64,000 nt of DNA from Chondrosia reniformis (lineage: Eukaryota > Porifera > Demospongiae > Chondrillida > Chondrillidae). A program made the translations under genes and the position numbers. How positions within the stretch are numbered: position 1 is the stretch's first letter; the number at the start of each line of letters is the position of its first letter. Where the stretch lies: contig OX359191.1 of the NCBI GenBank assembly GCA_947172415.1, forward strand, positions 6,696,001 to 6,760,000, given 5' to 3'. This document shows, in pieces, positions 1 to 64,000 of this stretch. The notes beneath the pieces are model-generated. The model saw nothing but the letters and a program-made list of their open reading frames with translations, was not told the DNA's origin and did no database searches.

Positions 1-1559
1 ACTATGCCTCTAAAGGGCCACTTTAGTTTGGCATCATTCTCACCTTTCATCAAGTAAATGAACACTGAAACATGTGTTCCCTTAAATGTGCCATGTCCAC
101 CGGGAAGAATATTGAGACACATTTTGTATCCTCTATAGTGTGAGTAGAAAGGCTCACTATACCAGTCAGCATTTGCCATTCTCTTTTCCATGTGCTGGGT
201 TAGCTTGATGATGTATGGGGGTTGGTAGGTGAGTGGAACGCTAAGCCAAGGTCGCTGCAGTGTGTCCTGCACTGAGCTGGCTTCACTGGTTGGCTGTATG
301 TCAATGTTGTCAATTCTGAAGTAGAGATGATTATTTTGCAAAAAACAGCATTTCTGCTCTTCTCTGTGGGTTAGTTCAGAATGGGGAATGAATTTTTGGT
401 GTCCAAGACCTGAGTCTCTTTCAACTTCTTGAACACGGCCACTGATATTGGGATTTTCATCATCAAATACAATTGCTTTTCTATGATGTCTTTCTGGCCA
501 AAGTTGATTCAGCAAGCTGACCGTGATTGTTCCTCTGAAAGGCCAAGTCAGATTGTCATCATTTTCCCCTCTCATCAAACAGAAGAAAACTGATAGATGT
601 GAACCTTTGCCAGCACCACATCCATTTATGTAGACATTCATGCGGAACTTGTACCCCCCAGCATGAGAATAAAGTGGGTTGCTAAACCATTCAGCTGTAC
701 TATTCTTGAATTCATCAACATTACCTATCTTTATTATAGTAGGAGGCAGCGGATATTGCGATGGCGTGGTAGAGAGCCATGGAGTGAGGGGCGGGGCTAC
801 GGATTGCCCAGTGAGACACATTTGAGTAAGTATGACAGCCATCTTGTTTACACTGCTCATGCACGTGTTCAGGTGGCTGTCTTTATCCTCTTTCATATGC
901 TTATCAAGGTCTTTCCGTTTCATGACTGTTGTACACCCAATCTGGGCATATTCACAAGCAACCAATTCCTCCTGGCAGGTTGCTAGGTGAGCTTTTATGC
1001 CACTTCGCTTAATAGATAGCCTACACCCAGCTGGACATGAGATTGGAAAGTGGCTGCACACAGTGTAATGAGAAGTTACTATTAAGTCAAATACACCTTG
1101 TTTCTTACAATGAGGGCAGTTGAATGATCGCAGTTCACACTCTTCTTCAGTGTGATATTTCACTTTTTCCATCTGTAATAGTTTGCCACACTTCAAAGGG
1201 CAGGCTGTGGTCTGAAAAGGACATTTCTTTGTCTTATGATCCTCACAATTTCCAAGTTCTCCCTGCCACTTGCATCCTTTCTGGTTGTTTAAACACTTGA
1301 CATTCAAATTTCTAATCTGTCTAGCAGTGCGATTATCAGCAAAGATTTGACATTCAGACCTGCAAACTGGACAGTGATCCTTCACTTTGATGCACTCAGC
1401 ACAGAATACATGACCACATGGACTAGTCTGTTGAGCCTCATGAACTAACTCTAAACAAATGGGGCATTTGAGGTCTTCCAACACTCCTGGATCCTTCAGC
1501 AGGAAGATATACTCCTGGTCAGCATAACAGGCCTTATATTCTTCAAACTGCTTGGACAT
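1..1559 (-). CDS. TRAF-like RING/double-MATH protein, copy 1 (3' end outside window)
   Basis: Single open frame from an ATG at 1559 down to the window edge, about 519 codons, with the C-terminus missing. Order from the Met: C3HC4 RING near residues 32-66 (CPIC, CGHVFC, CPVC), a Cys/His-rich TRAF-type zinc-finger block to about residue 231, then a first TRAF-C/MATH domain and most of a second one. RING-TRAF proteins are typically ubiquitin ligases or adaptors downstream of immune and death receptors; that role is inferred here. No coiled coil is visible between the fingers and the first MATH. The linker between the two MATH domains is of intermediate length (QPTSEASSVQD). The start was chosen at MSKQF because it is shared by all five copies while the upstream sequence differs. 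Its relatives are the copies at 5.8, 25.6, 33.5 and 39.5 kb; the 5' flank is closest to the 25.6-kb copy. Confidence 0.85.
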   Translation of the reverse strand, partial: MSKQFEEYKACYADQEYIFLLKDPGVLEDLKCPICLELVHEAQQTSPCGHVFCAECIKVKDHCPVCRSECQIFADNRTARQIRNLNVKCLNNQKGCKWQGELGNCEDHKTKKCPFQTTACPLKCGKLLQMEKVKYHTEEECELRSFNCPHCKKQGVFDLIVTSHYTVCSHFPISCPAGCRLSIKRSGIKAHLATCQEELVACEYAQIGCTTVMKRKDLDKHMKEDKDSHLNTCMSSVNKMAVILTQMCLTGQSVAPPLTPWLSTTPSQYPLPPTIIKIGNVDEFKNSTAEWFSNPLYSHAGGYKFRMNVYINGCGAGKGSHLSVFFCLMRGENDDNLTWPFRGTITVSLLNQLWPERHHRKAIVFDDENPNISGRVQEVERDSGLGHQKFIPHSELTHREEQKCCFLQNNHLYFRIDNIDIQPTSEASSVQDTLQRPWLSVPLTYQPPYIIKLTQHMEKRMANADWYSEPFYSHYRGYKMCLNILPGGHGTFKGTHVSVFIYLMKGENDAKLKWPFRGI

Positions 1560-1704
1560 AGTGATTACCGTAAAACTAAAAGATATAAGTAATATAGTCC
1601 CTTTGTAACCTTTTGAAAAAAAAGGGCGTTTTGTTATTACTGGCAGGATCGTGACACTTGTATATAGTGAAAATTAATGACATTCATACACTCTATGAAT
1701 ATAA

Positions 1705-1890
1705 TTATGAATTCCAAGAACAAAACATGGCTTTCTGTTAATGAGAGAGGTAATCAAGGTGAGGTATGACTTCATTAATTTGCTACTTCTACCAATGTTT
1801 CAACATTAAAACTATATAGTAAAATTTAGTCTTCAGCACCTACATATGTATGTACGTACAGTAGGTGTACATAAGTCTAATTCTTGTGAA
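1705..1890 (+). pseudogene. Relic of death-domain gene exon 5 plus following intron
   Basis: This stretch between TRAF copy 1 and PTGR A resembles 23020-23190 of the death-domain gene. The exon end around TTTCTGTNAATGAG, the ATCAAGGTGAGG donor and the following intron words (CTACTTCTACCA, TGTTTCAACATTAAA, AAAATTTAGTCTTCAG) are in the same order. The exon part no longer keeps a long frame. The rest of 1560-2092 holds no gene that I can see. Confidence 0.6.
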
Positions 1891-2092
1891 AAAATCTATA
1901 ATCACAACATCTACAAATCTAGATCCTTTATAATCACAACATAAGCATACACTAAAACAGTACACTGTATGTATGTCAGCTTTTACATTTATACATTCCT
2001 TTACTTTCATATAAACAAAATGCTATTTCTTTATAAATTCATTTACATTCCTAATTTAGTTTCAGTTGACTTGATAGTATGTACGTATGTAT

Positions 2093-5523
<3,431 letters not shown>

Positions 5524-5778
5524 TTCGTAAGCTATATATCGTAGCACAGGTCATGTGCAAATGGTGCTGTAGGCGTTTGTGGGCCCCTCGAGAATTTGGC
5601 CCGGGGGGGCTAATTTACTAAAATGGGCCCCTGGCAAAGCATTAGCGATCACGATCACGGCAATATACGATAATTAGGGGCATGATAATTGCAACAGTAA
5701 TAGCAGTTATTAATCTAAGTTCTGCCACACAAGTGGTTTTGTCAAGCAAAAACTAAAAATTAATTCTAGGTGCGTTGA

Positions 5779-7600
5779 TCAAGCTTGCTTTAGCAGGATA
5801 CTGTCTATTCTGAAGTAGAGGCAGTCCTCTTGTAAATAGGATGTGCCTTCTTCAGGCTTAAGTGCATTATTAGATATGAAATTTCCTGATCCTCTTCCGC
5901 GTTTTGCTCTATTTGCTTTTGTAACTCGGCCACTTGATTCAATAGGTGTAGCCTCACTAAAGACTATCTTCTGTGTGTGGTGGTTGTCATTCTGAAGCTG
6001 GTTCAGTAAGCTGACTATAACTGTGCCTCTGAAGGGCCACTTTAGCTTGGCATCGTTTTCACCTTTCATCAAGTAAATGTACACTGAAACATGTGTTCCC
6101 TTAAATGTGCCATGTCCACCGGGAAGAATATTGAGACACATTTTATATCCTCTATAGTGTGAGTAGAATGGCTCACTATACCAGTCAGCATTTGTCATTC
6201 TCTTTTCCATGTGCTGGGTTAGCTTGATGATGTAAGGAGGTTGGTAGGTGAGTGGAACGCTAAGCCAAGGTCGCTGCAGTGTGTCCTGCACTGAGCTGGC
6301 TTCACTGGTGGTCCAATTACGGAAATCTCCTGGCTGTATGTCAATGTTGTCAATTCTGAAGTAGAGATGATTATTTTGCAAAAAACAGTATTTCTGCTCT
6401 TCTCTGTGGGTTAGCTCAGAATGGGGAATGAATGTTTGGTGTCCAAAACCTGACTTTCTTTCAACTTCTTGAACACGGCCACTGATATTGGGATTTTCAT
6501 CATCAAAGACAATTGATTTTCTATAATGTCTTTCTGGCCAAAGTTGATTCAGCAAGCTGACCGTGATTGTTCCTCTGAAAGGCCAAATCAGATTGTCATC
6601 ATTTTCCCCTCTCATCAAACAGAAGAAAACTGATAAATGTGAACCTTTGCCAGCACCATTTCCATTTATGTAGACATTCATTCGGAATCTGTACCCCCCA
6701 GCATGAGAATAAAGTGGGTTGCTAAACCATTCAGCTTTACTCTTCTTCAATTCATCAACATTACCTATCTTTATTATAGTAGGAGGCAGCGGATATTGTG
6801 ATGTCGTGGTAGAGAGCCATGGAGTTAAGGGGGGGGGTTACTGATTGCCCAGTGAGACACACTTGAGTAAGTATGACAGCCATCTTGTTTACACTGCTCA
6901 TGCACATGTTCAGGTGACTGTCTTTCTCCTCTTTCATATGCTTATCAAGGTCTTTCCGTTTCATGACTGTTGTACACCCAATTTGTGCGTACTCACAAGC
7001 AACCACTTCCTCCTGGCAGGTTGCTAGGTGAGCTTTTATGCCACTTCGCTTAATAGATAGCCTACACCCAGCTGGACATGAGATTGGAAAGTGGCTACAT
7101 ACAGTGTAATGAGAAGTTACTATTAAGTCAAATACACCTTGTTTCTTACAATGAGGGCAGTTGAATGATCGCAGTTTACACTCTTCTTCAGTGTGATATT
7201 TCACTTTTTGCTTCTGTAATAGTTTGCCACACTTCAAAGGGCAAGCTGTGGTCTGAAAAGGACATTTCTTTGTCTTATGATCCTCACAATTTCCAAGTTC
7301 TCCCTGCCACTTGCATCCTCTCTGGCTGTTTAAACACTTGACTTTCAAATTTCTAATCTGTCTAGCAGTGCGATTATCAGCAAAGATTTGACATTCAGAC
7401 CTGCAAACTGGACAGTGATCCTTCACTTTGATGCACCCAGCACAGAACACATGACCACATGGACTAGTCTGTTGAGCCTCGTGAACTAACTCCAAACAAA
7501 TGGGGCATTTGAGGTCTTCCAACACTCCTGGATCCTTCAGCAGGAAGATATACTCCTGGTCAGTATAACAGGCCTTATATTCTTCAAACTGCTTGGACAT
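5779..7600 (-). pseudogene. TRAF-like RING/double-MATH gene, copy 2, frameshifted
   Basis: Same architecture as the other copies, but the frame breaks near 6823-6838. There the copy has an extra T (GTTAA for GTAA) and a run of nine G where the paralogs read GGGGCGGGG; the net change is +1. The N-terminal part (RING and fingers) ends shortly after the break, and the two MATH domains continue open in the other frame to a stop at 5779. Everything else is intact, including the long linker PGDFRNWTTSEASSVQD between the MATH domains. Either a recent pseudogene or a homopolymer-type assembly error. Start set at MSKQF (7600); an in-frame upstream Met at 7657 exists but is not conserved in copies 1 and 3. 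Confidence 0.8.
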
Positions 7601-7944
7601 ATTGATTACCGTACAACCAAGATAAGTAATAGCCCCTTTGTTGATTGACAAGGACACTTCCTTAACAATTAAAAAGCTATATAGGAATTACAAAATCGTA
7701 ACCACTGGAATGCAGCTTTGTTTATATAGTCAGTGTAGATATATTTGCACAAGAACTACATCGAATAATATACAGTATATATAACTATGTAAAGGTTGCA
7801 ATATTAATATGGTTATAATGAGCAGATTATACCTTTTTGGATCATCCCTGTAGCATATAGTGAACATATATAGTTACAAGTATGAATACTGCAGTGCTTG
7901 CAACAGTTGATTAATAATATTATTGTAATTAAAGAATGCATATA

Positions 7945-8412
7945 CAGTCGACTCCACTTATAACGAACTCGCTCATAACGAATTTTGGGTTATAACGAAC
8001 GATTGTCAAAAAAAAACAATTTCCTGTCCATTCAATTCCTTCTGTTTATATTAACAACCCTAAACGAACTTCTATTATAACGAACGTGTTAACTTATTAT
8101 TATGTATGTGTGAAGCCAAAAACGGCTGTATTTATCATTCTTAAACCGAAGTTACTGGACGAAGTGGATAAAGGGAGGAAGGAGAAGGGTATTTGTGACG
8201 AATTTTCAGTTGAAAAGTCCACCCTGAGTACCATTAATATACTATTTTACGTAATTTTAATTTTGTAAACATTCTACTGTATTCATACTGCACTGATGAG
8301 TAGTTTATTTGTATAGTTATATACAAATAAAGTACATTTGCTTATAAAGAACTTTTTTTATAAAGAACAATTACGCTGGGATTTTGGTGTTCGTTATATC
8401 AGGAGTCGACTG
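7945..8412 (+). mobile_element. pogo/Tigger-like DNA transposon remnant with TIRs and TA target site
   Basis: Ends are inverted copies of CAGTCGACTCC..TATAACGAAC, flanked by TA on both sides. Inside, 8086-8265 encodes a fragment (LLDEVDKGRKEKG, then FSVEKSTLSTI) resembling the N-terminal helix-turn-helix of Tigger/CENP-B-type transposases; the rest of the transposase is deleted. The two paralogous segments (near 35670 and 41680) have an ordinary TA at the equivalent point, so this is a clean insertion after the segmental duplication. Confidence 0.8.
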
Positions 8413-9463
8413 TAATTATATATGTAGAAGTTCATTCTGTATTTCTAAATTAAAAATGTCTGTACATGTGGAATTTGTAACGCCACTTTGGAAAAGGTAG
8501 CAAAACAAGACAGTCATCATGTGATAAGGCTAACCATGCAGAATTGGCATACTGAAACATATATATAATTACAGTAGGTGATTTAATCATACATATGTAT
8601 CTACGTTAATTAGGCACATCATGTTAGCTGAAGTAGGCCTAGAAGTGATTAATTTACATTGAAGACTGACAAAATGCATGTTCATATATGCATGCTTAAT
8701 GATGGAATATACCATGCTTGGCCATGTCTTTGCTCAAGTCAATTCTCAAAAAAGGATTGAAACAAGAAAGTAATTCCTAGCTAATCATAATTCAGTACAG
8801 TGTAACCCGGATAATCCGCCAAACTGCCTAATCTGCCTGAGTTTGTATAGAACGAATTCATTTACATGGTAGAAGTATCTATGTAATCCACTAACCGCTG
8901 AATCCTCCATCCGCCATTGTTTTCTCGCCTCAATTGCACATTTAAAGGTGGTTTCCACCTTATTATTTGGTATTTTGATATTATAAATAAAGTTGAGAAA
9001 ATGGCATATATTACATATAAAGTAAGAGAGACATACGTACAATAATATTCTTTTAATAATAAAAAGTATTTGTATTAAAGCATGCATATAATTACGTAGA
9101 AGTGAATATAAAGTCATTGATGGAAATTCGAGGGAGCTCCATTTCCAAATGAAAATGTCTGTGGAACTTGTACAATATCAAACTGGTAACCGCCACTTTC
9201 AGAGATATGTTTTGACTCTGTGATGCAACAACAAACAACATGAGAAATGATAAATAATCAGTACTAGTGAGAGCAGACTGGAATGTCATACAAGTATGTA
9301 GCAACATTGAGCCCAGAAGAGGAAGGTTTGGTCTGAAAGAAATATCTACTAGGAATTTTAGAAAATGAATTAAGGATTAATAAACAATTACCAAATGTAC
9401 TAAATCTCTCAAATCTAGACTTAAAATGGAAGTTAGAATTGATGGATTGAAATACATTTTATT

Positions 9464-9621
9464 TTATTTAAGTTGAGTAACTTGCACATGCTGTGTTTGC
9501 AGACCTTCATATTCCTTCTTCTGCTTGGCAACAAACAACATGGCTTCCACTCGTTTGGTGTCCTCTGGTGTAAGGCCATTGGTCAGAGCAGCATACCATT
9601 CATGATCTACTTGAGCAATCT
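9464..9621 (-). pseudogene. Duplicated importin-7/8 terminal exon (orphan)
   Basis: Near-identical to importin exon 26 at 42468-42625, encoding the C-terminal VDHEWYAALTNGL...TQLK end and the same stop. No upstream importin exons beyond a broken exon 25 follow, so it cannot make an importin on its own. Confidence 0.75.
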
Positions 9622-10010
9622 CTACTCATTGGAGAGAAGAAAGTAAAAGGAAGAAATATGTACTAGGAATTTTAGAAAATGAATTAAGGATTAATAAACA
9701 ATTACCAAGTGTACTAAAACTCTCAAATACATATTGTGGTAGATAATTATTTGAGTGTCGGCAACACTTATTGAACAGGTTTGAACATTTCTACCTAATG
9801 AAGATTAGGTCTTCATCAGCAATCACCAAAATAATTATCAACGCTAATGATCACAACAGCTATCCCTTATCATTACATATACACAATATTGAATGGATAA
9901 AACTGACTGATAAAGTCCTCCTATTAGCATGTATCTCACATGCAACTATACACTACAATTCCTACACTAATAGAATAAGGATTTCTTCTAACTGCATGCG
10001 TCGAACTTAT

Positions 10011-10157
10011 CTTTGTAAAGGTTCATCTTTCGACTTTGGGAGCTTCTAGAGATGCAGTTTTTTCGATTCTTCTTTCTGCCAAACGTTTCGACCCTGGGGG
10101 TCTTCTTCAAGGGCGTCTCTAGTCGCTCCCAAAGTCGAAAGATGAACCTTTACAAAG
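10011..10157. mobile_element. Hairpin MITE (arms about 44 bp)
   Basis: Left arm starts CTTTGTAAAGGTTCATC and runs to about 10054. The right arm (about 10113-10157) is its near-perfect reverse complement. The centre carries CGTTTCGACCCTGGGGGTC, which also occurs in the related hairpin at 49278-49425. No coding sequence. Confidence 0.65.
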
Positions 10158-10382
10158 CACTAGTTACTACACTAGTAAACTACAATAGTTTAAGGTACGT
10201 AAGCCTCTCAAATGCCACAAACCACAATTATAAACTTTCGTCTGGTGAGGACTAACTTGCTATTGTTTCGTTGAAAACAATGTACTCGTCTATTCCACAA
10301 TTATCATCATCAATCCAGGTTTCAAAATCAACTTCCAACATCAGATGCATGTTTTAATTTAATCCTCCTCATTTCTGTACAG

Positions 10383-13300
10383 ATCTTGAAGGTATCTTTT
10401 TCTTCTCTGTTCTGCTTGATTCCCGTGGAGAAGGTCAGTGAGGTTGTGAATACATTTGCTGACCAAATTCTATCTGAAGAGACACAGAAAGACAAGAATG
10501 CTCCAATCAAAATCAAAATGTGAGTTACCACTTCATCCACCTTACACTGCTTGATTGGGTAGCTTTCCTTATATGGACAGACATACGTATTTCCATATTT
10601 GGTGTTGTGTCTTATAAAGGGTTTGTCATAAGGTCTTGTACCTGTCTACTGAACCAATGCATCCATTTATTGTATAAATAACCCCACGATTAAGAGAGAG
10701 CTAAGGATCTTGGGATTCAAAGAAGAACTGCCAGAAAGATTCCTAGGGTCACTGATGAAGGGTGGTGTTCCCAGAAACAGCTGTCTGGCCCAGTGTATTA
10801 ACCAAATAAATAAATAAAGACTCCTGTATCCTCATCCAAAGCTCTTACTAGGTTTAGCTTCCTATAGGCTTTCCGATTTATAACAGAATAGACATAGCAT
10901 GTAGGAAAGTGGTGTATTAGATTATTCATGGACTATTCAAGTGTTGCGACATTATCACAACCTAGCTATATAGAGAGAAGGTTGATCTGGTAACTGGACG
11001 GGAAACAGCTCTTTCTAGTATATCACCATTATAATGTGTATTCAGTTAATTCTGGTTTTGTTTTGTGTTATTCCTATGGAAAGTTAGCTACGTAGGTGAA
11101 TTGTAACTTTCATGTGTACGTACACTACATGCCTATTAAATGTAGTATATTTGTATGTAGTTGTATTAGTCAGTAGTTTAATTCCCCTTTCAGATTGAAC
11201 CTGTTTTACATTCACTTTGAGAATGGGGACACTCACAAGTTTGGGTTGCTGATAAAGAGAGTCAACTATGCAGTACACTTCAAGTTAGGAATGTTGCTGA
11301 ATGTCGACCAGTCAAAGGTAGGTATGGCATGCTTAAGTTGAAGCAACATAAACATGGCCGTCAAAAGGTTTGGTTTAATATTTTATTGCACTAATAGCAA
11401 TTCAATGGAACTTCAATTAATTAGCAAATCAGATGTTCATAAAATTAATATACCTGTATATTGTATTACTAGGTTAAATAGTACAAAATTGTCAGATTTG
11501 ACTGATTATGATGGGAATGTCGCCTTTTAGCTAAATTCTCAACTGAAACAGGTGTGCTGAAGTGTTTTATGGCAAATTTCAAACCTTCAATTTATTATAT
11601 TTGTAGTAGAATTGTGAATTTTCAAACTAGGGAAAGAATTATATTTTTAGTTGAATTGTGCAACAAATCGACCTGTTGTGACATTCTACTGTATAATTGT
11701 TCTAACAACACAACTTTACAAGCTAAACTTAATACTGAAATATCTCTCATGTCTTCCCCTCACACCCAACCACTCACAGCAGTGTATGTTCCATCCTTTA
11801 GGCTTCTCAGTGGGTGAAGCAGTGTAGGTGCACTCCCCCTCAGAAGAGGGAGCTGTACAAGGCTCTCTGGGAGGTCTACCACTTACACCACAGAAGGTGA
11901 GCAGTGATGCTCTATATAGTTCAGTTTTGTTGGTAAACAAGTCTTATTTATGTCACACTTGCTTGTACTATGCTAGTCTACCCATCCTTACACTGCCACT
12001 TTACTCTCTTTTCATCTCCATCCTCAGTCTTGCTGCCGCCTTCCTTGTTGAATCTGTCAAAACTCTAACTGATGAAGATGCTGCAAGTGGAGCTGAACTT
12101 ACGCGTCTCTCCATCACAGAGGCCCTCATGGACAAGCAACAGTACGTGTTTGATGACCTGCTCAACCTGCCGGCCATGAAGGCCATCACTGCAGAACCAC
12201 TACATGAGGTGGGTGGAATGTTACCATGACAACCAAGTCATACTTTCTTTAAGTGTTTTGATTAAATTTGATTATTTTATTGCTGAAAGTTTGGCTACGT
12301 CGACGTCCCTATGGCAATAGCATATTTAATTCATCTGTACTCAGTAATATATACAGTACGTTTTGGGTCGGTTGTCCAGACCAGATGTTGCAATTGGTAA
12401 CTCGCAACTACCATTTGAACAAGCATTCCCACTCGAATGACGTCACCATGCATGCGACGATAAGCTTTTACGATTACCGATTGCAATGTCCTGTCTGGAC
12501 AACCGACCCAAAAAGTACTGTAATACATAAAAGATAAAGGATACATGTTTATGCATTTATTTTTGCATTTCTTCTGTAGCTGTTAAAAATATTTGTTTCT
12601 GGCAAATTAACTGATTTTAAAGCATTTCTAGTGAAAAATAGTCAGTTATTTGATTCTACAGGTACAGTGATTGCCTGCATTAGTATCCTAGGTAACGCCA
12701 TGGTAACCATACCCTCTCCAATTGTGTGTTCAGGACTAGATGTACAAGTGCTGACAAAAAAGATGCAGCTGTTAACACTAACGTCAATGGCAACTACAAG
12801 AAGCGAGATTGACTTCTCTTTGGTTGAGAGAGAGTTGGACATTGAACCTGCTTCAGTTGATAGTACAGTCATCGAAGGTACAGCTAACGCTTTTGAATGT
12901 ACATATTTGTAGAGTTAGTGTGTTATTGCATTCGCTTGTTCATATAGCTGTTTGTTTGAAATTGATGACAGCCAAAGTTGATCAAATTAACAAGAAAATT
13001 GTTGTCAGGTAGAAAGTATAGCATATCACAATACACACGTTCTTTGTTTAGTTTGTCCTCAAACTCCTCTTAGTTCATGTGATTAACCTGAACTAACCTA
13101 ACCTCCTTGAGGGACAGCTGTAGAGTGTCCCAAAGGGTTGGCATTTCTTTTTGGCCTTCCTTTATCAATTTGACCTTATATCCATTATTCACCATATTTA
13201 AAAACATTTTGGCTCTTATACAGAAGTGCACCATTGTCATGGCAATAGGTTATCACATGTAGCTGAACAGGAAGCTGTATTTTAATTGTCTTACTACTTT

Positions 13301-13543
13301 AATCAGAATGACATGCGAGATGAGGAACCCACCCTCCCAAAGGGCGGGTTCTGAAACACATACACTTAAATTCATTACCTGAATCTGGTTCATTGTAATA
13401 TTTCTCTTCTTCTTAGTGGGTCTACCGTACGTCAATTTGGACCAGAACAGTGGAAGGAAATTCACGACAAACTCTCAATTTTCCGAAAAAATCTTAATTC
13501 TATTCGTAATAAGTTTGAATCTATCACTAATTTGAAATCTTAG
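10383..13543 (+). CDS. EIF3M: Eukaryotic translation initiation factor 3 subunit M, 5' end missing
   Basis: Eight exons in consistent phase: 10383-10519, 11194-11317, 11802-11896, 12028-12208, 12580-12661, 12734-12877, 12948-13008, 13417-13543 (stop TAG). They encode 316 residues that follow eIF3m from about its first third to the end: the VEKVSEVVNTFADQ helix, QWVKQC, the FDDLLNLPAMKAI block, LLKIFVSGKL, and the PCI-domain end with KVDQINKKIVVRSG and FGPEQW. Human eIF3m is 374 aa, so roughly 60 N-terminal residues are absent. eIF3m is a PCI subunit of the cytosolic eIF3 complex needed for translation initiation. Just 5' of the first exon (10343) the sequence switches to a duplicated importin fragment, so the first exons were probably displaced or deleted. 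It could still be functional if transcribed from another start; a duplicate elsewhere is likely. Confidence 0.82.
10746..10791 (+). ncRNA. Hammerhead-ribozyme-like motif in SINE-like repeat
   Basis: Stem I GGGUCA (10746-10751) pairs with UGGCCC (10786-10791) over 6 bp including one G-U. Core CUGAUGA at 10752-10758, GAAA at 10774-10777, stem III ACAG/CUGU, cleavage triplet GUC ending at 10785. Stem II is short (GGG/CCC) with an unpaired A on each side, so activity is uncertain. It lies in eIF3m intron 1 in the sense orientation. The downstream tail (about 10820-10930) matches the other family members. Confidence 0.5.
12354..12520. mobile_element. TA-flanked MITE with about 50-bp inverted repeats
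   Basis: Both ends read CAGTAC..TTTTGGGTCGG when viewed inward, continue as TTGTCCAGAC, and are flanked by TA. The arms stay complementary for about 50 bp, leaving a loop of about 70 bp without coding capacity. It sits in an eIF3m intron. Tc1/mariner-like family inferred from the TA duplication. Confidence 0.75.
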
Positions 13544-13799
13544 TTGCCATGCCAACCACCATTTCCATGACTATGAAAACACCTTCTCTTCCACACTGGA
13601 CTGATAAATTGCAGCTTTATCTAATTCTGTTAACTTATCTCTTTAAGCACAAACACTATATTGAGTAGTTTGTATACCTGTATTGTGAAGATTGTTAATG
13701 TTGATATGTACGACTATAATATTCATAATATGCAAACAAACATGACGGAATACACACATGACATCACGGTACTTCCCCCAGGACTTCACCTCTTAACAA

Positions 13800-16700
13800 A
13801 TGGCGAGAAGCATGAATGAAGACCCAAACCTTTCAGGTAAGAGAACGAATGAATGTAGCTAATACTTAGTCAGAGAACGAATGAACTAATACTTACTGCA
13901 GTCAGATCAGTTGTTTTTCTGTCACCAGAAAAGAGTTTACCATCAAATATAGAATATAGATAGATGTTTAGACAAGCTCTATTAGCTATATAGTGTTGAG
14001 GTTATAAGGAGATCTTGTTAGGTAACTCGAATAAGTTCCACATTACTTTTGCAAACTTTTACTAATGACGTACTGACTAAATTGTACTTTTAGATAATTG
14101 TATTCGTTCCAACATTCTTCCGTGCCGTGCATCTATGAAAATAATGAAAGTTACGCTAACCTTCCTAGATATCTAAGTGTATTGGAGATGTAACACATTT
14201 CCGACCTTAAGGCTTTGAAGGAGGTGCTAAAATGTGTTTTGATTGCAATATGTTGTCATAATCGAATGAATGTTTGCTAGTTTTGATTTAGTTGCTTCAT
14301 GTAATTCTGTCTTCTCCTCCATTCCTGAATTGAATACATCATTGCAATGGAACAATAGACCGTGAGTGTCTGTTTAATGTGAATTACAGTGAAGCACATT
14401 GTGTAGTAATTGACTACCTACGTATATAGCAACATGTAATTTGTGAATGTGTCTCTGAGATGTTCACTTTACTAATGAATATGTTTTGATTGCAAGATGT
14501 TGTCATAATTGAATGAATGTTCGCTAGTATTGATTTAGTTGCTTCATGTATACTTCTGTCTTCTCCTCCATTCCTGAATTGAATACATCATTGCAATGGA
14601 ACAATAGACCGTGAGTGTCTGTTTAATGTGAATTACAGTGAAGCACATTGTGTAGTAATTGACTACCTACGTATATAGCAACATGTAATTTATGAATGTG
14701 TCTCTGAGATGTTCATTTTACTAATGAATATGTTTTGATTACTATATGTTGTCATAATTGAATGAATGTTTGCTAGTATTGATTTAGTTGCTTCATGTAT
14801 ACTTCTGTCTTCTCCTCCATTCCTGAATTGAATACATCATTGCAATGGAATAATAGACCGTGAGTATCTGTTTAATGTGAATTATAGTGAAGCACATTGT
14901 GTAGTTATTGACTACCTACGTATATAGCAACATGTAATTTGTAAATGCGTCTTTGAGATGTTCACTTTATATACTAATGAATATGTTTTGATTGCAAGAT
15001 GTTGTCATAATTGAATGAATGTTTGCTAGTATTGATTTAGTTGCTTCATGTATACTTCTGTCTTCTCCTCCATTCCTGAATTGAATATATACATCATTGC
15101 AATGGAACAGTTAAACGTAAGTGTCTGTTTAATGTAAATTATAGTTAAGCACATTGTGTAATAATTGACTGCCTTCGTATATAGCAACATGTAATTTGTG
15201 AAAGTGTCTCTGAGATGTTCACTTTATTAATAAATATATTTTAATTACAAGATGTTGTCATAATTGAATGAATGTTTGCTAGTATTGATTTAGTTGCTTC
15301 ATGTATACTTCTGTCTTCTCCTCCATTCCTGAATTGAATACATCATTGCAATGGAACAGTTGAAAGTGAGTGTCTGTTTAATGTGAATTATAGTGAAGCA
15401 CATTGTGGAGTAATTGAGTACCTACGTATATAGCAACATGTAATTTGTGAATGTGTCTCTGAGATGTTCACTTTACTAATGAATATGTTTTGATTGCAAA
15501 TTGTTGTCATAATCAAATGAATGTTTGCTAGTATTGATTTAGTTGCTTCATGTATACTTCTGTCTTCTCCTCCATTCCTGAATTGAATATATACATCATT
15601 GCAATGGAACAGTTGAAAGTGAGTGTCTGTTTATAATGTGAATTCACATTGTGTAGTAATTGACTGCCTTCGTATATAGCAACATGTAATTTGTGAATGT
15701 GTCTCTGAGATGTTCACTTTACTAATGAATGTATTTTAATTACAAGATGTTGTCATCAAATGAATGTTTGCTAGTATTGATTTAGTTGCTTCATGTATAC
15801 TTCTGTCTTCTCCTCCATTCCTGAATTGAATACATCATTGCAATGGAACAATAGACTGTGAGTGTCTGTTTAATGTGAATTATAGTGAAGCACATTGTGT
15901 AGTAATTGACTACCTACGTATATAGCAACATGTAATTTATGAATGTGTCTCTGAGATGTTCACTTTACTAATGAATATGTTTTGATTACTATATGTTGTC
16001 ATAATTGAATGAATGTTTGCTAGTATTGATTTAGTTGCTTCATGTATACTTCTGTCTTCTCCTCCATTCCTGAATTGAATACATCATTGCAATGGAATAA
16101 TAGACCGTGAGTATCTGTTTAATGTGAATTATAGTGAAGCACATTGTGTAGTTATTGACTACCTACGTATATAGCAACATGTAATTTGTAAATGCGTCTT
16201 TGAGATGTTCACTTTATATACTAATGAATATGTTTTAATTACAAGATGTTGTCATAATTGAATGAATGTTTGCTAGTATTGATTTAGTTGCTTCATGTAT
16301 ACTTCTGTCTTCTCCTCCATTCCTGAATTGAATACATCATTGCAATGGAACAATAGGGCGTGAGTATCTGTTTAATGTGAATTATAGTGAAGCACATCAT
16401 GTAGTAATTGACTACCTACGTATATAGCAACATGTAATTTGTGAATGTGTCTCTGAGATGTTCACTTTATTAATGAATATGTTTTGATTACTATATGTTG
16501 TCATAATTGAATGAATGTTTGCTAGTATTGATTTAGTTGCTTCATGTATACTTCTGTCTTCTCCTCCATTCCTGAATTGAATACATCATTGCAATGGAAC
16601 AATAGACCGTGAGTGTCTGTTTAATGTGAATTACAGTGAAGCACATTGTGTAGTAATTGACTACCTACGTATATAGCAACATGTAATTTATGAATGTGTC

Positions 16701-19700
16701 TCTGAGATGTTCACTTTACTAATGAATATGTTTTGATTACTATATGTTGTCATAATTGAATGAATGTTTGCTAGTATTGATTTAGTTGCTTCATGTATAC
16801 TTCTGTCTTCTCCTCCATTCCTGAATTGAATACATCATTGCAATGGAATAATAGACCGTGAGTATCTGTTTAATGTGAATTATAGTGAAGCACATTTTGT
16901 AGTTATTGACTACCTACGTATATAGCAACATGTAATTTATGAATGTGTCTCTGAGATGTTCATTTTACTAATGAATATGTTTTGATTGCAAGATGTTGTC
17001 ATAATTGAATGAATGTTTGCTAGTATTGATTTAGTTGCTTCATGTATACTTCTGTCTTCTCCTCCATTCCTGAATTGAATATATACATCATTGCAATGGA
17101 ACAGTTAAACGTAAGTGTCTGTTTAATGTAAATTATAGTTAAGCACATTGTGTAATAATTGACTGCCTTCGTATATAGCAACATGTAATTTGTGAAAGTG
17201 TCTCTGAGATGTTCACTTTATTAATAAATATATTTTAATTACAAGATGTTGTCATAATTGAATGAATGTTTGCTAGTATTGATTTAGTTGCTTCATGTAT
17301 ACTTCTGTCTTCTCCTCCATTCCTGAATTGAATACATCATTGCAATGGAACAGTTGAAAGTGAGTGTCTGTTTAATGTGAATTATAGTGAAGCACATTGT
17401 GGAGTAATTGAGTACCTACGTATATAGCAACATGTAATTTGTGAATGTGTCTCTGAGATGTTCACTTTACTAATGAATATGTTTTGATTGCAAATTGTTG
17501 TCATAATCAAATGAATGTTTGCTAGTATTGATTTAGTTGCTTCATGTATACTTCTGTCTTCTCCTCCATTCCTGAATTGAATATATACATCATTGCAATG
17601 GAACAGTTGAAAGTGAGTGTCTGTTTATAATGTGAATTCACATTGTGTAGTAATTGACTGCCTTCGTATATAGCAACATGTAATTTGTGAATGTGTCTCT
17701 GAGATGTTCACTTTACTAATGAATGTATTTTAATTACAAGATGTTGTCATCAAATGAATGTTTGCTAGTATTGATTTAGTTGCTTCATGTATACTTCTGT
17801 CTTCTCCTCCATTCCTGAATTGAATACATCATTGCAATGGAACAATAGACTGTGAGTGTCTGTTTAATGTGAATTATAGTGAAGCACATTGTGTAGTAAT
17901 TGACTACCTACGTATATAGCAACATGTAATTTATGAATGTGTCTCTGAGATGTTCACTTTACTAATGAATATGTTTTGATTACTATATGTTGTCATAATT
18001 GAATGAATGTTTGCTAGTATTGATTTAGTTGCTTCATGTATACTTCTGTCTTCTCCTCCATTCCTGAATTGAATACATCATTGCAATGGAATAATAGACC
18101 GTGAGTATCTGTTTAATGTGAATTATAGTGAAGCACATTGTGTAGTTATTGACTACCTACGTATATAGCAACATGTAATTTGTAAATGCGTCTTTGAGAT
18201 GTTCACTTTATATACTAATGAATATGTTTTAATTACAAGATGTTGTCATAATTGAATGAATGTTTGCTAGTATTGATTTAGTTGCTTCATGTATACTTCT
18301 GTCTTCTCCTCCATTCCTGAATTGAATACATCATTGCAATGGAACAATAGGGCGTGAGTATCTGTTTAATGTGAATTATAGTGAAGCACATCATGTAGTA
18401 ATTGACTACCTACGTATATAGCAACATGTAATTTGTGAATGTGTCTCTGAGATGTTCACTTTATTAATGAATATGTTTTGATTACTATATGTTGTCATAA
18501 TTGAATGAATGTTTGCTAGTATTGATTTAGTTGCTTCATGTATACTTCTGTCTTCTCCTCCATTCCTGAATTGAATACATCATTGCAATGGAACAATAGA
18601 CCGTGAGTGTCTGTTTAATGTGAATTACAGTGAAGCACATTGTGTAGTAATTGACTACCTACGTATATAGCAACATGTAATTTATGAATGTGTCTCTGAG
18701 ATGTTCACTTTACTAATGAATATGTTTTGATTACTATATGTTGTCATAATTGAATGAATGTTTGCTAGTATTGATTTAGTTGCTTCATGTATACTTCTGT
18801 CTTCTCCTCCATTCCTGAATTGAATACATCATTGCAATGGAATAATAGACCGTGAGTATCTGTTTAATGTGAATTATAGTGAAGCACATTTTGTAGTTAT
18901 TGACTACCTACGTATATAGCAACATGTAATTTATGAATGTGTCTCTGAGATGTTCATTTTACTAATGAATATGTTTTGATTGCAAGATGTTGTCATAATT
19001 GAATGAATGTTTGCTAGTATTGATTTAGTTGCTTCATGTATACTTCTGTCTTCTCCTCCATTCCTGAATTGAATATATACATCATTGCAATGGAACAGTT
19101 AAACGTAAGTGTCTGTTTAATGTAAATTATAGTTAAGCACATTGTGTAATAATTGACTGCCTTCGTATATAGCAACATGTAATTTGTGAAAGTGTCTCTG
19201 AGATGTTCACTTTATTAATAAATATATTTTAATTACAAGATGTTGTCATAATTGAATGAATGTTTGCTAGTATTGATTTAGTTGCTTCATGTATACTTCT
19301 GTCTTCTCCTCCATTCCTGAATTGAATACATCATTGCAATGGAACAGTTGAAAGTGAGTGTCTGTTTAATGTGAATTATAGTGAAGCACATTGTGGAGTA
19401 ATTGAGTACCTACGTATATAGCAACATGTAATTTGTGAATGTGTCTCTGAGATGTTCACTTTACTAATGAATATGTTTTGATTGCAAATTGTTGTCATAA
19501 TCAAATGAATGTTTGCTAGTATTGATTTAGTTGCTTCATGTATACTTCTGTCTTCTCCTCCATTCCTGAATTGAATATATACATCATTGCAATGGAACAG
19601 TTGAAAGTGAGTGTCTGTTTATAATGTGAATTCACATTGTGTAGTAATTGACTGCCTTCATATATAGCAACATGTAATTTGTGAATGTGTCTCTGAGATG

Positions 19701-22700
19701 TTCACTTTACTAATGAATGTATTTTAATTACAAGATGTTGTCATCAAATGAATGTTTGCTAGTATTGATTTAGTTGCTTCATGTATACTTCTGTCTTCTC
19801 CTCCATTCCTGAATTGAATACATCATTGCAATGGAACAATAGACTGTGAGTGTCTGTTTAATGTGAATTATAGTGAAGCACATTGTGTAGTAATTGACTA
19901 CCTACGTATATAGCAACATGTAATTTATGAATGTGTCTCTGAGATGTTCACTTTACTAATGAATATGTTTTGATTACTATATGTTGTCATAATTGAATGA
20001 ATGTTTGCTAGTATTGATTTAGTTGCTTCATGTATACTTCTGTCTTCTCCTCCATTCCTGAATTGAATACATCATTGCAATGGAACAATAGATGGTGAGT
20101 ATCTGTTTAATGTGAATTATAGTGAAGCACATTGTGTAGTTATTGACTACCTACGTATATAGCAACATGTAATTTGTAAATGCGTCTTTGAGATGTTCAC
20201 TTTATATACTAATGAATATGTTTTAATTACAAGATGTTGTCATAATTGAATGAATGTTTGCTAGTATTGATTTAGTTGCTTCATGTATACTTCTGTCTTC
20301 TCCTCCATTCCTGAATTGAATACATCATTGCAATGGAACAATAGGGCGTGAGTATCTGTTTAATGTGAATTATAATGAAGCACATTGTGTAGTTATTGAC
20401 TACCTACGTATATAGCAACATGTAATTTGTGAATGTGTCTCTGAGATGTTCACTTTACTAATGAATATGTTTTGATTGCAAGATGTTGTCATCAAATGAA
20501 TGTTTGCTAGTATTGATTTAGTTGCTTCATGTATACTTCTGTCTTCTCATCCATTCCTGAATTGAATACATCATTGCAATGGAACAATAGGGCGTGAGTA
20601 TCTGTTTAATGTGAATTATAGTGAAGCACATTGTGTAATAATTGACTGCCTTCGTATATAGCAACATGTAATTTGTGAAAGTGTCTCTGAGATGTTCACT
20701 TTATTAATAAATATGTTTTAATTACAAGATGTTGTCATAATTGAATGAATGTTTGCTAGTATTGATTTAGTTGCTTCATGTATACTTCTGTCTTCTCATC
20801 CATTCCTGAATTGAATACATCATTGCAATGGAATAATAGACCGTGAGTGTCTGTTTAATGTGAATTATAGTGAAGCACATTGTGTAGTAATTGACTACCT
20901 ACGTATATAGCAACATGTAATTTGTGAATGTGTCTCTGAGATGTTCACTTTACTAATGAATGTGTTTTGATTGCAAGATGTTGTCATAATTGAATGAATG
21001 TTTGCTAGTATTGATTTAGTTGCTTCATGTATACTTCTGTCTTCTCCTCCATTCCTGAATTGAATATATACATCATTGCAATGGAACAGTTGAAAGTGAG
21101 TGTCTGTTTAATGTGAATTATAGTGAAGCACATTGTGGAGTAATTGACTACCTACGTATATAGCAACATGTAATTTGTGAATGTGTCTCTGAGATGTTCA
21201 CTTTACTAATGAATATGTTTTGATTACTATATGTTGTCATAATTGAATGAATGTTTGCTAGTATTGATTTAGTTGCTTCATGTATACTTCTGTCTTCTCC
21301 ATTCCTGAATTGAATATATACATCATTGCAATGGAACAATAGCCCGTGAGTGTCTGTTTAATGTGAATACTTTATACATAATGACAATATAAAGCACTTT
21401 CTGTAGTTACTCTCTGTTTAATAGTTTGTGGGTGTGACATTGACTTTTTTTCCTGTAAATGTTTTCAAAATGTCCTGTATTGTTAATGTTTTTGTTATTA
21501 TTCGTTTTTTCCCAAAAAAGTTGTACGTATATTCTAATATATTTTAGTTACTTCATGTATTTTGTATGTTAAATAAATACTCTTAAAATATCATTGCAAT
21601 TGAACAACAATGGTCATGTTACATATACATACGTATATGTACAACATAATCAAAAGTATATGGAGCTTTTTAGTTTTCACTGCTAAAGTGTAAGCTAATA
21701 TTTTATATCTCATTGTTACATTGTTAGTCTTACGTGAAAGACCAAAGAAGGAATATTTGGATGATCTGGTGGTACCTCATTTGAGCAATGATTGGAATGA
21801 AGTTGGAGCTAACCTTGATATCCAGGGACCTGTTTTAGGAAGAGTCAAACGGGAGCATCACAACATTCCAGAGAAATGTGCCAGCAACATGTTTGATGAG
21901 TGGCTGGAGCATTCTCCAGGGACAGGAAGAAAGGAGAGAACATGGAAGACTGTACTCACTTCACTGAGAGACAGTGGAAGAGAAGACATTGTGGAAAATG
22001 TAACTGACCATTTCACATGGGAAGGAATTATAAGTAAGCAACAATATACTACGTACATATAATATATCATATCTTGTGATGTTGTTAATTGTAGTCGTAG
22101 TACACACACACAGTTTGTGTATATAAATATGACTGATATACATACGTATCAGTACATACATGTTTATTGTGAAATATCAGCTAGTGCACAAAGCCTAACA
22201 TATTATTTCAAACTTAAACCTAATAGCACAATCTCCTCCCTCCACACATACATAAGGACATTCTTATACTTAAATATAAGGGGTGATGAATGAGATGCCA
22301 AATAAAGCTGACCTCAGGAGCCTCGTGATCCAGCAGATAGCAAGGATGTGGAGGGCAGTGGGTCGGCTCTTGGGAATCAGTAGCTCCACTCTGAAATACA
22401 TTGAGGAGAGAGTGAAAGGAGACACACTCCAAGCCAGTCAGTTGATGTTTGACCTGTGGCTGAATGGGGCTGAGGGCACGGGAGACGAGAAGCGTACATG
22501 GTGTACTATCATCAGAGCTCTGGTACAAAGTGGCCTCTCTGGTCTAGCTGAGGATGTTGTTCATGAGTTGTGCCCTGAAACTGCACAGGACTTGAAAATG
22601 ACTGCAATTAGTTAGTGATTTGATCTTCTTATAATATGAGTGTCTCATGATAATAATAAAGCTATTGGCAGAGATCACTTTACACTGTTTTCCATCTCTC

Positions 22701-24065
22701 CTAGTTTTCGGAATCACTTCTACAAGTAGGGTTAATGATGTTGAAGTGACCATTAGCTTAGAGAAGCAGCCAATATCATGTGATACGAGAGGTAAATAAG
22801 ATTAGTGCTAGCACATGTAACTGTAACTGTAATGTGTTAATAGTTCAGATGAAAGTGAAGAAATTACTGTATTTTAGTTTTATATCGGTGTGTACATACT
22901 TGTCTTACTTGCATTACTTGTAGAATGTGTAAAGATGTTAGGGTTGTGAAATTATCCAATACAAATATATCATTTATACTTTATGTTTTACAGGTAGTGA
23001 ATCAGGTATTGACAGATTTTTAGAAATGCCGAAAGAAAAAGACATGTTTTCTGTCAATGAGGGAGGCGATCAAGGTGAGGAAATGACTTCTAATATCTCC
23101 AATTTCTTTGCTACTTCTACCAGTGTTTCAACATTAAATTATGTAATGTAAAATTTAGTCTTCAGTACTATTACGAGATATACATATATAGGTTTACGCA
23201 AGTCTGAATTCTTACAGAATAATACTGCACATAAACATTCTGTGTATATGCAATATAATGAACAATATTCTCTATATGTGCAGTATATAATTACATACAT
23301 ATGTATCACTCATCAGACACTACCTCTTCTGGAGGTATCAAGGAATGTGGCACAGCTGTGGCACCTATTTGTGGTCGGAAGAGAGCTTGTCTGCAATCTT
23401 TTGCTGAGAAACATGTCAAAAGAACAAAAGGTTCTACCAATTTGGAGAAAACATTTTTTATACTTGTCAGGTATAATTCTTGTACACAGGTACTAATAGG
23501 AAGACTATAGTCTTTTTGAGGAAGAACCACCAGTTCATCAAGTCCGAGTGTGACTTCAGGAACATTGCCACAAATCTCCTAGCTTCTGGAGTTATTACTC
23601 ATTTTGAGAGTGAGCGGCTCTTACATTCAATTAGTGAACAGGCCAATCAAGAGATGTACCTGATCCTTGAGAGGAGTCCTTCTTTGGAGAAGTTAGCTAA
23701 AGTTGCTGACGCACTTGCTACTGATGAAACTCATGACCCTCACCAAGAGTTAGTGAAGAGGATCAGGGAATTTATTGGTTGGTTGGTGAAAATTCACATT
23801 CAAATTATTATCAACAGTAATTGTTTACACACCATTTGAACATACTTAAGATTTAATGTCTCTTGCAGGTATCACCTTTAATTATTTATATAGCATATTG
23901 TATATGTGGCTATGTCATACATTAGTTGTTCATTGTATTACCTTAGCTACTGATTGTACTGAAGATGTTGCTAAGGAGACATTGGATGATGAAGGCTTTG
24001 AACGTGACAAATTGTTAGGATCCATTTCAGAATGCAAGGAGAATGGTTTGTTTCATATTGCATGA
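13800..24065 (+). CDS. Death-domain / death-domain / CARD-like adaptor protein
   Basis: Eight exons with consistent phase: 13800-13836, 21728-22033, 22281-22610, 22705-22791, 22994-23074, 23317-23430, 23490-23777, 23947-24065; 453 aa. Residues about 13-114 and 115-224 look like two death domains (W.EVG..L, then MFDEWLE...RTWKTVLTSLRDSG; and W.AVGRLLGI, then LMFDLWLNG...RTWCTIIRALVQSG). Residues about 325-405 look like a CARD (FLRKNHQFI, LLASGVITHFESERLL, DPHQELVKRI). Such proteins usually assemble apoptotic or immune signalling complexes in the cytosol; role inferred. Weak points: intron 6 is only 59 bp with a GTTCTA donor, and the end is ambiguous. A reading from 23859 would insert a hydrophobic stretch (YLYSILYMWLCHTLVVHC) before the last exon. 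Intron 1 is 7.9 kb because it contains a satellite array. Confidence 0.7.
14228..21369. repeat. Satellite array: 249-bp monomer, 8-mer higher-order repeat of 1994 bp
   Basis: About 29 tandem monomers. Following the landmark GAATTGAATA, spacings are mostly 249 bp, with 243 and 253 variants in a fixed order. From 15335 the order 249-243-249-253-249-249-249-253 repeats exactly (15335 to 17329 to 19323, 1994 bp each). Corresponding monomers are almost identical between units, while neighbouring monomers differ more. There is no open frame. The array lies wholly in intron 1 of the death-domain gene. 13837-14227 and 21370-21727 hold no other recognisable feature. Confidence 0.93.
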
Positions 24066-25194
24066 AAAATCTAATACACCATTTTCCTACATGCTATGCC
24101 TACTCGGTAAAAAAGCCTACTGTATAGGGAACTAAACTTGGAGAGAGCTTGTATCTACGTATGTAGCCTGCTTTAAAATTGTTCGTTACCTTCGCTAGGA
24201 GCTAAAAGCATCTCTCCTTGGTTCAACTCAGTGATTATTTCTCTTACACCTTTCCCGCTTAGAATACTTGTGTTTGCTTATCACTTCATTCATTAATACA
24301 CTATCTAAACATTACCCCTGCTTTATTAATGCCATTGTTATAAATCATCTCTTGATAGGTACGTATGTAATTATTCATTTGTAGCTACATATTGTACATA
24401 TTGTACATGCATACAACTGCACTTGTTAGTAAAGATTTTATATATGTCTGTATAGCATATAATATGTAAGAGATAACTAGTACATTAAAGGTGAGGACTA
24501 TAGCCAACGTATGATCCAAGGGCGAGGTGGAGTACATTTATATTTCAGCCAAAGTCCAAACCTCTGGACTATATACTATTACATACGTACATGTATATTT
24601 GGTACATACATACGTAGACAGTGTAGCATTGAATAGATCTAAGATCAAGAGCAGATCTTAAAGCTCGGGTGTCATCATCATTGGAGTCTGGATCGTTTGG
24701 GAGTACTTATTAGCAGGGTCTTCCATCGTATGCCATACTGATGAGTCCTAATAAGGACCAAACAGCTGTCTATGACTCGACCATCTTTTTGAGTGGCTAG
24801 GGGGAGACGCTGTTTCCCATTAAGTGATCTTCGGTTCCACACATTAGCTCATTGAGTTCCTCAGGAGACATGAGTGGGTGGGGTAAATCCAAAGTCCAAT
24901 AATGATGACAGTAGCTATATACTTTGCAAATTTAAAAGATGCATCTGTTTTTGTGAGTAGTACTTATATACGTACTTAAACTTTGTATGTAGTTCTAAAG
25001 GATAATACTCACAATGCAAAACTGCTGGCGCCGTGGCCAACTACTGGCAGGCATGAATGAGTAGAGTAAGTAGTACTATGTATATGGATCAGTGTGATGG
25101 TGATATTACATGAAGTTCCATTCTTATTCTTAGCGTTGCTACATGCAGAGGTTGTGCACTTTTTGTAAACTATTAAAACTTCAAACTCGTGTGA
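24066..25194. other. Intergenic stretch without recognisable gene
   Basis: Between the death-domain gene stop and a PTGR relic. It contains a reversed copy of the SINE-like tail near 24115-24155 (GGGAACTAAACTTGGAG) and the hammerhead-like motif at 24734-24774. I see no exons supported by homology or splice phase. Confidence 0.5.
24734..24774 (+). ncRNA. Hammerhead-ribozyme-like motif, one core substitution
   Basis: Stem I CAUA (24734-24737) pairs with UAUG (24771-24774). Core CUGAUGA at 24738-24744, stem II GUCC (24745-24748) with GGAC (24755-24758) closing a 6-nt loop, stem III ACAG/CUGU (24762-24769), cleavage triplet GUC ending at 24770. The expected GAAA reads CAAA (24759-24762), a change at a catalytic G. 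The GUCC/GGAC stem and tiny palindromic stem III match the minimal hammerheads known from animal Penelope-like elements and retrozymes. Confidence 0.55.
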
Positions 25195-25610
25195 AAAAAT
25201 CTAGATAATTTGATGCTTTATAATCACAACATACACACTAAAACACTGATTTCTAACCTGTATTTCAGCTTTTACACTTATACATTCCTTTATACTTTCA
25301 CACTATATATGTAAGTAACAAAAATGCTGTTCTTTATAAACATTTATTTAAAAAACTACATTCCTAATTAAGTTATTTCTTTAGTTTCAGTTCACTTGAC
25401 AGTATGCTATGTATTCAGTCATAGTCTCAGTGTACTTCAGCATTGAACAAAGTTTTCCCACGCAAAACATTATACGATCACAGCAATACGATAATTATAT
25501 ATAATTGCAACAGTAATAGCAGCATATGATAACAGTACTGTATGTACTAAACCAAGTTATGCCACACAAGTGGTTTTGTCAAGCAAAAACTAAAAGCTAA
25601 TTCTAGACCT
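25195..25610 (-). pseudogene. PTGR relic: body deleted, flanks retained
   Basis: 25195-25410 matches the 3' flank of PTGR A and B. It is followed by about 30 bp of the last exon (TCAGTCATAGTCTCAGTG, near 25415-25440), then by the sequence found upstream of PTGR exon 1 (AAGTGGTTTTGTCAAGC). Everything between exon 1 and most of exon 9 is missing. A third PTGR copy evidently once stood here between the death-domain gene and TRAF copy 3. Confidence 0.65.
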
Positions 25611-25626
25611 TCACTAGGTTAGTTGA

Positions 25627-27408
25627 TCAAGCTTGCTTTAGCAGGATACTGTCTATTCTGAAGTACAGGCAGTCCTCTTGCAAATAGGACGTGCCTTCTT
25701 TAGTCTTAAGTACTTTATTAGATATAAAATTTCCTGATCCTCTTCCGCTTTTTGCTCTATTTGCTTTTGTAACTGGGCCACTTGATTCAATAGGTGTAGC
25801 TTCATTAAAGACTATCTTATCCGTGCGGTGATTGTTGTTCTGAAGCTGGTTCAGTAAGCTGACTATAACTATGCCTCTGAAGGGCCACTTTAACTTGGCA
25901 TCGCTCTCACCTTTCATCAAGTAAATGAACACTGAAACATGTGTTCCCTTAAATGTGCCATGTCCACCGGGAAGAATATTGAGACACATTTTATATCCTC
26001 TATAGTGTGAGTAGAATGGCTCACTATACCAGTCAGCATTTGTCATTCTCTTTTCCATGTGCTGGGTTAGCTTGATGATGTATGGGGGTTGGTAGGTGAG
26101 TGGAACGCTAAGCCAAGGTCGTTGCAGTGTGTCACTGGCTGGCTGTATGTCAATGTTGTCAATTCTGAAGTAGAGATGATTATTTTGCAAAAAACAGCAT
26201 TTCTGCTCTTCTCTGTGGGTTAGCTCAGAATGGGGAATGAATGTTTGGTGTCCAAAACCTGATTCTCTTTCAACTTCTTGAACACGGCCACTGATATTGG
26301 GACTTTCATCATCAAATACAATCGATTTTCTATGATGTCTTTCTGGCCAAAGTTGATTCAGCAAGCTGACCGTGATTGTTCCTCTGAAAGGCCAAATCAG
26401 ATTGTCATCATTTTCCCCTCTCATCAAACAGAAGAAAACTGATAGATGTGAACCTTTGCCAGCACCACATCCATTAATGTAGACATTCATTCGGAATTTG
26501 TATCCCCCAGCATGAGAATAAAGTGGGTTGCTAAACCATTCAGCTGTACTATTCTTGAATTCGACAACATTACCTATCTTTATTATAGTAGGAGGCAGTG
26601 GATATTGCGATGGCGTGGTAGAGAGCCAGGGAGTAAGGGGCGGGGTTACGGATTGCCCAGTGAGACACATTTGAGTAAGTATGACAGCCATCTTGTTTAC
26701 ACTGCTCATGCACATGTTCAGGTGGCTGTCTTTCTCCTCTTTCATATGCTTATCAAGGTCTTTCCGTTTCATGACTGTTGTACACCCAATCTGTGCGTAC
26801 TCACAAGCAACCAATTCCTCCTGGCAGGTTGCTAGGTGAGCCTTTATGCCACTTCGCTTAATAGATAGCCTACACCCAGCTGGACATGAGATTGGAAAGT
26901 TGCTGCACACAGTGTAATGAGAAGTTACTATTAAGTCAAATACACCTTGTTTCTTACAATGAGGGCAGTTGAATGATCGCAGTTCACACTCTTCTTCAGT
27001 GTGATATTTCACTTTTTCTATCTGTAATAGTTTGCCACACTTCAAAGGGCAGGCTGTGGTCTGAAAAGGACATTTCTTTGTCTTATGATCCTCACAATTT
27101 CCAAGTTCTCCCTGCCACTTGCATCCTCTCTGGCTGTTTAAACACTTGACTTTCAAATTTCTAATCTGTCTAGCAGTGCGATTATCAGCAAAGATTTGAC
27201 ATTCAGACCTGCAAACTGGACAGTGATCCTTCACTTTGATGCACCCAGCACAGAACACATGACCACACGGACTAGTCTGTTGAGCCTCGTGAACTAACTC
27301 TAAACAAATGGGGCATTTGAGGTCTTCCAACACTCCTGGATCCTTCAGCAGGAAGATATACTCCTGGTCAGCATAACAGGCCTTATATTCTTCAAACTGC
27401 TTGGACAT
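25627..27408 (-). CDS. TRAF-like RING/double-MATH protein, copy 3
   Basis: Intronless frame, 593 aa from MSKQF (in-frame upstream codons to 27444 are not conserved and come from an inserted element). RING near residues 32-66, TRAF-type fingers to about 231, MATH 1 about 280-420, MATH 2 about 440-590, ending ILLKQA. The linker between the MATH domains is the shortest of the family (QPASDTLQ), lacking a 13-residue segment present in copies 2 and 4. All zinc ligands of the RING are present, so E3 ligase activity is possible. A 510-bp transposable element sits immediately upstream and may have replaced or altered the promoter. Confidence 0.85.
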   Translation of the reverse strand: MSKQFEEYKACYADQEYIFLLKDPGVLEDLKCPICLELVHEAQQTSPCGHVFCAGCIKVKDHCPVCRSECQIFADNRTARQIRNLKVKCLNSQRGCKWQGELGNCEDHKTKKCPFQTTACPLKCGKLLQIEKVKYHTEEECELRSFNCPHCKKQGVFDLIVTSHYTVCSNFPISCPAGCRLSIKRSGIKAHLATCQEELVACEYAQIGCTTVMKRKDLDKHMKEEKDSHLNMCMSSVNKMAVILTQMCLTGQSVTPPLTPWLSTTPSQYPLPPTIIKIGNVVEFKNSTAEWFSNPLYSHAGGYKFRMNVYINGCGAGKGSHLSVFFCLMRGENDDNLIWPFRGTITVSLLNQLWPERHHRKSIVFDDESPNISGRVQEVERESGFGHQTFIPHSELTHREEQKCCFLQNNHLYFRIDNIDIQPASDTLQRPWLSVPLTYQPPYIIKLTQHMEKRMTNADWYSEPFYSHYRGYKMCLNILPGGHGTFKGTHVSVFIYLMKGESDAKLKWPFRGIVIVSLLNQLQNNNHRTDKIVFNEATPIESSGPVTKANRAKSGRGSGNFISNKVLKTKEGTSYLQEDCLYFRIDSILLKQA

Positions 27409-27435
27409 ATTGATTACCGTAAAACTAAAAGATAT

Positions 27436-27945
27436 ACGGTACAAATCATAATAAAGAAAACGTTTTGCGGGTTACGGCCGGGTGTCAGTACGGGTGTAGT
27501 ACGGATACGGCTACGGGCGTAGCTCACAAAAAGTACGGCCGTAGTACGGGTACGGCTACGGGCGTAGTCATCCAAAAGTACGGCCGTTCTACCAATATAA
27601 TACGTGGGTGTTAATATATATATATATACGTAAGTAAATAAATATTACGATGAAAAGTACATATACGTACGTACTGAAATATGTACGTATTTTGATACTG
27701 CAACAATATGAGTGCCCGTTTGGCAAGAAAGGCTAATGAGAAAGAAGCTAGTAAATCGCTTAACTTTGGAAGCTACGGGCGTAGTACGGCTACGGGTACG
27801 GGCATACTTCGCAAATGATACGGGCGTAGTACGGCTACGGGTACGGGCGTACTTCGCAAATGATAGGGGCGTAGTACGGCTACGGGTACGGGTTTACATA
27901 CGGGCGCGAAACGTTTACTTTATTATGCTTTGTACTGTGTTTATA
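27436..27945. mobile_element. Nonautonomous DNA element with TIRs and internal TACGGGC-rich repeats
   Basis: Relative to the homologous region beside TRAF copy 1 (1580-1600), about 510 bp are inserted. The ends are imperfect inverted repeats of about 35 bp (GTACAAA.CATAATAAAG.AAACG). The interior consists of degenerate tandem GTACGGCTACGGGTACGGGCG units separated by TTCGCAAATGATA, much more GC- and CpG-rich than the surroundings. No transposase. The target duplication could not be fixed. Confidence 0.75.
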
Positions 27946-28069
27946 ATATAGCCCCTTTGTAACCTTTTGAAAAAAGGGCGTTTTGTTATTACTGGCAGGA
28001 TCGTGACACTTGTATATGGTGAAAATTAATGACATTCATACACTCTATGAATATAATTATGAATTCCAA

Positions 28070-28215
28070 GAACAAAACATGGCTTTCTGTCAATGAGAGA
28101 GGTAATCAAGGTGAGGTATGACGTCATTAATATGCTACTTCTACCAATGTTTCAACATTAAAACTATAGTAAAATTTAGTCTTCAGTACCTACATATGTA
28201 CGTACGTACAGTAGG
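28070..28215 (+). pseudogene. Relic of death-domain gene exon 5 (second copy)
   Basis: Nearly identical to 1705-1890 and, more distantly, to 23020-23190 of the death-domain gene. It occupies the same place between a TRAF copy and a PTGR gene, so it was carried along by the segmental duplication. Confidence 0.6.
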
Positions 28216-28424
28216 TGTACATAAGTCTAATTCTTGTGAAAAAATCTATTATCACAACATAAGTATACACTAAAACAGTACACTGTATGTATGTCAGCTT
28301 TTACATTTATACATTCCTTTATACTTTCATATTGTATACGTAAGTAACAAAATGCTATTTCTTTATAAATTCATTTACATTCCTAATTTAGTTTCAGTTG
28401 ACTCAATAGTATGTACGTATGTAT

Positions 28425-33280
<4,856 letters not shown>

Positions 33281-33487
33281 TTCCTAAGCTATATATCGTA
33301 GCACAGGTCATGTGCAAATGGCGCTGTAGGAGTAATAATATGTGGGCCCCTCGAGAATTTGGCCCGGGGGAGCTAAGCATTAACGATTCACGGCAATATA
33401 CGATAATTAGGGGCATGATAATTGCAACAGTAATTAATCTAAGTTCTGTCACACAAGTGGTTTTGTCAAGCAATTAATTCTAGACCT

Positions 33488-35311
33488 TCACCAATCTTGC
33501 TTTAGCAGGATACTGTCTATTCTGAAGTAGAGGCAATCCTCTTGCAAATAGGATGTGCCTTCTTCAGCCTTAAGTGCTTTATTAGATATAAAATTTCCTG
33601 ATCCTCTCCCATTTTCTGCTCTATTTGCTTTTGTAACTCGGCCACTTGATTCAATAGGTGTAACTTCACTAAAGACTATCTTCTGTGTGTGGTGGTTGTC
33701 ATTCTGAAGCTGGTTCAGTAAGCTGACCACAACTGTGCCTCTGAAGGGCCAATTAAGCTTGGCATCGTTTTCACCTTTCATCAAGTAAATGTACACCGAA
33801 ACATGTGTTCCCTTAAATGTGCCATGTCCACCAGGAAGAATATTGAGACACATTTTATATCCTCTATAGTGTGAGTAGAATGGCTCACTATACCAGTCAG
33901 CATTTGTCATTCTCTTTTCCATGTGCTGAGTTAGCTTGATGATGTAAGGAGGTTGGTAGGTGAGTGGAACGCTAAGCCAAGGTCGCTGCAGTGTGTCCTG
34001 CACTGAGCTGGCTTCACTGGTGGTCCAATTACGGAAATCTCCTGGCTGTATGTCAATGTTGTCAATTCTGAAGTAGAGATGATTATTTTGCAAAAAACAG
34101 CATTTCTGCTCTTCTCTGTGGGTTAGTTCAGAATGGGAAATGAATGTTTGGTGTCCAAAACCTGATTCTCTTTCAACTTCTTGAACACGGCCACTGATAA
34201 TGGGATTTTCATCATCAAAGACAATTGATTTTCTATGATGTCTTTCTGGCCAAAGTTGATTCAGCAAGCTGACCGTGATTGTTCCTCTGAAAGGCCAAAT
34301 CAGATTGTCATCATTTTCCCCTCTCATCAAACAGAAGAAAACTGATAAATGTGAACCATCGCCAGCACCATTTCCATTTATGTAGACATTCATTCGGAAT
34401 TTGTATCCCCCAGCATGAGAATAAAGTGGGTTGCTAAACCATTCAGCTTTACTCTTCTTCAATTCATCAACATTACCTATCTTTATTATAGTAGGAGGCA
34501 GCGGATATTGCGATGGCGTGGTAGAGAGCCATGGAGTAAGGGGCGGGGCTACGGATTGCCCAGTGAGACACATTTGAGTAAGTATGACAGCCATCTTGTT
34601 TACACTGCTCATGCACATGTTCAGGTGACTGTCTTTATTCTCTTTCATATGCTTATCAAGGTCTTTCCGTTTCATGACTGTTGTACACCCAATCTGTGCG
34701 TACTCACAAGCAACCAATTCCTCCTGGCAGGTTGCTAGGTGAGCCTTTATGCCACTTCGCTTAATAGATAGCCTACACCCAGCTGGACATGAGATTGGAA
34801 AGTTGCTGCACACAGTGTAATGAGAAGATACTATTAAGTCAAATACACCTTGTTTCTTACAATGAGGGCAGTTGAATGATCGCAGTTTACACTCTTCTTC
34901 AGTGTGCTTTTTCACTTTTTGCTTCTGTAATAGTTTGCCACACTTCAAAGGGCAGGCTGTGGTCTGAAAAGGACATTTCTTTGTCTTATGATCCTCACAG
35001 TTTCCAAGTTCTCCCTGCCACTTGCATCCTTTCTGGCTGTTTAAACACTTGACTTTCAAATTTCTAATCTGTCTAGCAGTGCGATTATCAGCAAAGATTT
35101 GACATTCAGACCTGCAAACTGGACAGTGATCCTTCACTTTGATGCACCCAGCACAGAACACATGACCACACGGACTAGTCTGTTGAGCCTCGTGAACTAA
35201 TTCCAAACAAATGGGGCATTTGAGGTCTTCCAACACTCCTGGATCCTTCAGCAGGAAGATATACTCCTGGTCAGTATAACAGGCCTTATATTCTTCAAAC
35301 TGCTTGGACAT
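33488..35311 (-). CDS. TRAF-like RING/double-MATH protein, copy 4
   Basis: Intronless, 607 aa from MSKQF (a further 19 in-frame codons reach a Met at 35368, shared only with copies 2 and 5). C3HC4 RING at 32-66. The finger block to about 231 contains repeated C-x-C/H pairs (CEDH, CPHC, CPAGC, CEYAQIGC). MATH 1 spans about 281-421 (AEWFSNPLYSHAGGYKF, LSVFFCLMRGE, WPFRG), and MATH 2 about 455-602 (ADWYSEPFYSHYRGYKM, MKGEN, WPFRG). Ends LLKQDW. It has the long inter-MATH linker PGDFRNWTTSEASSVQD. The MATH domains have the TRAF-C signature, but there is no TRAF-N coiled coil, so trimerisation would need another route. Likely a cytosolic signalling adaptor or E3 ligase (inferred). Confidence 0.88.
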   Translation of the reverse strand: MSKQFEEYKACYTDQEYIFLLKDPGVLEDLKCPICLELVHEAQQTSPCGHVFCAGCIKVKDHCPVCRSECQIFADNRTARQIRNLKVKCLNSQKGCKWQGELGNCEDHKTKKCPFQTTACPLKCGKLLQKQKVKKHTEEECKLRSFNCPHCKKQGVFDLIVSSHYTVCSNFPISCPAGCRLSIKRSGIKAHLATCQEELVACEYAQIGCTTVMKRKDLDKHMKENKDSHLNMCMSSVNKMAVILTQMCLTGQSVAPPLTPWLSTTPSQYPLPPTIIKIGNVDELKKSKAEWFSNPLYSHAGGYKFRMNVYINGNGAGDGSHLSVFFCLMRGENDDNLIWPFRGTITVSLLNQLWPERHHRKSIVFDDENPIISGRVQEVERESGFGHQTFISHSELTHREEQKCCFLQNNHLYFRIDNIDIQPGDFRNWTTSEASSVQDTLQRPWLSVPLTYQPPYIIKLTQHMEKRMTNADWYSEPFYSHYRGYKMCLNILPGGHGTFKGTHVSVYIYLMKGENDAKLNWPFRGTVVVSLLNQLQNDNHHTQKIVFSEVTPIESSGRVTKANRAENGRGSGNFISNKALKAEEGTSYLQEDCLYFRIDSILLKQDW

Positions 35312-36744
35312 ATTGATTACAGTACAACCAAGATAAGTAATAGCCCCTTTGTGGGTTATCAAGGACACTTCCTTAACAATGAAAAAGCTATATAGGAATT
35401 ACAAAATTTAAACCACTGGAATGCAGCTTTGTTTATACAGTCATTGTAGATATATATATTTGCACAAGAACTGCATCAAATAATATACAGTATATATAAC
35501 TATGTAAAGGTTGCAATATTAATATAATTATAATGTGCAGATAATATTATACACCTGTATGTATACCTTTTTGGATCATCCCTGTATAGTGAACATACGT
35601 ATATAGTTAAGAGTATATATAGGAATACTGCAGTGCTTGCAAGAGTGATGAATAATATAAACCATGCATAATTATAAACGTATGTAGAAGTTCATTCTGT
35701 ATTTCAAAATTAAAAATGTCTGTACATGTGGAATTTGTATATATAATACCAAACTGGTAACGCCACTTTGGAAAAGGTAGCAAAACAAGACAGTCATCAT
35801 GTGATAAGGCTAACCATGCAGAATTGGCATACTGAAACATATATATAATTACAGTAGGTGATTTAACCATACATACGTATCTACGTTAATTAGGCACATC
35901 ATGTTAGCTGAAGTAGGCCTAGAAGTGATTAATTTACATTGGAGACTGACAAAATGCATGTTCATATATATATACATGCTTAATGATGGAATATACCATG
36001 CTTGGCCATGTCTTTGCTCAAGTCAATTCTCAAAAAAGGATTGAAACAAGAAAGTAATTCCTAGCTAATCATAATTCAGTACAGTGTAACCCGGATAAAC
36101 CGCCTATATAATCTGCCTGAGTTTGTATAGAACAAATTCATTTGCATACTAGAAGTATCTATGTAACCCGCCAATCGCCGAATCCTCCATCCGCCATTAT
36201 TTTCTCGCCTCAATTGCACATTTAAAGGTGTTTTCCACCTAATTATTTGGTATTTTATTGATATTATAAATAAAGTTGAGAAAATGGCATATATTACATA
36301 TAAAGTAAGAGAGACATACGTACAATAATATTCTTTTAATAATAAAAAGTATTTGTATTAAAGCATGCATATAATTACGTAGAAGTGAATATAAAGTCAT
36401 TGATGGAAATTCGAGGGAGCTCCATTTCCAAATGAAAATGTCTGTGGAACTTGTACAATATCAAACTGGTAACCGCCACTTTCAGAGATATGTTTTGACT
36501 CTGATGCAACAACAAATAACATGAGAAATGATAAATAATCAGTACTAGTGAGAGCAGACTGGAATGTCATACAAGTATGTAGCAACATTGAGCCCAGAAG
36601 AGGAAGGTTTGGTCTGAAAGAAATATCTACTAGGAATTTTAGAAAATGAATTAAGGATTAATAAACAATTACCAAATGTACTAAGTCTCTCAAATCTAGA
36701 CTTAAAATGGAAGTTAGAATTGATGGATTGAAATACATTTTATT

Positions 36745-38236
36745 TTATTTAAGTTGAGTAACTTGCACATGCTGTGTTTGCAGACCTTCATATTCCTTCT
36801 TCTGCTTGGCAACAAACAACATGGCTTCCACTCGTTTGGTGTCCTCTGGTGTAAGGCCATTGGTCAGAGCAGCATACCATTCATGATCTACTTGTGCAAT
36901 CTCTACTCATCGGAGAGAAGAAAGTAAAAGGAAGAAATATGTACTAGTAACCTTTCCAATTCTAACCCGAAACCAAATGTTCAAAAATGAATTCAAAAAG
37001 TGTATTAACAATTTATAGTCAGTCGTATTAGGTGAACACATATATATACTCTAAAAAGAATGGTTAGAGTGTATTTTGGAACACTTCTAGTTGCACCTAA
37101 TGAAGTTATGTCCATACATATATACACTGTACATCATATTGTGGTAGATAATTATTAGAGTGTCAGCATTACTTATTGAATGGGTTTGAACGTTTCGACC
37201 CTTCATCAGGTCTTCATCAGCAATCACCAAAATAATTATCAATGCCAATAATCACAACAGCTATCCCTTATCGTTACACATACTCAATATTGAACAGACA
37301 AAACTGACTGATAAAGTCCTCCTATTAGCATGTATCTCACAACTACACTACAATTCCTACACTAGTTACTACACTAGTAAACTACAATAGTTTAAGATAT
37401 GTAGGCCTCTCAAATGCCACAAACCACAATGTAAACACTTTGTCTGGTGAGGACTATCTTGCTATTGTTTCGTTGAAAACAATGTACTCATATATTCCAC
37501 AATCATCATCATCAATCCAGGTTTCAAAATCAACTTCCAACATCAGATCAGCATAGGGATTGATGTCCGGATCAGACAGCTTGCTCAAGGCATCTACAGC
37601 CTGGCATCAGAGAGATGACGGTAATATTCCAATGTCAGAATAATATATTAGTTTAGAAAAATACAAGTAATTCAGTCACTGAGGAAGACTCTAAGGGTTG
37701 AAACATTCAACTTCTAAAAAATCATTACTAACTGCATCTCTATAGGCGCACTCAAAGTTCAAAAGATGAACTACTCAAAAGGTAATTAGAATTGATATTT
37801 CAAAGAGTATTTTTTACTAGTTACGTAAAACCACTAAATCATGTTTTGCATGTGCATGTGTGCCAAGGATTCACAGAAGATCAAGATAAAGAAAAAGACA
37901 AAGACTCCCAGGATCACTGATGAAGGGTGGAATTCCCAGAAACGGCTGTCTGACCCAGTGAAGAAGAAGATGAAAGAAGGGAAAAGAAGGAAGAAAAGAC
38001 TCCTGTATCTTCATTCAAAGCTCTCTTCAGGTTTAGTTCCCCTATAGGCTCTTTTACAGAATAGGCATATAGCATGTAGGAAAATGGTATCTTAGATTTT
38101 TCATGTACGTAGATAATTGTTTTTGTATATTTTAGCTCTATATGTACGTACCTTTTCCTTTAATTTTTGCAGATCAATGTCTCCTTTCTCTTCCTCTAAT
38201 TCATCTTACTCAGAATCCTCTTCCTCTCTAGCCAAA
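36745..38236 (-). pseudogene. Importin-7/8 3'-terminal pseudogene fragment (exons 24-26)
   Basis: Copies of three terminal exons with clear lesions. The exon 25 donor is changed from GTTAGT to GATAGT (near 37457). Exon 24 has lost one base near its acceptor and gained a TAA where the parent reads GAGGAAGAT (CTTCCTCAG became CTTACTCAG, near 38208). Exons 25 and 26 remain otherwise open. No upstream importin exons follow; a 43-bp minisatellite begins instead. Confidence 0.8.
37911..37956 (+). ncRNA. Hammerhead-like motif in SINE-like repeat
   Basis: GGAUCA (37911-37916) faces UGACCC (37951-37956) with one mismatch. Core CUGAUGA 37917-37923, GAAA 37939-37942, stem III now ACGG/CUGU, GUC ending at 37950. 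The element is absent from the parental importin intron (43.5-43.6 kb), so it inserted after duplication. Tail words AAGCTCT, GGTTTAG and CCTATAGGC follow to about 38100. Confidence 0.45.
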
Positions 38237-38329
38237 TGGATTTGCAAATGATCACACATGAACACACAAAAACAACACAAAACCACAGACACATACATAC
38301 ATACGTAAATGTATAAATACAGAGGAGTA

Positions 38330-38865
38330 CACATATGTTAGTATGGGGTAGATAGAGAGTGGATACAGAGTACACATACGCATGTAAGTATGGGGTAGAT
38401 AGAGAGTAGATATAGGGTACACATATGTAAGTATGGGGTAGATAGAGAGTAGATATAGGGTACACATATGTAAGTATGGGGTAGATAGAGAGTAGATATA
38501 GGGTACACATATGTAAGTATGGGGTAGATAGAGAGTAGATATAGGGTACACATATGTAAGTATGGGGTAGATAGAGAGTAGATATAGGGTACACATATGT
38601 AAGTATGGGGTAGTAGAGAGTAGATATAGGGTACACATATGTAAGTATGGGATAGATAGAGAGTAGATATAGGGTACACATATGTAAGTATGGGGTAGAT
38701 AGAGAGTACGTAGATATAGGGTACACATATGTAAGTATGGGGTAGATAGAGAGTAGATATAGGGTACACATATGTAAGTATGGGGTAGTAGAGAGTAGAT
38801 ATAGGGTACACATATGTAAGTATGGGGTAGATAGAGAGTAGATATAGGGTACACATATGTTAGGT
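38330..38865. repeat. 43-bp minisatellite
   Basis: About 12 copies of a unit beginning ACACATATGTAAGTATGGGG and ending in GTAGATATAGGGT, with a few internal deletions. Long reading frames across it on the minus strand are repeat artefacts. Confidence 0.9.
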
Positions 38866-38879
38866 CCCATTAAGTAATA

Positions 38880-39350
38880 ATAATAAACTAATCAGGACAT
38901 AACTAGCACTACTCAACTATTAACATGGAAGGAAATACCCACTTTAAATTTAATTCCCACTTTAAATTTAATTTCAGGGAGATATACCACTTCCGTGAAG
39001 AACTCTCCATCTTTTAGAGGAGGTAGCTCTTCTTCTTCGATTCTGCAATCGTCTCTCTTACCAAGAAGCGGGATAGTATACATATACCATTTCCTAAGCT
39101 ATATACCGTAGATACTCCAACAGGTCATGTGCAAATGGCGCTGTAGGCGTAATTATAATATGTGGGCCCCTTGAGAATTTGGCCCCGGGGGGGCTAATTT
39201 ACCAAAATGGCCCCCCTGGCAAAAGCATTAGCGATCACGATCGTGGCAATATACGATAATTATGGGCATGATAATTACAATAGTTATAGAAGTTGTTAAT
39301 CTAAGTTCTGCCACACAAGTGGTTTTGTCAAGCAATTAATTCTAGACCTT
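38880..39350 (-). pseudogene. PTGR relic: fused pieces of intron, exon 2 and exon 1 flank
   Basis: 38890-38975 matches a PTGR intron (ACTTTAAATTTAATTCC). It is joined directly to part of exon 2 (about 38976-39055, coding LPPLKDGE), then by another internal deletion to the exon 1/intron 1 region (CTTACCAAGAAGCGGG) and the upstream flank. It cannot code for a reductase. The following 39350-39529 repeats the PTGR upstream flank a second time. Confidence 0.7.
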
Positions 39351-39529
39351 CACCAATCTTGCTTTAGCAAAACATTATAATCACAGCAATACAATAATTA
39401 TATATAATTGCAACAGTAATAGCAGCATATGATAACAGTATAAACTAAACTAAGTTCTGCCACAGAATTCGAAGTGGTTTTGTCAAGTAAAAACTAAAAA
39501 TTAATTCTAGACCTTCACTAGTATGTTGA

Positions 39530-41323
39530 TCAATCTTGCTTTAGCAGGATACTGTCTATTCTGAAGTAGAGGCAGTCCTCTTGCAAATAGGATGTGCCTT
39601 CTTCAGCCTTAAGTGCATTGTTAGATATAAAATTTCCTGATCCTCTTCCGCTTTCTGCTCTATTTGTTTTTGTAACTCGGCCACTTGATTCAATAGGTGT
39701 AGCCTCACTAAAGACTATCTTCTGTGTGTGGTGATTGTCATTCTGAAGCTGGTTCAGTAAGCTGACCACAACTGTGCCTCTGAAGGGCCAATTAAGCTTG
39801 GCATCGTTCTCACCTTTCATCAAGGAAATGTACAACGAAACATGTGTTCCCTTAAATGTGCCATGTCCACCGGGAAGAATATTGAGACACATTTTGTATC
39901 CTCTATAGTGTGAGTAGAATGGCTCACTATACCAGTCAGCATTTGCCATTCTCTTTTCCATGTGCTGGGTTAGCTTGATGATGTAAGGAGGTTGATAGGT
40001 GAGTGGAACGCTAAGCCAAGGTCGCTGCAGTGTGTCCTGCACTGAGCTGGCTTCACTGGCTGGCTGTATGTCAATGTTGTCAATTCTGAAGTAGAGATGA
40101 TTATTTTGCAAAAAACAGCATTTCTGCTCTTCTCTGTGGGTTAGTTCAGAATGGGGAATGAATTTTTGGTGTCCAAGACCTGACTTTCGTTTAACTTCTT
40201 GAACACGGCTACAGATGTTTTCATCATCAAATACAATTAATTTTCTATAATGTCTTTCTGACCCAAGTTGATTCAGCAAGCTGACCATGATTGTTCCTCT
40301 GAAAGGCCAAGTCAGATTGTCATCATTTTCCCCTCTCATTAAACAGAAGAAAACTGATACATGTGAATCTTTGCCAGCACCATATCCATTTATGTAGACA
40401 TTCATTCGGAACTTGTAGCCCCCAGTATGAGAATAAAGTGGGTTGCTATACCAATTGACTTTACGTTTCTTCAATTCGTCAACATTATCTATCTTTATTA
40501 TAGTAGGAGGCAGCGGATATTGTGATGGCGTGGTAGAGAGCCATGGAGTAAGGGGCGGGGCTACTGATTGCCCAGTGAGACACATTTGAGTAAGTATGAC
40601 AGCCATCTTGTTTACACTGCTCATGCACATGTTCAGGTGACTGTCTTTATCCTCTTTCATATGCTTATCAAGGTCTTTCCGTTTCATGACTGTTGTACAC
40701 CCAATCTGTGCATACTCACAAGCAACCAATTCCTCCTGGCAGGTTGTTAGGTGAGCCTTTATGCCACTTCGCTTAATAGATAGCCTACACCCAGCTGGAC
40801 ATGAGATTGGAAAGTTGCTGCACACAGTGTAATGAGAAGTTACTATTAAGTCAAATACACCTTGTTTCTTACAATGAGGGCAGTTGAATGATCGCAGTTC
40901 ACACTCTTCTTCAGTGTGATATTTCACTTTTTGTTTCTGTAATAGTTTGCCACACTTCAAAGGGCAAGCTGTGGTCTGAAAAGGACATTTCTTTGTCTTA
41001 TGATCCTCACAATTTCCAAGTTCTCCCTGCCACTTGCATCCTTTCTGGCTGTTTAAACACTTGACTTTCAAATTTCTAATCTGTCTAGCAGTGCGATTAT
41101 CAGCAAAGATTTGACATTCAGACCTGCAAACTGGACAGTGATCCTTCACTTTGATGCACCCAGCACAGAACACATGACCACACGGACTAGTCTGTTGAGC
41201 CTTGTGAACTAACTCCAAACAAATGGGGCATTTGAGGTCTTCCAACACTCCTGGATCCTTCAGCAGGAAAATATACTCCTGGTCAGTATAACAGGCCTTA
41301 TATTCTTCAAACTGCTTGGACAT
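39530..41323 (-). CDS. TRAF-like RING/double-MATH protein, copy 5
   Basis: Intronless, 597 aa from MSKQF. RING and finger ligands are intact. MATH 1 is the most diverged of the family (KVNWYSNPLYSHTGG, GKDSHVSVFF, ENICSRV with a two-residue deletion), while MATH 2 remains close to the others. Inter-MATH linker QPASEASSVQD. It lies directly upstream of the real importin-7/8 3' end on the same strand and is probably the TRAF copy next to the ancestral importin gene. The divergence in MATH 1 may reflect altered receptor or adaptor binding (inference). Confidence 0.87.
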   Translation of the reverse strand: MSKQFEEYKACYTDQEYIFLLKDPGVLEDLKCPICLELVHKAQQTSPCGHVFCAGCIKVKDHCPVCRSECQIFADNRTARQIRNLKVKCLNSQKGCKWQGELGNCEDHKTKKCPFQTTACPLKCGKLLQKQKVKYHTEEECELRSFNCPHCKKQGVFDLIVTSHYTVCSNFPISCPAGCRLSIKRSGIKAHLTTCQEELVACEYAQIGCTTVMKRKDLDKHMKEDKDSHLNMCMSSVNKMAVILTQMCLTGQSVAPPLTPWLSTTPSQYPLPPTIIKIDNVDELKKRKVNWYSNPLYSHTGGYKFRMNVYINGYGAGKDSHVSVFFCLMRGENDDNLTWPFRGTIMVSLLNQLGSERHYRKLIVFDDENICSRVQEVKRKSGLGHQKFIPHSELTHREEQKCCFLQNNHLYFRIDNIDIQPASEASSVQDTLQRPWLSVPLTYQPPYIIKLTQHMEKRMANADWYSEPFYSHYRGYKMCLNILPGGHGTFKGTHVSLYISLMKGENDAKLNWPFRGTVVVSLLNQLQNDNHHTQKIVFSEATPIESSGRVTKTNRAESGRGSGNFISNNALKAEEGTSYLQEDCLYFRIDSILLKQD

Positions 41324-42467
41324 ATTGATTACAGTACAACCAAGATAAGTAATAGCCCCTTTGTGGGTTATCAAGGACACTTCCTTAACAATGAAAAAGC
41401 TATATAGGAATTACAAAATCTAAACCACTGGAATGCAGCTTTGTTTATACAGTCATTGTAGATATATTTGCACAAGAACTGCATCAAATAATATACAGTA
41501 TATATAACTATGTAAAGGTTGCAATATTAATATAATTATAATGTGCAGATAATATTATACACCTGTATGTATACCTTTTTGGATCATCCCTGTATAGTGA
41601 ACATACGTATATAGTTAAAGGTATATATAGGAATACTGCAGTGCTTGCAAGAGTGATTAATAATATAAACCATGCATAATTATATACGTATGTAGAAGTT
41701 CATTCTGTATTTCTAAATTAAAAATGTCTGTACATGTGGAATTTGTATAATATTAAACTGGTAACTGGTAAAAGGATTGAAACTAGAAAGTAATTCCTAG
41801 CTAATCATAATTCAGTACAGTGTAACCCGGATAATCCGCCAAACTGCCTAATCTGCCTGAGTTTGTATACTAGAAGTATCTATGTAATCCGCCAACCGCC
41901 GAATCCTCCATCCGCCATTATTTTCTCGCCTCAATTGCACATTTAAAGGTGTTTTCCACCTTATTATTTGGTATTTTATTGATATTATAAATAAAGTTGA
42001 GAAAATGGCATATATTACATATAAAGTAAGAGAGACATACGTACAATAATATTCTTTTAATAATAAAAAGTATTTGTATTAAAGCATGCATATAATTACG
42101 TAGAAGTGAATATAAAGTCATTGATGGAAATTCGAGGGAGCTCCATTTCCAAATGAAAATGTCTGTGGAACTTGTACAATATCAAACTGGTAACCACCAC
42201 TTTCAGAGATATGTTTTGACTCTGTGATGCAACAACAAACAACATGAGAAATGATAAATAATCAGTACTAGTGAGAGCAGACTGGAATGTCATACAAGTA
42301 TGTAGCAACATTGAGCCCAGAAGAGGAAGGTTTGGTCTGAAAGAAATATCTACTAGGAATTTTAGAAAATGAATTAAGGATTAATAAACAATTACCAAAT
42401 GTACTAAATCTCTCAAATCTAGACTTAAAATGGAAGTTAGAATTGATGGATTGAAATACATTTTATT
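41324..42467. other. TRAF 5' flank / importin 3' flank (parent of the duplicated segments)
   Basis: Non-coding. Shared with 7601-9463 and 35312-36744, including the TAACCCGGATAATCCGCC-type repeat near 41823. I see no gene. An A/T-rich AATAAA word occurs next to the importin stop, on the minus strand near 42460-42468. Confidence 0.55.
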
Positions 42468-45400
42468 TTATTTAAGTTGAGTAACTTGCACATGCTGTGT
42501 TTGCAGACCTTCATATTCCTTCTTCTGCTTGGCAACAAACAACATGGCTTCCACTCGTTTGGTGTCCTCTGGTGTAAGGCCATTGGTCAGAGCAGCATAC
42601 CATTCATGATCTACTTGTGCAATCTCTACTCATCGGAGAGAAGAAAGTAAAAGGAAGAAATATATACTAGTAACCTTTCCAATTCTAACCCGAAACCAAA
42701 TGTTCAAAAATGAATTCAAAAAGTGTATTAACAATTTATAGTCAGTCGTATTAGGTGAACACATATATATACTCTAAAAAAGAATGGTTAGAGTGTATTT
42801 TGGAACACTTCTAGTTGCACCTAATGAAGTTATGTCCATACATATATACACTGTACATCATATTGTGGTAGATAATTATTAGAGTGTCAGCATTACTTAT
42901 TGAATGGGTTTGAACGTTTTGACCCTTCATCAGGTCTTCATCAGCAATCACCAAAATAATTATCAATGCCAATGATCACAACAGGCATCCCTTATCGTTA
43001 CACATACACAATATTGAACGGATAAAACTGACTGATAAAGTCCTCCTATTAGCATGTATCTCACAACTACACTACAATTCCTACACTAGTTACTACACTA
43101 GTAAACTACAATAGTTTAAGGTATGTAGGCCTCTCAAATGCCACAAACCACAATGTAAACACTTTGTCTGGTGAGGACTAACTTGCTATTGTTTCGTTGA
43201 AAACAATGTACTCATCTATTCCACAATCATCATCATCAATCCAGGTTTCAAAATCAACTTCCAACATCAGATCAGCATAGGGATTGATGTCCGGATCAGA
43301 CAGCTTGCTCAAGGCATCTACAGCCTGGCATCAGAGAGGAGATGACGGTCATAATATTTCAATGTCAGATTAACAATATATTAGTTTAGGAAAATACAAG
43401 AAACTCAGTCCAGTCACTGAGGAAGACTCTAAGGGTTGAAACATTCAACTTCTAAAAAATCATTACCAACTGCATCTCTATAGGCACTCAAAGTTCAAAA
43501 GATGAACTACTCAAAAGGTAATTACGTAGATTTTGATATTTCAAAGAGTATTTCTTACTAGTTACGTAAAACCACTAAATTATGTTTTGTATGTGCATGT
43601 TGTTTTTGTATATTTCTATAAGTACCTTTTCCTTTAATTTTTGCAGATCTATGTCTCCTTTCTCTTCTTCTAATTCATCTTCCTCAGAATCCTCTTCCTC
43701 TTCTAGCCAAATGGATTTTCAAATGATCACACATGAACACACAAGAACAACACAAAACCACAGACACATACGTACGTATAAATACAGAGTACACATGTGT
43801 AAGATAAAGAGTCAATATTGTATATGTGTCTGAAAAGTAGAGATTTACATAGAGCCAATTTAAAAGCCTTGAATAACATTATTTGGTAACATACCATCAG
43901 ATGTCATTTCATCAGCTGAAGCCTCTTCTGCTTCTAAAGAGACAGAAATGATCAATACAAGCATTGAAGTCATCCACAAGTGATTTAACTTGACTACACA
44001 GTCATCCTTTTGTACCCACAAAGGTCCTCACCTGCTCACACATGCACTCACAAAGGTCCTCACCCACTCATACATACACTCACAAAGGTCCTCACCTGCT
44101 CACACATGCACTCACAAAGGTCCTCACCCACTCACACATGCACTCACAAAGGTCCTCACCCACTCACACATGCACTCACAAAGGTCCTCACCCACTCACA
44201 CATGCACTCACAAAGGTCCTCACCCACTCACACATGCACTCACAAAGGTCCTCACCCACTCACACATGCACTCACAAAGGTCCTCACCCACTCATACATG
44301 CACTCACAAAGGTCCTCACCCACTCACACATGCACTCACAAAGGTCCTCACCCGCTCACACATGCACTCACAAAGGTCCTCACCCACTCACACATGCACT
44401 CACAAAGGTCCTCACCCACTCACACATGCACTCACAAAGGTCCTCACCTGCTCACACATGCACTCACAAAGGTCCTCACCCGCTCACACATGCACTCACA
44501 AAGGTCCTCACCCACTCACACATGCACTCACAAAGGTCCTCACCCACTCACACATGCACTCACAAAGGTCCTCACCCACTCACACATGCACTCACAAAGA
44601 TCCTCACCCACTCACACATGCACTCATAAACACCTTTTTAAATTCACTAGTACCATGATGAAACTAGTGTAATAACTAATGATATTCAAGTGAAAACCTC
44701 TGGTGCACTATATATTACATAACATTGTGTACATAATCTAATGCAGTACAATACTTGAAACATGGAACCAATACTAGATAAATACTACAGAACCGTGGAC
44801 ACAGGCTCATTCTAGATTAATACTGCTAAGACCAACATGCACATCTTGATATCTGAATCTTACCCAAGTAGGCCTGCTGTAGAGCTTCCAGTAGTTTAGA
44901 TACAGCTGGTAGGATGAGAGCGGCCAGCTTAACAATGCATGGCAGCCTCACCTGGCAGGTCAGAAGGCTACAGAGAGCTAGCACAGATATCTTGCGATCA
45001 TGTATTCTGCATTGGGAGGGGCAAGGGAGGGGCAAGGAAGGGGTAATGAGGACAGGAGGGGAAAGGGAGGGGCAAGGAAGGGGTAATGAGGACAGGAGGG
45101 GAAAGGGAGGGGCAAGGAAGGGGTAATGAGGACAGGAGGGGAAAGGGAGGGGCAAGGAAGGGGTAATGAGGACAGGAGGGGAAAGGGAGGGGCAAGGAAG
45201 GGTAATGAGGACAGGAGGGGAAAGGGAGGGGCAGGAAGAGGGAAGGAGGACAGGAGGGGCAAGGGAGGGGCAAGGAAGGGGTAATGAGGACAGGAGGGGA
45301 AAGGGAGGGGCAAGGAAGGGGTAATGAGGACAGGAGGGGAAAGGGAGGGGCAAGGAAGGGGTAATGAGGACAGGAGGGGCAAGGGGGGGGCAAGGAAGGG

Positions 45401-48400
45401 GTAATGAGGACAGGAGGGGCAAGGGAGGGGCAAGGAAGGGGTAATGAGGACAGGAGGGGAAAGGGAGGGGCAAGGAAGGGGTAATGAGGACAGGAGGGGA
45501 AAGGGAGGGGCAGGAAGAGGGAAGGAGGGAGGGAGGGGCAGGAAGAGGGAATGGGGAGGGAGGGCAGGAAGAGGGAATGGGGAGGGAGGGCAGGAAGAGG
45601 GAATGGGGAGGGAGGGGCAGGAAGAGGGAATGGGGAGGGAGGGCAGGAAGAGGGAATGGGGAGGGAGGACAGGAAGAGGGAATGGGGAGGGAGGGCAGGA
45701 AGAGGGAATGGGGAGGGAGGGCAGGAAGAGGGAATGGGGAGGGAGGGCAGGAAGAGGGAATGGGGAGGGAGGGGCAGGAAGAGGGAAGGGGAGGAGGGAT
45801 GTATGTATCTACGTATTTCCACTTCATACGTACTTATGTATAAATGTCCATTTGAATACTGTATACACAGTATATTTATATACATACATAGATATTGATC
45901 CTATGCTGAAGTAGCACTCACCCAGTTAGCTGTACAAAATCTTCTTTTAATAATTTACTAAAGAACTGTTCAGTGATTGGTTCGGGGGAGTTAGGAAAGT
46001 GAACTTGCTGTAGTATATCTAGAGTAATTGGAGTCTGGCAGAAGAGTGCTGCCATGACAACCACTTCGCAAATGATGCGGACCTCCGGACATTTTTGTGG
46101 TTTAGTTAACCGATCCAAAACAACTTGCAAAATGGCAGGGAAAAACTAGCAAAATAGTGAGAGAACGGACACCAGATACAAGTTGCATCACAGTATGTAT
46201 GTATACACAGATACATATATATGAAAGAAGAAAACTTAGTAATAGGACATCTGCTCTTGTCAACATACGTACATTGGTCCAGATACAGTGCAAACTCAAT
46301 TACCCAAACTACCATGTGGTGTGATTGCACAACAAATAAAATGGCACCCTTAGTGGCAGTAACTTACCTGATCCAGGCTTTGGTGACAGTGAATTATGAG
46401 AACCTCTAGCAGCTTGCAGGCATAGCACTCAACTGATTCACCAGGCTCTGTTGTCAACATCTAGGAAGTCATGTGCTTGTCATGTGATTGTCATGTGATA
46501 GCCATATGACAGTTGTGTGTATACATACCTGCCTACACATTCCAATCACAATTTCAATGTGCTTCGGGTTGGACAGAAAGGTGGTAGTGTCAACAGTGAT
46601 GAAGTTGAAGTAGATTGGAGTCATTTCTAAGAGCACAAACATACGTCAATAATGACAAACCATTTTTAAACAAGCTACATACGTACATCTATGTACTAAA
46701 CATCATTAAGAAGAATGAACCTTCTCTGAATACATTCACATGTTACCAAGGGTACACTACTAACCGCAGAAGACGTCATAGCCACCCTCCGTCTGAAAGA
46801 TTTGATAAAGGAGGTAAAAGAACTGCCACATTGAGGGAGACACTCGGTTAGCAGTGAAGAAGTCAAGTAAGGCTAGCATCTCCTCATAAAAATCTACAAA
46901 GATATGAAACAGGACAAAGTGGTAGAGTAGTTCATGATGGTACAAAATATACATGTATGTACCAATATGTAGTGATAAGTAAACCACAACTATTATATGT
47001 ACCAATATGTAGTGATAAGTAAACCACAACTATTATATGTACCAATATGTAGTGATAAGTAAACCACAACTATTATATGTACCAATATGTAGTGATAAGT
47101 AAACCACAAATTCATTGCATCCTTGAGAGAGTAAACGTAACCATACAAATGATCACAATTAATGGATAAAAAGCACTTACCCAAACATCCACACCTACCC
47201 AAAGTCCCAAACATGCACACCTACCCATGTAACCTTTCTGGAAAATGGCCACTATAAGTTGCACTAACGTTGCCTCCATTTGGTCCAATAGCTACATACA
47301 CATGTAAATACAAATAGTACACACATATGTATACATTACGTACATATACGCATAAACACATATACAGTATATACAATAACTCAAGATGTTAGGCAATAAT
47401 GGAGGAATAACATACAACACGTAGCAGAAATGTACAAGTAGCAATCAAACACACTTCTATGTAGTTGGACTATTTAAAATATTGAGTTGGAACACAGTTG
47501 GTCAATGATAAAATAAGGATTCCTTCTACATATGTGTACGTAAATAGAACCATTACTTGACCTACGTACCACTTGATTGTCCACGGCTGCTTTAACTAGT
47601 GTCTGTATCGTATTGAGCAACCCCATAGCTGTGAGAGCTCTGTATCCATCATCCTCCTCAGTGGTGGCTGACTCACATATTGAGCCAAACACTTCTGCCT
47701 ACACCACAGAGGAGAAGACACATTACACATCTACATACAATTGTGCTTTGATGCTCAACTAGATGTTTTCCCACTTTAGATGAGTGGAGTACAAAATTGC
47801 TAGTTTCCATGGAAACTATCATTCATAGCTACAGCATGTAATCCTACGTACGTACGTATGTACGTATAAGCACAATGGAGGTCCGGATATCATTCTTATA
47901 CTGAACTCCACTTAGCCTACTATGGCTACTTCACAGGGAACCCTGTGCGTTACCAAAGAAAATATAAAACATCATTAACAGAAAACTCAAACATGATCAG
48001 TCGTCTCAGTTTGATTCCCTAGCTTACTAGAGTACATCTGCTCCTCTGCCCATACCCTTAAACATTGAGAGGTGAGTATGGCTCTTATCAGGTGCCAAAA
48101 CTATGCAACATCCCTTGGAACTGAAGGGCCTACTTTAGGATCACCATAGTGACGCCATTTTGATTGGTTAATACGATAAATGGGAGTTAAATGCCAAACC
48201 CATGTAAAGGCTATGCTCACATATTTACAATAAGTTTACTATTCCAAACCAACCAAGTGACTGTAGCCTCAATGAAGTCTTATGAATACAATAGACAGTT
48301 GAAACTTCCATCCATCCCAACTGACAAGTGCCAAATATAATAAGCACACCTGTACAGTATCCTTTGGTAGCCCCTCTAAAGCCATTCCAACTGACAACTT

Positions 48401-51400
48401 ACTAAATGGGCACAGAGCTCAACTGCCACGTCTCCTATGTCACTGCTGTACACTTTAATGAGGAACTCCAACACACCCGTCAAGTCGTCATTTTCACTTT
48501 CTCTGATCATCTTCAACAGCTCTATGAGATAACATGCATGGGATAAATGGAAGGATCATTGCTACTATTGTAAGTGATAGTTAAACCACAACTGTTATTA
48601 TGTAAATGGAAGGATCATTGCTACTATATGCAAGTGATAGTTAAACCACGACTGTTATTATGTAAATGGAAGGATCACTGCTACTATATGCAAGTGATAG
48701 TTTAACCACGACTGTTATTATGTAAATGGAAGGATCATTGCTACTATATGCAAGTGATAGTTAAACCACAAAATCATTGACGTTAATGTGTATAGGGATC
48801 TATGTAAATATGATATTCATAGGTAATCCTTGGTCTGTCATTGAGCCTTGAATACATTAGCTCAACTCATCACATGTACAGCTAACTTAATATGAGATAT
48901 AGGAGAGCCACTTTGTTCTATCTGACATACGTACATTACAGAGAGGTTACGTCACTATAAAACATCAGTTGAACAATCTCAGCTCATTGGTAGAGCTCTG
49001 GTAGCTTAAGGAATTATCCTACAATTTGGCTTGTGATGATATCTACGTATGACTTTTCCCTTCCGTTGATGTGCAAGAATGATGATTGGGATATGGTTAC
49101 CACTCTGGTCATTCACAAGTACACTTTTAGTATACTAGAAATCTAATCTAGAATACAAGACAAATTACTGAAGCTACAGCTAAGCTTTGTGAGTATACTG
49201 ACCTTGTATAATAGGTTTGACGTGAGGTTTGATCAATCTCTGAGCTACAGGAATGAAAACACGAGTAAACGACACAATCTACTATCTTTTGGATGGTTCA
49301 TCCTTTGACTTTTTGAGCGTCTAGAGACACAGTTTTGTTGTTAAACTTTAGTCAGACGTTTTAACCCTGGGGGTCTTCTTCATGTGTAGATGCTCAAAAA
49401 GTTGAAGGATGAATTGTCCAAAAGATATGTTTGACGCAGTTAGAAGGAATCCTTATTTTATTAACAATCTACTAGATTAGTTAACTGTACTATAAGTAGC
49501 AGATCAGAATATACATACACACATACATACTGTATATACGTACATACGTACATACATATATACGTATATATTATGTACAGATATATACACTCACCAATAG
49601 GTTGGAATTTCACTAGAAATTGAAGAGCTATTGCAGCATCCACCTTAACAGGCAGTTCAGTATCTGTTGTCAGTGATCTATACAACATACATACAATAAG
49701 TTGTATACAACATACATACAATAAGTTGTATACAACATACATACAATAAGTTGTATACAATATACATACAATAAGTTGTATACAACATACATACAATAAG
49801 TTGTATACAATATACATACAATAAGTTGTATACAACATACATACAATAAGTTGTATACAATATACTATAAGTATTAGAATTACAAAGCTATACCATATAT
49901 TTGTTACCATGAAGTAAGGGGTACTGTTGCGTGAATTGGTTACAAATTGAGCATCAGCACAAGTACTGAATGGACTACACTATACATGTACGTATGCATG
50001 TATGTATATTCTTAGCAACATAAGTACATGTATGACCATAATTGGTATATACGTACGTACCTAGTATAATATGTATATGTGTATACTTTGTTAAAATTCC
50101 TCACAATAATTATAAAAACTATCACAGGTGGCCTTCCTTATAATAACAGAAAGGGAAATGTACCCAACACACTGAAGTAGGTCAGACATTGCAACACAAT
50201 ATATAGTATACAATCTACCAAACGGTCACAAACTTACCTCAACACATGATTGGTCAAAATTTGAGCATTTGATTCGTCACTAAATTTGGCATCACAGAAA
50301 TGATGTAACATCCAGCATGCCTGGCAACAGACCACACAACCATTCAGCATTACTACATACACTACTGGTACGTACACATGTAGTCAACTTACTCTGGCTC
50401 GGAGGTAACCAAGGGAACTGGTGAATTCTGGAATGACATAAGTGGTAATCATCTTCTCAATCTGGTGCTTGTAAGTTTTCCTCTGCAGATAGGTAACCAT
50501 GGTAACCATGGTACGTAAGTATTAGAGTACCAGAAGTATAAAGGGACTAAATTATGCTGTGGGGGGGCGGGGCTGAAAATTGTACCGTGGAGGGGCGGGG
50601 CTGCAAATTGTACAGTGGGGGAGGCAGGGCTGCAAATTGTACTGTGGAGGGCGGGGCGGGGCTGCAGTTGTACTGTGGAGGGGGGCGGTGAATACTGTAT
50701 GGTACCTTCATTAGTATATTGGCCAATACTCCAATGACGTGCAGTGATCCATCCTTCATCTGAGGGTTGACCTGATCGGGAGGTACGTTGATGACTGCCA
50801 TGCAGTAGGCCACCATTATGTCCAATATCCCCTTCCTGTGTTTGGCGGACTGGTGGATCACTGTTACAGCAGCTGTGACAGGAGATATCAAATCCTCAAA
50901 GACGTCATACTTGCCTCTGATGTACTCGTGAGGGTCATCCTGCCACAAGTGTTCGTCTTCCTCCGAGTGACAGAGCAGAGGGAAGAGAATGTCCTGAAAC
51001 AGCACCTGAAGAGGGAAGAAAACAACCCTTGAGACATCTGCTACTACTAAATACATACGTACACATCTGTAAAATACATTCATGGTAAGTCTAGTCTAGC
51101 AACACTTTTTCAAATAAAGGATCAAGACGCTTCAACCTGTATATCTTCAACTGCTCAACTGATGAAGACCTACGTACGGGCTAAAATACGTATCTTAAGT
51201 TGGAAGAAGTGTAGCTGATTGCTTCATAATGGTCGCAGCAAGTACTCCTTATCATTTCACAGTAATTTGTGCATATATATGTACATTCAAAGACTTCCAA
51301 CTCACTTGGAAATGTGGTTTGATAACATTCCAAGATGGTGTATGATGTATACTACAGAGGGTAGAGATATACAAATTGTACATAAACATACACATTGGTA

Positions 51401-54006
51401 TTCAATATACACTACACAAGAAGTAGCCCTACATATGTATGTACCGTATGTACGTATATGTAATAGCAATAAATTTGTTAGAGTCAGTAAGGGAAGGTTT
51501 AAAGCTCAGAATTCACCTAGTATACGTGGTATATAGTATGTATACATGTAGATACTGTATATAGTATGTATACATGTAGATACCGTATAGAATAGAGGAT
51601 GACCGTCCAATCTAAAAGCAATAACTGAATTACCACTCTTATGTTTAGCTTGCTTTTACTTTTGTTACCATGGTAACAAAATGTTTAAATTGAAACCAAT
51701 TCCCCACCCCTCCCCACAGGGGTCTCACTAACCACTGCTCAACATAATTAAGTGTCAACTGCAACACTCGAGAAGAAATAAAGTGCCCTTGACGCTTCTG
51801 GTTCAACTGGTGTAGCATGCACTGAGCTACCGGAACTGCAGAAGAGATGAAGAGGTACACAATCATGACAAATGAACATGCTCTGGGTAGCAGATCTAGA
51901 CTACCTCATTGTGTGCGCAATTTGTTTCACTATTAACTACGTACGTATATTATATTAACTACATAAAAATATCTTCAGTAGGCTGACTGAGTGATTTAAA
52001 TGGTCAACAAGGGAATTACGTACAATACAGATGTGCACACTAATATATATACATATACGTATGTACTTGTTCATAAGAATTGGTTGAGAATAACTGTAGA
52101 AATATATACAAAATGGAAGACTGTGTATACCCTATAGTATGTCCACTCTTAAAGGTAAGGTGATAGCTAAGATTAAACTTATCACAGTAAGTGATGGGCA
52201 GTCCAAATATAACACAGGAAATCCTTGTCATAATTTTGTTCACAACTTGACGTGCATATTATGTATATTATAAATTAAGCTAGAGCACCTGGTTAAATAG
52301 GACAAGTATGGATTATGAATGATGTAATATGATATAAGTACATACATAGGAGAGGACATGTGCCCATAATTATACTACATACCAATGTTGCCACGTACCA
52401 CTGCACAACTGTCATATGCTAATACCACACTAACTAGGAAGCCACACAACATATTAGGCAAATCTATAAAGCACTCACCTGCAAAGTTATTCTCATAGTA
52501 TTTGGCAAATTGTATATATTCTGTCTGATTTTCTGTAAGCATATTTGGGTTTCCATAGCTACAAATGTTACAAATGATGTAACCAGGATACTAATTAAAT
52601 GAATATCACACACGTACAGAAGATCAATGTAACTCTATATATATGCATGTAATTACAGATGCAACTTGTACATCTTAACAAATTTCAATGGAATTGTCAC
52701 AACACAGGTAATTCTAGTAGATCATATTTCACTCTTCTGTCGTGACTTCATCAGTTTTCTATACTGTTAGTACAGCTATACATACTCTAGTTCTCAGTAA
52801 GACATTAGTGCACACCAGTTAATACATAGTTTCAATTCCAGGATGCCTTTGCATACAGTAAGACTGTGAGATTAGTGTGATTTGCTGAGGTTTGATTGCT
52901 GGAAACAAATTGAACACAATACCTCAATATGTCCCTTCAAATATCTCATATTGCAATATTATCCTATACTAAGTTACTGTATTACGTATCTTATCCTTAC
53001 AATATCATCCTATACTTACATGTACTTTCAATATTAAAATATACGTATTTAGAATTATACTACCGTATGCGTACAAATTTTCGTGGGATGTAAATTTCGC
53101 AATTTTCATGAATCAGCAGGGGTTTGTGAAAATAAAAACGCAAAATTTTCCCCATACCTAGGCCTTTCACGTGTGATGCAGAATGCCTGCGAAGATGATC
53201 AAGGATTACTTTAAGACCGTAGACGTTTTTGTTAAGGACTTGTCACCAATGTCTGAGTTCTCCAGTTGCAGATGTTGATACCACGTGCACAAAAGGAGTC
53301 AATCTTCAGGCACATTGGGGCTTCGCGAAAAAATTGCTAAAATCCCCACTTGAGGGGCATTCACGAAATATACGTCCCGCGAAAACTTGTACACATACGG
53401 TATTTATTGTTTGATAAAGGAACCATATGTACGTAAGTGAGGACTCACTGTTCAAACAATCTCCAGAGTATTCTCGTCGCCCACTTTTTACACTTCCACC
53501 AGCCGGTGCTTGATTTTTCCGCATCATCAGTCTTCCCCTCCATTGCAGCTACAGGGACTGGCTGCTGGAGAATGTTCTGAAACACAGCCATCCACTGTGG
53601 AGTAGTGACGTCTGTCAACAAGTTGAAGGGTAGATAGTACTACAAAACAGAAGAAGAGAAGTTGTTCCCTATTACCTATACATGTACGTATGTATGTAAG
53701 TATATATTCACCTGAATTGAACACATAAACACTTTTAAAATGCGATGTTGCAATCGCAGAGAGTCTTCAGTGTCTACTTGTAGCAATCCCTTCATTCTCT
53801 CCAACATGATTGGCATGAGTGTCTCCATGGGTTGCGTGTACTCCAAACGCTCCTTGTCAACTTTCTTAAACCTACATACGTACAGAATGAGATATGCACA
53901 GTGTAGAGTGTTCATACAGCACTAAACAAGTACTCATTCAAACACACACACACAAACACACACACACACATGCACACACACACACACACATGCATACACA
54001 CACGAC

Positions 54007-54042
<36 letters not shown>

Positions 54043-56545
54043 GCACACACACACACACACATGCATACACACACGACACACACAAACACACACACACACA
54101 TGCACACACACACACACACATGCATACACACACGACACACACACACACACACATGCATACACACACGACACACACACACATGCATACACACACGACACAC
54201 ACACACATGCATACACACACGACACACACACACACACACACACACGACACACACAAGTACACGTACGTACTTGTATCTCTGAGCAATTTTGTGCAGCGTG
54301 AGCAGTCCTCCTAATAGCTGCTCTTTGGAGTCGCTTGTGATATACTTATGGATCTTCTCCACCAGTCTGTTCCATTTACCCGGATAATCCTCCTTAATAA
54401 TGTACTCAAGTGAGGCACACAGCTGACGACTGAAAGGAGAGGTATGCAAAGGGAACAGTAGTACCACAATCTACCTATTAGTAACTACATATGGATGTAC
54501 GTACGTGAATGAAGTTAATTAAAGATACTGACAATCACTATGAGCCATAACAACCTCAGTGTTGCTTTTTTGATAACAGAAAATTGTATTTACGCCATTT
54601 GCTCATCAATAAAGATGCTATTTAAGTCATTACTATTGATAAATAAGATCATTACAGGTAAGAGATTAAAGAGGAAAACCCATTGATTAACGGGTTGTCA
54701 TTTCCATACAACTGACCATATCTGTACTGGCGTCTGAATAATAGCTTCTATGATGTTTTCTCTGATGATCACCTTGGCTTCCTGGGGGATTACATAAGAG
54801 GGCGTGGCTCCGTCCACCACATCCTTCTCCTTCCAGTATTTCATAATCATGTTCTTCAGATAGATCACACCTACGTATTAAGGTGCATAAATAGTGCAGA
54901 TACACAAGGTAGCATGTATACGGTGAAACTTTGATAATGCATAACCACAAGGGTTCCCTTAAAACAATACTTACTAAGCAAGGTACTTTCTAACTAAAAA
55001 ACTAAATCTTATTAATATACATTTTAATTGGACTCATTACTACACTTCATAAAGTTTTATATGTTAAAAACCATCCCAAAATTGCTTCCATCCTATAAAG
55101 TATTGAGACAGTCCTCTTTCCTGACATTTGGTTCACAAATTTCACCTTCAAAATGTACACTTGCAGCTAAGTATGTGTTAACTGCTATATAATTTATTCA
55201 GAGGGAAAACATGTTCTTAAGTTAACACATGCTTTCGTATACATTTTGAAGGTAAAATTTGTGAACGAAATGTCAGGAAAGAGGACTATCCCAAAATGTT
55301 ATAGGACTCTAATTAGGAGGGACATTTTCTGGGGTAGATGTTTTCATTTTATATTTCTACACATTTTCAATGGTGATAATTACTAATTATGTTTAATTGC
55401 AGTGTATCATTATTAAAAGGTTAGCAATAGAAAATAACTTGTGTTAGACTTTCAGTAATATCACATTTAATAGACCATCTTCGTAAATATATCATTAAAA
55501 GATTGTCGTTTTTTCTATAAAACAGCAATTTTCAATTTACAGCTGTATACAATGAATGAGACAAAGTTCAGTAATTATTAAACCCAGTTTTAATCTCCTT
55601 AAAGAGTATTAATTGTCATTAGCAGACATACTGTATACTCATCTTGTTGTTCGTACCTGAAAGTCTAATTTGCATGGGCCTGCCTCCATCCAAAACAATT
55701 TGCATTAAGCATGGTGAGAATTCAGGTACAGTGTACACCTGGAGAAGGGGAGAGGGAGGCAACATACAGGACACACCTCTACAGGACACACCTCTACAGG
55801 ACACACCTCTATAGGACACACCTCTACAGGACACACCTCTACAGCACACACCTCTACAGCACACACCTCTATAGGACACACCTCTACAGGACACACCTCT
55901 ACAGGACACACCTCTATAGGACACACCTCTACAGGACACACCTCTATAGGACACACCTCTACAGGACACACCTCTACAGCACACACCTCTACAGCACACA
56001 CCTCTACAGGACACACCTCTACAGGACACACCTCTATAGGACACACCTTAAGCATACATGCCATATAGTGGCATACTGAGGTGGCACATCTCTAGTTATA
56101 GCAAGCTTTGGAGGTAATGACATTATGTGGAGCTGGTGACAAAACTTATACTGATGGTTGTGAAGCCACACCCACTGCTAACATGGAACTACACCCCCAG
56201 CATCCACAAGGTAATCAGTCATATACATACATTATGTTATATAGTTAGCTTGTTTTAATGATCCGCAAGACTGTGACTCCACGAAAGAGACATGCTAAAA
56301 GTGTAAAAACTTAAAATTGTGATGTAAACTTTACAGTAAAGTATCTCGAGGATGCCTACAATGTGATGTTTTGTACACAAATGCAGTGTCAACTGAATCT
56401 AGTATCCAGTCCCTTACGTTACTCAACAAGGAGTAACTGCTCGCGTGCTTACCTCTCCCAACTGCTTCTCCGAGGTTTCTCTGTGGGAAGGGTCGGAACC
56501 GTCCAATGTCCCCTCTAGAACGCTCGCTAATGCATTGACATCCAT
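42468..56545 (-). CDS. IPO7: Importin-7/8 (nuclear transport receptor, importin-beta family)
   Basis: Twenty-five exons assemble in phase to 1013 aa (vertebrate IPO7 about 1038): 56453-56545, 55657-55738, 54717-54870, 54271-54429, 53712-53871, 53449-53639, 52479-52558, 51729-51835, 50706-51005, 50393-50482, 50238-50320, 49595-49677, 49203-49244, 48403-48521, 47570-47698, 47225-47291, 46765-46893, 46529-46626, 46368-46460, 45922-46145, 44864-45006, 43895-43933, 43626-43702, 43183-43324, 42468-42625. Landmarks: VIYLKNMI in the importin-beta N-terminal domain, WWKCKKWA, LWQDDPHEYIR..FDVFEDLISP, VKVDAAIALQ, RESENDDLT, ALTAMGLLNTIQTL, an acidic stretch (EEEEDSEEDELEEE), and DEYIVF near the C-terminus. 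IPO7 and IPO8 carry ribosomal proteins, histone H1, SMADs and Argonaute through nuclear pores; this single gene may represent the unsplit ancestor. A short exon expected between 51729 and 51005 is uncertain. Introns are rich in minisatellites. Confidence 0.92.
44015..44632. repeat. 32-bp minisatellite in importin intron
   Basis: About 19 tandem units with the words CACTCACAAAGGTCCTCAC and CCACTCACACATG. Variation is confined to a few C/T positions. Because 32 is not a multiple of 3, all three plus-strand frames stay open, giving spurious long ORFs. Confidence 0.93.
45010..45520. repeat. 40-bp G-rich minisatellite (polypurine plus strand)
   Basis: About 12 units containing GGGAGGGGCAAGGAAGGGG and TAATGAGGACAGGAGGGG. 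G runs of three or more recur every few bases on the plus strand, which is the template strand of the importin gene. It abuts importin exon acceptor 45006. Confidence 0.92.
45521..45795. repeat. 26-27-bp G-rich minisatellite
   Basis: About ten units with AGGAAGAGGGAATGGGGAGG and a 1-bp length polymorphism in the G run. Continuous with the 40-bp array and likely derived from the same polypurine tract. Confidence 0.9.
46960..47108. repeat. 40-bp tandem repeat (about 4 copies) in importin intron
   Basis: The unit starting ACCAATATGTAGTGATAAGT recurs at 46961, 47001, 47041 and 47081 with no differences seen in the full copies. Confidence 0.9.
48541..48772. repeat. 60-bp tandem repeat (about 4 copies) in importin intron
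   Basis: Unit with AAATGGAAGGATCATTGCTA and GTGATAGTTAAACCAC, repeated at 60-bp spacing. The GTGATA.GT(T/A)AAACCAC words are shared with the 40-bp repeat at 46960, suggesting related origins. Confidence 0.88.
49278..49425. mobile_element. Hairpin MITE related to the one at 10011-10157
   Basis: Arms about 42 bp (starting CTTTTGGA..TTCATCCTT when read inward from either side) around a centre with ACGTTTTAACCCTGGGGGTC. Lies in an importin intron between exons at 49203 and 49595. Confidence 0.6.
49681..49862. repeat. 25-bp tandem repeat next to an importin splice acceptor
   Basis: Seven units of TACAACATACATACAATAAG followed by TTGTA. The array starts two bases outside the AG acceptor of the exon 49595-49677, so it forms the 3' end of the intron on the transcript. 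Confidence 0.9.
50557..50697. repeat. G-rich repeat of about 33 bp (4-5 copies) beside importin exon donor
   Basis: Units with GGGGCGGGGCTGCAAATTGTA and variable G runs. It lies immediately downstream, on the transcript, of the exon ending at 50706. Confidence 0.8.
51154..51199 (+). ncRNA. Degenerate hammerhead-like motif
   Basis: CUGAUGA at 51159-51165 is followed directly by AGACC...GGGCU (a possible 5-bp stem II with one mismatch), then AAAA instead of GAAA, a palindromic AUAC/GUAU stem III and AUC. CUCAA and UUAAG could form stem I with one mismatch. Probably inactive. Confidence 0.3.
53063..53400. mobile_element. TA-flanked MITE with 37-39-bp TIRs in importin intron
   Basis: Both ends read CCGTATG.GTACAA.TTTTCG and continue as GGGA.GTA.ATTTCG inward. 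TA flanks each side. 338 bp long, no transposase. Sequence related to the left end also occurs near 2405-2440 and 30190-30220 (CAAATTTTCACGG), suggesting older relatives. Confidence 0.8.
53939..54258. repeat. CA-rich microsatellite with higher-order TGCA/CGA units
   Basis: Alternating purine-pyrimidine (CA)n interrupted periodically by TGCACACA, TGCATACA and CGACACA. It ends 12 bp from the donor of importin exon 54271-54429. Long frames in both strands are artefacts. Confidence 0.93.
55763..56050. repeat. 15-bp minisatellite upstream of importin exon 2 acceptor
   Basis: About 19 units of AGGACACACCTCTAC with AGC and TAT variants. It lies in importin intron 1. Because 15 is a multiple of 3, spurious frames run through on both strands. 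Confidence 0.92.
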
Positions 56546-58017
56546 TTACCGGCTCCTCCTTCTTATTTCGTAATATTAAAGGAACGTCACATAAACTACA
56601 AAGTAAAAATTTACGGGAACTACTGATACAAAGAATAGTTAGTGAAGTTCATTTCAAGAGGCGCCATATTTCAAACACGAGGATAACACATGACCATCAC
56701 ACGAAATAGCCGTCCTCCATTTTTAATTTTTGGATTGCCTGCATTAAAGGAGAGGGCAGATAATACAACAACACTACATGTATACAGATATCAGCATCAT
56801 CACTGGGAATCAACTAAAGATACGAAGCCATACATTCCGAATGTATCACAGGGGTGTTGAATTTCAATTTACTTGCATGGGGACAGTATTTCAGTGGCAG
56901 CTTGGCGTCATAGTTAGGTATACTTTTACCTGAAATTAATTATTTAGTAATGGCACCACAGCCCTCTCTTCTGAGGCTATTTCTGGTGCCATAGTGTTGC
57001 ACCACAGACATCAAAGTCTATTTGATCATTTCCCACTAACCATTAGTGACTATACAGATGTATATATAACTGGATAGCAAGGAGTATATCTGTATAGAGT
57101 ATGGATGGCTATGTATGCTAGTGTGTTTGCTGTCGTATTTCCACAGCTTGGGTTCATTCTCAGTAATATATAGCTAGTTTGTTTATCTGCATTCCATCAT
57201 CCTACTGATTGTAACTGATATCAATGATGCTAATTTAATATGAGATTTTGTAGATGTCATAAGTACTTCTCATGAGTAAAGCGATTAAGAAATTAGCTCA
57301 TGTTTAGTCCATTTATTAGCTTGGAAGTTGTACAAAGACATAACTACCAAGCTATCTATTTCATGATGATGTATTTCATTCAATCACAAACATATTATAT
57401 CAGGAAAGAATTTGCTGTTACAAAGTATATTTCATTAATGACATCACACAATGAGAGAGCCAAAGATATCTGAGACATTTTCCAGGGTCACTGATACAGG
57501 TGGGATTCCCACAAACAGTTGGTGACCTACACTTTACACTACAATGATTTAGTAGTTTTACTCTCTCCTTAACATGTTACAGTAAATCACTTTATAGCAG
57601 TTGGACTATTACTGTCTCTCTTCTACCCATTCTGGACCTGACCTAAACTCACGTGTACGTACATACTCCAACCCCACCCCCCAGGGAAGTGCAGTTGTAT
57701 GGTAATAGAAACAGTTAGTAATGAATGAGTTGAGTACACAATATTACCACTTAGAACACCTACACTAGAAGGAATGCTAAAATCAATTACTGTATATCAA
57801 ACGGGAGGGTAATAGATTGCGAGGTATAAGTACGTAAAATATTGTGACTAAAAGAATAATGAAACTTAAGGTGTACAGACTAGTATAGGGAATTACCTAG
57901 GTGTCAAATAAATGTACATCAAAATATTGCAAAGCGGGAAATATTCTCAATCTCATCTTCTTTGGACAAATGCATTTAATTCCCGATATTAATACAAGCT
58001 CATGGGAAAGAGCTGTC
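56546..58017. other. Importin promoter side and intergenic region
   Basis: 56546-56700 should hold the importin promoter; no TATA box was recognised. The rest shows no exon with homology. It contains a degraded hammerhead-like relic at 57485-57527. Confidence 0.5.
57485..57527 (+). ncRNA. Decayed hammerhead-like relic
   Basis: GGUCA (57486-57490) can still pair with UGACC, and GUGGG..CCCAC gives a good stem II, but the core reads CUGAUAC and CAAA instead of CUGAUGA and GAAA. Useful as an older relative showing what stem II of the family looked like. Confidence 0.3.
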
Positions 58018-61000
58018 TTACCATGCATTGGTGAGCAAGATAAGGTTCTGAATGGCAGTCAGGGTTGATTGCCCATTTTGACCTGTGATGACGTGCTGGT
58101 CCACCACAACATGTACAGACTCCAATCTGCCAGCTACATGATATGGGAGGGGGGCAGGATATAGTTGATGAGACCAGACACCAAGCTGTAACTAACGGTT
58201 AAAGTTGCCTCCATGTTGTCTGATAAAGTCTGGTGTAATCACAGGGATCTCCCCAAACTCTAGCAGCAAACTTAGCTCATGAAGAGACGGCTACATGCAA
58301 TAAAATTGAAATGTATACACAAAACCAGAGGCAAAGGAGTTGAATGTAAAGTTAGGGCTAGTCCCATGGGGAATGTGGCAATATGTTAGAGGAAGCTCTA
58401 GCAACCAGTAGTAGGAGCTTGGTTCGATCCAGGAGGAGGAGAAACACAAAGTTACAATAGCATACATATTTATCATATAGTGTGATCTATTCAAACACCC
58501 ACTCCTGTCATACAATACTTCCTGAAACACCACTTCTTTTTGTTGTCATCAGAAAAGGCTGAGCAGAGACCAGTAACTCCATAACCAATAGCACATATGG
58601 GCTCTAAATAATGCAAACCACAAGTGTTTTAATCTTTAAACCACAGTAACTTTATCTTATATGCTTACTCTTAGCCTCCACAAAATGTACAAGTATCTTA
58701 TTGAGCCCGTGGCTATTGTGCAAGTCAAACAAGGCACCTCGTCCATGTGTCAGGAGGATTGCCGTATAAAGTGAGGCTGCAGAGATACAAGAGGTGATGT
58801 AATCCAAATTAGGTTAACCTAGTCAGTATCCTTAGCTTTATAGGCAGGGTTTTTTAGGAAATTTCAGGGGGGGGAATGTTTCGAGAAATAGAGGGGGTCA
58901 TAGGTTGGAGCTAAAATACATAAATTAATGAACTTTGCTACAAGCTCAGGGGAGGGGGGCAAAACCACTTTCAGGGGGGCAGGGTTTCTTAAACCCCCTA
59001 AAAAGCCCTCAAGAGCTGGCTGCAGGAAACCATAGTTTGGTGTTTTAGACTATTCAGGTACATTCAGGTACACTTACGTACAACTGAAGCAGGAGAGAGA
59101 TCCTGATAAGTAGTGATGCTGAGGATAAGCCATGTGGTTACACACCAGTGGAACCAAGTAACTTATAGAGAGGAAATGTGCAATTAAAACTCTGTATAGC
59201 CGTATTATAGCAGCACTATTATTGTTTAACAAGAACTAAAATGTACGGTACCCAAGGAGTACTTGTTAACCAGTTAACCAGTTTCCACAGTATATGATTT
59301 GAAAGAAAAGTTAAAACAAGCCTTTTTCATGACATATCCCAACTTAAATGTACGAATTGCATATGTACGTTAAGTGTGTAATCTGGAACTATATCCTCGT
59401 CAACAGACCCTAAGGCTAGACATCTTATGCAAATCACTTTAAACAGTTGCCTTTGAGGAAGAAACCTTCATTGCTATACTTCTTCTAATATTTAACCAAT
59501 TATTTTCCTAGTAAATCCTTAATGAAATAATACTGTACCTTTGAAGTGATAAAGTCATCATTTAGCTCATGCTAATTGAAGCATAAAACAATTTTTGCCC
59601 ATGATTAAACTACAGTGACAAGCTGTCCAGAGAACATTATAATGTCAGAGAATTATCATGAAGCCACAAATACAAAATTGATAACCAATCAAATTAGACC
59701 TAGATACAACTACAGTTACAAATATCACACCTACACTTGCACTGATCCCACTGAGTTCAGTTTATCATTACAAGGATCTCTGAGATAGCACTGTTACAGA
59801 GCAAAATATTTCATAACAGGATTAAAACCTTGCCAACAATCACCCTTGCCAACAATCACCCTTGACAACCACCCACCATATTCTGTTAGAAAGCCAGACT
59901 CCCATTGAATCACACTTATATACATACCTCAGCTACGTATAAAGTTTGAGGTATGATAAATGCACACAGATGGTGGATTGATTGCGCAATGCTCTACAGC
60001 CCTATGACTGAGGATATACCCATTATTATTATTATTAAAGTGCCCATGCATATTATATATATGTAAGCTATTGCTACACAGGTGATGTACATATGTACGT
60101 ACATTTAAAGTGTTCCCCTGTATATATACGTACTATTAGAGAATTTAGATGTAATAGAGTTGCTACGTATATGTTGTATAATTACTATTTCAAAAGTCTG
60201 GGTTACTTGGTAACTTAGTGACACTAGAATGCTACCCAGTGCTACTGATGAGGAGTGGTATTCTCTGAAAAGCCTTCTAGCACAGTAACATAGATGATAT
60301 CAAAGCTTTAACATCATCTTTGGATCTTAAAGTCCCCCATTTTCTATTCATGTATGCAGCCATGCAAACCATCAAATAGGTAGGCAGTTCATAAGTGTGG
60401 CAGTCCAAATGTCTATATATGTACAGAATATATGTATGTATGTATGTACAAGTATGTATTCGACATTCCCAACAGGTCTCATAAGCAATATCATTACTTT
60501 AAAAGTAAATATCAATTTTGAAATCAATTAAATGGTAAAATATTTGGTTCATTCTTCTCAAACCAATCACAGAAATATCTATCATAAGCTCATAGTTCAG
60601 AGAGAGATAACAGTCTCACGTTTCAGTCAAATACATATTCAATACATCAATCAAAATAACTTGACCTTCATAATATCAATACAACCTGGTAGCTATGAAA
60701 ATATTTGTGATTACTACATAAAATAATCATTATTCAAGGATTCAACAAATATCTCATTTAAACTGAGAAAGCCTCTAGCTAGCCAATGGCTATTATTCTA
60801 GGTTTCCAGTGTAACATAGAATGAGGAGATGAAAAGTGAGCATACATAATTATGATGAGGGAATAAAGATAAAATCATGTGGTACCATTAACTTCTTCAA
60901 GACTGATGGGCCTGGAGAGGGGTCTTGCCTTGAAGTCAGATAACCATCTCATTGTTTTTTCTGTTCTGTCATCACCATCTTGAAACTTTAGGGCTACGCC

Positions 61001-61419
61001 TCCTGGGGTTGCTATGGTTACATTGAAGGTTGAGGACGTGAGCGTAAAAGCTTGCATAAAGGATCCTAAGTGTACACCTACAGCGACCACATGAAATAAA
61101 TATACACAGTGAAAGGATCACATCACCACTTCTCCGTTTAAATCGTAGATGGTTATGTCAACATGACATAAATATTATGTATTCGGTTTTTACTCATACG
61201 ATGAACAATAATCACATAATGGACATAATAGAAAAGCAGTGCCATGTTTTGCTCCAGTGATTTGTTGTGAAACTTTAGGTACAACATATATAACAGTAAG
61301 CAAATTGTGGCTCTGAACTTTTGAATCACATCAAGTTGAAGTGAATACGTAAGCGAACACTTGCACTTACCTTTTTCATGCGCGCTAGCCACAATCAAGC
61401 AAGACTTTCTTTCTTCCAT
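58018..61419 (-). CDS. GATD1: GATD1-like (Parkinson disease 7 domain-containing 1), DJ-1/PfpI fold
   Basis: Six exons in phase: 61371-61419, 60886-61077, 58669-58776, 58503-58603, 58197-58290, 58018-58133; 219 aa (human GATD1 about 220). Landmarks: VASAHEKGV, FNVTIATPGG, GALFDLHNS, KPICAIGYG with the nucleophile-elbow Cys of the DJ-1/PfpI superfamily, CMTGPSLHEL, and DQHVITGQNGQST near the C-terminus. The human protein has GHG where this one has GYG after the Cys, so a conserved His is replaced by Tyr. The family's biochemical function is not well established. Intron 2 is 2.1 kb and contains the best hammerhead-like motif (60239) and a possible MITE near 58845-59010. The start codon lies 63 bp from that of the divergent L27-like gene. 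Confidence 0.88.
58845..59010. mobile_element. Possible MITE with AGGGTTTTTTAGG-type inverted ends
   Basis: GGGTTTTTTAGGAAA at the left and its approximate reverse complement (CCCTAAAAAGCCC) at the right, with G-rich subterminal runs (GGGGGGG) mirrored inside. Lies in the GATD1 intron. Target duplication not determined. Confidence 0.4.
60239..60283 (+). ncRNA. Hammerhead-ribozyme motif with intact core
   Basis: Stem I GUGCUA (60239-60244) pairs perfectly with UAGCAC (60278-60283). Core CUGAUGA at 60245-60251, stem II GGAG (60252-60255) with CUCU (60263-60266) around a 7-nt loop, GAAA at 60267-60270, a very short stem III AAG/CUU (60270-60272 and 60274-60276) with a 1-nt loop, and cleavage triplet UUC ending at 60277. 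All invariant hammerhead nucleotides I can check are present. Such a short stem III normally needs a dimeric arrangement to cleave well. Located in the GATD1 long intron, opposite strand. Confidence 0.6.
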
Positions 61420-61482
61420 TACCTCTCCAAAGCCATTTAAAGATTGCGCAATTCCTTAGGCGGAAAAGGGGCGTGCGTGCAA
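61420..61482. promoter_or_regulatory. Compact bidirectional promoter interval (GATD1 / L27-like gene)
   Basis: Only 63 bp separate the two divergent start codons. Slightly GC-richer than the surroundings (GGCGGAAAAGGGGCGTGCG). No TATA box. A shared promoter is inferred from spacing. Confidence 0.5.
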
Positions 61483-64000
61483 ATGGCACTTTCCACAGAA
61501 GGTAAATGTGTGTTTGTCTTACAGTAAATGATTTTGATACCACGATTATCAATTAAATACCTAACCAATTTGCAATATCGAGGTACAACTAGTGTTAAGT
61601 AGAATACTTTCCATTTGGTACAAAGCTAGATCAAGTAAATCAAGCGGAACAGGTAACTGCTCTCATTTTAGGTGTGAAAGGATCATATGATACGGTCACG
61701 ATTTCTTATGCTTGTGATAATGTGTTAAACTGCTGATTCAATATTCAAACTCAGTGCTCCCAATACTCGAGGCGCTAACTCCAATTTGTCATTCGACATG
61801 CGTGGGTGTAGTCCATGTTATTTGGTCCGACTTTGTTTAAACCATGTATCAGCGTTTGGCCTATTGTAAACAGAACTGAACTGTGTTCTAATTTCCATTA
61901 AATCAGCATCCTACTATTTACCTCTTCTATGCAGTTTAGAAGGAAATTAGAATGTTTTGTGTTTCTATTCATGCAAGTTTACTGTTTAAGAATTGTAAAC
62001 TAAAAATAATATAAAGTATGCATGATTGAAAGATCATCTAAAACATGCTAGTTGGTAATTGGTCTAATGAAATAATTTATTTAAAATTGATTTCCGCTAA
62101 ATTCATAAAATAAAGTCTTTGAATAATTAGTATATTTCTTTATTAGGAAAAAACAATTATTAAATTATATAAGAAATATGTGTTATTCAATACTGAATGT
62201 GCATATTACTTGTAAAACGTTATTTAACTGTTTCTCATTCTATTTAGATGTTAGCAGAACTGCCAGTATTTTAGAGAGCACTTTGAAGGAACTCAAATGG
62301 CCACAGGATGCCGCCTACATGCTGCAGATTCAAAAAATGCTAGAAATGTTACAATCAAAAACATTTAAGAGATTGACAGAAGTTGTAGAAGGCAAAATTC
62401 CTCATGTTTCCATGGTAACAGAGGGTCTTTCAACCCATCAAGCACACCCTACATTGATGTCAATGGTTAGCAGCCCAAAAATACCGCAGACACTTGGATT
62501 ACAGGGTCTTACTCAGTCCTTACCAAGCGCCCAAAAAATGGGTGAACATGTACAGCTGAATACAATCAATTTGTCAGATGGCAGTGGTTACTCTCCAATA
62601 CACGAAAACATACAAGCAGATAGCAAGACACTGGTAATTTCATTCAAAACAATGAACTAATCAATTTGTTTCGTACATCTATTATCCGCAGCAGGCACCT
62701 TCAAAACTGACCACTATGCTAATTTGTTACCATTTAGGAACTGATAGAATAGATACCCACAGGAACACTCTTTGAGCAATGAATATAAGACTAGGATTAT
62801 AGTGTAATGTTCTATCAGTCATATTGCCTACCTCTTAGTTTTGATTGTATGATTGTACCAGATGCCCATCACAGCTGAAACCTGCCTTACCAGACAAGCA
62901 ATCTAGATACCTCTTATTTGTAAACCCTAGTCTTATGAGTTGTCAACATTTAATAAGTGCTGCATGTAGCTGCATCTTGAAAACCAATCAGTACACACAC
63001 CTATACACCTATTACTGGAAGGACATTTTTAATAGATTTCAAAGTAGAATGTGTTCATATTATATTAGGAGTTCTGAAATTGTAAGCATGTAGTTCCTGA
63101 CTGGTACCATTTTCAAAATTGGTAAATTGTGTTAGCTTCAAGTTTGAATGTATACTTTCAATTTAAATCCATCTTGTGAACAAGTGTTGATTGATTTCCT
63201 TTTCAGTGGAGGATAACAATACTGTTGTTTATTCAGTCTCCCATTCAGCAAACTTAGGGAACATAGCTGACTGACTGTGGTGAAGTATTCATTCAAAGTG
63301 ACTTTTACCTTCACTATTCCAAGCACCTAACCAAACCCCTATCCCCATAACCTGTTTACGTATAGTCACTTTCTGAGTCCATTCTTAGTCACTGTATTCA
63401 CATACATAAGTACACATGTTGTAATTCTGTTGTTTACACCAAGCATTACATTAAAGGAATTATGGCTGTACACTGCACAATTGCACACAAAATGTATTTT
63501 TATCGCAATCGTTTGTAGGAAAGGCATGGTGCTGTGGCTAATGTGGAGATAGTGGAAACGTCTTTCATGGGACACTCCAATAATTGCCCATCAAAGGCTG
63601 ATGATGTACAGCTGGAAGGTACAGGTACAATTATTCCCAATTTCCATTCAGAAATTGAAGAGAAAGAGGATGATGATGTGTTTCTAGAGCCTGGTAGAGT
63701 GGTAGAAGGACCTGCAGAAGTTTCAGGTAAATCAATTAGGATACCTCTGTTGGGAAATCCAATTACATTCAACACTCATGTCATTTTTTATTTACCTATA
63801 TATCCAGGGGTGCATCTACAACCCTGACCTATACTATATATGATGCATACATGTAGACTTGGTATTACGATAGTTAGCAGTTTAATTACATTATTCTTTT
63901 GTTACCTAGGCTGTGGTGAGAAGATGATGATAGAAGATGGGCAGTCTTCACTGATGAGAGATGCTCTCTTCCCAATGAGGCAAAAGGAGAGCCTAACAGA
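61483..64000 (+). CDS. L27-like domain protein, possibly a MAGUK (3' end outside window)
   Basis: Exons in phase: 61483-61501 (MALSTE), 62248-62633, 63519-63726, 63910 to the window edge. The N-terminus (SILESTLKELKWP, then LQIQKMLEMLQSKTFKRLTEV) resembles an L27 heterodimerisation helix bundle as found at the start of DLG and MPP scaffolds. It is followed by a low-complexity linker and an acidic patch (EIEEKEDDDVF). No PDZ, SH3 or GUK domain is reached inside the window, so the MAGUK assignment is tentative. If right, the product would be a cortical scaffold protein. Divergently paired with GATD1. Confidence 0.5.

Follow-up and report, generated by a model that had tools for sequence, protein, structure and literature searches.

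What is a hammerhead ribozyme doing inside an intron of a sponge gene, on the strand opposite to that gene? The question is raised by a stretch of 64,000 nucleotides from Chondrosia reniformis (GenBank assembly GCA_947172415.1, contig OX359191.1, positions 6,696,001 to 6,760,000 of the forward strand; hereafter "the window"). From the letters of this stretch alone, a hammerhead with an intact catalytic core had been predicted and interpreted as either a retrozyme or a fragment of a Penelope-like element in an intron of GATD1, possibly transcribed from the opposite strand. Three minus-strand frames (Table 1), when joined, matched GATD1 (Glutamine amidotransferase-like class 1 domain-containing protein 1; PDB 8a3p, E 1.5e-24), and a Pfam search of five frames around the site gave no domain. 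Since the plus-strand hammerhead is flanked on either side by GATD1 frames of the minus strand, the ribozyme is intronic and antisense, and the placement originally predicted is upheld.

Table 1. Hammerhead, retrozyme fragments and GATD1 frames at the site (positions in the window; u, position on the unit)
Feature	Position	Strand	Remarks
Type I hammerhead, stem I to stem I'	60239..60283	+	predicted cleavage C60277/T60278
Stem I 5' strand GUGCUA	60239-60244	+	
Core CUGAUGA (C3-A9)	60245..60251	+	invariant across 30 aligned sequences (columns 17-23)
Stem-loop II GGAG-UGGUAUU-CUCU	60252..60266	+	
G12 A13 A14, tiny stem III AA-GCC-UU, H17 = C	60267..60277	+	
GAA	60267-60269	+	then AAGCCUU, C at 60277
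Stem I' UAGCAC	60278-60283	+	
Outer stem I 5' strand UACC	60233..60236	+	partner GGUA absent, AACA instead
Truncated retrozyme family A copy	60101..60286 (approximate)	+	about u165-u348 of the 341-nt unit, 80% to the L015 unit
Family C-like fragment	60293..60343	+	87% to two places in L008; directly after the family A fragment
Open frame with GATD1 exon, upstream side of intron	60875..61117	-	positions are those of the frame
Open frame with GATD1 exon, downstream side of intron	58652..58813	-	
Open frame with further GATD1 exon	58491..58628	-	

All predicted parts of the motif (CUGAUGA, GAAA, a 6-bp stem I, a 4-bp stem II and a UUC site) were recovered with the same sequence and coordinates, and the predicted cleavage site agrees with the core positions. 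Hammerhead cores follow a consensus with its own position numbering; C3-A9, G12-A14, A15.1-U16.1 and H17 are all present in the window copy, and the open helix is stem I. Stem I comprises 6 bp, stem II 4 bp including a core-proximal G-U, and stem III 2 bp (AA/UU) with a loop of 3 nt. The G10.1-C11.1 pair beside the core is conserved in hammerheads; it is G-U in the window copy and G-C in 22 of 30 aligned copies. A scan with a type I descriptor found 60239-60283 as the single site in the window, and in 40 Markov-1 random windows the descriptor averaged 0.075 loose hits per window, none of them resembling that of the window. The motif pattern had no match in 100 shuffles. An Rfam scan of the window returned no match at the gathering score, RF00163 was absent from 59700-60900 at E<=10, and minimum-energy folding did not favour the hammerhead fold over shuffled sequences (z 0.31 and -0.42). 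A family-specific covariance model, R1, scored the window copy at 69.9 bits, this copy being one of the sequences included in R1 itself.

The genome searched comprised 117,379,552 bases in 15 contigs. With 60190-60330 as query, 41 matches including the query itself were obtained, and 30 loci cut from these matches, the window copy included, make up the set for family A. A 33-nt core pattern allowing up to three mismatches gave 115 genome matches versus 0 for the reversed pattern, and the pattern CTGATGAN{8,24}GAAAN{3,10}TMTAGCAC gave 79 versus 0 when read backwards. The main differences between subfamilies lie in stem II, with GGAG/CUCC, GUGG/CCAC and AUGG/CCAU found among the relatives, and at H17, which is C in families A and D and A in family B. 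The relatives have an extended stem I and a 3-bp stem III, unlike the minimal hammerheads of Penelope-like elements.

Pairing was counted on a 30-row alignment of families A, B and D; a 43-row alignment mixing A, B, D and C was left out. In the 30 hammerheads 96.7% of cells pair, versus 34-51% with the partner strand slid. Four pairs are altered on both sides (three in stem II, one in outer stem I), and no both-side changes occur in inner stem I or stem III among the 30 copies. None of 500 shuffles reached the observed count of changed cells or the covariation score; 19 of 500 reached the count of pairs changed on both sides and 95 of 500 that of further pair types. Judged from this alignment, compensatory changes are present in stem II and in outer stem I; since the 30 copies are paralogues of one genome, these changes amount to few events. 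At the level of sequence, 60239-60283 on the plus strand is confirmed as a real type I hammerhead with an intact core. A chance resemblance, for which the failed Rfam match and the missing energy advantage over shuffles might be cited, is refuted by the existence of the family, with 79 and 115 genome matches against none in the controls, compensatory changes and nothing window-like in 40 random windows, and can be regarded as virtually excluded.

A search with the Rfam type I hammerhead model had been proposed as the check that could refute the motif. This check yields a false negative here: the window gives no match, yet the family is real. The model (RF00163, Hammerhead_1) shares the core, the strand order and the open stem I with our families. 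On the genome it gave 65 matches at E<=0.001, 51 of them above the cut-off, and it found family C (37.1 bits, gathering 34); families A, B and D were missed at E<=10 in all four loci scanned (L016, L048, L087 and L010). A stock Rfam model can thus overlook whole families of animal hammerheads.

The window copy is a partial monomer lacking the remainder of the 341-nt unit. When 60190-60330 is compared with the family, homology often begins near 60101 and ends at 60284-60286, and most genome matches to 59850-60200 and 60287-60640 were short. Because it ends at 60286, the copy no longer has outer stem I (UACC/GGUA). The family has a loop II that is mostly UGGUAUU and an internal loop in stem I; the outer helix is gone in the window copy. 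Stem III, AAGCCUU, is one G shorter than the self-complementary AAGGCCUU of most relatives, a loss common to the window copy and L011. The best flank match is only 5 bp long, with no duplication of at least 9 bp. The predicted hammerhead holds for the core, which is intact, and not for the rest of the copy, which is decayed in outer stem I, stem III and the core-proximal pair.

An intact core in an intron could suggest that GATD1 has recruited the copy for active antisense regulation or as a site of processing. Against this stand its position on the strand opposite to GATD1, its truncation, the damaged stem III and the missing outer stem I, and we find such a role hardly credible. Judged by its sequence, the copy in the window most probably survives as an inert relic that cleaves itself weakly if at all and plays no part in GATD1. 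The fragment directly downstream (Table 1) resembles family C, a second retrozyme-like family with direct dimers 348-355 nt apart. Another family C hammerhead lies in the window at 24736-24772 (+), where G12 is changed to C (GAAA to CAAA), and is presumably dead.

The structure of the complete element can be read from better preserved copies. L015 carries two hammerheads in direct order 341 nt apart, which gives a family A unit of 341 nt in the form of a tandem dimer; in family B one pair gives a unit of about 331 nt. Placed on a doubled unit, L018, L021 and L030 run for about one full turn, from u57-60 to u399-408, and then reach flanking sequence. L034 and L035 cross the u401/u60 junction and end at u512, which is +171 from the cleavage site; the copies crossing the junction are L015, L034 and L035. 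Few tandem copies were seen among the loci examined.

Could the site instead derive from an autonomous Penelope-like element, as a fragment with the hammerhead of its pLTR, and not be a retrozyme at all? GIY-YIG matches are plentiful in this genome, with at least 150 at E<=0.01, not all of which need be Penelope-like. Locus L099 (C13:5113600-5117600) contains a 715-aa frame with RVT_1 (E 7.9e-10) and a C-terminal GIY-YIG domain (E 1.9e-4; 22.1 bits versus a cut-off of 22.6). Locus L101 (C1:4319050-4320250) has an open stretch of 399 aa with GIY-YIG near its start, and no reverse transcriptase inside the part examined. The core pattern of a further set of hammerheads, family E, had 2,526 genome matches (up to three mismatches) versus 0 for the reversed pattern, and at three of the five GIY-YIG matches listed on contig C1 an exact family E match lies 588-609 nt upstream on the same strand. 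From the sequences, the domain order of L101 together with the upstream family E hammerheads suggests a domain-permuted group of Penelope-like elements, known as Naiad, and two domain orders of Penelope-like elements may coexist in this genome.

The abundance of GIY-YIG matches, the many family E hammerheads, the resemblance of some of them to family A (50.5 and 49.2 bits to R1) and their placement upstream of GIY-YIG matches on C1 would all suit a Penelope fragment. In sharp contrast, L018, L021 and L030 reach their flanks after about 341 nt, a unit too short for a reverse transcriptase. Frames of at least 200 aa occur in only 4 of the 30 family A loci (3.1 kb each); they encode CAP-Gly, laminin EGF, a product with no Pfam domain and, about 700 bases off on the other strand, a reverse transcriptase. 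Comparison of L015 and L009 with L099 gave no match better than E 0.44. We regard a Penelope fragment as decidedly improbable. Membership in the Penelope-like elements, with a frame for reverse transcriptase and GIY-YIG inside the element, was likewise rejected for the 341-nt unit.

Several other features of these sequences may be recorded here. The reverse transcriptase frame just mentioned (L015:2-748, plus strand, 249 aa, RVT_1 E 5.3e-27) is cut by the edge of the locus. Family E copies occur in the window itself on the plus strand at 37901-37964 (50.5 bits with R1), 10736-10799 (49.2 bits), 31980-32047 (39.5 bits) and 4222-4279 (22.9 bits); by eye, the pair beside the core is an A-A mismatch in each of the four, and the copy at 4222 is missing the 5' strand of stem I. 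On inspection by eye, the motifs at 37679 and 43417 (+) and at 37220 and 9819 (-) resemble Penelope-type hammerheads of the minimal form; two of these lie within duplicated DNA, in direct order and 5.7 kb from each other. In positions 1-41765, tandem segmental duplications, mostly 91-96% identical, hold six long minus-strand frames, which by eye make up five copies of a RING/TRAF-like gene, and 14231-21368 is occupied by a long tandem array that repeats about every 250 bases.

The ends of the copies are more informative. By BLAST, 21 of the 30 family A loci have their 3' end at +55 to +67 past the cleavage site and two at +171; another four end at +47 to +53 and three earlier (the window copy at +7, L010 at +14 and one locus at +26). 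No family A locus ends at the cleavage site itself (0 of 30), the window copy and L010 coming nearest. The family B set consists of 21 of the 30 loci L039-L068 plus L079, overlapping loci and members of other families having been dropped. With the reference L061 left out, 17 of 21 family B loci have an end at +40 to +45, and the other four at +30, +51, +51 and +62. The 5' ends vary among copies.

Exact flank matches of at least 9 bp, as expected of target duplications, were found at 11 of the 30 family A loci (9-16 bp) versus 1.5% of 870 mismatched pairs, and at 6 of 22 family B loci (11-20 bp, L061 included) versus 0.65% of 462 mismatched pairs; 19 of 30 family A loci and 16 of 22 family B loci are without such a match. 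Seven family A loci (L016, L017, L019, L028, L029, L031 and L038) have a common right flank, and five of the seven share both flanks, which means few independent events. In L017, L019, L028, L029 and L038 (for the right flank also L016 and L031) we probably see an old insertion that was multiplied inside a larger repeat.

A SINE-like element, with a linear transcript from about u60 to about u401 and the hammerhead as a mere passenger, would require neither circle nor multimer. Full copies from u57-60 to u399-408, about one turn, are what such a transcript would give. This scenario is contradicted by L034 and L035, which are bounded by duplications of 16 and 12 bp, cross u401/u60 and end at +171, by the direct dimer in L015 and the direct dimers of family C, and by the compensatory changes in stem II and outer stem I. 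We consider it improbable.

Our data thus favour the retrozyme. The family shows the features by which non-LTR retrozymes are recognised: a non-coding unit within about 150-450 nt, one hammerhead, a tandem form and duplications longer than 4 bp. Of the two identities in the original prediction, the retrozyme is supported, because the site belongs to a dispersed family that is non-coding, has a unit of 341 nt and shows a tandem dimer, copies that cross the junction, duplications and compensatory changes; the Penelope fragment is not. Furthermore, a self-cut linear monomer would end at the cleavage site, and none of the 30 family A loci does, so that the junction of the template was probably joined, in a circle or in a multimer. 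Copies that cross the junction would be expected equally from a multimeric or uncleaved transcript as from a circle. With a probability of roughly 80%, we read the site as a decayed, truncated remnant of a non-autonomous non-LTR retrozyme of family A whose template had its junction joined. Circles, transcription and cleavage of the family RNA we infer from the genomic copies.

A further set of scars is found at the 5' side. An inverted match to the left of the main part was detected at 7 of 30 family A loci, six of which score above the shuffled maximum of 35; the seventh, L022, scored 32 and is under this maximum. In five of the six clear cases the outer end lies within 6 nt of a site at which forward copies end (+171 or +60). 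These outer ends are u174 in L010, u169 in L014, u165 in L024, u166 in L033 and u401 (= +60) in L034, the last reading +66 on the doubled unit; the inverted piece of L027 ends at u110, with a weak extra match to u153. This comparison of outer ends was made post hoc, with the pattern already seen. In family B, both outer ends lie at +45 in L051, L054 and L056, of which L054 and L056 may be one event; L039 has its outer ends at +75 and +45, and the dimer in L079 is more complex. Wherever two hammerheads on opposite strands lie within 500 bases of each other, the order is minus-then-plus (nine of nine cases, from 100 of the 115 places). No same-strand pair within 500 bases occurs among those 100 places, the direct pairs of L015 and L079 having a member outside the set.

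LINEs show duplications of 9-20 bp, 5' truncation and inversion. All three are present here, and L015 has an RVT_1 frame nearby. The inverted pieces could consequently stem from twin priming of the LINE type, and a LINE instead of a Penelope-like element would then move the retrozymes. Random internal annealing, however, does not lead one to expect outer ends at the forward 3' sites, as found in five of six family A pieces and in L051, L054 and L056, and, by eye, the 3' ends inspected carry no evident poly-A tail. LINE mobilization therefore appears unlikely to us.

The Penelope-like alternative can be laid out as a life cycle of the retrozyme. RNA of a unit or multimer would cleave itself at the hammerhead, and the monomer would be ligated into a circle. 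A Penelope-like protein would cut both strands of the target, and reverse transcription would start at fixed internal sites, at about +60 in family A and at +40 to +45 in family B, with +171 as a second site in family A. Synthesis of cDNA would pass through the rejoined cleavage site and often stop early, leaving a truncated 5' end; where both strands are primed, two cDNAs would meet head to head and produce an inverted 5' piece. We give even odds to the claim that the scars record such Penelope-type internal initiation on circular RNA, with starts about 40-67 or about 171 nt past the junction and both strands primable.

By analogy, fixed starts past the hammerhead, 5' truncation and priming of both strands would fit the behaviour of the anole Penelope-like element in vitro. 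There, the protein is described as using two internal initiation sites and as cleaving and extending both strands, and hammerhead cleavage as unnecessary for insertion (PMC11167929). Penelope-like elements are named as strong candidate movers of animal retrozymes by Cervera and de la Pena 2020 (PMC7229834), and the review PMC7761336 describes animal retrozyme repeats as carrying no conserved motif that would reveal an autonomous partner. Our search likewise found no recognition sequence common to the retrozymes and a Penelope-like element; it is the positions of the insertion ends, not a shared motif, that point to a Penelope-like mechanism. If true, a Penelope-like protein would be the machinery that moves animal retrozymes, and the rejoined ribozyme junction would be used as template. 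The window copy alone is ordinary, and the interest lies in the insertion-end pattern of its family.

How does the sponge family compare with known systems? Plant LTR retrozymes are similarly non-autonomous, carry a hammerhead and follow a circular RNA model, but they are described with type III hammerheads, LTRs and 4-bp duplications (PMC7229834, PMC7761336), none of which were seen here. From Penelope-like elements, family A differs in being non-coding and in having an extended stem I and a 3-bp stem III, as opposed to the minimal hammerheads reported for those elements (PMC7761336). Its putative start sites lie about 110 nt apart, compared with an optional tail of 30-40 bp described for Penelope elements (PMC11167929). 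The likeness to the Penelope-like PAc of the anole, as portrayed in the same work, lies in two internal starts of reverse transcription downstream of the hammerhead, in the cutting and extension of both strands, and in tandem and partly tandem copies (PMC11167929).

The family is of a known kind, the non-LTR retrozyme. Sponges are unmentioned in the main text of PMC7229834, and the titles and abstracts among the records listed contained nothing on sponge retrozymes, which is no proof of their absence from print. The metazoan non-LTR retrozymes reported in that paper are RNAs of 170-400 nt, a range to be set beside 341 nt in family A, about 331 nt in the family B pair and 348-355 nt in family C. 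Like the sponge family, they carry a type I hammerhead, are low in G+C, occur in tandem, show no LTR, have duplications of more than 4 bp and share their genome with GIY-YIG elements (PMC7229834). Compared with that account, the retrozymes described here show few tandem copies, reside in a sponge host and have recurrent 3' ends and inverted outer ends that could be mapped.
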